Source: Phaeocystidibacter marisrubri (GTDB taxonomy: Bacteria > Bacteroidota > Bacteroidia > Flavobacteriales > Schleiferiaceae). From it: a stretch of DNA of 64,000 bases. Both the position numbers and the translations under genes were made by a program. Below, one piece after another: positions 1-64,000 of the stretch. The stretch spans positions 1-64,000 of the forward strand of contig NZ_WBVQ01000002.1 of NCBI RefSeq assembly GCF_008933165.1, read 5' to 3'. How positions within the stretch are numbered: position 1 is the stretch's first letter; each line of letters begins with the position of its first letter. The notes beneath the pieces are model-generated. The model worked only from the letters and a program-made list of their open reading frames with translations. It was not told the origin of the DNA and searched no databases.

Positions 1-37
1 TGGCACTAAGCCAGTTTTAAAAAACGGCCAGGGCGCG

Positions 38-361
38 TCAATTGACCATGGTAGGTTTAGACGACTCTATGCCCTGGACACGTTCCTCTGTGCGTGTTAG
101 TCTTCTTAGTTTCTGTTCAAGCTTATCGTATTCGCTCTTATAGCTATTTAAGGTCTTCGTAGCGGCGTGAATACATGAAGCCAAAGTGTACATCAGAGCT
201 TCATCATCTTCCTCAGCAGCTTGTATCCAGTCCTTTCGTAAAAGAGCTAGGCTTCTATGGCCTTGTATGATTTTCAAAGCGCAGATCAGCATTGCTTGAC
301 AGGTTGCCAAGCGCTGTTTAAGGATTAAAAAGTCTATCCCTTCCATGCTTGTTGATTTCAT
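38..361 (-). CDS. hypothetical helical protein
   Basis: A 107-residue protein that I do not recognise. It is predicted to be almost wholly alpha-helical, with a charged, coiled-coil-like C-terminal half (about residues 45-95) and no signal peptide or membrane segment. Its start codon overlaps the stop of the upstream gene (361-690), so the two are probably co-transcribed and translationally coupled. It sits at the left edge of the mobile-element region among other small unknown genes. Function unknown. Confidence 0.55.
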   Translation of the reverse strand: MKSTSMEGIDFLILKQRLATCQAMLICALKIIQGHRSLALLRKDWIQAAEEDDEALMYTLASCIHAATKTLNSYKSEYDKLEQKLRRLTRTEERVQGIESSKPTMVN

Positions 362-690
362 TAGTGGTTCTCAATCCTCTTTAAAAGATGAGCTCTAGCA
401 ATGGGCCAACCCTCCATTATTTCCTCCAATTGATCGAAATAGTTATCCAATTCGGAGACGGTGATACCTATCCCCTCACAAAGCCAACTCGGATTGGAAC
501 CAAAGTCTATGCAATGCCCATAATAGTTCACAGTGTACTCCTTCGTATGTCGAGTCCTAACGATTAAAAAGCGTTCAAGAATCTCAAACTGATTCCCTAA
601 ATCATCAGCTACCACCAAACCTATTGGTCGCGAAAATTTCAATCTACCTGGAGCCAAAAAAGCTCTATCGACTTGAATGATCCTACTCAT
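361..690 (-). CDS. hypothetical protein
   Basis: About 110 residues from the internal ATG at 690 (MSRIIQVDRAFL). The frame is open back to 780, but the extra 30 residues overlap the region upstream of the divergent gene at 798 and look non-coding, so I prefer the shorter start. The N-terminal half is beta-rich, and the C-terminal half has an acidic helix (about 75-95). No family is recognised. The stop overlaps the start of the 38-361 gene, forming a two-gene operon. Confidence 0.5.
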   Translation of the reverse strand: MSRIIQVDRAFLAPGRLKFSRPIGLVVADDLGNQFEILERFLIVRTRHTKEYTVNYYGHCIDFGSNPSWLCEGIGITVSELDNYFDQLEEIMEGWPIARAHLLKRIENH

Positions 691-797
691 GACAAAAGAG
701 TATAGTTTTTTAGAGAAATCCCCTCGGTCGAAAAGAGTACAGAAAAACCGAGGGGAGAATTGTCTAAATTGAAGGTCCAATCAAATCTATTTAGACA

Positions 798-1262
798 ATG
801 AAAAAGCCTACCAAAGCTCCTAAAGGCATCCAGGAAGCGGTTGTCGCATGGAAGAAAGTAGCGCAATCTGATCTTGTTAACCACAATGAATACTACTATG
901 CAATTGCTCATGGAGCAAACCTTCTCTACATAGGAATTGCATATCATCAAGATCTCGATACAGAACTTAAGAAGACGGTTAAAAGACTTGGATTGAAGAA
1001 TCGAATCGGACTGTCCTTCTATTGTGGTGAGCTTGCTAGTTTGAATCCAACAAAACGTGTTTCTGAGAGGTTGGTTAGAAACATTGAGCACATTCTTATT
1101 GGAATAAGTCAACCGAGACTCAATATTCAAAGTAAAAAGTCTGGAACTGTGACAATTGACATTGAAGTAAAGTCGTCGGGTATCCTTCCTGGAATGAAGA
1201 GATTTGGATATGCCATGGAGGACGTGATATTCGGACGGAGCACTCGTCTGCCTCGAGAATAA
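798..1262 (+). CDS. putative GIY-YIG-like domain protein
   Basis: 154 residues. The N-terminal part has a tyrosine-rich strand followed by a YIG triplet (YYYAIAHG, then LLYIGIA). The later segment IEHILIGISQPRLN resembles the glutamate helix and P-x-L-N end of GIY-YIG nucleases. A canonical GIY-YIG protein has an Arg and Glu as metal and catalytic residues; here the first motif is degenerate, so activity is uncertain. It stands alone, divergent from the 361-690 gene and convergent with the operon ending at 1270. Assignment is by motif likeness only. Confidence 0.45.
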   Translation: MKKPTKAPKGIQEAVVAWKKVAQSDLVNHNEYYYAIAHGANLLYIGIAYHQDLDTELKKTVKRLGLKNRIGLSFYCGELASLNPTKRVSERLVRNIEHILIGISQPRLNIQSKKSGTVTIDIEVKSSGILPGMKRFGYAMEDVIFGRSTRLPRE

Positions 1263-1269
1263 CGTGTAA

Positions 1270-1680
1270 CTACTCATAGCCGAATTGAAATAGATGATTA
1301 GGTAGTCCACCAAAGATGTGCTTGAGCAGCATGGAAATTCGCGCTTTCCGCGATTCTGTCAGTCGACCTCTTTTTAGAGTCTTTGAGCAGTGTGCACTAG
1401 ATAGATTCCAGTCTCGTGTATATGGAGCCCGAATTAGGCTACCTGTTGCAATTGACATCTCAATCTCATTGAAGACCTCGGCCTCGGTATACCATATCAC
1501 ATCAAATTCATGATGGAGGTAGTTTGTGATTTGAATATCAAATGCTAATTCCCTGGGCAAGGGGCAATTTCGATTTTGAGGCTCCTTATCCCAAGAATAC
1601 TCAACCTCTACCCCTTTATTCTGAGAGATTAACGCTAGCCTATCTAACAGGAATATGTATTCTTCAATTGCTGTCCTCAT
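1270..1680 (-). CDS. hypothetical protein, end of small-gene operon
   Basis: 137 residues with the ATG at 1680, chosen because it forms an ATGA overlap with the stop of the upstream gene (1677-2033). No domain recognised. The protein is mixed alpha/beta and has a basic C-terminal region (about residues 95-115). It is last in a four-gene minus-strand operon running 2588 to 1270 that is divergent from the S24-type repressor. This layout recalls early genes of prophages or phage-inducible elements, but that is inference. Confidence 0.5.
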   Translation of the reverse strand: MRTAIEEYIFLLDRLALISQNKGVEVEYSWDKEPQNRNCPLPRELAFDIQITNYLHHEFDVIWYTEAEVFNEIEMSIATGSLIRAPYTRDWNLSSAHCSKTLKRGRLTESRKARISMLLKHIFGGLPNHLFQFGYE

Positions 1681-2033
1681 GCTGCCATCCAATTTTGAGT
1701 CCTAGCGTACTCGTTGAACTTCTTCTCAAAATCTCCTCGAGTTTCTGACTTCATAAATAGATGGTGCAACCGATCATACTGGTCAATTGACACTGGAACG
1801 ATAACCGAAGTCTTGAGAAATGGGTAGTAGCCTAATTGCTGAAGTCCGACAGTTTGGCCAGACTTTACAATCAAAACCTTCTTTAGGCATTTTAGAGCTA
1901 GAACATCCCCGGACAAGCCCACGACGATAGCAGTAGGAGACTGCTCAATTCGTTTAAGCGCCTGAATGTGAGTATCTCCCAAGCTTAGCCCCTTGTATTG
2001 AAGAAGTCTAGAACCAAGTTTTACATTTTTCAT
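1677..2033 (-). CDS. hypothetical protein
   Basis: 118 residues, not recognised. A central hydrophobic beta-rich segment (about 35-80, with IVVGLSGDVLALKCL) is flanked by basic helices. No signal peptide is obvious. The start overlaps the stop of the 2030-2317 gene and the stop overlaps the next start, both by 4 nt, so translation is probably coupled along the operon. Confidence 0.5.
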   Translation of the reverse strand: MKNVKLGSRLLQYKGLSLGDTHIQALKRIEQSPTAIVVGLSGDVLALKCLKKVLIVKSGQTVGLQQLGYYPFLKTSVIVPVSIDQYDRLHHLFMKSETRGDFEKKFNEYARTQNWMAA

Positions 2034-2317
2034 AAGTCCGCAGGATTACAAAGGCGTTCAACCTCATTGAAAACACTCTCAGCTTTCAGCCTTCCTTTGA
2101 TACTAGATTTCTGCAGAAGCGTATTAGGGTCATTGAGTAACTTCTTAAATCCCGCTTCTGAGAGTTGAAACACTTCACGAGCTTGCTCGTAGGTCATTAA
2201 ACCACGGCCTTTCGCCTGGTACAAGTCTTTAGATTGAGAGCGAATTAGATCTTTAAGCATATCCTCAGTGACTAAGAATAGCCGTTGCTCTTTCATAGCT
2301 TTGGTTACAGCGTCCAT
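2030..2317 (-). CDS. putative helix-turn-helix (excisionase-like) protein
   Basis: 95 residues. The middle (about 40-85) reads as a small winged-helix/MerR-like DNA-binding unit: MTYEQAREVFQLSEAGFKKL followed by a short basic turn and a terminal helix. This resembles the layout of excisionase and phage-regulator HTH domains. It is second in the operon divergent from the repressor gene, where an excisionase or antirepressor would fit. The family assignment is by pattern only. Confidence 0.45.
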   Translation of the reverse strand: MDAVTKAMKEQRLFLVTEDMLKDLIRSQSKDLYQAKGRGLMTYEQAREVFQLSEAGFKKLLNDPNTLLQKSSIKGRLKAESVFNEVERLCNPADL

Positions 2318-2318
2318 C

Positions 2319-2588
2319 TTACTTCTGAAGGATTGAGTATTGACCTAACTTCTCAGCGTCAATTGACACTTTTGATAAGTCACATTGATCTACTGTTGAA
2401 TCTTGCAATTCAGTAACAGAACCAATCTTGTCGCGTACCGTCCAATCAGCTATAAAATGCTTCTTTGCTAAATGCGAAATAATTAGAGGTGAACGATATC
2501 CAAGAGCATAATAGAATTGATACTCCATTCGAAGTTTGGCATTCAACGCCTTTACCCTTTCTGATCTTGATTTTTGTCTCTCTGTCAT
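2319..2588 (-). CDS. hypothetical protein, first gene of operon divergent from repressor
   Basis: 89 residues with a strongly basic N-terminus (RQKSRSERVKALNAKLRMEY) and a possible HTH at about 25-55. No named family recognised. It starts 159 bp from the divergent repressor gene at 2748, so it is probably transcribed from the promoter the repressor controls. Only 1 bp separates its stop from the next gene. Confidence 0.5.
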   Translation of the reverse strand: MTERQKSRSERVKALNAKLRMEYQFYYALGYRSPLIISHLAKKHFIADWTVRDKIGSVTELQDSTVDQCDLSKVSIDAEKLGQYSILQK

Positions 2589-2687
2589 GGTACTATTTTC
2601 TTACCTTGCTGAATTGTGCTAGTTCCCAAATCAATTGCGGTATACCGCTTGGACTTTGTGGACTAACAACACGACGAAGTAAGCAAC

Positions 2688-2725
2688 ATTATGCGTCAAA
2701 TGCAACAATTTGCGTCATTTTAGAC
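2688..2725. promoter_or_regulatory. candidate operator repeats between repressor and divergent operon
   Basis: The heptamer tgcgtca occurs at 2692-2698 and 2711-2717, 19 bp apart, with related gacg/cgtc sequence just downstream. They lie between the divergent starts at 2588 and 2748. Spacing near two helical turns fits binding of a CI-like dimer on one DNA face. No binding data exist; the repeat itself is directly visible. Confidence 0.35.
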
Positions 2726-2747
2726 GTGAATAATTCTTATATATCTG

Positions 2748-3353
2748 ATGTTAAAGGAGTTAAGGAGGAAACAAAATATTACACAAGACGAACTAGCCTC
2801 ATTGTTAGAAGTTACTAGGCAGACAATTCAACGATGGGAAGCGGATGAAACCAAGATTCCCAAAGCCACTATAGGATATCTACAATATGAGTTTGGCCTG
2901 AAGTCCTCCGCTACAGCAAAGCAGAATCAAGCATTGGCAAAATCTTCTCAAGGAGCAGGCATTCCTCTTCTGTCAATTGCTGCATTGGGTGGGTCCGCCA
3001 ACTTTGATCTTGCCCTGGAAAGAGCTCAGGTTGTTGCAGAGTATTACGCACCTGAATTCAAGGACGCAGACTTCATGTTGCCGGTAAAAGGAGACAGTAT
3101 GATTCCTACATACAGACCTGGTGATGTAATAGCCTGCAAGATTCTTCATAATCCTAGTTTCATAGAATGGAATAGACCGCATGTACTAGCTGTGGAAGAG
3201 CGAGGAGTGTTGGTAAAGCGACTCATGCCAGGATCAAGCGATCAGCAATACAAGTTTGTAAGTGATAATAATGAATATCCAGCGTTCGAGGTTCCAGTAA
3301 AAGAAATACAAAGTATTGCTGTAATCTTGGGATTGGTAAGGGTTGAAGGATAA
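2748..3353 (+). CDS. XRE family repressor with S24 (LexA/CI-like) peptidase domain
   Basis: 201 residues. The N-terminal HTH_3 domain is at about 2-50 (QDELASLLEVTRQTIQRWE). The C-terminal S24 peptidase/LexA fold is at about 108-198, with the serine in GDSM (S117) and the general-base lysine in VKRL (K157). Such proteins repress lytic or transfer genes and inactivate themselves by autocleavage when RecA filaments form after DNA damage. Divergent placement from a small-gene operon with repeated sites between them fits a mobile-element master switch. The ATG at 2748 lies immediately before a well-formed HTH, so I keep it. Confidence 0.85.
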   Translation: MLKELRRKQNITQDELASLLEVTRQTIQRWEADETKIPKATIGYLQYEFGLKSSATAKQNQALAKSSQGAGIPLLSIAALGGSANFDLALERAQVVAEYYAPEFKDADFMLPVKGDSMIPTYRPGDVIACKILHNPSFIEWNRPHVLAVEERGVLVKRLMPGSSDQQYKFVSDNNEYPAFEVPVKEIQSIAVILGLVRVEG

Positions 3354-3440
3354 CTATAAGCTACTTACTAATTAAGACGTCAAATAACCAACCAAATATT
3401 GATAATCAACATTATGGCAATGTGATTTATACTTATTAAA

Positions 3441-4298
3441 ATGGAAAGAAAAGAACCTAAGACCTCCACTCCTACTTGCGGAATTATAATGCCTATCAGC
3501 GAAATAGATGGATGTCCAGCTAGTCACTGGAGTGATGTTCTAAGTATCATCAAGGATGTTTGTAGCACAAGTGAATTTAATGCTAACCTTGTTAGTGATT
3601 CGGATGACATCGGAGTAATTCACAACAGAATAGTTGAAAACATCTATTCTAGCGATATCATCATTTGTGACGTTAGCTGTAAAAATGCTAATGTAATGTT
3701 CGAATTAGGAATGAGACTAGCCTTTGATAAACCCACTATCATCATCAAAGATGATTTAACAGGGTATTCATTTGACACTTCTCTGATCGAACACTTAGAA
3801 TACCCTAGAGATTTACGTTTCACTTCGATATTGGAGTTCAAAAAAAACTTAGGCATAAAGCTAAAAGCAACTCACCAAAAAGCCCAAAACGACTCAAATT
3901 ATTCCACCTTTCTAAAAAACTTTGGGAAATATAAAATAGCTCACCTCGAAGACAGGGAAGTAAGCTCCGATACATATATCTTGAATGCCATCGAAGAAAT
4001 GCGGAGAGAAATGCGAGCTACTCGCTCGATGATAATGCACGAAAAAGATGATGTACAAAGATATTTAAGACCAAGGAATTCGCGGGCTACTGAAGTTTCA
4101 GATGCCGATAAGAAAATCTTCAAGAGAATTGTACATGATTATCTTAGGTCGAATGAAATTACGGTCAGACCAAAGGAGTTTGAAATTATCCTTCCGCAAT
4201 TAGTTGAAGAACTTAGCCAAAATCAGGTTTTAACGAAAATAGCTGGAGATCGTTTTACATTCTCTCAGTTAATTGAAGAATCACTGTTTCGAAATTAA
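3441..4298 (+). CDS. nucleoside deoxyribosyltransferase/TIR-like fold protein
   Basis: 285 residues. The N-terminal 140 residues match the Rossmann-like pattern of nucleoside 2-deoxyribosyltransferase/TIR-like domains: a first strand GIIMPIS, then SDIIICDVSCKNANVMFELGMRLAF (about 71-95) with the acidic residue after the strand, the N-x-N-V and the ELG glutamate, and then a strand PTIII. The C-terminal half is charged and helical, with a coiled coil near 180-200 and a possible winged helix at the end. Enzymes of this superfamily cleave N-glycosidic bonds; several act as NADases or nucleotide sensors in phage defence. The role here is inference. It follows the S24 repressor by 87 bp but may have its own promoter. 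Confidence 0.65.
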   Translation: MERKEPKTSTPTCGIIMPISEIDGCPASHWSDVLSIIKDVCSTSEFNANLVSDSDDIGVIHNRIVENIYSSDIIICDVSCKNANVMFELGMRLAFDKPTIIIKDDLTGYSFDTSLIEHLEYPRDLRFTSILEFKKNLGIKLKATHQKAQNDSNYSTFLKNFGKYKIAHLEDREVSSDTYILNAIEEMRREMRATRSMIMHEKDDVQRYLRPRNSRATEVSDADKKIFKRIVHDYLRSNEITVRPKEFEIILPQLVEELSQNQVLTKIAGDRFTFSQLIEESLFRN

Positions 4299-4330
4299 CC
4301 CCGCTTCCAGTAAGCTTATTATTACTAATC

Positions 4331-4385
4331 AGGTCTCTGCTCACCAAGCAGAGGGTCGGGGGTTCGAATCCCTCATCACCCACCA
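4331..4385 (+). pseudogene. tRNA 3'-half scar (possible attachment site)
   Basis: The sequence reads as an anticodon stem-loop with a TCACCAA loop, a variable loop, a normal T arm (ggttcgaatcc), the 3' acceptor strand atcaccc and an encoded CCA. The partner 5' acceptor strand and D arm are absent upstream, so this is not a complete tRNA. The 3' half resembles Bacteroidota tRNA-Val-like sequences, but the loop has C at position 33 and is unusual. Partial tRNA 3' ends usually mark integration of a mobile element into a tRNA gene. Confidence 0.7.
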
Positions 4386-4430
4386 CAAAAAAAGGGCGTT
4401 ACTACCGTAACGCCCTTTTTTTGTGGTGGG
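4379..4430. terminator. long perfect inverted repeat / bidirectional terminator
   Basis: A perfect 24-bp stem with a 4-nt loop (tacc). The left arm begins in the last bases of the tRNA scar (cccaccac) and each arm has an A7 or T7 run next to a GC-rich core gggcgttac. The T-run on either strand makes it a good rho-independent terminator in both directions, between the + gene ending at 4298 and the - gene ending at 4465. Confidence 0.8.
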
Positions 4431-4464
4431 TTGGTGTGGCGATGGTCAGCCTCAAATGCAAGTA

Positions 4465-5577
4465 TCAACTATTTTGACTCTGTTTTGAGAGTAAACGAGT
4501 GAGCTCAATGAAGGATGGGTTGCTCTCTCCCTTGTCATTTATATAACCTGTGGATGTAGGCGAATAGATTGATTTACTGATTTCCAACAGAACTGCACCA
4601 CGAATATCTTCTTGAACTGTAGAAGTGAGAAATACTTCTAGAGAATTTAATGCGTTCTCACGTCTTCGGTTTATTATCGAATTGTGCAGGTTGATGTTGA
4701 ATTGTTTTAATGTAAATGTGAATGCGAAGACAAGGAGTGAGATCATAGCAATCCTTGAAACAGTGCGATAGGTCAAGTACGTAGAAATGTCCAGATTCTC
4801 CGCACCATGCGCTTTGATGTCTGTGTAGAATTTATCGAGCTCATCAGTCAATAGTGAACCGTCATAAACACCTGTTAAGAGACAAAAGGTGGTAATTGCA
4901 AGCATAATGCTTGCAATCATCCATCCTGCCGCGATTCGTTTTCGTTTATCGGCTTCACCTCCGTATACCCTTGCATAATCTTTCGCTGTCAGCTTGGCTC
5001 CCTTATTCTCGTATTCTTTGACTAGAGTGGCGAGGTTCTTGGAAAGATTATCTGCTGTTTGTTTTTTAGTCTCAATCTCTTTTATCAGATCGTCTACAAG
5101 CTTCTTTTTTGAATTATTGCCTTCTGAAGCGCTTTTTAGCTCTGAGTGTAAATCAGCCAATGATAACATGGGGCGGTTCTCATTCTTATCAGGCGATCTT
5201 AATTGAACAAGGTTCCCACGTATTTGACGATCAAGATTACCGAGTAACTCAGACTTTGGTCTTCGCGCGTTGTCCGTATTTATTTCTTGTTCATACTTTT
5301 CAACTTGCTGCAGTATGGCTAGCATTATATGAACTTTGTGGTCCAGTGACGATTTAACGATTTCTCCGATCTCTAATTCTCTTTTTTCATAGAGTAAGAC
5401 ACATTCTTTCACAATTTTTAAGGGCAGCACAAGGTTGTCAGCTATCTCTTGTGGTTTCTCATCGTCCTTAAATCCTCTATTTAGGATGTCCTCGTGTACG
5501 TCAATTGCGAGTAATCTATCGTAAAAGCTAAGTTGTGCCATGTCATGAATTTGAGAGTATGAAGATAGAGTTTTCAC
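4465..5577 (-). CDS. membrane protein with cytoplasmic coiled coil, unknown
   Basis: 370 residues. The N-terminal 135 residues are soluble and helical; about 145-205 is a heptad-like charged coiled coil; two membrane segments follow near 220-242 (AAGWMIASIMLAITTFCLLTG) and 275-295; then comes a basic loop and a soluble C-terminal tail. No family recognised. It stands alone, converging on the 4379-4430 terminator. The position within an integrative element makes it a cargo gene. An alternative start is Met13. Confidence 0.55.
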   Translation of the reverse strand: MKTLSSYSQIHDMAQLSFYDRLLAIDVHEDILNRGFKDDEKPQEIADNLVLPLKIVKECVLLYEKRELEIGEIVKSSLDHKVHIMLAILQQVEKYEQEINTDNARRPKSELLGNLDRQIRGNLVQLRSPDKNENRPMLSLADLHSELKSASEGNNSKKKLVDDLIKEIETKKQTADNLSKNLATLVKEYENKGAKLTAKDYARVYGGEADKRKRIAAGWMIASIMLAITTFCLLTGVYDGSLLTDELDKFYTDIKAHGAENLDISTYLTYRTVSRIAMISLLVFAFTFTLKQFNINLHNSIINRRRENALNSLEVFLTSTVQEDIRGAVLLEISKSIYSPTSTGYINDKGESNPSFIELTRLLSKQSQNS

Positions 5578-5623
5578 GATTTACCATGCATAACACTTGA
5601 TTCTAGCTGTTGTAATTACTTGG

Positions 5624-5930
5624 TCAGCCATCATCCTGCATTTTGATGTACACTATCCGCATGGACTTGATTCCAATAGCAGACTGGCTCGAGTGAAGAA
5701 GGGCATAGGTCACCATATCGCCTGTAGCGCCCAATTGATAGAGGTGGGTAGCGAAGCTGTGTCTGATGTGTTTACAGCCGTTTAGACCAAACTGCTTTAG
5801 CCACTTAGAATATTACTTCCTAAAATCATCACCCTTGGCGCGTGTTGACATCAGCCCTACCACTAGGTAGACGTCTTCTTACTGTTCAGTTAACTTCTCT
5901 TCTGCCAACATTTCGATACTACATGGAACT
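5624..5930 (-). pseudogene. degenerate tyrosine recombinase (integrase) remnant
   Basis: Reading the minus strand in one frame gives a recombinase C-terminal region interrupted by in-frame stops. The recognisable part is LKQFGLNGCKHIRHSFATHL followed by a GAT-GDMV segment, matching the box II R-H-x-FATHL motif and next helix of phage-type integrases. Stop codons lie near 5882 and 5813, and the GH/tyrosine end has decayed to an IVYIKM-like tail before the stop at 5624. It cannot make a functional enzyme. It is probably the relic of an earlier integration, distinct from the intact integrase at 8266. Confidence 0.75.
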
Positions 5931-6066
5931 TATAGTGCCCTGCGCCTGCGCCTCCCCCTCTCCTCTTACAACCTATCGGCATGCAGTATGTAACACCCTC
6001 TGCTGATTTGATTGATAATTTCTTGTTGTACATTCACACTGATTACAATAGACAATAATTACAAAT

Positions 6067-6504
6067 ATGGACGACAAAAAGTCACCTATTTCAGTGTTTA
6101 TCATTGGCCCAATTGGAGACAATGGATCACCAGAACGCAAAAGAATCGATGGATTGATTTCTTTAATAAAGGAAAACAAGAAAGAATTAAACATAGCAAC
6201 TGTAAGCGCTTCGCACACCATAGACATCTCAGGTAAGATCACTCATCAGATTCTTAAATCGTTAATTACAGTTGACCTAGTGATTTCAGATATTTCAAAT
6301 CACAATCCTAACGTGATGTATGAGCTCGCAGTTCGACACGCCCAGCGAAGACCTTGTATATTAATAGCCACTAACAACACAATCATACCCTTTGACATAC
6401 ATGATAATCGCGTGCTATATTATGAAGATTCAATTGCCGGGTATCCCGATTTTTTTGTTCGATTGAAAACATTCGTTGGAATGACGACCAAGAAAACCCG
6501 TTGA
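6067..6504 (+). CDS. nucleoside deoxyribosyltransferase/TIR-like fold protein, operon gene 1
   Basis: 145 residues forming a single compact domain. The first strand SVFIIGPIGDNGSPERKRID has the G-P-I-G and S/R signature of deoxyribosyltransferase-like enzymes. The segment VDLVISDISNHNPNVMYELA (about 74-93) carries the Asp, the N-P-N-V and the catalytic-type Glu, followed by RHAQRRPCILIA. Members hydrolyse or transfer the base of nucleosides or related nucleotides; family relatives occur in defence loci. Its stop overlaps the TTG start of the next gene, opening a four-gene operon that ends next to the integrase. Biological role here is inferred. Confidence 0.65.
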   Translation: MDDKKSPISVFIIGPIGDNGSPERKRIDGLISLIKENKKELNIATVSASHTIDISGKITHQILKSLITVDLVISDISNHNPNVMYELAVRHAQRRPCILIATNNTIIPFDIHDNRVLYYEDSIAGYPDFFVRLKTFVGMTTKKTR

Positions 6505-6875
6505 GTAACTTTTACGAGTATCTGATTTTACAACAAGAAATTGAAATAGCTAAATCCAATTCAAACTCTACTGACAAAACTATTGTAAAAATGCTATCTC
6601 AAGTACTCGACCATCTAAAGACCAAGTCACCTACTAACGAAAATCTACACACTATTGAATTTCATGTTAGATCCTCATCACAATCACCCTACAGTGAGGA
6701 GAATTTAAAACACGCTCTTGGACATATAATCCCTCCAGCTGACATCATTAATATTGAACCACAAATAGGCTTCAATACATTTGTTATTTCCCTTCGCACG
6801 CCCAACCATTATTATGACAATCTCATATTAAACGAATTAAATTCCATTGGTTTTGAAGCGCAATACTGGATCTGA
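6501..6875 (+). CDS. unknown small protein, operon gene 2
   Basis: 124 residues starting at a TTG (6501) that overlaps the previous stop as TTGA; no better ATG exists. The N-terminal 45 residues are helical and polar. The rest alternates strand-helix-strand-strand-helix-strand, compatible with a ferredoxin-like fold (LHTIEFHV, FNTFVISL, FEAQYWI as edge strands). No family recognised. The overlap implies coupled, roughly stoichiometric expression with the deoxyribosyltransferase-like protein, so it may be its partner or regulator. Confidence 0.55.
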   Translation: MSNFYEYLILQQEIEIAKSNSNSTDKTIVKMLSQVLDHLKTKSPTNENLHTIEFHVRSSSQSPYSEENLKHALGHIIPPADIINIEPQIGFNTFVISLRTPNHYYDNLILNELNSIGFEAQYWI

Positions 6876-6904
6876 TTAATACTCGACTGGAATCCGTAAT
6901 ATAA

Positions 6905-7858
6905 ATGAAAATGCACACATATAAAGTTTCCGTTTCTGCTAGCGATATAAAAACAGCCGAGGTCGGTGGTTTCACTGAATTAGAGCATATTCCAACTAAA
7001 GAATATTTACTTCGTCAAAAGCTCACTACTCTTCAACCCTACCAAAAAAATAAATCACTTATTCAATCAAGAAAGGAGAGGAACAAGGAAATCAGCCGTG
7101 GTTTATACATCGTGGACGCTGAAATTATTTCAGTGGACAATTCGCCTTTTCTCGGAATTCAGTTTGACGTAGCTAAATCACCTAAGGACGCTACTTACAT
7201 CTTGCATGACCAAGAGGCGAATCATTTGGATAGTAAAGACAAAATTGGCACCATGAAAAATTTCATGGTAATACTTGCTGACATCAAAGCAACGGGAGGT
7301 AGCTATTCAGTTCGGTACTATTTTTTTGGATTAGAGAACCCATATGTTGAAGCGATAGATTTCAATAGTGCCTTCAAAGCAATTATTAGACTTTTGAATG
7401 AAAAAACTAACAAAGTCACCACTGATGAAATAATTCAAAAAGTCTCGACATGGGAACAAATTGACAGTTTTAGTGAGATGATTCATGTAAAAGACTCTTC
7501 TAGTTCTAGCTTCACTGGCAACTCAAATTTAATGCCGTACCTTGTAGAATCAGAGACTTCAACAAGGAAAATTTCAAAATTTAAGAGTATCCCAGCCTCC
7601 ATCGTAGAGGCCGCTATTAAGATCTTCACCAATCCGTCAAACAATCCAGACAAAGAAAATCGTACTTTTACTATCGAAAAGGACGGCGTATCGACTACAG
7701 TTCAAATAGAGTACTCAGAAGCAAAGGAAGAGTTCCAAGAGATGGTCACAGAGAAATTTAAGGACGCCCTGTTCCTGGACCCTGAAAAATTTAACTCTTT
7801 GAACATCCAAGAGGCTGTAGAGCATTTAAAACCACTAATATTTAGGTACATCTCTTGA
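6905..7858 (+). CDS. unknown 317-residue protein, operon gene 3
   Basis: Soluble protein without signal peptide. The N-terminal half (about 60-170) is beta-rich (LYIVDAEIISVD, FLGIQFDV, FMVILADIKATGGSYSVRYYFFG). A serine-rich linker follows near 198-206. The C-terminal third is helical with one beta hairpin (FTIEKDGVSTTVQIEYSE). I do not recognise the family. It begins 29 bp after gene 2 and its stop overlaps the TTG start of gene 4, so it belongs to the same operon. Confidence 0.55.
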   Translation: MKMHTYKVSVSASDIKTAEVGGFTELEHIPTKEYLLRQKLTTLQPYQKNKSLIQSRKERNKEISRGLYIVDAEIISVDNSPFLGIQFDVAKSPKDATYILHDQEANHLDSKDKIGTMKNFMVILADIKATGGSYSVRYYFFGLENPYVEAIDFNSAFKAIIRLLNEKTNKVTTDEIIQKVSTWEQIDSFSEMIHVKDSSSSSFTGNSNLMPYLVESETSTRKISKFKSIPASIVEAAIKIFTNPSNNPDKENRTFTIEKDGVSTTVQIEYSEAKEEFQEMVTEKFKDALFLDPEKFNSLNIQEAVEHLKPLIFRYIS

Positions 7859-8265
7859 GTATGTGTGAAATCTTAAACTCTTTATCAATACTGGATGAAT
7901 TCATCAACTTCATTGCTGGAAGCACTTTGAGTATTTTCACATTATTCCTTACCCATCTCGCCTCCAAATCAGAACTGAAGAAGGCTTTAGTCACCGATGC
8001 GACGTCCCAAAAAGAAAAGGATTTCAATAACCAATTACTACTAAATGCAACGACTAAATCAATTCAGGCGACTTCAAAATACGCCTCTAGAACATTCATA
8101 GTTTCAGCTGTAGGAATGATTGCAATGATTATCAATACTTTTAAAGGGAATGACCCAAGTACAACCCTTCAAATAATAAATATATCTGTCAATTTTATTG
8201 CAGTTATCGGTTTTGCTTACGTATTGAAGTTATTATTGAAATTCTATTGCGATTATAAAAACTAA
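7855..8265 (+). CDS. small integral membrane protein, operon gene 4
   Basis: 136 residues from a TTG at 7855 overlapping the previous stop as TTGA; the ATG at 7861 is the alternative. It has three probable membrane segments: about 14-37 (FINFIAGSTLSIFTLFLTHL), 80-97 (FIVSAVGMIAMIINTF) and 108-131 (INISVNFIAVIGFAYVLKLL). A charged loop lies between the first two. No family recognised. Small membrane proteins of this shape commonly act as pore-type effectors in defence operons, which is only a suggestion here. Converges with the integrase, 0 bp apart. Confidence 0.55.
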   Translation: MSMCEILNSLSILDEFINFIAGSTLSIFTLFLTHLASKSELKKALVTDATSQKEKDFNNQLLLNATTKSIQATSKYASRTFIVSAVGMIAMIINTFKGNDPSTTLQIINISVNFIAVIGFAYVLKLLLKFYCDYKN

Positions 8266-9450
8266 CTACTCCACGACCTGTGATATCGCCAGCTTAAGAC
8301 TTGAAATCCCATATCTTTCTTTATAAACATTCGCAATCTGATACCCCGGCACTTCATGCCCCATGAGCTGTGCTAATAGATCTGGGTCCACTCCTGCTTG
8401 CCGGCCATGAGATGCGAAGGTGTGCCTAGCTGTCTTAGTCCCGATTTTTATTCCTGGTAAGAGAATGGCCATCTTCTTTTGAATTCGATTCCGTTGGGAT
8501 GCGTAGAGCTTATTCTCTGACGGTTGATGATGCCAGGCAAAGAGTAATTGCTTGTCCGCTCGTGCTGCATACTTCTTAATCAGTGCCCTTGCTGGCTCGA
8601 TAATCGGCACTTCTACCTCAAATCCTCCACCCGATAGCTTTTGTCGCAAAAAGCGAATAGAAGGCTTCTTAACGATGTTTGCTGGCAACTGTATCAAATC
8701 CACGTAATCGATTCCAGCGAGGTAATACTGCAGTAAGAAAATGTCCCTGGCGATTTCCATAAGGGATCCTTCTTTGAGCTCGAGCGATTTGAGGCGCTGA
8801 ACATCCTCTTTGGTAATGGCTTGTTTCCTAGTGGGAGCAACTTTTGGGAAGAGCCCTTTTTTGAATGGATAATCGCTTTGATCCATGTATCCGGCATTAA
8901 TGGCCGCATTGACGAGCGTTCGAAGTACCCTGAGATAATTATGGATCGTAGAGTTTGACACGCCCTCCCCCATCTTCTCATTCCTAAAATCCAATAACCT
9001 GGTATAGGTTAGGTCTGAGAACTGAAGCTTCGTGTTGCCTGATATTCTTTCGAACTGATCAAGACCGGTATTGTAGGTTATAGCTGTTTTGGTTCGCCCG
9101 GCTTTCTCCAGCCCTTCAATATAGTTCCTGGCAAACTCCGAAAAACTACTCAAGCTGCTGACGGATTTCCCGGAGATGTACTTAATGGAATCATCCAGCC
9201 CAAAGTTGCGCTCGAGACATTCCATGGCCTTGATCTCTGCTTCCTTGATGCGTTTGTTGACGGCCACAAAATCGGGATGCTGAGATTTCACCAGGTTGAC
9301 TTTCGGATTCCAAAACGCTTTTGATGAGTACACATTGAGATGTACAAACTTGGTTTGACGGTTTTTCGTCAAACGCATTTTGATCGGAAAACCTTTCTTG
9401 GTTTCTTTCGAATGGGTGTATAAAAGGATCTTAGTGGAGAGCTCGTGCAT
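8266..9450 (-). CDS. tyrosine-type site-specific integrase (Bacteroidota type)
   Basis: 394 residues with an arm-DNA-binding domain (about 1-95), a SAM-like core-binding domain (about 102-190) and a catalytic domain (about 210-390). Box II reads TARHTFASHGRQAG (R342, H343), then MGH (H365) and a nucleophile Tyr in NVYKERY (Y376 or Y380). The usual box I arginine is replaced: LAGIDYVDL has D248 where most integrases have R. Many Bacteroidota element integrases (GMPFVDL type) share this change. It would catalyse excision and integration of the element in which it lies. Intact reading frame. Confidence 0.9.
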   Translation of the reverse strand: MHELSTKILLYTHSKETKKGFPIKMRLTKNRQTKFVHLNVYSSKAFWNPKVNLVKSQHPDFVAVNKRIKEAEIKAMECLERNFGLDDSIKYISGKSVSSLSSFSEFARNYIEGLEKAGRTKTAITYNTGLDQFERISGNTKLQFSDLTYTRLLDFRNEKMGEGVSNSTIHNYLRVLRTLVNAAINAGYMDQSDYPFKKGLFPKVAPTRKQAITKEDVQRLKSLELKEGSLMEIARDIFLLQYYLAGIDYVDLIQLPANIVKKPSIRFLRQKLSGGGFEVEVPIIEPARALIKKYAARADKQLLFAWHHQPSENKLYASQRNRIQKKMAILLPGIKIGTKTARHTFASHGRQAGVDPDLLAQLMGHEVPGYQIANVYKERYGISSLKLAISQVVE

Positions 9451-9488
9451 GTTGTTAGAAGGTCAAAAACTAACAACAAGTTAACAAC
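9451..9488 (-). promoter_or_regulatory. TAACAAC repeats upstream of the integrase start
   Basis: Immediately before the integrase ATG the motif taacaac occurs three times: inverted at 9451-9458 (gttgttag), and direct at 9470-9477 and 9481-9488. The first pair forms an inverted repeat. Placement suggests autoregulatory or arm-type integrase binding sites, or overlap with the attachment core. Function is inferred. Confidence 0.35.
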
Positions 9489-9566
9489 ATTTGTGGCTTT
9501 TGGTACCTTTTGACAACCTCTGAGGTCGATTTTTACCAACAGCTGCACCGAGCTGTATAAAAGAGA

Positions 9567-9601
9567 AAACCCCACATTCCGCTTGGAACGCAGGGTTTTA
9601 G
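9567..9601 (-). terminator. terminator of tRNA-Arg
   Basis: On the minus strand, an approximately 15-bp stem (aaaaccctgcgttcc paired with ggaatgtggggtttt, with G-U pairs) lies just after the tRNA-Arg CCA and ends in a T run. It would end tRNA-Arg transcription before the integrase gene. Confidence 0.7.
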
Positions 9602-9604
9602 TAG

Positions 9605-9681
9605 TGGTGATCCGGATAGGATTCGAACCTATGACCGTCTGCTTAGAAGGCAGATGCTCTATCCAGCTGAGCTACCGGACC
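9605..9681 (-). tRNA. tRNA-Arg(TCT)
   Basis: 77 nt including an encoded CCA. The acceptor stem GGTCCGG pairs with CCGGATC; the D arm contains AGCTCAGCTGGATAGAGC; the anticodon loop CTTCTAA gives TCT, reading AGA; the T arm has GGTTCGAATCC. It faces the integrase gene with its 3' end, the usual orientation for a tRNA used as an integration target, but no second copy of its 3' end is visible in this window. Confidence 0.97.
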
Positions 9682-9856
9682 ATTTTCCCTTAACAGGACG
9701 GCGAAATTAATAAAGTTCTTGCACAATTCGCACAAAATATCCGACATTTGCATCGTTCTTTGATGAGCTGATAGCAGCAAAGGTTTGGAATTCCTAGAGT
9801 TTCAGGTATTTAGAAAAATCACCGAAATTTTTCTTTCAAAATCATCAAAAAGGGTG

Positions 9857-9886
9857 TTGCAGAAATAAAGTTCTTGTTTATCTTCG
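9857..9886 (+). promoter_or_regulatory. promoter of tRNA-Pro
   Basis: TTG at 9857-9859, 19 bp, then TATCTTCG at 9879-9886, close to the Bacteroidota primary-sigma pattern TTG-N19-TAnnTTTG. Transcription would start a few bases before the tRNA at 9901. Confidence 0.7.
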
Positions 9887-9900
9887 CAGCCCAATTAGGA

Positions 9901-9977
9901 CGGGAAGTGGCGCAGTCCGGTAGCGCATCCGGTTTGGGACCGGAGGGTCGCAGGTTCGAATCCTGTCTTCCCGACCA
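9901..9977 (+). tRNA. tRNA-Pro(TGG)
   Basis: 77 nt with encoded CCA. The acceptor CGGGAAG pairs with CTTCCCG; the anticodon stem TCCGG/CCGGA encloses the loop TTTGGGA, giving anticodon TGG; the T arm is GGTTCGAATCC. Intact tRNA preceded by a good promoter and followed by a hairpin terminator. Confidence 0.97.
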
Positions 9978-9980
9978 AGA

Positions 9981-10012
9981 AAAAGCCTCGCACAATTTGC
10001 GAGGCTTTTTTC
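9981..10012 (+). terminator. rho-independent terminator after tRNA-Pro
   Basis: The stem aaaagcctcgca pairs with tgcgaggctttt around a short loop, followed by further T residues. It lies 4 nt after the tRNA CCA end. Confidence 0.85.
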
Positions 10013-10106
10013 ATTTCTGCCCATACCAACCCAGGCTGAGCATTGGATAGGATGAAAGATGCAGACTCCTATACATGTTCCTTCAAAAGATCACGAAAGC
10101 CTCTCC

Positions 10107-11009
10107 TCACACGTGCTCATACGTATCGTACCAATCGAACTTTTCACGGATGATTTCGTCTTTGTGATTTCGGAGGAAATCCAAGTATGCTTCCGATACT
10201 GGAGATAGTTTTTTTTGCTTGAGCCAAATGAGTCTCCATTGCGTAGTTACAGGCAAACCCTTGGTTGGAATGATGTGCAACTCTCCATTTGAGAGTTCAT
10301 TCTTGATCCCAATCAGAGGGAGGATAGAATAGCCAAGTCCAGAAATTACCGCTTGTTTCACCGCTTCATTGGAGGTGAGTTCGATACTCTTCTGTCGAGA
10401 TTTCTCCCCATAGTAGGTATCCATGGCCATTCTAGTCGCTGAACCTTTTTCCCGAAAAATCAAGGGTTTTGATGAATCGATCTTTTCCCGAGAAGAAATC
10501 AGAAACAATTTGTTCTCTACGAGCAATTCTTCGTGCACCTCTACGTCAGTTGGCAATACCGAAACCAATGCAAAATCGATTTCATTATTCTTAAGCCCTT
10601 GCACCACGTGCTCCTTGTTCGACACATCCAATATCAAATTCACATTGGGATTCGATGTACTAAAAGCACTCAAAAAATAGGGCATGACATATTTTCCCGT
10701 GGATGCAGAAGCAATCCGAAGTGTCCCTGTGAGAAGTCCTTTGAACTCTTTGGTCTTGTATTGCAATGCCTCAGATTCGGAGAGAATGTTCTTGGCGATT
10801 TCTGCAATCGTTCGTCCAAACTCTGTCACATAAAGTCGCTTTCCGATGATCTCTGTCAGCGGAATTTCAAATTGATCCTGAAATTTTTTCAACTGAATCG
10901 ACACCGCTGGTTGCGTCATGTGCAACACTTCAGACGCCTTGGTAACACTTTCATTTTCAACCACCTTAGCAAAAACACGTAGCTGATTCAGTGTGTAATT
11001 CATAAACAA
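10107..11009 (-). CDS. LysR family transcriptional regulator
   Basis: 300 residues. The winged HTH is at about 3-62 (LNQLRVFAKVVENESVTKASEVLHMTQPAVS) and a LysR substrate-binding domain at about 90-295. Overall similarity is to the CbbR/CmpR-like group that senses carbon metabolites, judged by eye. It is divergent from icd (11139), which is followed by the bicarbonate transporter sbtA, so the 129-bp gap between them probably holds its operator. The start may be Met1 or Met3 (MNYTLNQLRVF). Confidence 0.85.
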   Translation of the reverse strand: MFMNYTLNQLRVFAKVVENESVTKASEVLHMTQPAVSIQLKKFQDQFEIPLTEIIGKRLYVTEFGRTIAEIAKNILSESEALQYKTKEFKGLLTGTLRIASASTGKYVMPYFLSAFSTSNPNVNLILDVSNKEHVVQGLKNNEIDFALVSVLPTDVEVHEELLVENKLFLISSREKIDSSKPLIFREKGSATRMAMDTYYGEKSRQKSIELTSNEAVKQAVISGLGYSILPLIGIKNELSNGELHIIPTKGLPVTTQWRLIWLKQKKLSPVSEAYLDFLRNHKDEIIREKFDWYDTYEHV

Positions 11010-11138
11010 TCACTTATGTTTTCAATAAAACAAATAAATGAAAATTAATAAAACATGTCCCATTCCTTTGCAACGGATTTGACGAGGAGCACCGAAGATT
11101 CCCCCTCGCCAAAATGAGTTCAACACAATATCAACAAC

Positions 11139-12623
11139 ATGATGAATCAAGCGCTAGAAACCGAAATGAAGCGTCCTACCACTCGCGAAGCTGTCAGAAT
11201 AGCTGTGGCGAAAGGAGATGGAATTGGACCTGAAATCATGAATGCGACTCTTTCCATTCTGCAAGCCGCTAAGGCCAACCTCCAAATCGAGGAGATTGAA
11301 GTGGGTGAGAAAGTATACCTCAACGGAAACAGCAGCGGCATAGAAGATGAAGCGTGGAATGTGATCCGTGAAAGCAAGGTGTTCTTAAAAGCCCCCATCA
11401 CAACACCCCAAGGCGGAGGATATAAGAGTTTGAATGTCACCATGAGAAAGTCACTGGGACTGTACGCCAACGTTCGTCCTTGTGGCAGCTACTTTCCGCA
11501 CATTCACACCAAACATCCAGATATGGATGTGGTCATTATCCGAGAAAACGAGGAAGACCTCTATGCGGGTATCGAGCATCAACAAACCGATGAAGTGGTT
11601 CAGTGCCTGAAGCTCATCACGCGCCCAGGATGTGAGAAGATTGTGAGGTATGCATTTGAATACGCCCGCCATTACAACAGAAAGAAGGTGAGTTGTTTCA
11701 TCAAGGACAACATCATGAAGCACACAGATGGCCTATTCCATGAGGTTTTCCGCGAGATTGCCCGCGAGTATCCAGACATTGAATCCGACAGTTGGATTGT
11801 TGATATCGGTTCCGCTCGTCTCGCTGCCACTCCTGAAATTTTCGATGTGATTGTCATGCCAAATCTTTACGGCGACATCGTGTCGGATATCGCGGCAGAA
11901 ATCTCCGGTTCCGTTGGACTGGCCGGAACGGCTAACATTGGAGAACAATGCGCCATGTTTGAGGCCATTCACGGTTCGGCTCCAGACATAGCGGGTAAAG
12001 ACATGGCCAATCCATCTGGATTGCTAAAGGCTGCGGTGCTTATGCTCAACCACATCGGACAAACGGAAGTAGCAGAGCGTATTCAAAATGCTTGGTTGAA
12101 AACGATCGAAGACGGAATCCACACGGCTGATATCTTTAAAAAAGAAAGCAGCAAGAAGTTAGTAGGCACGACTGAGTTTGCCCGCGAAGTAATTCAACGA
12201 TTGGGCTCTACGCCGCAGTTCTTCGAGGTGGTGAAGTCCGAAGCCCAAGGTGAATTCAACCTTCCAAAATACGTCCGCAAGCAGCCTGCAAAGAAAATCT
12301 TGAAAGGGGTTGATGTATTTGTGGATTGGAAGGGAGAACATCCCGATGAACTCGCCGAAAACCTTCACAAAATAGCGAACACACTCCACTTAAAGTTGAT
12401 CACCAACAGAGGTGTAAAAGTATGGCCGAATGGGCTTCCTGAAACGTTTCTGACGGACCACTGGAGATGTCGTTTCGAGTTTGACGAAGAAACCAACTCA
12501 AGTCCAAAGGCCATTTGGGAATTGTTGGAGAAAGCCTTCCAGCATCATATCGATGTGATCAAGACAGAGAACCTTTACTTCTTTGATGGAGTGCGAGGAT
12601 ATTCCCTCGGTCAAGGACAATAA
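11139..12623 (+). CDS. icd: isocitrate dehydrogenase, Thermus-like long form
   Basis: Oxidises isocitrate to 2-oxoglutarate and CO2 in the TCA cycle. 494 residues with the family signatures of isocitrate/isopropylmalate dehydrogenases: GDGIGPEIM near the N-terminus, the IRENEEDLYAGIE strand, the catalytic K-D-N-I-M-K region (about 190) and the metal-binding PNLYGDIVSD segment (about 247) followed by GSVGLAGTANIG. About 150 extra C-terminal residues match the layout of the Thermus-type enzyme (about 496 residues). Cofactor choice cannot be stated confidently. The start may be Met1 or Met2. First gene after the divergent LysR. Confidence 0.9.
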   Translation: MMNQALETEMKRPTTREAVRIAVAKGDGIGPEIMNATLSILQAAKANLQIEEIEVGEKVYLNGNSSGIEDEAWNVIRESKVFLKAPITTPQGGGYKSLNVTMRKSLGLYANVRPCGSYFPHIHTKHPDMDVVIIRENEEDLYAGIEHQQTDEVVQCLKLITRPGCEKIVRYAFEYARHYNRKKVSCFIKDNIMKHTDGLFHEVFREIAREYPDIESDSWIVDIGSARLAATPEIFDVIVMPNLYGDIVSDIAAEISGSVGLAGTANIGEQCAMFEAIHGSAPDIAGKDMANPSGLLKAAVLMLNHIGQTEVAERIQNAWLKTIEDGIHTADIFKKESSKKLVGTTEFAREVIQRLGSTPQFFEVVKSEAQGEFNLPKYVRKQPAKKILKGVDVFVDWKGEHPDELAENLHKIANTLHLKLITNRGVKVWPNGLPETFLTDHWRCRFEFDEETNSSPKAIWELLEKAFQHHIDVIKTENLYFFDGVRGYSLGQGQ

Positions 12624-12654
12624 TTTATCGAGTACGAACCAAAAACCAGAAGTC

Positions 12655-12945
12655 ATGCAGAACTATCAATTTAGACTCATCGACAGTAACTACGGCGCAC
12701 AAGAGGCCAATGAAGTATTGACTTCCTTGATTCAAGACAAGATTCGATTCCTCAATCAGAAGTGCTTTTCCTTGGAAGAGCGTTTTGGAAGCGACACGGC
12801 TCACTTGAAAAAGCGAATCAAAGAGCTGCAAGCTGAAAAGAGAACCTTGGATTTGATGCTCGAGGAATTTGATCGAGATGAAGCGGAGTTCCAAATCTCC
12901 TGTACGGTTCAAATGGTGGTTAGAGTACCTGAAACCGATCACTGA
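12655..12945 (+). CDS. small coiled-coil protein between icd and sbtA
   Basis: 96 residues from the ATG at 12655 (MQNYQFRLIDSNYG); an upstream in-frame Met would overlap icd and gives an implausible N-terminus. About residues 25-80 form a long charged helix with heptad character (FLNQKCFSLEERFGSD, HLKKRIKELQAEKRTLDLML). No family recognised; it is not a PII-like SbtB. 31 bp after icd, probably same transcript, and followed by a terminator-like hairpin before sbtA. Confidence 0.6.
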   Translation: MQNYQFRLIDSNYGAQEANEVLTSLIQDKIRFLNQKCFSLEERFGSDTAHLKKRIKELQAEKRTLDLMLEEFDRDEAEFQISCTVQMVVRVPETDH

Positions 12946-12961
12946 ATTCAATCTAAAACCA

Positions 12962-12994
12962 AAAAAGAGAGCCGGGAAAATCCCCGGCTCTTTT
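12962..12994 (+). terminator. terminator-like hairpin before sbtA
   Basis: The GC-rich stem agagccggg/cccggctct with an AAAATC-type loop is followed by TTTT. It lies 16 bp after the small coiled-coil gene and 22 bp before sbtA, so it may attenuate read-through into the transporter gene. Confidence 0.65.
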
Positions 12995-13015
12995 GCAACC
13001 TCAAGAAGCAGTAAC

Positions 13016-13978
13016 ATGTCTTTAGATATACTTTTTGAAAACCTCTCGAACCCAGCACTACTCTTTTTTCTACTGGGCATCGTAGCCGTTCAAGTGAAGA
13101 GTGATTTGTTCATTCCTGAAACGACTTCAAAGTTCATCTCCCTCTACCTCCTCTTTTCGATTGGTTTTAAAGGAGGACAAGAACTCGCACATAGCCATTT
13201 TCAAACAGAAATGTTGTGGACCATTCTATTTGGCATCTCTTCCGCCGTGGTTGTCCCCATCTATGCATTTTTCGTTCTCCGAAAGAAACTCGGTGTGGAC
13301 AACGCCGGAGCGATTGCAGCAGCTTTTGGTTCCATCAGTGCGGTGACCTTTGTAACGGGGGTATCCTACCTCGAAATGCGAGAAATAGAATTTGGAGGAT
13401 ACATGATTGCCTTGATGGCTCTGATGGAAGCTCCCGCCATCATTATTGGACTGCTATTGATTTCTCTATACAGAGATTCCGGCGACGCCGACCATCCTTC
13501 CATCTTGCATTCGGTTAAACATTCCATCACAAATGGCAGTGTCCTCTTGATTTTAGGTAGTCTAGCCATTGGATTTATCGCCAGTGAGAAACAGGCAGCG
13601 GGAATTGCGCCATTCACAACCGATATCTTCAAAGGCTTCCTGGCATTCTTCCTTTTGGATATGGGGATTATCAGTGGAAAGAAATTGAGCGAACTCCGCA
13701 AACATGGATTATTTCCATTCGCCTTTTCCATCGCACTGCCCCTATTCAATGGAATCACAACCGCCTACCTCAGCGGATTTATCACGGGCAGTGAAGGCGA
13801 CCGACTCTTGCTGAGCATTCTGGTTGCAAGCGCCTCCTACATCGCTGTCCCTGCCTCCATGAAGCTCGCCGTACCGAAAGCCAACCCCGGACTCTATGTT
13901 CCCATGGCTCTGGCTATCACGTTTCCATTCAACATCGCGATCGGTATGCCGATTTATCTTTCGGTGATTAAGGGGTAG
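13016..13978 (+). CDS. sbtA: sodium-dependent bicarbonate transporter SbtA
   Basis: 320 residues from the ATG at 13016 (MSLDILFENLSNP); the frame is open further upstream, but that part crosses the hairpin and the preceding gene. About ten membrane segments in two inverted halves, with the family signatures GFKGGQELA, a glycine/alanine-rich AAAFGSISAVTF stretch, and the second-half equivalent LLDMGIISGKKL. SbtA family proteins import bicarbonate with sodium. No SbtB (PII-like) partner is present. In a heterotroph it may feed anaplerotic carboxylation. Follows icd and a LysR gene, suggesting carbon-dependent control. Confidence 0.85.
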   Translation: MSLDILFENLSNPALLFFLLGIVAVQVKSDLFIPETTSKFISLYLLFSIGFKGGQELAHSHFQTEMLWTILFGISSAVVVPIYAFFVLRKKLGVDNAGAIAAAFGSISAVTFVTGVSYLEMREIEFGGYMIALMALMEAPAIIIGLLLISLYRDSGDADHPSILHSVKHSITNGSVLLILGSLAIGFIASEKQAAGIAPFTTDIFKGFLAFFLLDMGIISGKKLSELRKHGLFPFAFSIALPLFNGITTAYLSGFITGSEGDRLLLSILVASASYIAVPASMKLAVPKANPGLYVPMALAITFPFNIAIGMPIYLSVIKG

Positions 13979-14098
13979 AAGCACGGGATACGGGGATGAA
14001 GGGATGACAATCACGACTCGCTTTTACAGCATTTCCAATTCATCATGAGCCGTCTAAAATGCTGCGCATCTCAACAGCCCCCTTCCCCTGCACTTCCT

Positions 14099-14106
14099 TA
14101 CCTTTG
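14099..14106 (+). promoter_or_regulatory. possible -7 box of the biotin operon (leaderless bioF)
   Basis: TACCTTTG fits the Bacteroidota -7 consensus TAnnTTTG and lies only 6 nt before the bioF ATG at 14113, implying a leaderless or nearly leaderless message. No clear TTG is seen 19-20 bp upstream, so confidence is moderate. Confidence 0.4.
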
Positions 14107-14112
14107 TCCTCC

Positions 14113-15225
14113 ATGAAAACCATCCTCAACTCCATACAAGCTACGCTTCACTCTGTGGAAGAAAATGCACGATTGCGTGTGCTGTCTACCTATGGTGATG
14201 GGGTGGATTTCTTTTCCAATGATTATTTGGGACTTGCACAACAGAATGTTGCGCTGAACTCCGACTTCAAACACGGAGCAGGTGGCAGTCGGCTGATTAG
14301 TGGAAATCACGAGGAATACGGCGTGACTGAACGCTATTTAGCGAAGACTTTTGGGTATGAAGCTGCAGTGATTTTCCCGACAGGTTACATGACCAACCTC
14401 GGGTTGCTTTCGTCACTACCACAGCGTTCAGATGTCGTGCTATACGATGAATTGTGTCATGCCTCCATTCGAGATGGCCTGCGACTTTCTCATGCAAAGA
14501 CGAACAAGTTTTCGCACAACGATACAGCACATCTGAAAAAGTTAATCGATCAACATGCAAACCAAGCACCCCACGTTTATGTCGTGGTAGAATCAGTGTA
14601 CAGCATGGATGGCGATATGGCACCTCTGGTTGAGATGGCCGAAATCTGTAATCTCCCGAACGTTGGACTCATTGTGGATGAAGCACATGCTGTGGGCGTC
14701 TACGGTTGGGGACTGGTCGCTTCTCATCAACTTCAAGACAGCGTCTTTGCCACGGTGGTGACATTCTCTAAAGCGTTGGGACTTCATGGTGGAGCGGTTC
14801 TCTCCCACTCTATCCTCAAGGACTTCCTCGTAAATCATGCGCGCTCCCTGATTTATACCACAGGACTTCCCCCCGAAACGGTTCATCGCATTCGTGCACA
14901 TTTTGAACTTTTGGAAACAGAAGGACCCGAACGAAGAGCAGCGCTCGAAAAGAACATCCAATTTTTCAAAAACAACCTGAACAATCTCGCCGCTTCCCAA
15001 CTTATACCTAGCCAAACTCCAATACAGGCATTGGTGATAGGAAACCATGTGGCGGCTGTGCAACTGGAAAACGTTTTGTTGAGTGGAGGGCTTCTTACCA
15101 AAGCCATCTTGCATCCAACGGTTCCAAGCGGAACGGAACGCATTCGCATCAGCTTGCACAGTTACAATACCGAGGCCGAGATCTCTATGCTCTGCCAAAG
15201 GCTGAATGAGTACTTCGAAGAATGA
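14113..15225 (+). CDS. bioF: 8-amino-7-oxononanoate synthase (BioF)
   Basis: PLP enzyme that condenses a pimeloyl thioester with alanine to give KAPA, the first ring-forming step of biotin synthesis. 370 residues from ATG 14113 (MKTILNSIQATL); the earlier in-frame start at 14059 lacks family similarity. Signatures: FFSNDYLGLA, the GAGGSRLISGNHEEY loop, PTGYMTN, DEAHAVGVYG and the PLP-lysine motif TFSKALGLHGG with K220. Its stop overlaps the bioD start by 4 nt (ATGA). Confidence 0.93.
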   Translation: MKTILNSIQATLHSVEENARLRVLSTYGDGVDFFSNDYLGLAQQNVALNSDFKHGAGGSRLISGNHEEYGVTERYLAKTFGYEAAVIFPTGYMTNLGLLSSLPQRSDVVLYDELCHASIRDGLRLSHAKTNKFSHNDTAHLKKLIDQHANQAPHVYVVVESVYSMDGDMAPLVEMAEICNLPNVGLIVDEAHAVGVYGWGLVASHQLQDSVFATVVTFSKALGLHGGAVLSHSILKDFLVNHARSLIYTTGLPPETVHRIRAHFELLETEGPERRAALEKNIQFFKNNLNNLAASQLIPSQTPIQALVIGNHVAAVQLENVLLSGGLLTKAILHPTVPSGTERIRISLHSYNTEAEISMLCQRLNEYFEE

Positions 15226-15845
15226 AAACGGTATTTCTAACAGGAATTCATACCGACGCAGGCAAAACCGTCGCGTCGGCCATTATTTGTAAGGCGCTAA
15301 AAGCCGATTACTGGAAACCGATTCAAAGTGGGTATCCAGAAGACTCGGACACACGCACCGTTAAAACGCTAGTTGGTGAAACCGAGATCGCATTTCACCC
15401 AGAAAGTTACACACTTAAAGCACCTCTATCTCCGCACACCGCTGCTGATCAAGAGGGCATTCGCATCGATTTGAACAAGGTAGTTCGACCACGTGCAAAT
15501 CGACTATTGATAGAAGGTGCAGGTGGCCTTTTGGTTCCCCTGAATGAGAAGGACACGATTGTAAATCTCTTAAAACCAGAGGATCGCGTTATCCTCGTTT
15601 CGCGCCACTACTTGGGTAGCATCAACCACACCTTACTATCGGTTGCACTTTTGAACAATTTGGGCTTCAAACCGGGGATAATATTTGTCGGAAACCCGAA
15701 TCCATCTACTGAAGATGCTATACTTTCGCTCGGTGATTGCGAACACATTGGCCGAATTGAGGAAACCGATCAGGTTGACGCAAATTTCGTAGCCGCTCAA
15801 AGTGTTCTACTGCAGAAGAAGTTGGAAGAATGGCTGGAGGAGTAA
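15222..15845 (+). CDS. bioD: dethiobiotin synthetase (BioD)
   Basis: ATP-dependent carboxylation of DAPA to dethiobiotin. 207 residues, of usual length. P-loop GIHTDAGKT at residues 8-16, KPIQSG at about 32-37, and the conserved EGAGGLLVPLN segment near 104. Overlaps bioF upstream and bioA downstream, so it is within a tightly coupled operon. Confidence 0.93.
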   Translation: MKTVFLTGIHTDAGKTVASAIICKALKADYWKPIQSGYPEDSDTRTVKTLVGETEIAFHPESYTLKAPLSPHTAADQEGIRIDLNKVVRPRANRLLIEGAGGLLVPLNEKDTIVNLLKPEDRVILVSRHYLGSINHTLLSVALLNNLGFKPGIIFVGNPNPSTEDAILSLGDCEHIGRIEETDQVDANFVAAQSVLLQKKLEEWLEE

Positions 15846-17176
15846 AGAATCTCGACTTAGACGAAATGCTGTCGAATCGCGACGTGCAACCGACGGATAG
15901 TCCGATTGCCGAAGCAGACCGAGCACATCAATGGCACCCTTACACGCAAATGAAGGACTTTGGCTCCCACTTACCTGTGGTAAAAGCCAAAGGCTCAAAG
16001 TTGTATTTGGAAGACGGTCGTGTTCTTATCGATGCGATTTCTTCCTGGTGGGTAAACCTTTACGGTCATGGAAATGAACACATCAAAAAGGCCTTAAACC
16101 GCCAATTTGAATCGGTAGACCACGTGCTTTTTGCAGGTTTCACTCACGCTCCAGCTACGCGAGTTGCGGAATTGCTACTCCCCCACCTACCCGGAAAAAT
16201 GAACCGATTGTTCTTCAGTGACAACGGATCTACTTCAGTAGAGGTCGCCATGAAAATGGCCCTCCAATATTTTTACAACCAAGGAGAAAACCGCCGACTC
16301 CTCTTGGCATTTGAAGACGCCTATCACGGCGATACCTTCGGAGCCATGGCCACGGGAGGTTTGGGCGTATTCAACAACGCATTCTCAGACATGCTTCCCA
16401 AAGTGGTGCGCATACCCGTTCCAAGCGCGAACGGATTGGATGCTACCCTTGAAGCTCTTCACGCCTTGCCGCTTCACGAAGTTGCCGGCTTCATCTACGA
16501 GCCATTGGTTCAAGGCGCTGCAGGAATGGTATTTTATGAGGCCAACGACTTGGATAAAATCCTCAACACTGTAAAGAACACTGGAGCATTCCTCATTGCC
16601 GATGAAGTCATGACAGGTTTTGGTCGACTTGAAACGATGTTTGCCTCTGAGCAAATGGAGGTCCGGCCAGATATCATGTGCCTTTCCAAAGGTCTTACTG
16701 GAGGCGTTCTCCCTATGGGATTAACTACCGCTACCGAAGAGGTGTTTAAAGGCTTCTATTCGGATGACCGTTCCAAAGCCTTGATGCACGGACATTCCTT
16801 TACCGCAAATCCACTAGGTTGCGCCGCTGCCATTGCCGGTTTAGAACTTTGGGCTTCGCCCGATATTCAAGCGAGTAGACAACAACTGATGACGCTTCAA
16901 AGCGAGGCCGCCCTAGAACTAGAGCAACACCCTGCGGTGGATAGCGTTCGCGTAAAAGGCACATTGCTCGCTATCAACATAAAAACAAACAGCGATTCTG
17001 AGCATTACGGAGCATTCCGAGACCAGCTCTACGCCTACTTTACCAATCACGGCGTACTACTGCGACCTCTTGGAAATGTGATCTACACTCTTCCTCCTTT
17101 CACCACATCAGAATCTGAAATGAAACACATCTACGATATCATTCGCGGATGTTTAGACACCCTGATTGAAGCATGA
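15830..17176 (+). CDS. bioA: adenosylmethionine-8-amino-7-oxononanoate aminotransferase (BioA)
   Basis: Class III PLP aminotransferase converting KAPA to DAPA. 448 residues. Signatures: WHPYTQM near residue 34, SSWWVNLYGHGNEHI, FSDNGSTSVEVAMKMA, the cofactor Asp in IADEVMTGFGR, and the PLP lysine in LSKGLTGG (K287). The ATG at 15830 overlaps bioD by 16 nt; Met13 (MLSNRDVQ) is an alternative. Its stop overlaps the next gene by 4 nt. Confidence 0.93.
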   Translation: MAGGVKNLDLDEMLSNRDVQPTDSPIAEADRAHQWHPYTQMKDFGSHLPVVKAKGSKLYLEDGRVLIDAISSWWVNLYGHGNEHIKKALNRQFESVDHVLFAGFTHAPATRVAELLLPHLPGKMNRLFFSDNGSTSVEVAMKMALQYFYNQGENRRLLLAFEDAYHGDTFGAMATGGLGVFNNAFSDMLPKVVRIPVPSANGLDATLEALHALPLHEVAGFIYEPLVQGAAGMVFYEANDLDKILNTVKNTGAFLIADEVMTGFGRLETMFASEQMEVRPDIMCLSKGLTGGVLPMGLTTATEEVFKGFYSDDRSKALMHGHSFTANPLGCAAAIAGLELWASPDIQASRQQLMTLQSEAALELEQHPAVDSVRVKGTLLAINIKTNSDSEHYGAFRDQLYAYFTNHGVLLRPLGNVIYTLPPFTTSESEMKHIYDIIRGCLDTLIEA

Positions 17177-18297
17177 AACCGGTCTACATAAACGACATCG
17201 GCTTCATAGCCAATTTGGGAATCGATCCCCTATCTGCATGGGAAAAGGCCCTCTCGGGAGAATCAACCTTCACACAACTGGAAGGCTACCCTGTGGCTCG
17301 AGTAGAACACAGCGCATTTGCTGAATTCGCTCCAGACTACAAGCCCTACCGAAAGTTGGATAGAAGTACTCAACTTGCACTCTTTGCTTCACAACAGTTG
17401 AGTCGATTGAAGAAAGATCAATCCACCCTCATAGCCATTGGCTCCTCTCGAGGCGCCACGGAAACTTGGGAAAAGGCATACGAGAATTATACAGATTCTG
17501 GCGCTTCCCATCTATTGGATTCGCCGACCACCACTGCTGGACAGCTCGCTTCAAACGTTGGAGCTTATTTGCAGATGAACAGCCACGTGGATATCGACCA
17601 AAGCATCACATGTGCGAGTGGACTCAGAGCTGTGGCTGATGCATGTGCTTGGCTCAACGCTGGATTTGTATCGCAGGCCATTGCCGGAGGCGCCGAGGCA
17701 CCGATTACCCCATTCACGCTTAGCCAGATGAAAGCCCTTAAGATTGTAGGTGGCGAAGGCGAATGGCCGTGTAGAGCTCTGGACCCAAATCTCAACACCA
17801 ACACCATGGTACTGGGAGAAGGCTCTGTTTTGCTCCACCTATCCACCGAAGCGTCAGAAGATGCCGCAAGGATTGTAGGGGTAGGATTTGGTACTGAAAC
17901 CGGAATGTCGGCTACCGGACTCTCCCCCGATGGTCAGTGTTTGCAATCGTCCATGAAGATGGCCTGCAAGATAGCCGGCTGGGATAAACCCGACGCCATT
18001 ATCGCACACGCTCCTGGAACCATCAAAGGAGATCGTTCAGAAATAGCGGGAATTCACACACTTTTCGGTGAAGATATTCCCGTGACATCCTCCAAATATT
18101 TAACCGGGCATTGCTTCGGCTCTTCCGGCCCCGTAAGTATCTGGATGGCAATTCAAATGATGAAAAACAACCGTTGGATGCGTCCAGATTGGGCACCCCA
18201 ACATGAACCCGAAACTCTAAACAGAATTATCGTAAACGCTGTTGGCTTTGGCGCCAATGCCGTAAGTTTAGCGATTGAATACAACTCAGCACGATGA
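17173..18297 (+). CDS. beta-ketoacyl synthase-like protein in the biotin operon
   Basis: 374 residues with the thiolase-fold ketosynthase layout of the FabB/FabF type. Active-site Cys is in SITCASG (C147); the second histidine is in TGHCFGSSG (H313), preceded by K308. The first histidine lies in AHAPGT (H279), not the usual NAHGT, so the pocket is atypical. Translational overlaps with bioA (ATGA, 17173) and bioB (18294) tie it to biotin synthesis. No BioC, BioH, BioG or BioZ is seen here, so it may help supply the pimeloyl chain (inference). Shorter than a typical FabF (about 410). Confidence 0.8.
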   Translation: MKPVYINDIGFIANLGIDPLSAWEKALSGESTFTQLEGYPVARVEHSAFAEFAPDYKPYRKLDRSTQLALFASQQLSRLKKDQSTLIAIGSSRGATETWEKAYENYTDSGASHLLDSPTTTAGQLASNVGAYLQMNSHVDIDQSITCASGLRAVADACAWLNAGFVSQAIAGGAEAPITPFTLSQMKALKIVGGEGEWPCRALDPNLNTNTMVLGEGSVLLHLSTEASEDAARIVGVGFGTETGMSATGLSPDGQCLQSSMKMACKIAGWDKPDAIIAHAPGTIKGDRSEIAGIHTLFGEDIPVTSSKYLTGHCFGSSGPVSIWMAIQMMKNNRWMRPDWAPQHEPETLNRIIVNAVGFGANAVSLAIEYNSAR

Positions 18298-19367
18298 ATA
18301 AAACCTGGACTCGACAAGAAATTGTAGACCTGTACAACACTCCACTTTTGGACTTGGTGTACCAGGCTGCCACTGTTCACCGCGAGAATAACAACCCGAA
18401 CGAAGTTCAAATCTCTACACTTCTTTCTGTAAAAACAGGAGGTTGTCCGGAGGACTGCGGATATTGTCCGCAATCTGCCCGCTACTCTACAGGAGTGGAA
18501 GGAGAAGATTTGATGACGGTTCCCCACGTAAAAGCGCAGGCCCTTCGCGCAAAATCCAACGGTTCGTCACGTCTATGCATGGGCGCCGCTTGGAGAAACG
18601 TTAAAGACGGCCCTGAATTCGATCAGGTGCTCGACATGGTACGCACGGTAAACGAAGTAGGATTGGAAGTGTGTTGTACACTGGGAATGATCACCGAGAA
18701 CCAAGCCAAGCGTTTGGAAGAAGCGGGATTGCACAGCTACAATCACAACCTAGACTCTTCCGAAGAATACTACAAGGAAGTGATCTCAACACGTGATTAC
18801 GAAGACCGATTGGAAACGATCGGCAACGTGCGTAAAACGGGTATCAATGTATGTTCAGGTGGGATCATCGGAATGGGAGAAAGCATTGAAGACCGCGCAG
18901 GTATGCTCGAAACCTATTCCAAAATGGAGAACCCCCCAGAAAGTGTGCCGATCAATGCATTGGTTTCGGTAGAAGGAACTCCAATGGAAGAGCAGGAAAC
19001 CATCTCCATGTGGGATATGATTCGCATGGTTGCAACAACCCGCATCGTTCTTCCTAAAACGCAAGTTCGCCTTTCAGCAGGTAGAACGGAGATGAGCAAA
19101 GAAGGTCAGGCTTTCTGCTTTATGGCAGGTGTGAGTTCCATCTTTGCGGGAGACAAGCTTCTCACCACTCCAAATCCCGATGTAAACGAAGACATGGAAT
19201 TGTTCAAGATCTTGGGCATCACTCCAAAAGCTCCATTTGCAGATAAAGCTCAACCAGTTTCGATTCCAAAAGATCAAATGACTCCAGCGCTAGGCGAAAA
19301 GCCAAAATGGCGCCGACCAGGTCATGAGATTGAACGAAACCTTGAAAAGCAAGCGAGTAGAAAATAA
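18294..19367 (+). CDS. bioB: biotin synthase (BioB)
   Basis: Radical SAM enzyme inserting sulfur into dethiobiotin. 357 residues. The radical SAM cluster motif CPEDCGYC has C51, C55 and C58. Further family marks are YNHNLDSSEEYY, the GGIIGMGE turn and the RLSAGR motif with the arginine ligand of the auxiliary cluster. The C-terminus carries a charged extension after residue 320. Last gene of the operon, followed by a clear terminator. Confidence 0.95.
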   Translation: MNKTWTRQEIVDLYNTPLLDLVYQAATVHRENNNPNEVQISTLLSVKTGGCPEDCGYCPQSARYSTGVEGEDLMTVPHVKAQALRAKSNGSSRLCMGAAWRNVKDGPEFDQVLDMVRTVNEVGLEVCCTLGMITENQAKRLEEAGLHSYNHNLDSSEEYYKEVISTRDYEDRLETIGNVRKTGINVCSGGIIGMGESIEDRAGMLETYSKMENPPESVPINALVSVEGTPMEEQETISMWDMIRMVATTRIVLPKTQVRLSAGRTEMSKEGQAFCFMAGVSSIFAGDKLLTTPNPDVNEDMELFKILGITPKAPFADKAQPVSIPKDQMTPALGEKPKWRRPGHEIERNLEKQASRK

Positions 19368-19371
19368 TCAC

Positions 19372-19402
19372 AAACCCTTCGGAGAAATTCGAAGGGTTTT
19401 TT
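19372..19402 (+). terminator. terminator of the biotin operon
   Basis: The stem aaacccttcg/cgaagggttt with loop gagaaatt is followed by a T run, 4 nt after the bioB stop. Confidence 0.9.
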
Positions 19403-19460
19403 CTTTCTGCACGCAGACGTCTTCTGCCTTTGATACAACACGGCAAGAGCTTACATTTGA

Positions 19461-21530
19461 ATGGAATCCCCTTCTATGAAGAAGTTTACCCTTTTCTTGC
19501 AAAAGCACTCACAGATTCTCTACAATCTGTTTTTGTTCCTCGTTGCGGCGATGTGCGTTCTCTACGTACTCCCCGATCAAGGTCGGTTTAAGTACGAATA
19601 CGAAGTTGGGCAACCTTGGTTGCACGATGATCTGGAATCTCCATTCAATTTCCCTTTGTATAAAGTGAAGTCAGAGATCCGCGCGGAACGCGAAGCCTGG
19701 GAGGAATCCTACCCTCTTTACTTTGAAAAAAACAACGACATCGAAACCGTTTCCCAAGAGAAATGGACCGAGCGCATACAGCGCCTCCCTTACGATTCGG
19801 CTTTTCAATCCGCAGATGCCGACCGTCTCGGAAAGCTGTACTTAGATGCGCTGTACTCTGAAGGAATCCTCACGCCTCCATCCACCTCTGGCGCCAAAGA
19901 GCGCATCTGGTACTTGGCAAACCGCGGGGTCTTCGTTCAGGTAGATCCCGATCAATTTATCGAACCTAAGCGAGCAACATCCCTCCTCAAGAGTTACATC
20001 GACACCATTGGCAATCCCCAGCTGAGATCGGTACTGGCCTCCAACCTTCCCGATATGATTCGTCCGAACATCACTTTCGATTCGGATCTAACCACTCGGA
20101 AAAAGAATCAGTATTTGAACAGCATATCTCCAACCGAAGGATTGGTAAGCGAAGGTGAAATTATCGTGTACAGTGGTCAGGTAGTAGATGCCACCATAGA
20201 ACAACGCATTGCCAGTTTTAGGAGAACGTTGGAAGGAACCAGCAACAGCTCTTCACACTGGGTTGTACTGGTGGGGCACTTCACCCTCACAGCCATTGTG
20301 CTCGTTATGCTCTTCCTCTTTTTGCGCCAATTCCGTCCACAAATCTTGGTCAACAGCAATAGTCTCACCTTGATTTTGGTCAGTTTGGTCGGCATGGTCC
20401 TCTTGGCCGACCTCGTTATTTCCTACGATCAATCGCTGATTTACATCATTCCATTCCCGCTGGTTCCCATCATCATGCGCAGTTTTTACGACACGCGTTT
20501 GGCCCTCTTCATTCACTTGATGGTCATTATGATTGTGGGACTCGTCGCACCGAATTCCTTCGAATTCATCTTCCTCCAGTTCATGGCGGGCATCTTCTCC
20601 ATCGTAACGGTTTCATCGTTGTATAGGAGATCACAGTTATTCATGGCCTCCGCCAAAATCACCGTCATTTACATCTTGTCGTACTTCGCTTTCACCCTTA
20701 TTCGAGGTGATGTGACCAACAGTGAACACCTATACGAATACGGCTACTTTGCATTAAATGGCCTAATGAGTGTGATGATGGCCTTCCCACTCATCTTCAT
20801 TTTTGAGAAGATGTTCAGCTTGGTGAGTGACCTAACCTTGCTTGAGCTCGGCGATACCAATTCGCCACTCTTGCGTGAACTTCGACTCAAAGCTCCGGGC
20901 ACCTTCCAGCACTCGCTTCAGGTGGCCAATTTAGCCGAGAGCGTGATTGACGACATTGGAGGAAACAGCATGTTAGTCAGAACCGGTGCTTTGTATCACG
21001 ACATTGGAAAAATGCTCAACCCCATCTACTTTGTAGAAAATCAAAACACCGGTATTAACCCACACGACGACCTTGACTCGCTAGAGAGCGCCGAGATCAT
21101 AGTAGATCACGTACTAGAAGGAATCGTTTTGGCCAAATCCAAGCGCATCCCCGACATGGTGATCGACTTCATTCGCACCCACCACGGCACCACTCGTGTA
21201 GAATATTTCTACAGAAAATACAGCGCTGAACACGAGGGAGAATTACCCGAAGAAATTGCGGCTAAATTCAAGTATCCCGGTCCAAAACCCTTCAGTAAAG
21301 AAACCGCGGTACTGATGATGTCGGACACCGTAGAAGCTGCCACGCGCAGTTTGGTTCAACCCACGGCAGAACAGCTCGCGGGAATGGTCGACAAATTGAT
21401 CGATCACCAGCAGAGTTCAGGGCAATTTGACAATGCAAATATCACCCTTGGAGAAATTTCTCGCGCTCGTCAGATCCTGAAAAAGAAGCTGATGAGTATT
21501 CATCACCTCAGAGTTGAATATCCAGATTAA
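19461..21530 (+). CDS. pgpH: 7TM-HD domain phosphodiesterase, PgpH type
   Basis: 689 residues. An N-terminal membrane anchor (about 15-35) is followed by an extracytoplasmic domain (about 40-265), about seven membrane segments (275-460) and a cytosolic HD domain (about 475-670). The metal-binding motif YHDIGKMLNP is near 512 and a histidine pair IRTHHGTTRVEYFY follows. Proteins of this 7TMR-HD family hydrolyse cyclic di-AMP in other bacteria. Met6 (MKKFTLFLQKHS) is an equally good start. Stands alone between bioB and tRNA-Ser. Confidence 0.88.
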   Translation: MESPSMKKFTLFLQKHSQILYNLFLFLVAAMCVLYVLPDQGRFKYEYEVGQPWLHDDLESPFNFPLYKVKSEIRAEREAWEESYPLYFEKNNDIETVSQEKWTERIQRLPYDSAFQSADADRLGKLYLDALYSEGILTPPSTSGAKERIWYLANRGVFVQVDPDQFIEPKRATSLLKSYIDTIGNPQLRSVLASNLPDMIRPNITFDSDLTTRKKNQYLNSISPTEGLVSEGEIIVYSGQVVDATIEQRIASFRRTLEGTSNSSSHWVVLVGHFTLTAIVLVMLFLFLRQFRPQILVNSNSLTLILVSLVGMVLLADLVISYDQSLIYIIPFPLVPIIMRSFYDTRLALFIHLMVIMIVGLVAPNSFEFIFLQFMAGIFSIVTVSSLYRRSQLFMASAKITVIYILSYFAFTLIRGDVTNSEHLYEYGYFALNGLMSVMMAFPLIFIFEKMFSLVSDLTLLELGDTNSPLLRELRLKAPGTFQHSLQVANLAESVIDDIGGNSMLVRTGALYHDIGKMLNPIYFVENQNTGINPHDDLDSLESAEIIVDHVLEGIVLAKSKRIPDMVIDFIRTHHGTTRVEYFYRKYSAEHEGELPEEIAAKFKYPGPKPFSKETAVLMMSDTVEAATRSLVQPTAEQLAGMVDKLIDHQQSSGQFDNANITLGEISRARQILKKKLMSIHHLRVEYPD

Positions 21531-21538
21531 AAAAAGGC

Positions 21539-21568
21539 TTGTCAGAATCACATTGTGTGTTATATTTG
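21539..21568 (+). promoter_or_regulatory. promoter of tRNA-Ser
   Basis: TTG at 21539-21541, 19 bp spacer, TATATTTG at 21561-21568: a perfect Bacteroidota primary-sigma promoter placed 10 bp before the tRNA. Confidence 0.8.
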
Positions 21569-21578
21569 CAGCCCCCAC

Positions 21579-21665
21579 GGTGAGGTGGGTGAGTGGCTGA
21601 AACCAGCAGTTTGCTAAACTGCCGAACGTGCAAGCGTTCCGGGGGTTCGAATCCCCCTCTCACCG
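21579..21665 (+). tRNA. tRNA-Ser(GCT)
   Basis: 87 nt class II tRNA with a long variable arm. Acceptor GGTGAGG pairs with CTCTCACC apart from the discriminator G; the anticodon loop TTTGCTAA gives GCT; T arm GGTTCGAATCC. CCA is not encoded. Its last 14 nt are the start of a direct repeat found again 11.1 kb downstream. Confidence 0.96.
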
Positions 21666-21874
21666 CGAAACTTGAAAACCCCGCAAAGCAATGCTTTGTG
21701 GGGTTTTTACTTTTTAGAGCTTTCCTCAAAGCTCCGCTTTGAAAGGAAAGAAATGAAAAGTAAAAACTAGGATACGACGAAGGAGTAGCCATGGGTTTTC
21801 ATGTTTAGCACAGGTTTCCTCTCATGGGATCACAACCGAAGAACAGCGGAGGTTGTAATCCCCAAGCACCCTTT
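21652..21874 (+). repeat. direct repeat copy 1: tRNA-Ser 3' end plus 209 bp downstream
   Basis: Begins in the tRNA-Ser T arm and acceptor strand and runs through a terminator hairpin (21675-21708), the aaagctccgcttt palindrome and a gggatcacaacc/ggttgtaatccc inverted repeat. It aligns without gaps to 32767-32989 at an offset of 11115 bp, with a single mismatch in the first 138 bp (t21768 versus c32883) and scattered ones later. It fills most of the gene-free stretch up to 21981. Confidence 0.9.
21675..21708 (+). terminator. terminator of tRNA-Ser
   Basis: The stem aaaccccgcaaag/ctttgtggggttt, with one G-U pair and loop caatg, is followed by T residues. Also present in the second repeat copy at 32790-32823. 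Confidence 0.85.
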
Positions 21875-21981
21875 ATTGAACTATTCAAATGAGAAGCTTG
21901 TAGAGTTCAACTCCAGAAGAATTTTAAGAGTGATGGAAATCAAACAATATGTGGAAGAATGCGGAATCCCTGAATAACGAT

Positions 21982-23475
21982 TCACTCTATTATAATTAAC
22001 TTTTCGGTATGTAAAACACTGAGGTGTTCATTTCTTATTGTAATAAAATAGACTCCCGCCTTCTCAATTGAGAGCTTCATCGGACTTTGATTGATGACAT
22101 TCTTCAAAACAATACGCCCATAGATGTCTGTTAACTCAAATGAAACTCGAGCATTCACAAAATCTTCGGCAATTTCGAGATGGAAATCTTGTTTACTTGG
22201 GTTTGGATAAACTGAAAACGCTTGAAGATTTGACTCTTCCGTAATATTTAAACCACAATTGACAGAGTCACATCCTTGAAGATCAATCCGGAATAGCCAG
22301 TTATCTATATCGCTTGTAACTGTCCAACCAGTATGAACTAGCATTCCACTAGAGTCTTGCTGAAAATCATCAACATTGGACAATCCTGCGGTAAATGGAT
22401 ACTCGTATGAAGTGGACCATAAGCTATCTAATTGAGGCGTGAACCTAAAGCCTAATCCATAGGCAACGTCATAAACTCCACTTACGTAGTAAGACCCATC
22501 TTGAAGTCTAATTAATCCTTCGGCAATTATTGGTGTTGATCCCCAATTAAACTCTCTTTCATTCAGAACAACACCATTGCTGTCTAGAATACCAACATTG
22601 AGAATTGGGTTCCATTGTGTCGGATTAATACTGAAATTTTGAACGAAGGTGAATGTTCCATCATAATTTGACGTCAAATACATCCCGTCGATACCTCGAG
22701 TCCTGGTGAAGTGTTTCCTCCAATAAAGATGCCCATCGGCTTGACTGATTTTTGCGACAAAAGCTTCATTTAACGAGGATGTTGAATAAATATGATCAGG
22801 ACCAACTACAAAGATTCCTCCATTATTATCGATGACGATTTGGGAAGGTGAAAGTCCATTATTTCGGTTCATATCGATATCTGGGATTTCAGTCTCCCAA
22901 ATCAAGTTGAAATTTGTATCTAACCTTGAAATAACACTCCCAATCTTCCAATACCCTGGTTGTTGTGGATCAGTTCCGTTATAATAGCCATGAAGAGATG
23001 ACATAATAAAGGTTGAATCAGAATCAAATACGATATCTGTTGCGAAAAGAGAATTTCTTAATGATGTACTGTAAACTGTAGAAACAATAGTATCAGATAG
23101 ATCATTGGCAACCTTATGTAACAAAATCTCAGATGTGTCATTGCCAGGAATATGATTAAAACCATTGTTAATAGCATGATAGAAGCTTCCCTGATGATAG
23201 GTAAAGCATTTTATGCAATTTGTATTGAAATAATAAGACGGGTCATATTCTAACGTCAGAGTATCTAAAACAAGACCATTTGTATCCAATCTGGCATATT
23301 GAAAGGAAAGCGGTGAAACATTATTAGTAATATTCGCTACATAGTAGTAATCGCCGACTACCTCAATTGAGGCATCAGAATTATGTGCGATATGGTTGGC
23401 AACATTCGTGTAAGGCAATTGCCCATTCACTGATAAAGAAAAAAGACCTAAGACCGCTATTACAATTGACTTCAT
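21982..23475 (-). CDS. secreted T9SS cargo protein with C-terminal sorting domain
   Basis: 497 residues. Signal peptide MKSIVIAVLGLFSLSVNG-Q at 1-19. The body consists of beta-strand repeats with D-x-N and W-x-x-x motifs that suggest a propeller-like structure. The last 85 residues (FSVYPNPSKQDFHLEI through ITIRNEHLSVLHTEKLIII) are a type A Por secretion sorting domain, which directs export by the type IX secretion system across the outer membrane. Function unknown. A terminator separates it from the upstream 1231-residue gene, so it has its own promoter. Confidence 0.85.
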   Translation of the reverse strand: MKSIVIAVLGLFSLSVNGQLPYTNVANHIAHNSDASIEVVGDYYYVANITNNVSPLSFQYARLDTNGLVLDTLTLEYDPSYYFNTNCIKCFTYHQGSFYHAINNGFNHIPGNDTSEILLHKVANDLSDTIVSTVYSTSLRNSLFATDIVFDSDSTFIMSSLHGYYNGTDPQQPGYWKIGSVISRLDTNFNLIWETEIPDIDMNRNNGLSPSQIVIDNNGGIFVVGPDHIYSTSSLNEAFVAKISQADGHLYWRKHFTRTRGIDGMYLTSNYDGTFTFVQNFSINPTQWNPILNVGILDSNGVVLNEREFNWGSTPIIAEGLIRLQDGSYYVSGVYDVAYGLGFRFTPQLDSLWSTSYEYPFTAGLSNVDDFQQDSSGMLVHTGWTVTSDIDNWLFRIDLQGCDSVNCGLNITEESNLQAFSVYPNPSKQDFHLEIAEDFVNARVSFELTDIYGRIVLKNVINQSPMKLSIEKAGVYFITIRNEHLSVLHTEKLIIIE

Positions 23476-23490
23476 GAAAATAATTTAAAC

Positions 23491-23521
23491 AAAAAAGCGA
23501 CCGGAAAAGCATCCGGTCGCT
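23491..23521 (-). terminator. terminator of the 1231-residue secreted protein gene
   Basis: On the minus strand the stem agcgaccgga/tccggtcgct is followed by six T residues, 22 nt after the stop at 23543. Confidence 0.85.
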
Positions 23522-23542
23522 AAAGTTTAATAATCTAATTAC

Positions 23543-26500
23543 TTATTGAAGAATGATATTACCGCTGTAAAGCGTTGTCTCATCATTTCTCATTTTTATC
23601 ACATACACTCCTGCAGGTTGTTCATTCAAGTCAATTACTGAGAAAGATCGAGATACATCTTTGATCACCTCTGTGTGAACAATTTGACCTGTGATTGATA
23701 CAACTTCTACAGTCACTGACTCAGCAGTCATAAGATCGATTGGATTCCATTCCAAAGTTACTACACCATTTGAAGGATTAGGGTAAACTTCTGCTGAAAC
23801 ACTAGGAACTAATGGACGGTCTGAATTAATGTTGGCAGATTCCGCTGACATCTTGAAAGAACCGGCACCAGTCATTACTGGCTCAATATAATCAGTATTC
23901 ACCCCATTCAAATGAAGCAACGCTTTTGCTTTTTGAACCGAAGCCCCTGTTCCACTATTATACACATCCTCAAGTGCTGTAAGTGAAGCAGCTGATAAGG
24001 AATGCATTGGTGTACCATTCTCTTTAGCCGCAATGATCACATCATAAAAAGCTACTGTAGAATTATAGATACTAGTTTCGTATGAATTCAACGAATAATT
24101 AACAGGAATGTTATTAAGAACACTTTGAGCATTAGTCAATTCACCCTCTGCAAGATGAATCTCAGCTAACAGGTATTGATAGCTAGGCATTGATTCACTT
24201 GATAAGAAAGACAATAGATTTGACTTTTCAGTCTCAATCGAAGCAAGACATCCACTAATGTAATCGTCTTTCGCTTGATCAAGACTACCTATGGTATAAG
24301 ATATCTCTGCTTGCAAAACATCAAACGCTGAAATAGTCTGAGTCTCATTCTCAATATCATCCAAAGTTTGTTGAGACAATGCTGGATCTCTATTGACTAG
24401 CGCCTCCCATATCTCAGGATTTCTAGCACCATGTGGATTTGCTACAAATACATTTCTCAATGCTAATTCAGGAAAATCAGGCTTCTCCAATAATTCCATT
24501 AACAAATAGTCCTCCACATATGGAGAGGCATCCATAAGAGATATGTACAAATCCTGATATTCTTGTTGATCATCAGCAAATAATACTTCAGCCTCAAGAG
24601 CTGCAGTATTCCCTCCATTTATAAACTGAGTTCTTAGGCTATTATTAGAGCTTAACTGAGACTCCATACTTGTAATCTCGTTGCCCAATGTCGGCAAGTC
24701 ATAAGACTCAGACTCAGGCTCATCCCCACAATAAGTTGTCGGATCATACCCTACTGTATTGTTAGTGATATTCTTGATAACATCAATTGTCACATACGTT
24801 GGATCCACTAATGGTGTAGATGCCTCATATGAATAGATTACGAATGACTTAGACAAGTTCGAAATCTGAGTCGAACCTGAATACACATTGTCAAAAGTAT
24901 TATGAGGAAGTGTAGCAACAGTTGACTGATCATAACCTTGAAGCATACTTACACCGGTGTTCTGAGTGAGAACTACTGCATCCACATGGATATCAACATC
25001 CTCTCCGTAAGTTGTTCCCCATTGATTAGTGTACCCGAAGTGGTTACATTGGAAATACAATCCAGGCTTTGAATTATCTGCACCATTCATGTTATCTCCA
25101 ATAGCTTGGATTCCGTAATCAAAGTTATCGAACTCATTAGCATAAACTCTATTCACAACGGGACCAGAGTTTGCTACGATCAAACCTACAGATAACTCAG
25201 TACCTGACTCAACGGTAGCCTTGAAAGAGTTTTGACGAACATCAAACTTTCCACATTGATCAACATACACTCCATACCTTGCAGTTTGAGCTACTGGCGG
25301 CTGCCCCCCTGGAAAGGCTATGTAGGAATTGGGAACATCAATATGATTGTCAACGATATGAACACCTGCAACTAATCCAGAAACATATACACCATGTAGA
25401 TTATTCTTAAAATCAGTGTTTTTCACATTAACAATGTCATCGCTTAATGATTCCAGAGAGTAGTTTTCACTTCTAATTCCTTCAGCAAAACCTTCAACTT
25501 TTGAACGCTGGAAAGGCAATCCTCCCTCATTGATAGAAAAAATTGAGTTTTGAGCAAAAATCGCTTGAGCGTAGTTGATGTAGTCTCCTGTATTCTCATT
25601 CAAGAATTCACAACCTTCAAAGTCAATACCAATACACTCATACATTGAAACGGCTGAAATCATTGCATCATGACGATAATCATCAGTTTTTCTAAAGGTT
25701 GAGTTAACCAAATTAGAATAGTAACCGTAATTATTATCATTAGAGAATTTATGTGGCAAATATTGAATGTCACGTCTATTATTTCTAAACTCTGCTCCAT
25801 TCAATAAAACAATACCTCCTTGAGTTCCCCACTGCCAGTTTCCGCTTTGATCAATACCAATAGTGGTAACAGCGTCACGAGCATGCTCAATTGCGCCGTT
25901 CAATACTCTTAATGTTCCTTGAGTATTCAAACTCTGAGCAGTATTATTATCTCCTTCAAGATATACACCGCCCCATGTCCCATTAGAAGGCCCATCGTCC
26001 GCAGTGATTATTCCTCCTTCAATATATAATTGTCCACCAGGTTTAACAATAATACGTGCCTGCTGAACCATCGTCAATCGACATTTAATTGTAAGGATAA
26101 CACCTGGGTTAATTACGATATCAGAGTAAACCTTCATTCGAAAATCCCAAGTCTCACTAGTACTTACAACTAATGGAGTCTCCGAATATCCTGTAGTTGC
26201 CTTGCTGACGTTATTAAGCGAAATTGCTCTGTGCGAGCGACCAGCTTGCATTGGCGACATGTAATGCTGAGCATTAGATGCCATAATATTATTGGTTATC
26301 CCATCATTGTCAGAAAGAAACGGATCTCCAACAATACCAGGATAACATGGTGAAGGAGAACACCAAGGTGCATCAAAAATATCAGATAAGAAGTCCGGAT
26401 TATTTGTGTTCAATGACTCAGTACAATTGTTTTGAATCGGATTCACATGACACAATCCTATGATATGCCCTAACTCATGTTTAAGGTGATGAGCCAAACT

Positions 26501-27238
26501 CCAATCCCGATAATTTTGAGATCCAAAAACAGCTTCACTTACAGGGCAATTATCATTTGTACTCGTTGGAATACAACCATAGCCCGTGTTGTGAGGATCA
26601 TCTGAAGTCACAATATTCAGACTAGTACTTGACGCATACCCCCATGCATTCGTAACAACATTCATAGGGAAAATATGGATATTCACTCGATTGTGCATTT
26701 CTTCAGCGTACTGCTGCCGAGCAACAGCTGTTGCCTGAGTAACGTTATACGCATTAGAAGTCTGTACAAAAAGAATCTCGTCTAAAACGACTCTTATCTT
26801 TCTGTCTTCTAAATCAGGAATTCCGTCAATTGGATCTGATGGTGCATTGGACCAGAGATCATAAAACTCATCTGTCCATTGAGCAATTTGATTTAACCTC
26901 GCTAAGTGAGCTGGGGTATTCTGCCAGTTCACTGCCGGAGAGTTTCCCGCATTCTGATAAATAATGAAATTCACATGAATTTCTTTGTCAGCGGTGGTCG
27001 ATGTAGGTATCCAATTATCCTGATCAGAATAATAGTTAACATATGAAGTACTCGAATACGTACAAGTCATTCCAGACGGCTCCCATTTAGTCTCGGTTTC
27101 TGACTCGGGCTCAGGTCCGGCATCTAAGCCTCCACAACTTGTCGAAGATTCGTAAATGGATTGCCCAAAAGCTCCTATGGAAATAGACCATACGAAAGCT
27201 TGAGCAAGCCAAAATCTAATTTTAGCTCTGCTTTTCAT
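23543..27238 (-). CDS. secreted M43-type metalloprotease with beta-helix and T9SS sorting domain
   Basis: 1231 residues. Signal peptide at about 1-25. The zinc site HELGHIIGLCH has H254, E255, H258 and H264, the HExxHxxGxxH form of pappalysin/cytophagalysin proteases (M43). Next, about 360-770 repeats short strands such as GGVYLEGDN and GVYVSGLVAGVHIVDNHI, consistent with a right-handed parallel beta-helix. About 850-1130 is helical. The final 80 residues (VYPNPSNGVVTLEW to TTLYSGNIILQ) are a Por secretion sorting domain. Exported by the type IX system, possibly acting on polymers or cell surfaces. The region 27239-27425 upstream has no gene. Confidence 0.85.
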   Translation of the reverse strand: MKSRAKIRFWLAQAFVWSISIGAFGQSIYESSTSCGGLDAGPEPESETETKWEPSGMTCTYSSTSYVNYYSDQDNWIPTSTTADKEIHVNFIIYQNAGNSPAVNWQNTPAHLARLNQIAQWTDEFYDLWSNAPSDPIDGIPDLEDRKIRVVLDEILFVQTSNAYNVTQATAVARQQYAEEMHNRVNIHIFPMNVVTNAWGYASSTSLNIVTSDDPHNTGYGCIPTSTNDNCPVSEAVFGSQNYRDWSLAHHLKHELGHIIGLCHVNPIQNNCTESLNTNNPDFLSDIFDAPWCSPSPCYPGIVGDPFLSDNDGITNNIMASNAQHYMSPMQAGRSHRAISLNNVSKATTGYSETPLVVSTSETWDFRMKVYSDIVINPGVILTIKCRLTMVQQARIIVKPGGQLYIEGGIITADDGPSNGTWGGVYLEGDNNTAQSLNTQGTLRVLNGAIEHARDAVTTIGIDQSGNWQWGTQGGIVLLNGAEFRNNRRDIQYLPHKFSNDNNYGYYSNLVNSTFRKTDDYRHDAMISAVSMYECIGIDFEGCEFLNENTGDYINYAQAIFAQNSIFSINEGGLPFQRSKVEGFAEGIRSENYSLESLSDDIVNVKNTDFKNNLHGVYVSGLVAGVHIVDNHIDVPNSYIAFPGGQPPVAQTARYGVYVDQCGKFDVRQNSFKATVESGTELSVGLIVANSGPVVNRVYANEFDNFDYGIQAIGDNMNGADNSKPGLYFQCNHFGYTNQWGTTYGEDVDIHVDAVVLTQNTGVSMLQGYDQSTVATLPHNTFDNVYSGSTQISNLSKSFVIYSYEASTPLVDPTYVTIDVIKNITNNTVGYDPTTYCGDEPESESYDLPTLGNEITSMESQLSSNNSLRTQFINGGNTAALEAEVLFADDQQEYQDLYISLMDASPYVEDYLLMELLEKPDFPELALRNVFVANPHGARNPEIWEALVNRDPALSQQTLDDIENETQTISAFDVLQAEISYTIGSLDQAKDDYISGCLASIETEKSNLLSFLSSESMPSYQYLLAEIHLAEGELTNAQSVLNNIPVNYSLNSYETSIYNSTVAFYDVIIAAKENGTPMHSLSAASLTALEDVYNSGTGASVQKAKALLHLNGVNTDYIEPVMTGAGSFKMSAESANINSDRPLVPSVSAEVYPNPSNGVVTLEWNPIDLMTAESVTVEVVSITGQIVHTEVIKDVSRSFSVIDLNEQPAGVYVIKMRNDETTLYSGNIILQ

Positions 27239-27425
27239 GAGAGAAAGAGATTTAATTAATAATTATCCGAATCTACATAAAAAATAGACAGAGTGTAACC
27301 CTACCATGGAGCTATAAGGGATCAAACCTCCAAATTATTGGAGCTATTAGAGAGTATAAAAAAGTACCATGTTGCAATTGTACGAGATAGTGATATATAG
27401 AATGAAATAGCATTACCTCATAATT

Positions 27426-29606
27426 CTACCGATTCGCTTTACTCACATGATATGCGTTGTACGTGCACGGCACTTCTTCGCTAATGGACATTCCATTCAC
27501 TACTTCGCCATCGCGATCATACTCGTACTCTAAGACTATTCTCATTGTGGATGGTATATCTCCATTGTTAGTTTGGATTGTTCCAACAGGATAGATGTGA
27601 TGATTCTTAACTGGGTTGTCAAATTGCCATTTCCCCACACGCATCCAACTTCCTCGATGAAACAACTCAATGTGCGCCTTCATTCTGGACAATTCCCCTC
27701 CTGAATCATTAATGATGGACCATTCATATTGTGAATCCCAGTCTGTCCAATCCAACTCGAGTTGAACACCTCTGGGTCTAAAAAATGGAATGGAGTAATA
27801 GGTAAAATGATCCCCGGTATATCTTCTTTCACGATTGAATTCGTTAACATAAAAGCCAGGTCCATTCGGCAGAAAACCTGGCTCATAACCGACGAAACTT
27901 GAATGATGAAAATCAAATGCTAATCGTTTCTCCGTAGACGTAATATATCCCCAAGTACTCAAGTAATTAACGAACACCACTTCAGCACTAATGTCTAAAA
28001 TTGAAGTCGATAAATATTCGTCATTACTCAGTAAAATTGAGTTTCCAGAATCAAAGAAGTACACAAAGTCGGAGTCACTACCGTACACAGTATAATTAGT
28101 TACACACCAGTCAGGCTCTCCTATTCGTTCATATCCCCAAAGGGAGCTTGAGTTTAACGAATCCCACAGGACTGTGGCTCCTAATTGCCGAACAGATAGA
28201 GATCCAATGCGTCTGTATCGGTTGTTTGTATATCCCAAGTAGAATTTCGCCTCATATCCGAGATTATGCAGGCGTTGTCTTTCAGCTTGACCGTCATGTC
28301 TAAGTGGTGACGGGATATTCTCTCTGATTGAATTATATGTCAAAGCCTTTGGACTCTCATAGTCGCGTTGCCCCCAGGAATTATAGGTGTAGTACTTAGA
28401 AGAATCTCTATCAAAGTAAGGAATGGAGTAGGTATAAGTAGGTGTAGAAACATTATCTGACCATCCATCTTTTCTTCTAACCCGCGGTTTAAGGATAGTG
28501 TCGTTTCCAATTTGATTTCCCAAGGAGTCAACAAGAATCCATTTTTCAACTAATCGACTTCCAAATCGATCCAACGTGTCCATATCATTTGCAATACGCA
28601 CTAAACAATGGTGACCCTTCCAAACTGATATATTATCGAAAGTTTCAGGAAACAGCACTTCTCTACCTTTTGCACTAACAACACCCACGCGCACATTCTC
28701 TAGCCAATCCCACCTCTTATAAAAGTCAGGTCTAGATTTACCAATCTTAAATGTTGCCATTTGGTATCCAGAAAACTTCGAAGTCCTTCGGCGAAGAGGA
28801 GAGAGGAAAAGAAGCTTGTTATTGTCGCCTACAGTTAAACCCAATCTATCCTGCCAATATTGCTCTTGACTTATACTGTCACCATAACCTAGCCACTCGA
28901 TATCGGCATAACCTAAAGGAAGGAAATCTGCTTCCATTGAATTCAGATGTCCGCTGAGAATTCTATTCTGAGAATAATAATATGCACCCCAATTTAGTTC
29001 GGTCCTTGAGCTATGAATTACTTCGCCTTCACTAAAAAAAATATTACCTCCTTCACGCATATTCAAGATACACAGAATTGAATCGTGAAGACGATAAGCT
29101 TCAAGGAGACCGGAAGCGAGAATTTTTCCGTGCTCATCTACAAGTTGCTTACCCCTATAATCCGAGAACAAGTACTCTCCCTCTCCAACAAATACTAAAC
29201 CTTGCCCCAAATCTACTCTACGTAGCTCTCCTTGCTGTCCTAATTCGAATTGATAGCTTGAATCTAGTATGTCATTCGATGTTAAGTTGCTCAACTCATT
29301 CCACGATAGAACTAGCTCCTCGCCGTTGATGACAACTCTCAATCCGAGGTTGTATCGCCAGGTGACATCTTCGAATAACAGCTCCCCGATTTGCTCGCCA
29401 GTTGTTTCAATGAGGTAGTAGTACCCTGAATCCCGAACAACCGCTCGAGAGTCGTGGAAGGTCCCAGCAAATGAAAACTGCGGCTCGATGACCATCTCAC
29501 CTTCAAGATTGATATATCCCCATTTCTCGCCAGGGTTCACTGGGAGCAGGCCTTGTGCGATGGCAAATTGTGACGTGAGCAATATGAAGAATAAGATTCT
29601 GTGCAT
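27426..29606 (-). CDS. secreted WG-repeat-containing protein
   Basis: 726 residues from ATG 29606 (MHRILFFILLTSQFAIAQ), chosen because a clean signal peptide follows; the frame is open up to 29792, but that part overlaps the divergent gene. Near the N-terminus is a WG repeat (EKWGYINLEGEMVIEPQF), with weaker WGY units later (STWGYITS). No enzyme motif or sorting domain is seen at the C-terminus. Probably periplasmic or surface-exposed; function unknown. Confidence 0.7.
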   Translation of the reverse strand: MHRILFFILLTSQFAIAQGLLPVNPGEKWGYINLEGEMVIEPQFSFAGTFHDSRAVVRDSGYYYLIETTGEQIGELLFEDVTWRYNLGLRVVINGEELVLSWNELSNLTSNDILDSSYQFELGQQGELRRVDLGQGLVFVGEGEYLFSDYRGKQLVDEHGKILASGLLEAYRLHDSILCILNMREGGNIFFSEGEVIHSSRTELNWGAYYYSQNRILSGHLNSMEADFLPLGYADIEWLGYGDSISQEQYWQDRLGLTVGDNNKLLFLSPLRRRTSKFSGYQMATFKIGKSRPDFYKRWDWLENVRVGVVSAKGREVLFPETFDNISVWKGHHCLVRIANDMDTLDRFGSRLVEKWILVDSLGNQIGNDTILKPRVRRKDGWSDNVSTPTYTYSIPYFDRDSSKYYTYNSWGQRDYESPKALTYNSIRENIPSPLRHDGQAERQRLHNLGYEAKFYLGYTNNRYRRIGSLSVRQLGATVLWDSLNSSSLWGYERIGEPDWCVTNYTVYGSDSDFVYFFDSGNSILLSNDEYLSTSILDISAEVVFVNYLSTWGYITSTEKRLAFDFHHSSFVGYEPGFLPNGPGFYVNEFNRERRYTGDHFTYYSIPFFRPRGVQLELDWTDWDSQYEWSIINDSGGELSRMKAHIELFHRGSWMRVGKWQFDNPVKNHHIYPVGTIQTNNGDIPSTMRIVLEYEYDRDGEVVNGMSISEEVPCTYNAYHVSKANR

Positions 29607-29736
29607 GAGAGAGGATTTCGTACCTAATATCATCACGAAGAGGGAGATGTGCAAGTTGGCTCCAAGAATCTTAGTTGCGATGAATGGCCTATTATTTGAT
29701 ATCATTAAGGAATCAATATCTCTGATCTTCTCCTTC

Positions 29737-31590
29737 ATGTCAATTAATAGCTCTCTTCGGTTGAAGTTTTGTGTTTTTATTGGGTTAAGCATTCAATCAT
29801 TTATCCTTGCTCAAGATTTGCCTTTTGTTCAAGCTGAATATACCTTAGACAATCTTGAGACTTTGCAAATTCAGGATTTCACCTTTCAATACGAAGAAGT
29901 CAACACTCTTCTGAAAGAAAATCATATTTCCGGCACCGGTTGGCGACTGGACGGAGTGCTTCCTTCCTCATTTGAGACTGTCTCTATTCCAAACGTACGC
30001 GATGAAGTAGTAGTTGTTCAATATTTAGGGCACGCCTATGGAGATGAGCTCAGTCTGCGGCTGTTCGTTCGAAACATAGATTCGAGTTTTACCATTCCTC
30101 TTGCAATGATTGGGGGAGACTCCGATTCATACTCCACCGAAACAAAGTTTGACTTCTCAGAAAACAAGCTTTATAGAATTCAGGTTGTCAAGTCTTTGAT
30201 AGTTGATGACTTTAACATGACCTTCTATCAATTTGACACGGTAAGGTCTACTTATTCGTATGACAATCTGTTTAATCTAAGATTGCTAGGTGAGGAGAAG
30301 AGCACTTACTCGTCTGACCCCTTAACTACTTCACCATTAAAGTTCAACCTTCCTTGCTCCTCCAGAGATTCTCTATTCGCAGTTTCCATTTGGAGAAATC
30401 TTGCTTTCGAATGTTCCGGACAGCGACCATTGAATTCAATCTCGAATGAGCAACTTTCAAATGAACTTATGCCTGTTTCAGATGGATGCGCGAGATCTCT
30501 TTTAAATTCGAGTCTCACATGCTCCATCGAACCCGTTAAATTTTGGGTTAGTGGAGGACGCCTATTATATGAGACAGGAATTTCAGAATTAATCCTCTAC
30601 ACTGGAACGGATACAATATTTTTAACTTACTTCGAACCTGACTTGTACAATGAGTTGTCCATGCTAGAGATGCCTGTACTAACCGACCCGAGTATTTCAC
30701 TATTTCGACAATCCGAGTATAACGAGGGATTCCACTTCATTCTCAATGACGGGAATTCACACAGAATGCTAACCATCAGAAACGATTCTCTACTTCTCTT
30801 GCCTTTCCCTAAAAGCCATACTAGCAATGACGCCATGCTCGACGAGCTCATTTCCATAGTTCAAGGCACAGAACACCAAAGCTCTTTGATGCCCATTGAA
30901 TTTAGAGAAGATGGATTTAATGGTCGGAAGGACTCCCTTCAGCTTACACGAATAATTCACAGGGCGGTTCTAGAAGAGATGTCGTTTGCTGACTCTTCCT
31001 TGAGTACAAGCGCCCTTTTATCAATTGGCCGAAGTGAAAGTATTGAACCTATAACAAGACTTCATCAAATTGAAAATGGACATGTGGTTGAAGTTTGCTT
31101 CAATTACTCCGAGCTACGGGGATATACAGGGTTCACATGCTACAATAGCATCATCCAGAGTGTAAGTTCACGTTCAACTCCTATTACCACAAGTAGTTCG
31201 ACAATTGACACTCTTTTTCAATTATCTAACAAGGATATCGCATTAATACAAGGCTACTCAGGGAGCTTCTATGATTCTAGAAGCTACTTCAACGTGACTT
31301 TCTTAAATCGCATCGATACAGGGCAATACGACTTACAATGGGACTCAACCGATTTCCCTACTGGGTTTGATGCGGAGTTAGAGAATGGAAGCGTGATTCA
31401 GTTTACAGTACCATTTCAATTTGAAAATAGAAAATTGAGTCTATCAGCAGACCGTTCAACCATAACGATAGTAGTCATTCCTAGTACGGACCAGGACTCT
31501 TTTGAAGCATCACCTATCACACTTGAATTGAAAATCGAGGATAACATTATTCGATTGGAAAACCCTACTGAGTATAACAAGAATAGGTAA
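29737..31590 (+). CDS. secreted protein of unknown function
   Basis: 617 residues from ATG 29737 (MSINSSLRLKFCVFIGLSIQSFILAQ), giving a typical signal peptide ending near residue 26. The frame extends upstream to 29488 but overlaps the divergent WG-repeat gene. Beta-strand-rich and serine-rich, with cysteine pairs (NLPCSSRDS, AFECSGQRP, SDGCARS, LTCSIEP) that could form disulfides in the periplasm. No T9SS sorting domain seen. I do not recognise the family. Confidence 0.6.
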   Translation: MSINSSLRLKFCVFIGLSIQSFILAQDLPFVQAEYTLDNLETLQIQDFTFQYEEVNTLLKENHISGTGWRLDGVLPSSFETVSIPNVRDEVVVVQYLGHAYGDELSLRLFVRNIDSSFTIPLAMIGGDSDSYSTETKFDFSENKLYRIQVVKSLIVDDFNMTFYQFDTVRSTYSYDNLFNLRLLGEEKSTYSSDPLTTSPLKFNLPCSSRDSLFAVSIWRNLAFECSGQRPLNSISNEQLSNELMPVSDGCARSLLNSSLTCSIEPVKFWVSGGRLLYETGISELILYTGTDTIFLTYFEPDLYNELSMLEMPVLTDPSISLFRQSEYNEGFHFILNDGNSHRMLTIRNDSLLLLPFPKSHTSNDAMLDELISIVQGTEHQSSLMPIEFREDGFNGRKDSLQLTRIIHRAVLEEMSFADSSLSTSALLSIGRSESIEPITRLHQIENGHVVEVCFNYSELRGYTGFTCYNSIIQSVSSRSTPITTSSSTIDTLFQLSNKDIALIQGYSGSFYDSRSYFNVTFLNRIDTGQYDLQWDSTDFPTGFDAELENGSVIQFTVPFQFENRKLSLSADRSTITIVVIPSTDQDSFEASPITLELKIEDNIIRLENPTEYNKNR

Positions 31591-31629
31591 TCAGCAATTA
31601 CTTGCTACCTTTACAGGGATGTTACTTTT

Positions 31630-31650
31630 TGAGAACTTCTGAGCGAGAAG
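31630..31650 (+). repeat. 21-bp direct repeat, copy 1
   Basis: The sequence starting tgagaacttctgagcgaga is repeated exactly at 32654-32674; the copies flank the gene at 31747-32412 on both sides. Confidence 0.7.
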
Positions 31651-31746
31651 CAAGTCTCTGAGATGCAGGTTTTAACATCGAACCAAAACATGCTCAACAC
31701 CTCATTCTTCGCTTATAATTAATTCTTATCGACAATTGATACCCGT

Positions 31747-32412
31747 ATGAAATATGGACTCAGTATTTTCTTTTCAGTATTATTCACACTCGGAATGGTT
31801 AGGGATACTCAATCTCAAAACATCAAAATTGATGGATATTGGGGCTATCCTGAATTTGAGAATGGTAGTCTAGATGAGCTGTATCCGCATGGGTTTTCAT
31901 GGGATGAATTAAGTAGTGTAGCTGACTTTTACCGCCAAATTGCCTGCGAAGGAGGGTCGATTGAAGAAGACAAAATCAGGGAGGCCTTCTATAATGATAA
32001 GAGAATATCAATACTTCGATTTGGTATTAATGAAGCATCAGAAGCCCTTACTCACGAAGTGCTTGAAGATGTAAATGTCGATTCACTACAATACGAACTT
32101 TACAAATTTGATAATAACGAACCTCAACCGAGTATTAACGGCCATAGGGTATACATGTCTGGGCATTGTAATACAGGAATCTGCTCATTCAGTTCTCACA
32201 CTTGTTATGTCGGAGGTGGTGTTATGATTAAGGCTTCTGCTAAATACTTTTGGATTCCATTAGTTAAAATCGACGGAGACAGTAAGCTTCAATATTTCTC
32301 CTATATCAAGGACAATCAACTTTTTGTTATTCAAATTTATCCGCATTCCTTCAATCATTATGATAGGATATCGACAGGTCAGAAAGTGATTAATCTTGAG
32401 GAGTTTTTTTAG
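31747..32412 (+). CDS. secreted protein of unknown function
   Basis: 221 residues. Signal peptide MKYGLSIFFSVLFTLGMVRDTQS-QN at about 1-24. Four cysteines in HCNTGICSFSSHTCYVGGG and one at CEGG suggest disulfides. Mixed alpha/beta and acidic. No family recognised. Flanked on both sides by exact 21-bp repeats (31630 and 32654), hinting that it moved as a unit or arose by duplication. Confidence 0.6.
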   Translation: MKYGLSIFFSVLFTLGMVRDTQSQNIKIDGYWGYPEFENGSLDELYPHGFSWDELSSVADFYRQIACEGGSIEEDKIREAFYNDKRISILRFGINEASEALTHEVLEDVNVDSLQYELYKFDNNEPQPSINGHRVYMSGHCNTGICSFSSHTCYVGGGVMIKASAKYFWIPLVKIDGDSKLQYFSYIKDNQLFVIQIYPHSFNHYDRISTGQKVINLEEFF

Positions 32413-32766
32413 AAGAGTCATTTCTTCAGGACTCATACTGGTTGTAATGTTGGAGTATGATCCCAGAATGAGCTAGATTGAACCAATGACCTTTGAACTA
32501 ATCTCACAGAATAACAAATTCTCCAACCTATAAAAACAGTACACCTCAGAATATATGTCGACCACTGCTTCATCGAGGTAACATGGCATATTACAATTCT
32601 TATTCTATTTCATCTTTGCTAATTAAAAGTATCTTCGAGCTAAGGTCACCAACTGAGAACTTCTGAGCGAGAAGCCCTCTGCACTGAGAAGTCTCTAAAT
32701 CGTAACCCTTCTGAGAAACATAGCTCTGAAACATTGATTTTCAGGACGATATATGAGAGGTTCATT
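32413..32766. other. gene-free stretch with one repeat
   Basis: No supported gene on either strand. It contains the second copy of the 21-bp repeat at 32654-32674, followed by degenerate gagaag/tctct motifs to about 32720. The AT-rich remainder shows nothing I can name. Confidence 0.6.
32654..32674 (+). repeat. 21-bp direct repeat, copy 2
   Basis: Exact copy of 31630-31650. Confidence 0.7.
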
Positions 32767-32989
32767 TCCCCCTCTCACCGCGAAACTTGAAAACCCCGCA
32801 AAGCAATGCTTTGTGGGGTTTTTACTTTTTAGAGCTTTCCTCAAAGCTCCGCTTTGAAAGGAAAGAAATGAAAAGTAAAAACCAGGATACGACGAAGGAG
32901 TAGCCGCAGGTTTTCAAGTTTAGCACAGGTTTCCCCTTATGGGATCACAGCCGAAGCACAGCGGAGGTTGTAATCGCCAAGCTCCCCTT
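32767..32989 (+). repeat. direct repeat copy 2, contains tRNA-Ser 3' end
   Basis: Starts with the last 14 nt of tRNA-Ser(GCT) and continues through the same terminator and palindromes as 21652-21874, in the same orientation. The 5' part of the tRNA is missing, as expected for an attachment-site duplication. Confidence 0.9.
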
Positions 32990-32993
32990 TTAA

Positions 32994-33107
32994 AGAAATG
33001 AAAAGTAAAAACTAGGATACGACGAAGGAGTAGCCGTGGGTTTTCAAGTTTAGCACAGGTTTCCCCTTATGGGATCACAGCTGAAGCGAAGCGGAGGTTG
33101 TAATCCC
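32994..33107 (+). repeat. direct repeat copy 3, partial
   Basis: A third copy covering only the downstream half of the unit (from aaagaaatgaaaagtaaaaa to ggttgtaatccc), placed in tandem right after copy 2. It lacks the tRNA end and terminator. The stretch 33108-33394 that follows has no recognisable feature. Confidence 0.85.
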
Positions 33108-33394
33108 TTGGAATCCTTTACCGAGATAGATCATAGAAAAATAGAACTTGCGGATCATTGAATAACTCTAAAATGGTCTCGAATTGTGAATAGGAAATTG
33201 GCAGAGGATATGACAATGATATCGATGACAAGGAAGTAGAAAGTTTCAATTAGCGTGAGAGAGGGCCGAGGGGACTTTTTCTTTTTGTAGATTTAACCTG
33301 ATGCTTGTTCTCTCAAATCTATTCATATCAAGATCATTTCAGAGATAAAGCAAGTCCAAACTGAATATGTCAACGAGTTGTGCATAATTAGAAA

Positions 33395-33985
33395 ATGGAC
33401 AAGCAAGAACTTGTAGAGCATATTAAATCCAAGAAAGAATTGGATATCTATTATGACTATTTGCTAGGTCAAGAGGTTTGGTATTTCCAGAACAATGGAC
33501 CAGACTTCAGTTCTGATTATGATCAGTTCAAAAAATTTATTTCAAGAAACCTTGGCATTCCTTTTAATAATATTTCGATTGTAGGAAGTGCAAAGACACG
33601 CTACAGTTTCTCTCCTTCAAAGAATTTCTCTGAATTTCATGAAGAGTCTGATTTCGATTTAATAATTGTATCAAGAAGGCTATTCTATGACATTTGGGAA
33701 GCATATCGCAAGATTTCCAACAACCAGTTCTTACATGGTTATGAATATAAGTGCGGCAATGTATTTAATGGATTTGTAAGTCTAAAAGATGATGATAGAA
33801 CTTATGGAAATGAAACCTTAGAGAAGTGGCAAAAGCTAATTCTTTCTTTTAAAGCAGAATTACAATTGAAATTCAATATTCAACACGAAATCAACTATCG
33901 CATATATTCCGATTGGGAATCTGTTGAAGCATACCATTTAAAAGGTATTACAAAACTTAAAAACACACTAGATGAAACTAATTGA
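33395..33985 (+). CDS. nucleotidyltransferase-like protein, partner of DUF262 gene
   Basis: 196 residues. A nucleotidyltransferase-fold signature is visible at about 62-93: IVGSAKTRYSFSP, then EESDFDLIIVSRRLF, i.e. the G-S helix start and the D-x-D metal motif followed by a hydrophobic strand. The remainder is helical with basic surface. Such minimal NTases add nucleotides to small molecules, RNAs or proteins and occur in toxin-antitoxin and defence loci. Its last 14 nt overlap the DUF262 gene in another frame, so the two are co-translated. Substrate unknown. Confidence 0.65.
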   Translation: MDKQELVEHIKSKKELDIYYDYLLGQEVWYFQNNGPDFSSDYDQFKKFISRNLGIPFNNISIVGSAKTRYSFSPSKNFSEFHEESDFDLIIVSRRLFYDIWEAYRKISNNQFLHGYEYKCGNVFNGFVSLKDDDRTYGNETLEKWQKLILSFKAELQLKFNIQHEINYRIYSDWESVEAYHLKGITKLKNTLDETN

Positions 33986-35036
33986 ACAAATAGACATACA
34001 ACCACAAAGTGCCAAATGGCTTCATGATCTCAATGACAAAGGGCTTTTAGAGGTTGACAACTCTTTTCAAAGACACTACGTTTGGACTCTCAAAAATCAA
34101 GTTCAACTTATAGAATCTATTCTTTTAGGTTATCCAATACCAGAAATCTATTTATGGAATACAGGAACTGATGAAGATACAGGAGATACCAAATACTCTA
34201 TCATTGATGGGCAACAGAGGTGTGGTGCAATTTTTCAATTTATTGCCAATACTTTTAAGCTCAAGGAGAATCACTTAGACTCAAATAGTAACAAGTTCGC
34301 AGTAATCAAGAATCGCCATTTCAAGGACTTGGAGACGGAAGAAAAAAAAGCTCTATGGGCCTACATATTTTCAATAAGGTTAGTTAGATCTCAAGTTGAC
34401 CGAGATTCCATTGTCAAAATGTTTCTACGACTGAATAGTAATAACATGACGCTTAATCCTCAGGAATTAAGAAATGCCGAGTTTGAAGGTGAGTTTATGA
34501 CACTCGCATCTACGCTTGCCGATTTAGATTTTTGGGAGGAAAACAAAATTTTTGGTGTAGCCGACAGACGAAGAATGAGGGATATATCATTTATTGGTAC
34601 CCTTCTCGTATTCATGAAAAAGGGCATCTCAGAGGATATTTCGAATGCCAATTTGAATCAGATATACGATTTGTATAACGATGAATATCCGGATAAAGAA
34701 AAGGATCAAGAGAAATTTGAATTTATCTTAAGCTCCATTCACGAAATCATTAATTCAAATTCAGATAGAATGAAATTCCTTAGAAGGCAAGTTCATATGT
34801 ACTCCTTGTTCACCGTGGTTTATGATATATTAAGTGATAATGATAATTTGACAGATGAGCAAATACTCAATTATCAAAACTTCATTGACAATTATGATAA
34901 CGATGAACTCTTAGAAAAGCACTTTTCAGACCTCATGTCCGAAGTATATCAATATAAATCCCTATCAAAAGAAGGGACAAGGCAAAAATCTAATCGGTTT
35001 GAACGACACCGAATTTTGAAGAAAATAATAAAATAA
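33972..35036 (+). CDS. DUF262 (GmrS-like/ParB-fold) domain protein
   Basis: 354 residues. The N-terminal DUF262 domain shows FQRHYVWTLKNQVQLIESILLGYPIPEIYLW (about 34-64) and the YSIIDGQQRCGAI motif (about 75-87), as in the GmrS half of the GmrSD type IV restriction enzymes and related NTPase/nuclease proteins. The C-terminal 200 residues are helical and acidic and do not resemble the GmrD (DUF1524) His-Me nuclease. Role in anti-phage defence is plausible given the family and the overlapping nucleotidyltransferase gene, but is inference. Confidence 0.75.
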   Translation: MKLIEQIDIQPQSAKWLHDLNDKGLLEVDNSFQRHYVWTLKNQVQLIESILLGYPIPEIYLWNTGTDEDTGDTKYSIIDGQQRCGAIFQFIANTFKLKENHLDSNSNKFAVIKNRHFKDLETEEKKALWAYIFSIRLVRSQVDRDSIVKMFLRLNSNNMTLNPQELRNAEFEGEFMTLASTLADLDFWEENKIFGVADRRRMRDISFIGTLLVFMKKGISEDISNANLNQIYDLYNDEYPDKEKDQEKFEFILSSIHEIINSNSDRMKFLRRQVHMYSLFTVVYDILSDNDNLTDEQILNYQNFIDNYDNDELLEKHFSDLMSEVYQYKSLSKEGTRQKSNRFERHRILKKIIK

Positions 35037-35050
35037 CTATGCACAACATC

Positions 35051-35088
35051 GTGTATAGCACATACCCTGCGGGATACGTGCCATACAC
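35051..35088 (+). repeat. imperfect hairpin element, attC-like in shape
   Basis: The arms gtgtatagcac (35051-35061) and gtgccatacac (35078-35088) pair over 11 bp with one mismatch, with a ccctgcggg mini-stem inside. Flanking acaac upstream and ccgttagcc downstream recall the core boxes of integron attC sites but do not match their consensus. It separates the DUF262 gene from the frameshifted DUF4304 gene. Confidence 0.4.
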
Positions 35089-35115
35089 ATGGCCGTTAGC
35101 CCCTAGCTGAAAAAG

Positions 35116-35636
35116 ATGACCGCTAAAGACAAGCAGATAGAATTCATAAAGTCTTATTTGAAGCCGAAACTCAAAGACGAAGGTTTTCGCACGTCAGACA
35201 AACCTGGTGGAAAATAAATGATGACTTCTGTGTCGTGATTAATCTTCAAAACTCACAATGGAACAGTAAGGAATTGTTAAGCTTTTGTTCTAATATCGGC
35301 GTTGGACTGACAGAGAACCTTAAAGACCCCAGTAGAAAAAAGGCGACTTACTTTGATATAGTAACAAATCTGAGAGAAGAGGCATACTTATCGGACGACA
35401 GGAAGAAACACAGGTTTAGACCTGAAAGTGGGCTTGGCTACACATTGACTACCCACACTAACCTAGCAGACTTTATCTCGGAGCTCAGCATTGATTTTGA
35501 AAGCGATATTCTACCGAAATTAGGAAGCCTGAGAACCATTCAAGATTGTTTAGACTTCTATCGACAATTTGATATTTGGGGAAAACAACTTCAGAATCAA
35601 GTTGATCGATTGAAGCTCAAGCAGGATGTCAACTAA
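35116..35636 (+). pseudogene. DUF4304-like gene with a frameshift
   Basis: Frame 1 from ATG 35116 reads MTAKDKQIEFIKSYLKPKLK and stops shortly after the segment RTSDK near 35216. The rest of the domain continues in another frame as WWKINDDFCVVINLQNSQWN and onward, open to the stop at 35636. The break falls in the run gacaaacctgg near 35200; one extra A would restore a single 170-odd-residue DUF4304-like protein. It is either a real inactivating deletion or a base-calling error. The downstream part alone (35235-35636) would be 133 residues. Confidence 0.65.
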
Positions 35637-35683
35637 GACCACCCACGTCCGATTTAACGGATGTGCGTTTCCAAGAAAACAAC

Positions 35684-36268
35684 ATGAAACGTCTCTTCTC
35701 CTTCCGTAAAACGCAAAATCTTGACACCAATGAGTTGAAACGTGCTCTTTATCATGCAGATCTAAAGACGATCAAGGAGTTTGTGAAAAACGGACTCGAT
35801 GTGAATCAGCAAATTGAAAGTTTCGATTCAGACTCTATTTTGATAAGGGCCATTCCTTGTTCTCCTGAAAAAAGAGGATCAAAACAACATTTAGGAGTAA
35901 TTGATTACTTGCTGAGTCAAGGTGCAGATATCAATCAATATAATATGGACGGATACAACTCCCTTCATATAGCTCTTTCCCACCATGACTTATCTGGAGT
36001 TTCACTCTCCCTACTTGAGAACGGTGAAGCCAATGTGAATTTAGCGGATAAGCCCAATGGCAACACTCCCCTCTTCATCGCGATTCGAGAATATGGTCTC
36101 ACCTGGCGAGAAGATCAAAAGGAGGTGAATCATCTGCGGTATAAAATCATCGAGAAGTTACTCAATCGTGGTGCCCAACTAGACCATCCCAACATCCACG
36201 GCGTCACTCCCAGATTTTGGACAGAAAGGCTGAATTCTGATGACCCGATTCATGCTCTTCTCACGTAA
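35684..36268 (+). CDS. ankyrin-repeat protein
   Basis: 194 residues from ATG 35684 (MKRLFSFRKTQN). Three or more ankyrin units are visible: LKTIKEFVKNGLDVNQ, HLGVIDYLLSQGADINQYNMDGYNSLHIAL and RYKIIEKLLNRGAQLDHPNIHGVTP. Ankyrin proteins mediate protein binding; no catalytic domain is present. Cytoplasmic by lack of signal peptide. Probably accessory, lying between a broken gene and a gene remnant. Confidence 0.8.
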   Translation: MKRLFSFRKTQNLDTNELKRALYHADLKTIKEFVKNGLDVNQQIESFDSDSILIRAIPCSPEKRGSKQHLGVIDYLLSQGADINQYNMDGYNSLHIALSHHDLSGVSLSLLENGEANVNLADKPNGNTPLFIAIREYGLTWREDQKEVNHLRYKIIEKLLNRGAQLDHPNIHGVTPRFWTERLNSDDPIHALLT

Positions 36269-36530
36269 CCCTCAACCTTCAGAGCCCTACACTTCCCGTA
36301 TTTGCTCACTTCCGCACGATTTTGCGCTTTGCTTTTCCCTCTGCCCGTTCTAAAATTGTCCTAGTCAATTAACACTGACTAGTGATAAGATTGGAAATAA
36401 AATATCACCTTACTTCAAAAGCACGCCACAAAATATGTTCAACCATAACTTTCTTAAATTGACCAAATGAATGTATGGCGCCTCATGAACACAATTGCCC
36501 ATTCGACGGTTGCATCGATATCATGAGTAA

Positions 36531-36725
36531 GATCCTGAATTTGAAGGTGGAGAATTTGAACTGAATAATCTACTTCACTGTTCAATTGAAATGCCTCTTA
36601 CTAAGGCCTGTGAATTTTTTCCAGAGGATGAGAAAGAAGAACGTATGTTCAAGTCTTACGCGGAATTCCCCTTCAACGAAATACACAAAGCCAAACCATC
36701 ACAACCCCCTCAAAAACTAATTTAA
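36531..36725 (+). pseudogene. remnant of an unidentified gene
   Basis: An open stretch of 64 codons (DPEFEGGEFELNNLLHCSIE and onward) preceded directly by an in-frame TAA, with no start codon of its own near its beginning. The composition is protein-like and acidic. Upstream sequence to about 36370 contains other short protein-like pieces in different frames. It looks like the C-terminal end of a decayed gene. The interval 36269-36530 otherwise shows nothing. Confidence 0.4.
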
Positions 36726-36726
36726 C

Positions 36727-37491
36727 TTGCAACAGAAAATAAGCATATTGGGATGTGGCTGGCTGGGATCGGCCTTGGCCACTGAATTAATCCGCAGTGG
36801 CTATGAAGTGGCTGGCTCAACCACTTCGCTGGAAAAAATGAGCGACCTGTCGGAAGCGGGAATTAAGCCATTTCTCATGAACATAAGTTCGATAGACTCT
36901 ACGATTCAGAACTTTCTATCTGCCGAGATTTTGATTGTGGCCATAACGAGTAAGAACATCGAGCATTTTGTGGATCTTATCGAATGTTTGGAGGCCTCTG
37001 AGGTACAAAAAGTGCTCTTCATTAGTTCCACCTCTGTCTACCCAAACACCAATGAAGTGGTCAGGGAAAGCACGAATACCTTGCTTACCCCTCTTGTTGA
37101 AATTGAACAACTATTCACCTCAAACCCTTCTTTTCACTCCACCATTCTTAGGTTCGGTGGTCTCTTTGGCTATGACCGTAAGCCTGGAAACTTTGTTCGA
37201 TCCAAGAAACGTATTCCAAACCCTGAAGGGTACATCAACTTTATTCATAGAGATGATTGCATCGCGATAATCGGAGAAATAATTAAACAGAACGCGTGGG
37301 ACGAAATCTTTAATGCCTGTTCCGATAGTCATCCTAAGCGAAGAGATTTCTACCGTAAAGAAGCGAGAAAAATAGGTCTTGACTCCATTGAGTTCGACGA
37401 AGACTCCAAGAATGAATTCAAAATCGTCAACTCCGAGAAACTAAAGGCACACTTGGGGTACAGCTTCAAGTATTCCGATTTAATGGAGTAA
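36727..37491 (+). CDS. SDR-type NAD(P)-binding epimerase/reductase family protein
   Basis: 254 residues from a TTG start at 36727. The N-terminal dinucleotide-binding motif ISILGCGWLGSAL (about 5-17) is the YeeZ-like variant; VLFISSTSVYPN (about 96-107) is the strand with the SSTSVY substitution for the usual active-site triad; the segment ILRFGGLFGYDR follows near 138. Extended SDR proteins of this type often have unknown substrates. Standalone gene, followed by a terminator. Confidence 0.8.
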   Translation: MQQKISILGCGWLGSALATELIRSGYEVAGSTTSLEKMSDLSEAGIKPFLMNISSIDSTIQNFLSAEILIVAITSKNIEHFVDLIECLEASEVQKVLFISSTSVYPNTNEVVRESTNTLLTPLVEIEQLFTSNPSFHSTILRFGGLFGYDRKPGNFVRSKKRIPNPEGYINFIHRDDCIAIIGEIIKQNAWDEIFNACSDSHPKRRDFYRKEARKIGLDSIEFDEDSKNEFKIVNSEKLKAHLGYSFKYSDLME

Positions 37492-37615
37492 AAGAATATT
37501 AGTGTAGATCGTCGTGTAAGTTGTGTGTGAATCGGAATTGAACCTGTTTCTAAATAGCTTACTCAACGATGGTAGATGATTAATCTCTCACACCTCCACC
37601 ACTCTCACAATAGTG

Positions 37616-37645
37616 AAAACCCCGCACAGTTCTGCGGGGTTTTTG
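37616..37645 (+). terminator. rho-independent terminator
   Basis: The stem aaaccccgca/tgcggggttt is followed by T residues. It lies 120 bp after the SDR gene and before the convergent nitroreductase operon. The preceding 37492-37615 shows no gene. Confidence 0.75.
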
Positions 37646-37692
37646 TTGTACTTGAATAAATAGACGCTTGGAAAAACATCAAGCCCCCTCTT

Positions 37693-38325
37693 CTATCTAA
37701 CCTCGAATAATTCAGATATACTTTTTCTGGTTTTGGGGTAATTGGCATAAATGTCCTTGTCGTTTCGCACACCAACGGGAACAATGAGGCAAGATTTGAG
37801 ACCTTCGGATTTCAAACCCAAGATATCATCTACTTTCTCGATGTCAAATCCTCCCATCGGACAACTATCTATGCCTAGTGTTGCCGCTGCTAGCAGGAGG
37901 TTGTTCATGGCAATATGGACTTGAGAAGACATCCAGGTTTCGAGCTTCTCATCCGACATAGCCCCCATCCAAGAGTCGATGGATTGTTGATAGGGTTGCA
38001 GTTCTTCTACCTTTCGCCCCTGATTCTCTGCCAATTTCACAATAAGATCTTCTACCTCTTTGGATTGATACTGACGTTGATGAGCAAAGACAAAAACATG
38101 TGAAGCTTCACCAATTTGCTTCTGCCCATAAGCGGCCTCCATGATGGCGGATTTTACCTCCTGCGAATCGATGATGAAAACCTTGTAAGGCTGAAGTCCA
38201 AAGGAAGACACACTGAGTTGTACGGCCTTCTTCAGGACATCTAATTGTAGGTCGGTGAGACGAACACTGGAGTTAAATGACTTGGTTGCATATCTCCATT
38301 CCAGCGCTGTAAGTAAATCAGTCAT
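37693..38325 (-). CDS. nitroreductase family protein
   Basis: 210 residues from ATG 38325 (MTDLLTALEWRYATKSFN), the typical NfsB-like beginning with the R-x-A-T-K-S FMN-contact motif. SSFGLQPYKVFII is the FMN/substrate strand, and LLAAATLGIDSCPMGGFD the conserved C-terminal FMN-binding element. FMN-dependent NAD(P)H reductase of nitro or quinone compounds. The start overlaps the stop of the GNAT gene (38318), last in a four-gene operon from 39899. Confidence 0.88.
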   Translation of the reverse strand: MTDLLTALEWRYATKSFNSSVRLTDLQLDVLKKAVQLSVSSFGLQPYKVFIIDSQEVKSAIMEAAYGQKQIGEASHVFVFAHQRQYQSKEVEDLIVKLAENQGRKVEELQPYQQSIDSWMGAMSDEKLETWMSSQVHIAMNNLLLAAATLGIDSCPMGGFDIEKVDDILGLKSEGLKSCLIVPVGVRNDKDIYANYPKTRKSISELFEVR

Positions 38326-39043
38326 TGTTCTTGTTTTTAGCTGTTTGCGCATAGTTCTGCTGAATAAATTCTGTGTGAAATCCCATCTTCTCATACAGCG
38401 GCTTACCCGCTTCTGAAGCTTGTAGAACAAGGTGGGTTTGAGGGCGATCCTTTACGATAAAGAAGAGCGCTTGCATTATTTGTCGAGCATATCCCCTCCC
38501 TCGAAACACGCGTAGAACGCCCATGGAATGCACTCCCATCACCAAGGAATCGGTACCATACAAAACCGCTGTACCCACCAACTCTCCATCAACTCTGGCG
38601 AGGTAATACTCAATGGACTCTCGCGTTGATTGAACCGTTTTGGCAGAAATAGAATAACCGAATGAAACGGAGAATAACGCACTCCACTCTTTCGCAGTTT
38701 CATCATCGGATACCCGAATCAATGTGAGCTCAGATTGGCGAGGACTACGGTCTATGGCCTTCACCATCCCATATTGGGTAGAAAGCAATCTGAGACTCGC
38801 ATACTCTATACTCGGTTCTCCAAACGCCGTTAAAGTCAGACCGGGATTGGCATCCATAAATTCTACGGCGAGTTGCCAATTCTCAAGGGCGCTTTCGTCC
38901 TTTAGCCATATCCGATTGGGCCAGCTTTCATCGCGGATGTACACTCCGGCTAGGGCATGGTTCTCAAACGAAAGTCCGCGTTCCATGCCTACCGTTTTCC
39001 ACAGGCTCTTGAGGTTGTTGATGTTTAATTCAATGGTGTTCAT
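38318..39043 (-). CDS. GNAT family N-acetyltransferase
   Basis: 241 residues. The GNAT domain occupies about 105-235; acetyl-CoA motif A is MGVHSMGVLRVFRGRGYARQIM, with the R-G-R-G-Y-A pyrophosphate loop near 185. The N-terminal 100 residues look like a degenerate second GNAT half. Substrate unknown. Two or three bases from the YdcZ-like gene upstream, so in the same operon. Confidence 0.85.
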   Translation of the reverse strand: MNTIELNINNLKSLWKTVGMERGLSFENHALAGVYIRDESWPNRIWLKDESALENWQLAVEFMDANPGLTLTAFGEPSIEYASLRLLSTQYGMVKAIDRSPRQSELTLIRVSDDETAKEWSALFSVSFGYSISAKTVQSTRESIEYYLARVDGELVGTAVLYGTDSLVMGVHSMGVLRVFRGRGYARQIMQALFFIVKDRPQTHLVLQASEAGKPLYEKMGFHTEFIQQNYAQTAKNKNND

Positions 39044-39046
39044 TTG

Positions 39047-39499
39047 CTACGATTTTGAAGTAATGAGGAGGACTCCCACCACCATAAGTGCCATTCCCAC
39101 AGCTTTGGTCAAGTTGATGGGTTGAGCGGGTAGATTGAACCACCCTTGATGTGAGGCTATTGCGGAAAAGACGATTTGTCCTACCAACCCTGCGGCTATG
39201 GTGGTGTTGATTCCAATCCGTGGAATAATCACGAAGTAGATCCCAATCCCCAATACGCTGAAAATGGCTCCGCTAAACCACAAATGGGGAGCTGCTTGCT
39301 CTAGAGAAACACTATTCCGAAAGGATTTAGAAATCCAGAGCAACCCCGAAATCACGGCTCCGCCTGCCAATGAGATGGAAATGGCTGCCAGCGGTTGATT
39401 TAGGGCCTTCCCCAGTTGACTGTTGAATCCGCTTTGAATGGCCAATGCAGCCCCACCTACAAAGGCCACAAAGACCAGTAATCCGTTTACGAAGCTCAT
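39047..39499 (-). CDS. DMT-type transporter, YdcZ/DUF606-like
   Basis: 150 residues from ATG 39499 (MSFVNGLLVFVAFVGG). Five membrane segments at about 5-25, 35-55, 70-92, 97-116 and 128-147. The segment ALAIQSGFNSQLGKAL is typical of DUF606 proteins, half-size relatives of drug/metabolite transporters. Substrate unknown. One base from the DoxX gene upstream. Confidence 0.8.
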   Translation of the reverse strand: MSFVNGLLVFVAFVGGAALAIQSGFNSQLGKALNQPLAAISISLAGGAVISGLLWISKSFRNSVSLEQAAPHLWFSGAIFSVLGIGIYFVIIPRIGINTTIAAGLVGQIVFSAIASHQGWFNLPAQPINLTKAVGMALMVVGVLLITSKS

Positions 39500-39500
39500 C

Positions 39501-39899
39501 TCAGTCCCATTTAGTTGTTGAGGATACAGCCCATTTCCCCGCACCTGTCAGAGCGAGAACAACCCCACCCATCATGAACATGAAGAGCAGATCCAGAGAC
39601 CAACCTCCATGAGGATTGAGGACAAACAGATCTCCAGTTCGGGCTACAAAAAAAGCCACCAGTGTATTGAAGCTGAAGATGAGAGAAGCGATTCTCGTCC
39701 TGAATCCGATGAGCATTGCGAGCGGCGCAACAATTTCACCGACGAGAACGCCATAAGCGAAAACAGATGGGAATCCCATGGATGCTAGACTGCTAGCAAT
39801 CCAGTCGAAACCGTTGACGATCTTACTGATGCCGTAAAACAGCATGGGAAAAGCAACGGTAATTCGAGTTAAAAAAACGGCGATGTTGAAATGTGTCAT
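39501..39899 (-). CDS. DoxX family membrane protein
   Basis: 132 residues with four membrane segments. The DoxX pattern is visible: R-x-x-x-A-x-x-M-L-F-Y-G-I-S-K in helix 1, VLVGEIVAPLAMLIGFRTRIAS in helices 2-3, and GGWSLDLLFMFMMGGVVLAL at the end. Family members are linked to redox stress and quinone metabolism. First gene of the operon DoxX-YdcZ-GNAT-nitroreductase. Confidence 0.85.
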   Translation of the reverse strand: MTHFNIAVFLTRITVAFPMLFYGISKIVNGFDWIASSLASMGFPSVFAYGVLVGEIVAPLAMLIGFRTRIASLIFSFNTLVAFFVARTGDLFVLNPHGGWSLDLLFMFMMGGVVLALTGAGKWAVSSTTKWD

Positions 39900-39924
39900 G
39901 GTTTTATTGTTTTGAGTTTTGGGG

Positions 39925-40030
39925 CGGATGGTTGGAGGACGGATGACAGAGGACAGAGGACAGATGACGGTGGACAGGTGACGGAGGATAGGTGACGGAG
40001 GATAGATGGCGGAGGCTGGATGACTGGAGT
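39925..40030. repeat. degenerate short tandem repeat
   Basis: Purine-rich units of about 10-14 bp such as ggaggataggtgac and ggaggatagatggc repeat between the DoxX gene and the outer-membrane gene. The reverse complement resembles the catcc-rich repeats at 50440-52130. Non-coding. Confidence 0.65.
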
Positions 40031-40051
40031 TTGGTGTTTGACGACTGCAGA

Positions 40052-40666
40052 CTAAATCACCGCCATTACAAACACGCCAATATTCGTCAGAGGGACTTCT
40101 CGGTTTCTGAATTGATCCATTTTGAAGGCAGCACCAAAAGAGATATCATTCATGGTAAGACCTAAGCGCATCTGTTGAATCACACGGTCCATCCCCTTGT
40201 GATCGGAGTTGTGAATGACAAACGTGTCGAACAAGAATCGGAGTTTTTGAGAGAGCATAGGATTAAACCTCAGCGAGAAATTTTGCTCGAGTGTGGCCCT
40301 ATCTCCCACAAACGTGAGTCCTAAGAAGTAAGAGGTTTGAAAAGACTCATAGCGATAGGTGTACTGTGCACCACCGGTGGTGAAAATCCCCGTGTTCTTG
40401 ATTCCTGTTCCCACTAGAAATCGCCAGGATTTCAGATCGTAATTGAAAGACGTCCGTGTGAAGTAAAGGAGGTTTTCCGTAGACTCATACTCGGCGTCCA
40501 TCAGTGTGATGTTCGTGATGGAATACGTACTCGACAGGTCTACTTCAAATCGATGAGCGTAAACTTGTGAACGCTCTCCAAAAAGCAAGCTTGGAGCGAA
40601 ACTCGTTTGCGCAATGGCAGTGGTAGTGCAAACGACTAGAACGGTTAGATAGATGATTCGTTTCAT
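40052..40666 (-). CDS. putative outer-membrane beta-barrel protein
   Basis: 204 residues with a signal peptide MKRIIYLTVLVVCTTTAIA-Q (about 1-19). The rest is alternating amphipathic strands (FLVGTGIKNTGIF, YESFQTSYFLGLTFVG, QMRLGLTMNDISFGAAFKMD) ending with an aromatic/hydrophobic strand, as for small outer-membrane barrels. No specific family recognised. Standalone. Confidence 0.6.
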   Translation of the reverse strand: MKRIIYLTVLVVCTTTAIAQTSFAPSLLFGERSQVYAHRFEVDLSSTYSITNITLMDAEYESTENLLYFTRTSFNYDLKSWRFLVGTGIKNTGIFTTGGAQYTYRYESFQTSYFLGLTFVGDRATLEQNFSLRFNPMLSQKLRFLFDTFVIHNSDHKGMDRVIQQMRLGLTMNDISFGAAFKMDQFRNREVPLTNIGVFVMAVI

Positions 40667-40728
40667 ATCAGTAGTTATTGATTGGAGGCAAAACTACTGG
40701 CAGTCAGAACCCTACAGCTTAAGCTATC

Positions 40729-41460
40729 TTAAGAAAGATCTTTTGCATGTTTTTTTCGCAGGTGACTGAGAAACTCGGGGGTCACTCCCAGGTAGGAAGC
40801 AACAACGTACTGAGGGATGCGCTGCTCGATATTCCGGTACTTCTTGATAAAGTCGAGATACCTACTATAGGCGTCTTGCGACATACTATGAATGGTACGC
40901 TCTTGAAGGGCAACATATCCCCCTTGGATTTTCTCCCGAAAGAAGTGAGAAAATGCAGGGATCTTGAGATAGAGTGCTTCCAACTCTTTCTTAGGAATTC
41001 GAACGAGTACAGTTTCCTCTAGCGCTTGGGTATACAATTCGGATGGCACCCATCGAATGAAACTGGAAAAATCACTCACCCACCATCCCTCTACACCTAC
41101 TTGTAAGGTGTGCTCTTGAGCTTGCTGATCCAAATAAAACACGCGCAAACACCCCTTGTGAATGAAATTCATGTGCGTGGATATCTGTCCCGGTTGTACC
41201 AGAAATTCTTTCTTTTTCAACACCTCTAATGACAGTGAAGGTTCGAGTTCTGCAAACTCTTCCTCTGTCAGTTCTACATGGGTTCGAAATTCTTCAAACA
41301 GATGCTGAAAGGCTATTTGGGTTGGATCGCTTTCCAAGAGTGTACGGGGATTAGGAGGACGAAAGTTACTCAAAAGGGCATTAACGAGAGGATGCTCCAT
41401 TCCTTTCTTAACATAGGTTAAGAAGTTGAACCTATCTCCCATCTGAATTTTGCAGCTCAA
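40729..41460 (-). CDS. Crp/Fnr family transcriptional regulator
   Basis: 243 residues from the longest start; Met21 (MEHPLV, 41400) is another. A cyclic-nucleotide-binding-type jelly roll lies at about 60-175 (FLVQPGQISTHMNFIHKGCLRVFY), lacking the exact cAMP-binding arginine/glutamate motif. The C-terminal region IPQYVVASYLGVTPEFLSHLRKKH is the HTH typical of short Bacteroidota Crp-like regulators. Divergent from the DUF4386-oxidoreductase pair at 41488, which it probably controls. Confidence 0.8.
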   Translation of the reverse strand: MSCKIQMGDRFNFLTYVKKGMEHPLVNALLSNFRPPNPRTLLESDPTQIAFQHLFEEFRTHVELTEEEFAELEPSLSLEVLKKKEFLVQPGQISTHMNFIHKGCLRVFYLDQQAQEHTLQVGVEGWWVSDFSSFIRWVPSELYTQALEETVLVRIPKKELEALYLKIPAFSHFFREKIQGGYVALQERTIHSMSQDAYSRYLDFIKKYRNIEQRIPQYVVASYLGVTPEFLSHLRKKHAKDLS

Positions 41461-41487
41461 TGAAATGAACCTATAAAAACGATTGAC

Positions 41488-42186
41488 ATGCGAATTAACA
41501 GTAAAACACTATCGTTGGGAGGAGCCATGTATCTCCTCATTTTCATCGGAGCCTTTTTTAGTGAAGGAGCCATTCGAGGCACAATGTTCCTGTGGGATGA
41601 CAGTACCGCCACTGTGGATGCCATTCAGAACAATTCCCGTTTCTTTCAAATCGGCATTCTGGGAGATTTGACGGCCTTCATTGCCGACGTATTCATCAGC
41701 ATACTTTTCTTTTATCTCCTCAAACCCGTGGGTTCTGTTTTAGCAGCTACGCTCAGTGCATTGCGCCTGATAGCTCACCCAGCTATTGGAATTTCCAACT
41801 TACTCTTTCAATTCCAAGCGGGAAACCTAGCCATTCATGCCACTTCTTTTAGTGATGAACAAGTGGCAGAATTGACCATGAATGCAGTAAAGACACACCA
41901 CATGGGCTACCTCCTAGCAGGTGCGATGTTCGGCGTCCATTGTTTCCTATTGGGATATGCGATGTACAAATCTGGCTTCTTCCATAAAGGATTAGCCATC
42001 CTGATGCTCGTTGCAGGTATTACCTATGTCTTGGAAACTTATGGCAGTGTAATCTGGCCAAATCAGTCGGAAATGTTCTCCTCCATTGTGATGCTCTTTG
42101 CTGTGGTTGCCGAAATTTGGCTCTTGCTCTGGCTCCTTATTCCCGCGTTCCGAAAGAAGTATTCTTCAACTATTGTACAGGCATGA
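41488..42186 (+). CDS. DUF4386 membrane protein
   Basis: 232 residues with six or so membrane segments (about 8-27, 53-77, 81-105, 140-160, 170-190, 200-222). Conserved DUF4386 features include the N-terminal GGAMYLLIFIGAFF, the RLIAHPAIGISNL region and the GYAMYKSGFFHKGLAILMLVAG element. Function of the family is unknown. The stop overlaps the following oxidoreductase as ATGA. A second DUF4386 gene occurs at 60203, also coupled to an oxidoreductase. Confidence 0.85.
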   Translation: MRINSKTLSLGGAMYLLIFIGAFFSEGAIRGTMFLWDDSTATVDAIQNNSRFFQIGILGDLTAFIADVFISILFFYLLKPVGSVLAATLSALRLIAHPAIGISNLLFQFQAGNLAIHATSFSDEQVAELTMNAVKTHHMGYLLAGAMFGVHCFLLGYAMYKSGFFHKGLAILMLVAGITYVLETYGSVIWPNQSEMFSSIVMLFAVVAEIWLLLWLLIPAFRKKYSSTIVQA

Positions 42187-43142
42187 GAGCATTTGTAAAC
42201 GACACTTACAGTGCGGTTCCGAAGCTCCAAATGAGCGTGAACTATCCGGAACCTAAACTTGGCGAAGGTCACGTTCGTATCGCGGTCCGAAGTACCTCCC
42301 TTAATGCTGCTGATCTTATCATGATGAGTGGCAAACCGCTTGCCGTTCGAACGATGTCGGGACTCTTTGGACCGAAGCACAAAGTCTTGGGAGCAGATGT
42401 GGCTGGCGTGGTGGTGGCTATGGGTCCGAATGTTCATCATCTTAAAATAGGAGATGCCGTTTTTGGCGACCTAAGTGCTGATGGATTTGGGGGTTTGGCC
42501 GAATACGTTTCAGCACCTGCCTATCGGTTCATTCCAGTTCCCAGAGGCTTGTCTTTTGAGGAAGCCGCCAGTTTGCCGATGGCAGGCGTAACAGCACTGA
42601 AAGCCTTGCGAGATAAGGCCAATGTGAAACGTGGAGATCGCGTATTGATCATCGGCGCGTCTGGAGGAGTGGGGTCTCTCGCTGTCCAATTAGCCACCGC
42701 CATGGGAGCGGAAGTATGGGCCGTTTGTAGCTCAAAAAAGAGGGATAGCGTTCAAAATCTCGGGGCAATGAAGGTGATCGACTACAAGGCGGAAGATTAC
42801 ACCAAGAGCAAGGTTAAGTACGATGCTGTGATAGATATGGCAGCCAAAGTCAGTTGGAAACAAATCAAAAACATCCTCGCCCCCAGCGGCGTGTATGTTC
42901 CCGTGGCGGTATCTCTATCGGCTACCTTCGCTTCCCTATTGGGGGGATCAGCGAAAAGAAATCAGATTCGTCCGCTGCTCTCTAGTCCGAGTGCCGCCGA
43001 CCTATATGAAATTTCTAAGTATGTGGAGAGTCTTCAACTAAGGCCCGTCATCCATCAAACCTATCCCTTAGAACGAGTAAATGAAGCGATCCGCTCACTT
43101 CAGAAGGGAGAGGCCTTCGGAAAAATTGTGATTGCGATGTAA
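42183..43142 (+). CDS. NAD(P)-dependent alcohol dehydrogenase, quinone-oxidoreductase-like (MDR)
   Basis: 319 residues from ATG 42183 (MRAFVNDTYSAVPKL), overlapping the DUF4386 stop by 4 nt. GroES-like domain at about 1-120 with VLGADVAGVVVAMGPNV, and a Rossmann domain with GASGGVGSLAVQLA (about 158-171). No structural-zinc cysteines, so a zinc-free MDR of the quinone oxidoreductase type. Substrate unknown. Paralogous to the enzyme at 59211. Confidence 0.85.
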   Translation: MRAFVNDTYSAVPKLQMSVNYPEPKLGEGHVRIAVRSTSLNAADLIMMSGKPLAVRTMSGLFGPKHKVLGADVAGVVVAMGPNVHHLKIGDAVFGDLSADGFGGLAEYVSAPAYRFIPVPRGLSFEEAASLPMAGVTALKALRDKANVKRGDRVLIIGASGGVGSLAVQLATAMGAEVWAVCSSKKRDSVQNLGAMKVIDYKAEDYTKSKVKYDAVIDMAAKVSWKQIKNILAPSGVYVPVAVSLSATFASLLGGSAKRNQIRPLLSSPSAADLYEISKYVESLQLRPVIHQTYPLERVNEAIRSLQKGEAFGKIVIAM

Positions 43143-43712
43143 TCAATCCCCACCTTCCGACATTCTCCTTCGAATCCGACTCAATGACTCTGGCTTGATG
43201 CCCAAATAGGAGGCCAAGTGATACTGAGGAACGCGTTGCAGTAAATCAGGTCGGGTCTTCATAAGGTTGATGTATCGCTCTTGAGGCGATTCAGAGAGAA
43301 GGGATTCAAATTGGTGTCGGAGGTTCTGAAAATCATCCTCCATCGAACCTCTGCAAAGGGATTCAAATCCATCGATAGCGGAAAACAACTTCGCTTCCGC
43401 TGAGCTTGTAAGCACCGCTATCGATGTTTCTTCCAAACATTCTAAACTTCTATCAGAAGACTTCTCCAGAGATTCTGCAATGGAATCTCCTTCGGTATAA
43501 AACTGAATGTTCCGTTCTTCCCCATCCACATTCCGAAGGAGACGAACCAACCCTTTCAACACAAAAAAGCCCTGAACAGTCTCACTTTTCAATGCAGTGA
43601 TACTGGCCCCTTTGGGATATGTATGAATGGGAATCAATTTTCGGATGAGCTCTTTCTGTTCATCCTTGAGTTTCAGTTCTTGACCGATGATCTCGCCTAG
43701 GTCCATTGACAT
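43143..43712 (-). CDS. Crp/Fnr family transcriptional regulator
   Basis: 189 residues, the usual length for Bacteroidota Crp-like proteins. A jelly-roll effector domain lies at about 25-120 (GFFVLKGLVRLLRNVDGEERNIQFYTEGD) and the C-terminal HTH at about 160-187 (QYHLASYLGIKPESLSRIRRRM). It converges with the oxidoreductase gene with no gap. With the regulator at 40729 it brackets the DUF4386/MDR pair. Confidence 0.85.
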   Translation of the reverse strand: MSMDLGEIIGQELKLKDEQKELIRKLIPIHTYPKGASITALKSETVQGFFVLKGLVRLLRNVDGEERNIQFYTEGDSIAESLEKSSDRSLECLEETSIAVLTSSAEAKLFSAIDGFESLCRGSMEDDFQNLRHQFESLLSESPQERYINLMKTRPDLLQRVPQYHLASYLGIKPESLSRIRRRMSEGGD

Positions 43713-43871
43713 GGGATTAAAATTACATCGAATATTTCAATCCCAAAGCGACAGATGTATAGCCTTACAATTCACTTCATTGTAAACTCACTACCTTCGA
43801 TTCAGACGTCCGTTTTGAAGGGACACCGGAAAGCTTTATCGAGTTTCACAATTGCTCTTCACTAATTCTAA

Positions 43872-44087
43872 ATGAGCGAAGTAATTCTACAATCCACTAT
43901 TACCTGTCCCAAGTGCGGTCACCAGAAGGAGGAAACCATGCCTTCAGATGCTTGTCAGTTTTTCTACGAATGTGAAAACTGCGGAGAAGTTCTGCGTCCA
44001 AAAAAAGGCGATTGTTGTGTGTATTGCACCTATGGTAGCAGGGCTTGCCCGCCCATTCAAGAGTCAGGAAGAAGTTGCTGCTCGTAA
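43872..44087 (+). CDS. GDCCVxC-domain protein
   Basis: 71 residues with a zinc-ribbon pair (CPKCGH and CENCG) followed by the family signature KKGDCCVYCTYGSRACPPIQ and a terminal SCCS. Small GDCCVxC proteins are found beside mercury and other metal-resistance genes and may handle thiol-reactive metals. Here it precedes the copper regulator and CopA by a short gap, which fits a metal role. Confidence 0.85.
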   Translation: MSEVILQSTITCPKCGHQKEETMPSDACQFFYECENCGEVLRPKKGDCCVYCTYGSRACPPIQESGRSCCS

Positions 44088-44175
44088 CCCTCCTGCCCTT
44101 CTTCGGACTGAATTGATTTACTTTTGCCTTGTTGAAAGTACAATTGAAGTTCGCTACCAAACATAAATAGATGAC

Positions 44176-44742
44176 ATGTCACAGGTTCTTCACATTAAAA
44201 ACATGGTTTGCCCGAGGTGTATTACCGCGGTGAAGAACGCCTTCACAGAACAGGGACACGACGTGCAAGATGTCGCCCTTGGTGAAGTTGTGCTTAATCA
44301 ACCCCTTTCAAAAACCTCTCGAGACACGGTATCGGAGACCTTGAAAAAACTGGGGTTTGAGCTCTTGGAAGAAGGTCGGTCTAGCCTGGTTTCCAAAATC
44401 AAAACACTCATCATCGACCGCATACATCACAATGAAGAGGAAAGAACGGAGAATTTCTCCACTTACCTCGCCGATCAACTTTCACACGACTATTCCTATC
44501 TAAGTCGACTATTCTCCTCGGTAGAAGGCATCACCATCGAGCGTTTTGTCACTCGCCAAAGGGTGGAGAAAGTCAAGGAATTACTGTTCTACGACGAGCT
44601 TTCCCTCAAAGAAATCGCCTACCGATTGAATTACAGTAGTCCGGCGTACCTATCTACCCAATTTAAAAAGGAGATTGGAATGACGCCAGGTGAATTCAAG
44701 AAACTGCATCGTCCGGGTCATCACCCTCTGGATAGCATTTGA
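44176..44742 (+). CDS. AraC family regulator with N-terminal HMA-like metal domain
   Basis: 188 residues. Residues 1-70 resemble a heavy-metal-associated (HMA) domain with a CPRC metal motif in KNMVCPRCITAVKNAF. Residues about 85-185 are an AraC HTH pair (SYLSRLFSSVEGITIERFVTRQRVEKVKELL; SLKEIAYRLNYSSPAYLSTQFKKEIG). The fusion suggests direct Cu+ sensing by the regulator. It lies 89 bp before copA in the same direction. Confidence 0.85.
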   Translation: MSQVLHIKNMVCPRCITAVKNAFTEQGHDVQDVALGEVVLNQPLSKTSRDTVSETLKKLGFELLEEGRSSLVSKIKTLIIDRIHHNEEERTENFSTYLADQLSHDYSYLSRLFSSVEGITIERFVTRQRVEKVKELLFYDELSLKEIAYRLNYSSPAYLSTQFKKEIGMTPGEFKKLHRPGHHPLDSI

Positions 44743-44831
44743 CGAAATCTTAAAAGTCTTCCACAAAATTCTGTAAAGATTCCACCTTCGTGCCTTTGGA
44801 CATTTGTACCTCAATCAAATGATCCATTGAC

Positions 44832-47060
44832 ATGAACTCAACAGAATCAAATACCATCGTGCGCACCATCCCAGTTACGGGAATGACGTGTGCCGCTTGT
44901 GCCTCAAGTGTGGAGTCGATGTTATCGCACACGGCAGGCATCGTCCGCGCTAGTGTCAATTTTGCCACAAGCTCTGTTCTGGTTGAATACACGCCAGATA
45001 CAGACCCGAAATCCATGCAAAGCGCAGTTCAATCCATCGGCTATGATCTCATCATGGACGAGGAGAATGCGAAAGAAGTGCAAAGAGATGCACAGCATGC
45101 GCATTATGAAAGTGTAAAGCGGAGAACCATCTGGTCGGCTGTCCTCACCACACCGATTTTCAGTATTGGAATGTTCGCCATGCACTGGGAACCGGGTAAG
45201 TGGATCTCCATGGTTCTCTCCATTCCTATCCTCTTCATCTTTGGCAAGAGCTACTTTATTGGCGCATGGAAAAATGCGAAGTATGGAAAAGCAAACATGG
45301 ATACCCTAGTGGCTCTCAGCACTGGAATTGCCTTCCTCTTTAGCGTCTTTAACACCCTCTACCCTTCTTATTGGCTAGAGCGAGGACTGGTTCCTCACGT
45401 GTATTACGAAGCAGCTACGGTAATCATCACTTTTATCACCATGGGGAAATGGATGGAAGAAAAGGCCAAATCCAACACTTCCTCCGCCATCAAAAAGTTG
45501 ATAGGTCTTCAACCCAATACAGTGATCGTAATGAAGGGCGACCAAGAGCGAGAAATCCCCATTAAAGATGTGAAAGTTGGAGATGTCATCCGGGTAAAGC
45601 CAGGAATGAAAGTTCCCTTGGATGGACGTGTTGTTTCAGGAGAATCCTATGTAGACGAAAGTATGATCACCGGGGAACCCATTGCTGTTTTGAAGCGTGA
45701 ATCGAACGATGTGTTTGCAGGAACCGTCAACCAGAAAGGCAGTTTTGAATTTGAGGCAACAAAAATTGGGAGTGAAACGCTACTCGCTCAAATCATTGAG
45801 ATGGTAGAACGTGCTCAAGGTAGTAAGGCTCCTGTTCAAAAGGTAGTAGACCGCGTGGCTGCCATTTTTGTACCGACCGTAATTTCCATTGCCATCCTCA
45901 CCTTCGCTATTTGGATGATTTGGGGAGGCGAAAATGCCTTCACTCACGCGCTTCTCACATCTGTCACCGTTCTAGTGATCGCGTGTCCGTGTGCTTTAGG
46001 ACTTGCCACGCCAACAGCCATCATGGTGGGTATGGGAAAAGGGGCCGATCATCAGATTCTCATTCGCGATGCCGAAAGTTTAGAACTCGCTCACAAAGTA
46101 GATGTCGTGGTACTAGATAAAACGGGAACCATCACCGAGGGTAAGCCCAGCATTAGCGGAATGTATTGGATTGATAACCAACAGGAAGAAACGTGGAAGT
46201 CCATCTTACTTGCCATGGAGGAAAAGTCGGAGCACCCCTTAGCTGAAGCCATCACGAACCAATTAATGGAGGAAGGGAACTCGAGAGCATCTCTGAGCCA
46301 ATTCGAAAGCATCACGGGAAAAGGTGTTCGGGCAACAACAAGTGCTGGGCATCTCTATTACGTGGGTAATAAGAAATTGATGGAGGAGAATAAAGTCACT
46401 CTGTCTGAAGAGATTCTACACTTGGCCGTGCAGTGGAGCGATGAAGCTCAAACGGTCATCTACTTCGCCAACGAGCAACGTGTTGTGGGATTAATTGGAA
46501 TCACCGACCGTGTGAAATCTACCTCAAAGCAGGCTGTCGAAAAACTCCTAGCGAGAAACATCGAAGTACACATTCTTACCGGGGATAATCTCGAAACGGC
46601 TCGTGCGGTAGCTCATAATGTGGGAGTTAAGCACTATCGCGGAGAAATGCTGCCTTCGGAAAAGGCCAACTACATTCAAGACCTACAGCAATCCGGTAAG
46701 ACCGTTGCTATGATTGGTGACGGCATCAATGATAGTCAGGCTCTAGCCCAAGCCGATGTAAGCATTGCCATGGCAACGGGTTCGGACATTGCAATGGACG
46801 TTGCAAAAATCACCTTGATGTCGTCCGACCTCGCCTCGGTTCCAAAAGCGCTGAATTTGTCGAAGAAGACCGTTTTGGGGATCCGTCAAAACCTCTTCTG
46901 GGCCTTCATCTATAACATTATTGGCATTCCTCTCGCGGCGGGTATTCTCTACCCTTTCAACGGTTTCCTCTTAAACCCTATGATTGCGGGTGCTGCTATG
47001 GCCTTCAGCTCCGTTTCGGTGGTACTCAACAGTTTGAGATTGCGCTCGGCCCGCATTTAA
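44832..47060 (+). CDS. copA: copper-translocating P1B-type ATPase (CopA)
   Basis: 742 residues. A single N-terminal HMA domain carries GMTCAAC (C20, C23). The transmembrane metal site is the CPC in VIACPCALGLATPTA (about 386-388), the phosphorylation site DKTGT starts at D429, and the hinge is GDGINDSQALAQADV. The CPC motif and the KAPVQK region are of the Cu+ exporter type. Exports Cu+ from the cytoplasm. ATG 44832 gives a short N-terminal tail before the HMA domain. Confidence 0.95.
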   Translation: MNSTESNTIVRTIPVTGMTCAACASSVESMLSHTAGIVRASVNFATSSVLVEYTPDTDPKSMQSAVQSIGYDLIMDEENAKEVQRDAQHAHYESVKRRTIWSAVLTTPIFSIGMFAMHWEPGKWISMVLSIPILFIFGKSYFIGAWKNAKYGKANMDTLVALSTGIAFLFSVFNTLYPSYWLERGLVPHVYYEAATVIITFITMGKWMEEKAKSNTSSAIKKLIGLQPNTVIVMKGDQEREIPIKDVKVGDVIRVKPGMKVPLDGRVVSGESYVDESMITGEPIAVLKRESNDVFAGTVNQKGSFEFEATKIGSETLLAQIIEMVERAQGSKAPVQKVVDRVAAIFVPTVISIAILTFAIWMIWGGENAFTHALLTSVTVLVIACPCALGLATPTAIMVGMGKGADHQILIRDAESLELAHKVDVVVLDKTGTITEGKPSISGMYWIDNQQEETWKSILLAMEEKSEHPLAEAITNQLMEEGNSRASLSQFESITGKGVRATTSAGHLYYVGNKKLMEENKVTLSEEILHLAVQWSDEAQTVIYFANEQRVVGLIGITDRVKSTSKQAVEKLLARNIEVHILTGDNLETARAVAHNVGVKHYRGEMLPSEKANYIQDLQQSGKTVAMIGDGINDSQALAQADVSIAMATGSDIAMDVAKITLMSSDLASVPKALNLSKKTVLGIRQNLFWAFIYNIIGIPLAAGILYPFNGFLLNPMIAGAAMAFSSVSVVLNSLRLRSARI

Positions 47061-47154
47061 CACGAACCAAAAATCTTGAAGGATTGCGTCAAAATACTAT
47101 AAAAGTTAGGCGAGCCTCTCCTTCTACTTTTGATCATCATTAAACAACAAAGTC

Positions 47155-47364
47155 ATGAACGAATTCAAATTCAATACAACCATCAAATGTGCAGGCTGCA
47201 TCGAAAAAGTAAAACCCTCTCTCGATGGACTCGAAGGTGTTGAATCTTGGGAAGTAGATATTCTCAACCCTAAAAAACCACTCACGGTGAAAACAGGAAC
47301 CGCAACGTCTGAACAGATTGTTCGAGCCGTTCAAGGGGCGGGGTTTGAGATTGAAAGGGTGTAA
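47155..47364 (+). CDS. heavy-metal-associated domain protein, copper chaperone-like
   Basis: 69 residues covering one HMA fold: strand FKFNTTIKCAGC with C-x-x-C (KCAGC), helix IEKVKPSLDGLEGV and strands EVDIL and LTVKTG. Resembles CopZ/Atx1 chaperones that hand Cu+ to CopA, though the motif KCAGC differs from the usual MxCxxC. Probably co-regulated with copA, 94 bp downstream. Confidence 0.85.
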   Translation: MNEFKFNTTIKCAGCIEKVKPSLDGLEGVESWEVDILNPKKPLTVKTGTATSEQIVRAVQGAGFEIERV

Positions 47365-47462
47365 AGTACGGAGTGCTACTTAATAAGTTGAAGGGAGCTT
47401 AATGGTTGTGAGCGTTGGATTGGGAATCAGACATTAGAAGCTCGTTACTCGACGCCAACAAC

Positions 47463-48464
47463 CTAAAGCTCCCTCATCACCTCCGCAAACAACCGGAAAG
47501 ACTTCAATCGATCTTCTAGACCATAAACATTGGAAACTGCGATTAACTCATCCACTCGGGTTTCTTCCACAAATTCCCGAACCTGCGTTCGGACCGTTTC
47601 TACACTTCCCACAAAGGAAAACTTGAGCATTTGGTGTAGCGCTGGATGTTGAAGCGCCTGTTGTAAGTCGGCGGTGAGTTCTGTTGGAGGCTGCAAAGCA
47701 CCTCTGGAACCAGAGAGCAAACCAATAAACATTCGAATAGTAGAAGTGAATAATCTTTCTGCTTCTTCGTCGGTGTCTGCAACAATCACATTGACACCCG
47801 CCATCGTGTAGGGAGCCGCCGTGGTGTCAGATGGTTGAAACTCGTCCCGATAAATTCGCAGGGCGTTGAACAAGTGAGTAGATGCAAAGTGACTGGCGAA
47901 AGCATACGGCAATCCCTTACTAGCCGCCAAGTGCGCGCTATCTGTAGAAGAGCCCAATAAGTAGATTGGCACATCCAGACCTTCGGCAATCGGAACTCTC
48001 ACCTTTGCCGATTGATTCTCCATCGAAAAATACTGTTGAATCTTTTCTATTTCTCCTGGAAAGGAATGCGCAGCTTCCATAAAATCAGAACGGATAGCTC
48101 TTGCCGTTTCCTGATCCGTACCAGGAGCTCTCCCCAAGCCCAAATCAATTCGATTGGGATAGAGATGAGCTAGAGTCGCCAGCTGTTCTGCCACAATAAG
48201 CGGCGAGTGGTTTGGCAACATAATCCCTCCCGAACCCACTCGAATAGACTGGGTATTCTCCGCCACATACCCCATCAACAAAGACGTGGCATTGCTTCCA
48301 ATATTCTCAGAATTGTGATGCTCCGCAAACCAAATCCGTTTGTAGTTGAGCTTTTCTGCTTCCTTAGCAACCGCAAGTGCATTGTGCAACGTTTGCTGCA
48401 CCGACTCTCCCTTAGATATTATAGCCAGCTCTAAAATGGAATAGGCTATTCTTTTGTTCTCCAT
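47463..48464 (-). CDS. LLM class flavin-dependent oxidoreductase
   Basis: 333 residues from ATG 48464 (MENKRIAYSILELA); Met1 at 48476 is possible. A luciferase-like TIM-barrel: RIWFAEHHNSENIGSNATSLLMG, IRVGSGGIMLPNHSPL and IDLGLGRAPGTD are the family's FMN-site elements. Probable FMNH2-dependent monooxygenase with unknown substrate. Standalone, converging with the copper locus. Confidence 0.9.
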   Translation of the reverse strand: MENKRIAYSILELAIISKGESVQQTLHNALAVAKEAEKLNYKRIWFAEHHNSENIGSNATSLLMGYVAENTQSIRVGSGGIMLPNHSPLIVAEQLATLAHLYPNRIDLGLGRAPGTDQETARAIRSDFMEAAHSFPGEIEKIQQYFSMENQSAKVRVPIAEGLDVPIYLLGSSTDSAHLAASKGLPYAFASHFASTHLFNALRIYRDEFQPSDTTAAPYTMAGVNVIVADTDEEAERLFTSTIRMFIGLLSGSRGALQPPTELTADLQQALQHPALHQMLKFSFVGSVETVRTQVREFVEETRVDELIAVSNVYGLEDRLKSFRLFAEVMREL

Positions 48465-48616
48465 GATCAATTTCAAATGGAGTTAACAGTTGACCCCTAT
48501 GGTTTAGTTCAAAGGATTGGGAAATGTTTGTGGGAGGGGTGAGATGTGAGCAATGATTGATGAGACTCGAGATGGAAAGTCGATTGAATTACATCAATCG
48601 CATTCCATGAATGTTT

Positions 48617-49258
48617 CTATTCCTCCTCAAAAAAGGGAAACTCTCGCTCATATATATAGTCTTCCAAGGTAGGATCTTGTGGATTGAGATTCCTTCTGTT
48701 CAATTGCTCCGTGAGATTCAAAATGTCTTCCTGAAGTGTTTCAGGTAAATCTACTTGATCACTTTTCACAAATTCCTTCAGTCGTCTCATCAGCAAAACA
48801 AAATCATCAACCACCCCATAAATATGATTCCCGGCATACGCACACATCTTTGGAAAATGTCGCTTTTGTGCAGTAATGTAAACGTCAGCTCCATCCGCAT
48901 ATCCATTCATATCTGGGCTGTATTCTACATTTACCGCAGCTACGGCAAACAAATGTGTAATCATAGCAAACTGATGTGCACGGAGCGTCTTTTTGAAAAC
49001 GGAATCTGTGGCTACCTGTTCTTCCCAAGAATATTCATGCTGATCAAGCCGAATGACTGAATCGCCATCCAGACGATAGAATGTCAACCTATCCCTCATA
49101 TCAAGCAATGCGGGGATCAATTGGTAAGAGGCTAGAACATCTACAGAATCTTCTATGGGGATTTTAGGCCTATCCCTATTACATGGCGCAAAATACTGCT
49201 GACTAAAGGCCGATAAGCCGTACAAGGAAGCGAGAACTGTTACGAGAACACGAAGCAT
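48617..49258 (-). CDS. secreted protein of unknown function
   Basis: 213 residues. Signal peptide MLRVLVTVLASLYGLSAFS-QQ (about 1-19). The mature part is alpha/beta, with PCNRD near the start and a helical acidic C-terminus. No lipobox and no sorting domain. Not recognised. Divergent from the outer-membrane protein gene at 49394. Confidence 0.55.
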   Translation of the reverse strand: MLRVLVTVLASLYGLSAFSQQYFAPCNRDRPKIPIEDSVDVLASYQLIPALLDMRDRLTFYRLDGDSVIRLDQHEYSWEEQVATDSVFKKTLRAHQFAMITHLFAVAAVNVEYSPDMNGYADGADVYITAQKRHFPKMCAYAGNHIYGVVDDFVLLMRRLKEFVKSDQVDLPETLQEDILNLTEQLNRRNLNPQDPTLEDYIYEREFPFFEEE

Positions 49259-49393
49259 TGAGAGAACTTTAAGCGCTTTAAATTAAGTAATTCTGAATCC
49301 AATGGTGACATATCCCACCATGAAGTAAGGACAGTAAATACATGAATTGAGTAACTTCCCACCCAATTTAAGTTGATTCTATACTCTCTTTCG

Positions 49394-50413
49394 ATGCGCT
49401 GTAAAACCTTTACTCTCTTTGTCTTCGTCCTCCTTTGCTCCACTCAACTTTGGTCTCAAGCTAAAATTGATTTTGACTTCAGCGATTCTCGCCAAATTGA
49501 CAGCTCCGGGTATGAGGCTCCATTTGTCGTTCATGGAATGGGAGCAGAACGGTACAATGATGTTCTTCAATTGTACTCTTCGGAGTATCAATTTCCCAAG
49601 TACAACCACTTTTTCCTAGTCAGTTTATCTGCACCATGCGACCTTTTTCCTCAAGTTTCACTCTCATATCACGGAACATATAAGGAGAAGATGATCTATT
49701 TCGCAGAACTAGCCCCAATGCGACTAATCGAAAACGGGCTGTACTTTTACCCTGATTTAGAACTGAATTTTGGGTACAATTTGAGGTTTTGGGAATCGGT
49801 TAAACACAGGAGATTGGGTAAGTTTTCCTGGGAAGAAAGAAAAAGCGCTGTTCTACGACCAAATGTGATAACCAAATATTCCGTTGGGCCACGAATTGGT
49901 TTCCGTCTAGACTCCTACAACGGAGCCCCTCCTTATAATTCTAGGTTATACAATCGAATAAAAGCACTAAACGCCGACTTCCTGGGTGTTCATTCCTATA
50001 ATATGACCATCGGACTTCAAATCACCTCAACGTATGGAGCAAATGGGTTTATACAAAAGAAACGCGTATCCATGTCGAGATCCAAACAACATCGATATTT
50101 CATAGACATGGAGGTTCCCCTCTACGCACGATACATTATTCAAAACCCAGATGTTGTTCCTGAATCAATAAACACCAAAGTCTCTCTTAGCCATAGACGT
50201 TTAGTGGGTGTCCGAATTGGATGGGAAGAAATCATTTCCAGTGAGTACCGCAAGATAAATGGCGAATACAAGAGTTATGGGTATCTATATCGATTTGGAG
50301 TAGGTCTCCATGTATCCCCGAGAACATCGAATGAATCGAACATTGGTGAAACTGGAGATGAAACTACCTCAATCCTCTATTTAAAACTGGGTATAGGCTT
50401 TAAACCGAAATAG
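49394..50413 (+). CDS. putative outer-membrane protein
   Basis: 339 residues from ATG 49394 (MRCKTFTLFVFVLLCSTQLWS-Q), a normal signal peptide. The body alternates amphipathic strands (GLYFYPDLELNFGYNLRFW, SYNMTIGLQITSTYGANG, GYLYRFGVGLHVSP, ILYLKLGIGFKPK), consistent with a beta-barrel ending in an aromatic/hydrophobic strand. Function unknown. Confidence 0.6.
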   Translation: MRCKTFTLFVFVLLCSTQLWSQAKIDFDFSDSRQIDSSGYEAPFVVHGMGAERYNDVLQLYSSEYQFPKYNHFFLVSLSAPCDLFPQVSLSYHGTYKEKMIYFAELAPMRLIENGLYFYPDLELNFGYNLRFWESVKHRRLGKFSWEERKSAVLRPNVITKYSVGPRIGFRLDSYNGAPPYNSRLYNRIKALNADFLGVHSYNMTIGLQITSTYGANGFIQKKRVSMSRSKQHRYFIDMEVPLYARYIIQNPDVVPESINTKVSLSHRRLVGVRIGWEEIISSEYRKINGEYKSYGYLYRFGVGLHVSPRTSNESNIGETGDETTSILYLKLGIGFKPK

Positions 50414-50700
50414 TCGCTAGTATTCTGGCGCCAGCCTCACATCACCCGTCATCCATCATCCAACCCCGTAAACCTCTAAAACCCATCAAACCCATCAAAC
50501 CCATCAAACCCAAAACATACTCCCCATCACCACGCGAAAGGATTCGCGCGGTAGGTCTGGACTCCTGTCATCCATCACCTGTCATCCGTCATCCATCATC
50601 CATCATCCGTCATCCACCATCCGTCATCCGTCATCCAACCCCGTAAACCTCTAAAACACCGTAAACCCCCAAAACCTATTAACCCCACTAAACCTCCCCC
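50414..50700. repeat. intergenic repeat cluster with palindrome copy
   Basis: No gene. Contains runs of catcc-type heptamers (catccgtcatccatc), triplicated cccatcaaa, the phrase cctctaaaac and one copy of the cgcgaaaggattcgcg palindrome at about 50533-50548. The same elements recur at 51454-52230 and 62212-62990. Confidence 0.8.
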
Positions 50701-51453
50701 ATGAACCTCCAACTCACCCTATACCTCTCCTTCCTTCTACTCGCAACTGTGAGTTGTGGCATCGTGAAAACGGAAAATTTAGAAGATGATGTACGATCTC
50801 GAATCATTGATGATCTACGATTTGCAACATCCACATCTGAACGACGTGACTCGCTTCGATTGAACGGTGTGTATGCCATTTCCCTTCAGGGTCAAGGTGG
50901 TAATTCAGATTCACTTGTCCAACCTGTTCAATTCTTGCCGAACGGCCTGATCATCCGAGATGAAGGATCGTACGTGAATAAACAAAAGTATGTGAGCCAT
51001 TGGCGTGAATTACAGGAACGCATACATTCTGAACACCCCAATGCCGACGATATTTTCTGTGGCTTCTATTATCTTAAAAACGGTATCGTTCACGCTTGGA
51101 TTCCCCTTTACTACCATCGGACGCGCGTATCGTGGAGCGAAGTGGTACTCACGCATTTTGAGGGTGAGTGGATAGACGAGAACACCATTGCAAACTGGCG
51201 ATTGTCCGAACCCTTCATCCTTCCCAAAGACTGGCCCGAAGAGGGAGAAGAACACCGTGAACCCAACCCAATGTATCCAACAGAATCAAGAGCCTACTAC
51301 AATTATCAAAGATGGGAAGAACTACAAACTCCTGTAAATCTAGTATTCCATTCTCTCCCCAACCCCAAAACTAGTCATAGGTACAATTTTGTAAAACTGA
51401 GTGAATACCTCAACATTGAGATTATTCAACCTAATGCCTCATCGGATAAATAA
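50701..51453 (+). CDS. lipoprotein of unknown function
   Basis: 250 residues. The N-terminus MNLQLTLYLSFLLLATVSCG has a lipobox LATVSC, with lipidated C19. The rest is alpha/beta with tryptophan-rich stretches (VSHWRELQERI, GIVHAWIPLYYH, NTIANWRLSEPF). Probably periplasmic or surface-anchored; family not recognised. Framed on both sides by the palindromic intergenic repeats. Confidence 0.75.
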   Translation: MNLQLTLYLSFLLLATVSCGIVKTENLEDDVRSRIIDDLRFATSTSERRDSLRLNGVYAISLQGQGGNSDSLVQPVQFLPNGLIIRDEGSYVNKQKYVSHWRELQERIHSEHPNADDIFCGFYYLKNGIVHAWIPLYYHRTRVSWSEVVLTHFEGEWIDENTIANWRLSEPFILPKDWPEEGEEHREPNPMYPTESRAYYNYQRWEELQTPVNLVFHSLPNPKTSHRYNFVKLSEYLNIEIIQPNASSDK

Positions 51454-52232
51454 ACTCGGTCTTACCTTTTTATGACTCAAGACATCGGGTGTCGAACTTC
51501 AGGCATTCAGCACCCATTACCTTCATTGACCACGCGAAAGGATTCGCGCGGTAGATAGGAGTTTTAGAAGTTTGAGGGGTTTCAGGTGTTTCAGGTGTTT
51601 CAGGGGGTTATAGGGGATAATGGACTGTAGAAATGGTTTCCCAGTCACCCATCACCTGTCCTAAGTCTTCCGTCCACTGTCACTTGACAACCTACACCTT
51701 CAACAACCACGCGAAAGGATTCGCGCGGTAGATAGGGGTTTCAGGGGTTTCAGGGGTTTCAGGTGTTTCAGGGGGTTATAGGGGAGAATGGACTGTAGAA
51801 ATGGTTTCCCAGTCACCCATCACCTGTCCTCAGTCTTCCGTCCTCCGTCACTTGACAACCTACACCTTTAACAACCACGCGAAAGGATTCGCGCGGTAGG
51901 TCTGGACTCCTGTCATCCGTCATCCACCATCCGTCACCCAACCTCTAATACGCCTTAAACCTCTTAAACCCATCAAACCCAAAACATACTCCCCATCACC
52001 ACGCGAAAGGATTCTCGCGGTAGGACTGGACTCCTGTCATCCATCACCCACCATCTGTCATCTGCCTTCTGCCATCTGCCTTCTGTCATCCACCATCCGT
52101 CATCCAACCCCGTAAACCTCTAAAACACCTTAAACCCCTAAAACCAAGTAAACCTCCCCCCCTTTCTTCACATTTTTTTTTGCGAACCAAGCGCCAAAGC
52201 GCATATCTTGCACTCCCCTTCAAAAACACAAC
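51454..52232. repeat. intergenic repeat cluster with four palindrome copies
   Basis: No gene on either strand. The cgcgaaaggattcgcg-type core occurs near 51535, 51712, 51880 and 52004 (the last as cgcgaaaggattctcg). The stretch 51535-51880 is two near-identical tandem units of about 170 bp, with ggtttcagg runs inside them. The remainder is catcc-type heptamers and cctctaaaac phrases. Confidence 0.85.
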
Positions 52233-52685
52233 ATGCTAATTGATTCATTGCATACTTTTCTCGTTTCTGTCTCACCCTTCGGTGAAGCGAGAGTAGGCAT
52301 CCCCTTGGGAGTGGTAAAAGGCCTTCATCCCGGGGTGGCTTTTGCCGTTGGACTAATTGGTAACTTACTCATCTACCCTATTTTTAATGGACTAATCTCC
52401 AAGTTTGACCATAAACTCTGGAAGCATAAGCGCTATCGTAAACACAGCGTAAAAATGATGCGTCGTGCAAAATCTCAAGTAGGCACGAAAATCCAGAAAT
52501 ATGGTTTTTGGGGATTGATGGTATTTGTGATGATTCCTCTACCCGTTACAGGTGCTTATATGGGAGTGATTGCCGCTCGTGTTTTGAGCATCAATCCGAG
52601 CTCTGCCTTCAAAGCCATCAGCTTGGGAGTCACCATTTCATGTACCATTATCGGGGTAGTAAGTTACGCGGGTACGATGGTGTAA
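52233..52685 (+). CDS. small multidrug export family protein (COG2426-like)
   Basis: 150 residues. The N-terminus contains SPFGEARVGIPLGVVKG, the family signature, followed by membrane helices at about 30-55, 88-112 and 120-148, including MVFVMIPLPVTGAYMGVIAAR. The middle 60-80 is very basic (HKLWKHKRYRKHSVKMMRR). The family is named for small multidrug export but substrates are unclear. Confidence 0.8.
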   Translation: MLIDSLHTFLVSVSPFGEARVGIPLGVVKGLHPGVAFAVGLIGNLLIYPIFNGLISKFDHKLWKHKRYRKHSVKMMRRAKSQVGTKIQKYGFWGLMVFVMIPLPVTGAYMGVIAARVLSINPSSAFKAISLGVTISCTIIGVVSYAGTMV

Positions 52686-52793
52686 AATCCTCGCCCATTC
52701 CCTATTTTCCTGTTGACCTTTCTACTTGAAGCTGAAACGAACTTCATGGCGATCTCTATTCTTCAATAGTGTTCGCTACCCTTCACGAATCCT

Positions 52794-53528
52794 TCAATCT
52801 AGGAATACGGCCTTGAAGAGGGTAACCGTACCGATCATCAAGATGAGAAAAAGTGAAATGCGCTTGAATTTCTGTTGAGGAATGCGGACAAGTATTTTCT
52901 TGCCGATCATCGTTCCAATAATGCCAATCAACACTAAAAATGGGAGATAAATAGCATCGTGTGCATGGATGTATCCATTGGCGTAATACACGAAAGTCCG
53001 GGAAAAATCAATCATAAAATCGATAACAGCGGACGTGGCTATAAACGTGCTTTTCTCCAGGTTAAAGGCTGCCATGGTGAGTCCGCGAATAGCTCCACCT
53101 GTCCCGAGGAGTCCGGCAGAAAACCCCGACAGCACTCCACCTGTCACCGCATTCGCGTTGCTTGCCCGAATGACCCATCTTGGCAAAAGCAGAAAGATGG
53201 CACTTAACCCGATCAAAAACACGCCCAATACGGCTTCGAGATAGTCTGTGTTGAGGTACTTCGACAACCACCCACCGAGTACGACAAAAAGAACCGAAGG
53301 CACACCGATGTAAAGTAATAGTCGCTTATCTAACCCTTTCTTAAAGAGTACGATTTTACTGAGGTTACTCGACAAGTGATAAATGGCCGTAAGCCCCAAA
53401 ACCGATTGAAAATCAAAGTAGAAATTGGCAATGGGAACGAAAAACACAGAGGAGCCGAAGCCACCAATGGTTCCAACCACCTCCGCTAAAAGCGCCAAGA
53501 GCAAAAATATGAGACTGGTGTTTTTCAT
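52794..53528 (-). CDS. TauE/SafE (TSUP) family permease
   Basis: 244 residues with about eight membrane helices in two halves. The N-terminal GTIGGFGSSVFFVPI and the second-half repeat GGVLSGFSAGLLGTGGAIRG are the duplicated TSUP signatures. Family members export sulfite, sulfoacetate or related anions. Substrate not predictable here. Confidence 0.88.
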   Translation of the reverse strand: MKNTSLIFLLLALLAEVVGTIGGFGSSVFFVPIANFYFDFQSVLGLTAIYHLSSNLSKIVLFKKGLDKRLLLYIGVPSVLFVVLGGWLSKYLNTDYLEAVLGVFLIGLSAIFLLLPRWVIRASNANAVTGGVLSGFSAGLLGTGGAIRGLTMAAFNLEKSTFIATSAVIDFMIDFSRTFVYYANGYIHAHDAIYLPFLVLIGIIGTMIGKKILVRIPQQKFKRISLFLILMIGTVTLFKAVFLD

Positions 53529-53555
53529 GGCCTGCGTGCTGGGGGAAAGTACGAC

Positions 53556-54005
53556 TTATTCCGCCCCAGAACCATGATATTTCCACATCCAAGCATCTCC
53601 AATTTCATCATCCTGAACAACCTCAACTTTGCGGAATCCATTCTTCTCGAGGATATGAGTGGAAGGGTTGATTTCAGGAGCGGTCTTAGCTGTGATCGTC
53701 ACACTTGGATCTGCCTCTACAGCGATCCTTACGATCTCCTTACAACCGAATGAGGCTACGCCTTTTCCTTCGTGATCAGGAGATGTCCAGTATGCAATCT
53801 CTACTGTGTGATCCACAGGCGCTTTTGTGAAACTCACCGTTCCTAGCACTTCACCATCATCCACTATCAAATAAGCCACCCAAGGAAACTGAAAACCCGT
53901 TTCGACGTAATACTCAGCATAGATACTCAACAGTTGCTGCGCGTATTCCGATTGAAAAAGAGGGTCTGATGCATTCTCATTTTGTTGCAAAACACGTAAT
54001 TCCAT
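53556..54005 (-). CDS. GNAT family N-acetyltransferase
   Basis: 149 residues from Met at 54005 (MELRVLQQNENA); longer starts at 54029 or 54038 would overlap the CDF gene. The GNAT fold is indicated by VAYLIVDDGEVLGTVSF, VEIAYWTSPDHEGKGVASFGC (acetyl-CoA loop, here with G-K-G-V-A) and the C-terminal HILEKNGFRKV. Substrate unknown. Follows the CDF transporter, likely same transcript. Confidence 0.85.
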   Translation of the reverse strand: MELRVLQQNENASDPLFQSEYAQQLLSIYAEYYVETGFQFPWVAYLIVDDGEVLGTVSFTKAPVDHTVEIAYWTSPDHEGKGVASFGCKEIVRIAVEADPSVTITAKTAPEINPSTHILEKNGFRKVEVVQDDEIGDAWMWKYHGSGAE

Positions 54006-54009
54006 AGGA

Positions 54010-54912
54010 TTATCCGTTGTCGTATTCATCCGGCTCAATGTGAATCAAAACGTGATCTAAATTCGCAATTTGCGACTGAAGATGATCTTTGAGTCGGTGA
54101 GAAACGTCATGCCCCTCTTTTACTGATATCGCCCCGTTCACAATCGCGTGTAAGTCCACGTGGTAACTAATGCCCGACTTACGGACAAAACATTTTTCTG
54201 TGCCCAATATGCCATCAACTTCCATCGACTTTTCACGGATCAGTTCTACTAAGTCGTCGTATTGATGTTCGTCCATTATCTCGCTCAAAGCAGGTCGGAA
54301 AATCCGATAACTGTTGTACAAGATAAAGCCCGAAGCGAGAAGCGCCGCCCAGTCATCGGCGGTTTCATACCCTTCTCCAAATAGGAGGGCAACCGAAATT
54401 CCAAGGAACGCCATAATAGATGTAATCGCATCACTTCGATGATGCCACGCATCGGCTTTTAAGGAAGTGCTGTGGGTCTCGCGACTCTTGCGAATCACGA
54501 TTTGATAGGATGCTTCCTTCCAAAGAATGATGGCTCCCAACACATACAGTGTCCATGAACTCGGAACCTTGTGCGGGGTCTGGATGTGAACGATACTCTC
54601 GTAGGCAATGACTGTTGCGGAAGTCACCAAAAAAGCAACGACAATAAACGTGATCAAAGGCTCAATCTTTCCATGCCCATAAGGATGATTGTCATCCGCG
54701 GGCCGCTTGGCATATTTCAAACCCAACAACACTAAAATCGACGAAAAGATATCCGTGGTCGACTCAATGGCATCGGCAATCAATGCGTATGAATTCCCCA
54801 GTATCCCCGCCACTCCTTTAACCAGGGCAAGTGCGGCATTTCCAATAATGCTGAAATAGGCCGTTCGTATGGCAGATTGATGTGTATCCACGGAGTGTTG
54901 ATTGTGGTGCAA
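54010..54912 (-). CDS. cation diffusion facilitator (CDF) transporter
   Basis: 300 residues. Six membrane helices, with metal-site motifs in helix 2 (ALIADAIESTTDIFSS) and helix 5 (ADAWHHRSDAITS). The cytosolic HPYGHGKIEPL motif is family-typical, and the C-terminal cytoplasmic domain (about 215-295) has the CDF ferredoxin-like fold. Exports Zn2+ or a related divalent metal by proton exchange; the metal cannot be told from sequence alone. Confidence 0.9.
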   Translation of the reverse strand: MHHNQHSVDTHQSAIRTAYFSIIGNAALALVKGVAGILGNSYALIADAIESTTDIFSSILVLLGLKYAKRPADDNHPYGHGKIEPLITFIVVAFLVTSATVIAYESIVHIQTPHKVPSSWTLYVLGAIILWKEASYQIVIRKSRETHSTSLKADAWHHRSDAITSIMAFLGISVALLFGEGYETADDWAALLASGFILYNSYRIFRPALSEIMDEHQYDDLVELIREKSMEVDGILGTEKCFVRKSGISYHVDLHAIVNGAISVKEGHDVSHRLKDHLQSQIANLDHVLIHIEPDEYDNG

Positions 54913-54936
54913 AGTTCAACGATTTCCTACTACTTG

Positions 54937-57111
<2,175 letters not shown>

Positions 57112-57327
57112 CTATTTATGAGTGTATCGTATGAATGAAGTTCTTCCTCAAATCGGGAGAGAATTAACTCCATACAAGTTACGGCCTTCAACAGAGGATG
57201 CCTAGTGACACAGGCTATATTCCCATTGTTTTTGGCTATGAAAGGAGACAGGGGGATGAAGTGATCAGCCGAAATTGCCAAAAAGAGGCATGAATGGCTA
57301 AAACCTATTTAATACTACTTTTACGAT

Positions 57328-59109
57328 ATGTCCAATCACCGCACCTCCATTGCTGTTCTGCCCTTTGATCATAAGGGAGCAACCGATGAATATTCTTTCT
57401 TCGGAGAAGGGATTGGGGAAGAAATCATTCGGGCATTGAGTTCTATTCCTGGACTGCGGGTTTGTTCGAGACGATCGTCCTTTTCACTGGCAGAATCACA
57501 CTTATCTATTGACGAACTCGCGAAGAAGTTGAACGTGGAAAATATTCTAGAAGGTTCGGTTCAAGTTGCCGGTGATCAAATTCGGATTTCGGCAAGCTTG
57601 ATCGAGGCAACTTCGGATGAGACGTATTGGTCGAATTCCTGGCACCGCCCACTTTCCAATATTTTTAAAGTTCAGGATGAGATTAGCCTGTTGATTGCCG
57701 ACCAACTGCGAGAGCACTTTGGTCACCTCGAAATCTCTGATCACTTGGTTCACATGCATACGAGGAATATCGATGCCTTCACATGGGAACTGAAGGGACG
57801 AAGACAGTTCAACAAGTGGAATCCGAAAGATGTACACACGGCTATCGACTACTTTAAAATGGCGATTGAGCTAGATCCGGAGTACCTCGATCCCCGTATC
57901 GGACTGGCGGATGCCTATGGATTTTTGGCCACTACTGGATTTGGTGATCCTGTTTCTTGCTGGAAAAAGGCGAAAGATGAATTGGACTTTGTTCACGAAC
58001 GCGATCCACTTCATGCAGGTCTGAATTATCAGTTGGCTAACTACGAATTCTTCACACAAGCTTCGTACACTCAGGCCTTTCACTATGCGAAGATCACCAT
58101 CCAATCTAGAGAAGGGTATCCGGAAGGTCAGCAGTTTATGGCCTTTCTAAACATGCTGAGAGGCGACATGAAAAAAGCAGGAGATCATATTCGTTATGCC
58201 CGCGCCATCGACCCACTCAATTCAGAAACTCGTTTCTACGAAGCGTATTACCAATATCGACTGCACAACTACCTCCGCAGTATTGCCATTTGTGATGAAT
58301 TGCTGGCCACTAACCCGCAAAACCTGCCTGCACTCATTGTCAAATTCTATGGGATGATTCTCAGCGGGAAGGCAGAGCCATTGCTAAGGGAATTGAAGCA
58401 CGCTCGTGATAGTTTGCTCCTACCCGACGAAAAACTAGGTCTTGAAACGATGGTTTATCACGCCCTTGATTATAGGGATGAGAGTGAGCAATCCTATGCG
58501 GAATTAAAGTTGCGATCTCAAAACAACTCCTCCCCTCAGGCGGATGCCTACTTCTACTTGAACGCAGCTCGAAGAGGACTTGCTGATGAGGCTTTTTCGG
58601 TACTCGACAAACTCTTCTCACATCGATCCGCTATCCTACTTCTCAATTTTTCTGACCCTTTGGCCAGCGGATTACAAAGCGACCCTCGCCACTCGGAATA
58701 CTACCGACGAATCTTTCAATTGGAAAGCGAGCCAAAGCCTGCTAAGAAATCAAATCTCAGCTTGACCAATGTTGACGATATCAAGGCACAATTGAAAAGA
58801 TGGATGGAAGTGGAACAGATCTATCTCGACCCAAAACTCAATTTGAGAAGTCTCGCTTCATCGCTGAACATTCATCCCAATCAACTCTCTTGGTTGTTGA
58901 ATGAAGAACTTCAAGTGAACTTCAACGACTTTATCAATCTGTTCAGAATAGAGCATTTTATTCGATTGGCAACCGACACGTCCAATGCGCACATATCCTT
59001 CATCGGGCTCGCTTACGAAAGTGGCTTCAACAGCAAATCCGTCTTCAATACCAGTTTCAAAAAATTGAAAGGCCAAACTCCCAGTCAGTATATCTCCAGC
59101 TTGAAGTAG
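57328..59109 (+). CDS. TolB-like/TPR/AraC fusion regulator
   Basis: 593 residues. Residues about 5-130 match the FlgO/TolB-N-like domain found in adenylate-cyclase-type and TPR proteins (IAVLPFDHKGATDEYSFFGEGIGEEIIRAL; VENILEGSVQVAG). About 135-460 holds TPR-like helix pairs (AIDYFKMAIELDPEYLDPRIGLADAY). About 485-592 is an AraC HTH (LRSLASSLNIHPNQLSWLLNEEL; ISFIGLAYESGFNSKSVFNTSFKKLKG). No transmembrane segment, so a soluble one-component regulator, probably of the following oxidoreductase-DUF4386 pair. Confidence 0.85.
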   Translation: MSNHRTSIAVLPFDHKGATDEYSFFGEGIGEEIIRALSSIPGLRVCSRRSSFSLAESHLSIDELAKKLNVENILEGSVQVAGDQIRISASLIEATSDETYWSNSWHRPLSNIFKVQDEISLLIADQLREHFGHLEISDHLVHMHTRNIDAFTWELKGRRQFNKWNPKDVHTAIDYFKMAIELDPEYLDPRIGLADAYGFLATTGFGDPVSCWKKAKDELDFVHERDPLHAGLNYQLANYEFFTQASYTQAFHYAKITIQSREGYPEGQQFMAFLNMLRGDMKKAGDHIRYARAIDPLNSETRFYEAYYQYRLHNYLRSIAICDELLATNPQNLPALIVKFYGMILSGKAEPLLRELKHARDSLLLPDEKLGLETMVYHALDYRDESEQSYAELKLRSQNNSSPQADAYFYLNAARRGLADEAFSVLDKLFSHRSAILLLNFSDPLASGLQSDPRHSEYYRRIFQLESEPKPAKKSNLSLTNVDDIKAQLKRWMEVEQIYLDPKLNLRSLASSLNIHPNQLSWLLNEELQVNFNDFINLFRIEHFIRLATDTSNAHISFIGLAYESGFNSKSVFNTSFKKLKGQTPSQYISSLK

Positions 59110-59210
59110 CCCCATGCGTTCGGATATGAAATTCCGAACCTCATCCGTGACATTCCGAACCGATGAACATCCGGTTCTCCTTCTCTTTGCTCCAGAAAAT
59201 CAAACGACCT

Positions 59211-60206
59211 ATGGAAGTAAAGACAATGAAAGCAATGGTAGCCTCCTCATACGGAGGTCCTGAAGTATTCCAACTTCGCCACGTTCCCATTTCTCATCCT
59301 GAAAAAGATGAGGTATTAGTCAAGGTTCATGTTGCCTCTCTGACTACTGCCGACACCATGATGCGTGTGGGGAAGCCGTATATCGGTCGACTCTTCACCG
59401 GAATCCGAAAACCCAAACACCCCATTCCAGGTACAGGTTTCTCTGGGGTGGTTGTGGCTGTTGGTGAAAATGTTACACGATTTGTGGAAGGAGATGAAGT
59501 TTTTGGAGAAACCACTCTGGGGTTCAGCACCCATGCTGAATACGTTCTTCTACCCGAAAACGGCGTCATTCAACACAAGCCAGAAAACCTCCCGCATGAG
59601 GAAGCGGCTTCCTATGGAGATGGTGTATTGACCGCTTACAACTTCCTGATAGAAATCGCCAATCTAACACCAGGTCAGCGGGTACTGATAAACGGAGCAG
59701 CAGGAGCTGTGGGATCCGCGGGACTTCAAATTGCCAAGCACTTTGGTGCCCATGTTACCGCTGTTGCAAGCGCGCACAATCATGGAAAACTCACTCAGTT
59801 AGGTGCGGATGCATGTATAGATTACCAAACTCAGGATTTCACGGAAAGCAATCAGCTATTCGACGTTGTATTTGACGCGGTTGGAAAAAGTTCTTATGCC
59901 AAGTGTAAATCCATTCTTACCCCAAATGGCATCTATCTATCCACAGTTTTGAAGGCGAGCATCCTTTGGGATTCATTCATCACTGCACTCACTCAGAGTA
60001 CAAAGCGCGCTGCCTTTGCTGCAACCGGACTTCGTAAAGATCACGAGTTGAATGAAATGCTTTCCGAAGTGATCAAGATTCAACAAAAGGGAGCTTTACA
60101 CCTGCCCATCGATCGACAATATCCGCTCGAGAAACTGGCCGAAGCCCACGGCTATCTGTCTACGGGAAAGAAGAAGGGAAATGTCATTCTACGCGTGGAA
60201 TCATGA
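59211..60206 (+). CDS. NAD(P)-dependent alcohol dehydrogenase, quinone-oxidoreductase-like (MDR)
   Basis: 331 residues from ATG 59211 (MEVKTMKAMVASSYGGPEVF); Met at 59226 is possible, and longer frames to 59163 look non-coding. GroES-like part with GTGFSGVVVAVGENVTRF and Rossmann motif INGAAGAVGSAGLQIAKHFGA (about 160-180). Zinc ligands absent. Its stop overlaps the DUF4386 start as ATGA. Same family as 42183-43142, with gene order swapped. Confidence 0.85.
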   Translation: MEVKTMKAMVASSYGGPEVFQLRHVPISHPEKDEVLVKVHVASLTTADTMMRVGKPYIGRLFTGIRKPKHPIPGTGFSGVVVAVGENVTRFVEGDEVFGETTLGFSTHAEYVLLPENGVIQHKPENLPHEEAASYGDGVLTAYNFLIEIANLTPGQRVLINGAAGAVGSAGLQIAKHFGAHVTAVASAHNHGKLTQLGADACIDYQTQDFTESNQLFDVVFDAVGKSSYAKCKSILTPNGIYLSTVLKASILWDSFITALTQSTKRAAFAATGLRKDHELNEMLSEVIKIQQKGALHLPIDRQYPLEKLAEAHGYLSTGKKKGNVILRVES

Positions 60207-60841
60207 AAAAGTTCTTTAAAAACCCCGGAAAACTCGCGGGAGTTGCCATACTTCTCATAGCCGTTGCCGCAGCCTTCGCATATGGATATGTCTGGCCACA
60301 ATTCGGAAGTTCGAACCAGGCCTTGTTGTGGGAAGATCAACAGCGAAATGTCCTATGGATGTTCCAAGCCGTAGGTGCGTGGTTTGTGATCGGAGTGCTC
60401 GACTTGGTTGTAACATGGGGCTTATACCGCCATTTTGCTGAACAGAGCCAACCGCTCTCTCGGGTATCTGCCCTTTTTCGATTGACGTATACCTTCATCT
60501 TATTCATAGCAATTGTTCAGCTGTACAACGGACTCCCTGCCTTAGAATTGGAGAATGGAAGTGTAGACCTACAGTCAGCCCTAACATCCTTCGAAACCTA
60601 CTGGTCTATAGGACTCATCGTCTTTGGACTCCATCTCCTCTCTTTGGGAGCTCTAATGCGCAAGCCCAAGTGGCTCCGTGTGCTGTTGTACGTGGCTGGT
60701 GCCAGTTATGTACTCGTTCACTTCGGACTCAACTTCATGCCTCATCATTCCAACTTGTTCCTCCTTTTAGAATCCATACTTGCTGCTCCTATGGCGATCG
60801 CCGAGCTATCCTTGGCCGTATGGTTAATTCTGAAAAAGTGA
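60203..60841 (+). CDS. DUF4386-like membrane protein
   Basis: 212 residues with about six membrane segments (about 10-30, 50-72, 90-108, 130-150, 160-178, 185-205). Aligns in layout with the protein at 41488: N-terminal KLAGVAILLIAVAAAFAYGY and C-terminal NLFLLLESILAAPMAIAELSLAVWLIL. Coupled to the upstream oxidoreductase by an ATGA overlap. Function unknown. Confidence 0.75.
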   Translation: MKKFFKNPGKLAGVAILLIAVAAAFAYGYVWPQFGSSNQALLWEDQQRNVLWMFQAVGAWFVIGVLDLVVTWGLYRHFAEQSQPLSRVSALFRLTYTFILFIAIVQLYNGLPALELENGSVDLQSALTSFETYWSIGLIVFGLHLLSLGALMRKPKWLRVLLYVAGASYVLVHFGLNFMPHHSNLFLLLESILAAPMAIAELSLAVWLILKK

Positions 60842-60847
60842 ACAAAT

Positions 60848-60882
60848 GGCTACTAGCGGATTAAGACAACCCGCTAGTAGCC
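60848..60882. terminator. hairpin between convergent genes
   Basis: A perfect 12-bp stem (ggctactagcgg/ccgctagtagcc) with an 11-nt loop sits between the DUF4386 gene and the convergent arsM gene. No T run follows, so termination efficiency is uncertain. Confidence 0.5.
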
Positions 60883-60889
60883 ACTAACC

Positions 60890-61780
60890 TTAGCAACAAC
60901 CTGAGCTCGGAGAACAGCAGCTGCTATCTGCGTTTAATTCAGACAGTTTCACTTTTGGCTTCGAAGTCTTCACACCCGGTTTTTCCGCGTAAACCGTAAT
61001 GCTGAAGATTCCCATTTCACGTGAAGCGAATTCTGCAATTTGCTCTGGTGTGAGGTACTTTTCCAGTATATCATCTGGTAACAGAATCGTCTTCTTCTTC
61101 TGAACCGTCACATTCTGGAAACCCGACTTCTCAATTTGTCCGAGGTAGTCTTCCATCTGCATCGCTCCAGAAACACACCCTGCATAGAGTTCTGCTTGAT
61201 TCTTCAACTCCTTTGGAAGTTCTCCTACGAGTACCACATCCGAAATACTAAAATGACCTCCCGGCTTAAGTACGCGGAAAGTATCATTCAAAACACCTGT
61301 CTTATTCGGTACAAGGTTGAGAACGCAATTGCTCACCACCACATCGGCAATAGCATCATTTACAGGCATATTCTCAATATCACCCTGACGAAATTCTACG
61401 TTGTGATAGCCGAGTTTCTCTGCATTTGCACGCGCTTTGGCAATCATTTCTGGAGTGAAGTCAATACCAATTACCTTTCCTTCAGGCCCTGTTTCATGTC
61501 GCGCAACAAAGCAGTCGTTTCCTGCCCCTGAACCGAGGTCGATAACCACATCCCCTTTGTTGATATTGGCAAATTCCGTTGGCAACCCACATCCCAAACC
61601 GAGGTCGGCATCTTCCGAATACCCCTCTAGATGTGAGTAATCGTCCATCATGATGTTGTACACCTTGTTCGATACTGGCCCTGATCCACAACAAGATGCG
61701 GCATTATCCTCTTTGGATTGATTGGCGATTTCCGCGTATTTCTCGCGAACGATGTTTTTGAGTTCTTCTGAGCTGTTCAT
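60890..61780 (-). CDS. arsM: arsenite S-adenosylmethionine methyltransferase ArsM
   Basis: 296 residues from Met at 61780 (MNSSEELKNIVREKYAE). The SAM site is VIDLGSGAGNDCFVARHE and the ArsM cysteines are in ASCCGSG, VVSNCVLNL and ELYAGCVSGAM. The C-terminal tail SSCCSPSSGCC is cysteine-rich and probably binds As(III). Methylates arsenite to volatile or excretable forms. It follows arsR with 3 bp between stop and start. Confidence 0.95.
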   Translation of the reverse strand: MNSSEELKNIVREKYAEIANQSKEDNAASCCGSGPVSNKVYNIMMDDYSHLEGYSEDADLGLGCGLPTEFANINKGDVVIDLGSGAGNDCFVARHETGPEGKVIGIDFTPEMIAKARANAEKLGYHNVEFRQGDIENMPVNDAIADVVVSNCVLNLVPNKTGVLNDTFRVLKPGGHFSISDVVLVGELPKELKNQAELYAGCVSGAMQMEDYLGQIEKSGFQNVTVQKKKTILLPDDILEKYLTPEQIAEFASREMGIFSITVYAEKPGVKTSKPKVKLSELNADSSCCSPSSGCC

Positions 61781-61782
61781 GA

Positions 61783-62109
61783 TTAACAACATTTATCATT
61801 GGGGAATTCCGCAAACAAATCAGCCAGCATACGAGCAATTTCATGCCATCGCTCTCCATTGATACAGTACTTCACAGCGGTTCCAGAAATGGTACCCTGA
61901 ATGATGCCCACAGCCTTCAACTCTTTTAGATGCTGAGAGATCGTCGGTTGAGAAAGTCCAATTTGCCCAGTCAAATCGCCTGTTATACACGATTTGCTTT
62001 GCAACAAACATCGGATGATGGCAATTCGAGCAGGATGAGCCAGGGCTTTCGCTATCCCAGAAAGTTCCAAATCTATATCCTCATGCAGGTCTGTCCGCGT
62101 TATTCCCAT
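61783..62109 (-). CDS. arsR: ArsR family metalloregulator
   Basis: 108 residues. HTH of the ArsR type: IAKALAHPARIAIIRCLL, then SKSCITGDLTGQIGLSQPTISQHLKELKAVGII. The usual ELCVCDL metal site is absent; C42 in SKSC and the C-terminal KCC are candidate thiol ligands. Represses the arsM transcript until As(III) or Sb(III) binds. Upstream 62110-63102 is non-coding. Confidence 0.9.
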   Translation of the reverse strand: MGITRTDLHEDIDLELSGIAKALAHPARIAIIRCLLQSKSCITGDLTGQIGLSQPTISQHLKELKAVGIIQGTISGTAVKYCINGERWHEIARMLADLFAEFPNDKCC

Positions 62110-63102
62110 TGGTTTAAACTATTTATTGCAATATTACGATTAAAGATGGAAAGTTGGGATGTTTAGGGGAGGAAGTTGGTGATGGATGATGGGTGACGGA
62201 TACCCCTTTTACCACACGAAAGGATTCGCGCGGTAGCCCGTTGATGGGATCATCGAGCATCTGTCATCCAACCTCTAAAACGCCTTAATCCTCTAAAACC
62301 CAAAACATACTCCCCATACCCACGCGAAAGGATTCACGCGGTAGCCCGTTGATGGAATCATCGAGTATTTGTCATCCAACCTCTAAAACGCCTTAAACCT
62401 CTAAAACCCAAAACATACCCCCCATACCCACGCGAAAGGATTCGCGCGGTAGCCCGTTGATGGGATCATCGAACATCTGTCATCCAACCTCTAAAACGCC
62501 TTAAACCTCTAAAACCCATAACATACCCCCCATACCCACACGAAAGGATTCACGCGGTAGCCCGTTGATGGAATCATCGAGTATTTGTCATCCAACCTCT
62601 AAAACGCCTTAAACCTCTAAAACCCACAACATACTCCCCATACCCACGCGTAAGGATTCGCGCGGTAGCCCGCTGATAGGATCATCGAACATCGGTCATC
62701 CAACCTCTAAAACGCCTTAAACCTCTAAAACCCATAACATACTCCCCATACCCACACGAAAGGATTCGCGCGGTAGCCCGTTGATAGGAGCATCTGTCAT
62801 CCAACCTCTAAAACACCTTAAACCTCTAAAACCCATAACATACTCCCCATACCCACGCGAAAGGATTCACGCGGTAGCCCGCTGATAGGATCATCGAGCA
62901 TCGGTCATCCAACCTCTAAAACGCCTTAATCCTCTAAAACCCATAACATACTCCCCATACCCACGCGAAAGGATTCGCATGATAGGACTGGAACCCTGTC
63001 ATCGGTCAACTGACGTAGGGGGGAGTTGATGGGTGATAGGTGACAGAGGCTACTAGCTTCCCGCCAAAATAAGCTCCAGCAATATCCGTTACACCCCTAC
63101 CC
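62110..63102. repeat. tandem 108-bp repeat array with palindrome cores
   Basis: The core cgaaaggattc-type palindrome occurs at 62217, 62325, 62433, 62541, 62649, 62757, 62858 and 62966. Spacing is exactly 108 bp, except 101 bp between the sixth and seventh copies, where part of the gatcatcga segment is missing. Units share gcccgttgatgg, gtcatccaacctctaaaac and the repeat of cctctaaaac. It is not a CRISPR array: the units are alike along their entire length. The lead-in 62110-62211 and tail 62991-63102 show no gene. Confidence 0.9.
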
Positions 63103-64000
63103 ATGAAAAGAACTACTCTACTTCTTCTAGCGCTCTTTGTATTTGGATATACTTCCGAAGCTCAGATGCCTAGGTCATTTATTCGTTATCATTTTAACGA
63201 GGAAACTTGGGACACCATCTCCTCTCTTCCGGTGGCAGAACTGTCGGATTTGCAACTTCCGCATAAAGTGGGATTGCTTTCGCAAGGCGAGATGGACCTA
63301 CCATTGGATACGCCGAGCACCCGCAATGGCACGGTGAGGTACAGTGTAAAAAGCCCGAGTGCCGAGTGGTACAATTCCTCTCAATTTCCGCACACCACAG
63401 CGGTGGCAATATTTCAAGTTGTGGAGGGAGACACCAGCATCTTGTGCAGTGGATCTATGATTGGTCCCCATCATGTATTATCAGCAGCACATTGCTATGT
63501 CAGTTTCACGAGCGACTCAATTCGCTTTGACTCCCTCTTGGTGGCTCCACAGTTCAACAATGGAACCATTCACCCCAACTTCAAATGGGCGCTAGTTGTC
63601 AGTGCTGCCAGTCCCATCGAATGGTACAGCGACTTTTCAGACATTACCCTATTGGAACTCAACCGACCGTTGGGAAACCTCACCGGACATTTGGGACTAA
63701 AATCTGTTGAGAATCCAGAGGAACTGGAGAATCAATTCTACTACAAATTGTCTTACCCCAGCACCTACTTTCCTGTAGCAGATTCAACCGTGTACAATGG
63801 TGACACGCTTTACTTCAGCTATGGGATCATCGATTCGGTTGGCCCTCACTACATACAAATAAAGGGTGCAACAGGAATACCAGGAGAAAGCGGGAGCACC
63901 TTCTTCAACCGTGATGATGGATGGTATGCATACGGCGTTACCTCCCTCCTGCTCGACTTCAAGCACACTCGCCTTCAACCATGGCACCTATATGCCATAG
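63103..64000 (+). CDS. secreted trypsin-like serine protease, truncated by window end
   Basis: Partial; 299 codons visible. Signal peptide MKRTTLLLLALFVFGYTSEA-Q (about 1-20). A chymotrypsin-fold domain follows: LSAAHC with H130, SDITLLEL with D180 and PGESGS with S263, a complete catalytic triad. Substrate and C-terminus are unknown; a T9SS sorting domain may lie beyond the window. Start ATG 63103 is confirmed by the signal peptide. Confidence 0.85.
   Translation, partial: MKRTTLLLLALFVFGYTSEAQMPRSFIRYHFNEETWDTISSLPVAELSDLQLPHKVGLLSQGEMDLPLDTPSTRNGTVRYSVKSPSAEWYNSSQFPHTTAVAIFQVVEGDTSILCSGSMIGPHHVLSAAHCYVSFTSDSIRFDSLLVAPQFNNGTIHPNFKWALVVSAASPIEWYSDFSDITLLELNRPLGNLTGHLGLKSVENPEELENQFYYKLSYPSTYFPVADSTVYNGDTLYFSYGIIDSVGPHYIQIKGATGIPGESGSTFFNRDDGWYAYGVTSLLLDFKHTRLQPWHLYAI

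What the first reader, a model, noticed from the sequence alone, without database searches (positions are those of the whole stretch)
33395..35036. Nucleotidyltransferase overlapping a DUF262 gene: possible two-part defence system
A minimal nucleotidyltransferase with intact D-F-D motif shares 14 nt with a DUF262 protein that lacks the GmrD nuclease half. Co-translation implies function as a pair. The NTase may modify the DUF262 protein or an RNA, or make a nucleotide signal.
Basis: partly seen in the sequence, partly recalled or inferred. Interest (0 to 1): 0.65.

Follow-up and report, generated by a model that had tools for sequence, protein, structure and literature searches.

The report
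Mobile nucleotidyltransferase–DUF262 gene pair
Two overlapping genes that travel together on prophages, plasmids and cassette-like elements in distant bacteria look like a two-protein anti-phage system, pairing a known regulator type with an enzyme that no defence catalogue I searched lists as its partner.

Summary
A 196-aa putative nucleotidyltransferase (NTase, 33395-33985) overlaps by 14 nt a 354-aa DUF262 gene (33972-35036) that has QR, DGQQR and FxxxN motifs but no DUF1524 nuclease half. The two genes are inherited as a unit (distance correlation 0.96) and are under purifying selection. The pair sits in the P2 gpA-gpQ anti-phage hotspot (3 loci), at other prophage sites, on a 6.2-kb plasmid, in what looks like an integron cassette array, and once in an operon with a C5 methyltransferase; in the window it also looks like a two-gene cassette. 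The DUF262 resembles PADLOC NsnA and PD-T4-2_A. PADLOC and NCBIfam have no match for the NTase; Pfam matches only below cut-off. Most likely it is an anti-phage module in which DUF262 senses infection and gates a nucleotidylating effector. Which protein is effector, and catalysis itself, are not shown: the fold match is weak and a third catalytic acid is present in only 9 of 21. New variant of a known kind, untested.

The parts
33395..33985 (+). putative nucleotidyltransferase gene, 196 aa
   Evidence: ORF; AlphaFold2 model mean pLDDT 84.4; weak second-look structure matches led by HI0073 (Z 5.3), with an unrelated BolA-like chain tied at Z 5.1; 21-copy alignment
33584..33589 (+). codons for G64-S65 of the NTase motif
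   Evidence: invariant in 21 of 21 aligned copies
33650..33658 (+). codons for D86-F87-D88 (DxD motif)
   Evidence: both Asp invariant in 21 of 21
33887..33889 (+). codon for E165, my candidate for the third carboxylate (inferred from strand order)
   Evidence: Glu/Asp in 9 of 21 copies, Lys/Thr/Ile in 12; predicted strand 165-171
33972..33985 (+). 14-nt overlap of the two genes
   Evidence: the same in L002, L003, L016
33972..35036 (+). short DUF262 (GmrSD_N) gene, 354 aa, no DUF1524
   Evidence: PF03235 E 5.4e-28; PADLOC NsnA 1.1e-39, PD-T4-2_A 2.4e-21
34068..34073 (+). codons for the QR motif (Q33-R34)
   Evidence: invariant in 19 of 19 aligned copies; motif named in a passage of PMC12137116
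34206..34220 (+). codons for DGQQR (D79-R83), NTP pocket motif
   Evidence: invariant in 19 of 19; role of the motif from a passage of PMC10952713
34422..34436 (+). codons for the FxxxN motif (F151-N155)
   Evidence: invariant in 19 of 19; motif named in a passage of PMC12137116
33377..33383 (+). GTTGTGC, putative attC R' core at the 5' edge of a two-gene cassette (chosen by eye)
   Evidence: exact reverse complement of GCACAAC at 35041-35047
35041..35101 (+). attC-like site 3' of the pair; the bottom strand folds into one long hairpin
   Evidence: bottom strand z -2.0; 7 of 200 shuffles as good; best candidate of its stretch

Best explanation
The two genes form one mobile, probably translationally coupled anti-phage (or anti-mobile-element) module. 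The short DUF262 protein is an NTP-binding sensor/regulator of the kind that controls partner effectors in GmrSD, SspE and, probably, PD-T4-2-like systems. The NTase is the catalytic partner: when DUF262 detects infection it releases or activates the NTase, which transfers nucleotides onto a cellular target (most likely an RNA end such as tRNA, otherwise a protein) and so stops phage growth. Shown here: conserved pairing, co-inheritance, kept DxD and DGQQR motifs, purifying selection on both genes, mobility and hotspot locations. Inferred: anti-phage function, DUF262 as sensor, NTase as effector, its activity and its target.
For: DUF262 follows the NTase at 23 of 28 loci examined, at -14 to +12 nt (21; L085 and L086). 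Distance correlation of the two proteins r = 0.96 over 21 pairs (0.953 over 17), 0 of 9999 permutations as high; this shows inheritance as a unit, not contact. dN/dS 0.026-0.065 in the 7 of 16 gene comparisons that were not saturated. A DUF262 profile at E<=1e-60 in 346 genomes of the order found 5 loci, all 5 NTase-paired (3 of the 5 are in the profile). P2 hotspot: L061 (Pfam-checked), L063 (by likeness of its frames) and E. coli 1500 (annotation) carry the pair between gpA and the portal/terminase genes, the place of old/tin and a known anti-phage hotspot (passages of PMC9122126). L059 lies beside a CI-like repressor; L062 between an antiterminator Q-like gene and an endolysin, with a KAP NTPase. 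L035 is in one operon with a C5 methyltransferase; L056 has an Mrr_cat gene next to it. Among 8 other DUF262 loci opened by hand, adjacent genes include HEPN (L042; PD-T4-2_B, weak E 0.00044), AAA ATPase (L038; DUF262 matches NsnA at 9.9e-109) and a protein kinase (L041).
Against: No functional data. The third catalytic carboxylate used by MntA (D71; passage of PMC7641770) has an acidic counterpart at my candidate position in only 9 of 21 NTases, so catalysis by the larger clade is uncertain. Structure support is weak: Foldseek none at E<=0.001, best second-look Z 5.3 with a BolA-like chain tied at 5.1 and ribosomal S3 chains at 3.5-3.8. The NTase also occurs with a different partner (transglycosylase-like, 4 loci) and once with neither (L021). 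Beside the window pair the only other PADLOC match among the 4 proteins scanned is the ankyrin protein at 35663-36268 (candidate model PDC-M72A, E 2.9e-10), which may be due to its repeats alone. A gpA-gpQ position is a place for phage accessory genes in general, not proof of defence.
Confidence: 0.42

Rival explanations
1. Reverse roles: the NTase is an antitoxin-like silencer that nucleotidylates the DUF262 protein, as MntA does to HepT, and DUF262 is the toxic or restricting part, freed when infection disturbs the NTase or its nucleotide.
For: The structure list is led by the MNT HI0073 (Z 5.3) and holds the MNT of an HEPN-MNT complex (7ae9, Z 3.5), both weak. MntA modifies its partner by its GS-DxD motif (passages of PMC7641770). 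Inheritance as a unit fits an enzyme whose substrate is its partner. Invariant Arg342 and Arg345 near the DUF262 C-terminus are unexplained.
Against: Spacing is GSX17-28DXD, not GSX10DXD. In SspE and BrxU the DUF262 domain is the regulator, not the poison (passages of PMC10952713). In L058 a transposase-like copy cuts the NTase while the DUF262 frame stays open, although its expression may be lost.
Confidence: 0.25
2. A plain addiction or toxin-antitoxin module that stabilises its carrier and has no defence role.
For: Carried on a 6.2-kb plasmid, prophages and cassette-like elements.
Against: Three occurrences in the gpA-gpQ anti-phage hotspot and one in a methyltransferase operon fit defence better; addiction and defence are not exclusive.
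Confidence: 0.13
3. CBASS-like signalling: the NTase makes a nucleotide messenger that DUF262 binds.
For: Two PADLOC oligonucleotide-cyclase models each match one of the 10 NTases of A3 weakly (best E 0.0018); CdnD and cGAS appear low in the structure list; DUF262 has a nucleotide pocket.
Against: The window NTase itself has no PADLOC match. At 196 aa the model shows little beyond a core and flanking helices. I saw no other gene conserved beside the pair, though most flanking genes were not searched.
Confidence: 0.08
4. The pair is the effector half of a modification-dependent restriction system: DUF262 reads DNA modification and the NTase acts on cut or marked DNA ends.
For: DUF262 of GmrSD, BrxU, SspE and GrwAB is linked to DNA-modification sensing (passages); L035 shares an operon with a C5 methyltransferase.
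Against: Only in L035 did I recognise a methyltransferase in the same operon; most flanking genes were not searched against families. Small pol-beta-type NTases acting on DNA ends are rare (recalled).
Confidence: 0.1

Closest known systems
PD-T4-2 (DUF262 + HEPN)
   Same: Two small genes, one a DUF262 protein without DUF1524; the window DUF262 matches PD-T4-2_A at 2.4e-21. PMC10952713 (passages) lists PD-T4-2 under both DUF262 and HEPN; deleting it in its native strain raised T4 plating (passage of PMC9519451).
   Different: HEPN partner, downstream of DUF262 in the one likeness opened here (L042); here an NTase, upstream. The L042 DUF262 is a long, distant branch in the tree.
NsnA (PADLOC model PDLC03877)
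   Same: Best PADLOC model for the window DUF262 (1.1e-39, nearly full length).
   Different: The strongest NsnA match seen here lies beside an AAA ATPase (L038). Two paper searches found nothing on Nsn, so its definition is not known to me.
GmrSD / BrxU / SspE
   Same: DUF262 domain with QR, DGQQR and FxxxN.
   Different: No DUF1524 nuclease domain found; an NTase gene instead.
TgvAB / GrwAB of Vibrio cholerae
   Same: Two-gene defence systems with a DUF262 protein (passages of PMC12137116 and PMC12409362).
   Different: Both proteins there have DUF262 and one also DUF1524.
HEPN-MNT (HepT/MntA, type VII toxin-antitoxin)
   Same: Two-gene module with a small GS...DxD NTase.
   Different: No HEPN; motif spacing 17-28, not 10; third carboxylate often absent.
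CBASS CD-NTases
   Same: GS...DxD NTase; weak PADLOC cyclase matches in homologues.
   Different: Much smaller protein; no typical CBASS effector recognised beside it.

Membership tests
GmrSD type IV restriction family | DUF262 with QR, DGQQR, FxxxN | tested here: met
GmrSD type IV restriction family | DUF1524 His-Me nuclease domain or partner | tested here: not met
   Only GmrSD_N in the 354-aa protein; no DUF1524 in the other 5 proteins of the Pfam scan
PD-T4-2 | PD-T4-2_A-like DUF262 protein | tested here: met
   PDLC04027 E 2.4e-21
PD-T4-2 | HEPN partner (PD-T4-2_B) | tested here: not met
   The NTase has no PADLOC match and no HEPN in Pfam
Nsn (PADLOC) | NsnA-like DUF262 | tested here: met
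   PDLC03877 E 1.1e-39
Nsn (PADLOC) | remaining Nsn components | tested here: inconclusive
   No other Nsn model matched; published definition not found
HEPN-MNT type VII toxin-antitoxin | GSX10DXD in the NTase | tested here: not met
   GSX20DXD in the window; 17-28 in 21 of 21
HEPN-MNT type VII toxin-antitoxin | adjacent HEPN gene | tested here: not met
   The adjacent gene is DUF262
HEPN-MNT type VII toxin-antitoxin | NMP transfer to the partner | not testable with these tools
   Needs biochemistry
Pol-beta nucleotidyltransferase superfamily | GS...DxD motif | tested here: met
   Invariant in 21 of 21
Pol-beta nucleotidyltransferase superfamily | pol-beta core fold | tested here: inconclusive
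   Model pLDDT 84.4; by my reading of the titles 25 of the 50 VIA rows are such NTases, but best Z is 5.3 and a BolA-like chain has 5.1; Foldseek none at E<=0.001; Pfam below cut-off
CBASS | CD-NTase family membership | tested here: inconclusive
   No match for the window protein; best E 0.0018 among 10 homologues; low structural ranks
Integron gene cassette | attC: complementary R''/R' cores and bottom-strand hairpin | tested here: met
   Window: 7 of 7 core complement and hairpin, best candidate of its stretch. L016: complement holds for the pair's cassette and the next one. Sites picked by eye; the scan did not set the L016 and L002 sites apart from background, and L002 fails the complement test
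Integron gene cassette | integron integrase in the same genome | tested here: not met
   No match over the TIGR02249 cut-off in the window's genome nor in the L016 record or L002's genome; L016's record has only a weak N-terminal fragment, and sub-cut-off matches occur in all 14 control genomes

The most novel reading that the evidence does not exclude
A previously undescribed anti-phage system in which an NTase and a DUF262 NTPase regulate each other by nucleotidylation: the NTase modifies the DUF262 sensor (or is itself gated by it) as an infection switch, and one branch does this with only two of the three usual catalytic carboxylates.
Probability: 0.22. Interest if true: 0.78.

Novelty: new variant of a known kind. 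Interest (0 to 1): 0.6.

Why it matters
DUF262 proteins without a nuclease half are common and their mode of action is open. This pair shows a partner for which the defence models I could search have no match, conserved from the window's phylum to E. coli and sitting in the P2 gpA-gpQ anti-phage hotspot. Because one natural copy lies in an E. coli P2-like prophage, the question 'what does DUF262 control when there is no nuclease?' becomes testable with standard coliphages in laboratory strains.

Tried and rejected
Scans that led nowhere: viral contigs with A1 (249 stretches, no relative) and with the L032 NTase; phage tblastn with the L016 and L032 NTases (no match); plasmid tblastn with the L005/L022 NTase. 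Rfam over 32000-37000 at E<=5 gave 5 matches, all below gathering score. PDB sequence search with the NTase profile gave no credible relative (10 matches, best E 0.0033, a designed TIM barrel). Foldseek of the NTase model gave nothing at E<=0.001. The DUF262 model was poor (pLDDT 59.5) and was not searched.

Rejected or dropped: six weak matches (E 0.0066-0.0097, L010-L015) were not counted as NTases; one of them (G386) was read with flanks as L023 and I saw no such gene, the other five were not opened. L003 and L060 were left out of the DUF262 tree and invariant list because contig ends cut the gene. L058's NTase is truncated and was kept in the 21. L085's NTase is identical to L065's, so 23 paired loci hold 22 distinct NTases; L085 and L086 are not in the 21-row statistics. 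Two more E. coli records (H76, H77, same match as H75) were not opened. L004 is the same contig as L003, and L064, L066, L067 the same contigs as L062, L061, L063: counted once. In the script the NTase frames of L033 and L055 begin one codon off the ATG. Genome searches score only some first-look candidates (for example 7 of 36), so their tallies may be low. Of the 767 plasmid and 29 phage records with a DUF262 match I opened 8 beyond L016 and L030, chosen by hand. The CBASS reading was considered and rated low. That nobody has described the pair rests only on the paper searches (4 papers; 1; 30 listed of 1,062; 15); most subscription papers are not in the library and supplementary tables (for example of the P2-hotspot survey) could not be read.

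Full report
What is there. The window holds two + strand ORFs, 33395-33985 (196 aa) and 33972-35036 (354 aa), overlapping by 14 nt. The first carries GS (64-65) and SDFD (85-88). Pfam's NTP_transf_2 sees it only below cut-off; NCBIfam and PADLOC have no match at E<=1, and PHROGs places it in phrog_32008 of unknown function (E 3.5e-7). The second is a DUF262 protein (GmrSD_N, E 5.4e-28) without DUF1524. Its best PADLOC models are NsnA (1.1e-39) and PD-T4-2_A (2.4e-21).

Is the pair more than one genome's accident? Relatives of the NTase were collected from named genomes (Cyclobacterium, 94%; a Flavobacteriia MAG, 84%), whole genomes of the window's phylum, class and order, plasmids, viral contigs and E. 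coli. I examined 28 NTase loci. A short DUF262 gene directly follows on the same strand at 23: window, L002, L003, L016, L020, L022, L030, L032, L033, L034, L035, L055-L063, L065, L085, L086. Four (L017, L018, L019, L031) have instead a transglycosylase-like gene upstream (annotation in L017, Pfam in L031, likeness in L018 and L019), and one (L021) has neither. Spacing in the 21 pairs measured ranges from -14 to +12 nt, with first possible starts. The exact 14-nt overlap is shared by window, L002, L003 and L016; the distant L022 (25-29% identical NTase) shares it only if its TTG start is used. The NTase family is rare in the samples: 5 of 395 genomes of the phylum and 9 of 395 of the order, own genome and other-partner types included; not every candidate was scored, so these are lower bounds. 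It was not found in the two other genomes of the window's genus. In the reverse direction a profile of these DUF262s at E<=1e-60 found 5 loci in 346 genomes of the order, all five NTase-paired. Three of them are in the profile, so only two are independent, and three other paired genomes of the order (G032, G1057, G1063) did not appear, either not drawn or missed.

The two genes are inherited together. Over 21 pairs the distance matrices correlate at 0.96 (17 non-redundant pairs: 0.953), with 0 of 9999 permutations as high. This shows that they travel as a unit; it does not show contact. DUF262-paired and transglycosylase-paired NTases separate in the tree (98/96 support, with long branches). 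In the DUF262 tree the NTase-paired rows need 3 label changes (1 of 500 shuffles as low), with eight hand-picked other DUF262s scattered among them and several long branches, so a single origin of the pairing is neither shown nor excluded. Both genes are constrained: dN/dS 0.028 and 0.033 against Cyclobacterium, 0.026-0.065 in the 7 of 16 comparisons that were not saturated; dS is above 1 throughout, so the ratios are rough.

Active-site anatomy. G64, S65, S71, F81, S85, D86, D88 and Y180 are invariant in the 21 NTases. The predicted model has mean pLDDT 84.4. In a second look at Foldseek's candidates the best row is HI0073 (Z 5.3), and by my reading of the titles 25 of the 50 rows are pol-beta-type NTases, among them an HEPN-MNT antitoxin, AadA, CdnD, cGAS and terminal uridylyltransferases. 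But a BolA-like chain is tied at Z 5.1, ribosomal S3 chains follow, all Z values are low, and Foldseek itself reports no match at E<=0.001. The fold is therefore compatible with an NTase, not established. MntA of Shewanella uses D39, D41 and D71 for metal (passage of PMC7641770). The position that the strand order suggests for the third acid here is E165: it is Glu/Asp in 9 of 21 (the window's clade and L035) and Lys, Thr or Ile in 12. The window protein can therefore have a full set; the larger clade may not. In DUF262 the QR, DGQQR and FxxxN motifs, named in passages of PMC12137116, are invariant in the 19 full-length copies, as are R342 and R345 near the C-terminus.

How it moves, and where it sits. 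In two IMG/VR contigs (L061, L063) and in E. coli 1500 (L086) the pair lies between the replication gene gpA and the divergent portal/terminase genes of a P2-like prophage (L061 by Pfam; L063 by likeness of its frames; L086 by annotation). Passages of PMC9122126 describe this gpA-gpQ interval as the place of old and tin and as an anti-phage hotspot. L059 lies beside a CI-like repressor, L062 between an antiterminator Q-like gene and an endolysin together with a KAP NTPase, and L085 in an E. coli prophage upstream of antiterminator Q. A Cronobacter plasmid of 6233 bp carries the pair. In L020 it is bracketed by two copies of a gene pair that looks like a recombinase and a transposase (recognised by eye). 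In L035 a C5 methyltransferase frame runs directly into the NTase, and a second C5 methyltransferase with a weakly BsaWI-like gene lies on the other strand; L056 has an Mrr_cat gene next to it. In the window itself I saw no defence island: of 4 proteins scanned with PADLOC, besides DUF262 only an ankyrin protein at 35663-36268 matched a candidate model (PDC-M72A, E 2.9e-10).

A possible integron cassette. In the Pseudoalteromonas plasmid (L016) the pair looks like one cassette of an array: its 5' core GTTATGG and 3' core CCATAAC are exact reverse complements, and so are those of the next cassette (GTTATAT / ATATAAC); the core expected for the preceding one (GTTATAA) also occurs once in the 1.4 kb upstream. 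A weak N-terminal match to the integron integrase (29 bits, positions 1-48, a stop inside) lies about 1.2 kb upstream in the opposite orientation, but sub-cut-off matches to this family occur in all 14 control genomes. In the window the same signature is present: GTTGTGC at 33377 and GCACAAC at 35041, followed by an attC-like inverted repeat whose bottom strand forms a long hairpin (z -2.0; 7 of 200 shuffles as good). Against this: the cores were picked by eye and only four of the seven bases are informative; my simple attC scan ranked the window site first in its stretch (15.0 against 13.5) but did not set the L016 and L002 sites apart from background; L002 starts with a similar core but its 3' site does not complement it; no integron integrase passes the cut-off in the window's genome, and the 3' sequence occurs once in it.

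How it most likely works. In SspE and BrxU nucleotide binding and hydrolysis by DUF262 are coupled to sensing and to control of the nuclease, and DUF262 also occurs in PD-T4-2, Menshen and Dazbog without DUF1524 (passages of PMC10952713). Of 8 other short-DUF262 loci opened by hand, three have a recognisable adjacent candidate partner: HEPN (L042), AAA ATPase (L038) and protein kinase (L041). The common element is DUF262, so I read it as the sensor/gate and the variable gene as the effector. The effector here would be a nucleotidyltransferase acting on RNA or protein. The main rival reverses the roles, as in HEPN-MNT. Co-inheritance fits both. A messenger-making role is less likely because the enzyme is small and its match to cyclase models is weak or absent. 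None of this is shown by experiment.

Verdict. It is a new variant of a known kind: a DUF262 two-gene module with an NTase partner. I found no description of it in the searches made, of which I opened only passages of a few papers; absence from print is not established.

Noticed in passing
L017:7250-8504, L018:2175-3501, L019:5291-6575, L031:4481-5798: A second two-gene arrangement of the same NTase family: a short GT51-like transglycosylase gene (PF00912, E 1.6e-24 in L031; annotated so in L017; by likeness in L018 and L019) overlapping the start of the NTase gene. On the Aliarcobacter plasmid it is near genes annotated as AAA ATPase, phospholipase D-like and TIR. No PADLOC match in L031.
   Followed up: partly
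L021:7138-7848: An NTase of the family standing alone among genes that look like conjugation/mobilisation genes, with neither DUF262 nor transglycosylase beside it.
   Followed up: no
L058:1535-3042: A transposase-like copy interrupts the NTase near its 5' end, and an N-terminal piece matches on another contig of the same genome, while the DUF262 frame is open.
   Followed up: partly
window 35663-36268: Ankyrin-repeat protein (Ank_2 E 6.7e-12) that matches the PADLOC candidate defence model PDC-M72A (E 2.9e-10); the match may be to the repeats only.
   Followed up: no
window 32862-33105: Two 114-nt direct copies (95% identical, 130-nt spacing) just upstream of the pair, with inverted repeats nearby; Rfam gives only matches below gathering score.
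   Followed up: no
window 35115-35636: The gene directly after the attC-like site appears as two partial reading frames, so it looks broken; no Pfam match for the listed ORF.
   Followed up: no
L043:2938-4649: In an E. coli phage record a short DUF262 gene beside the integrase is followed by a 216-aa protein with no PADLOC match, another possible DUF262 partner.
   Followed up: no
L062:7121-8863: A KAP-family P-loop NTPase gene follows the pair inside the same prophage region.
   Followed up: no
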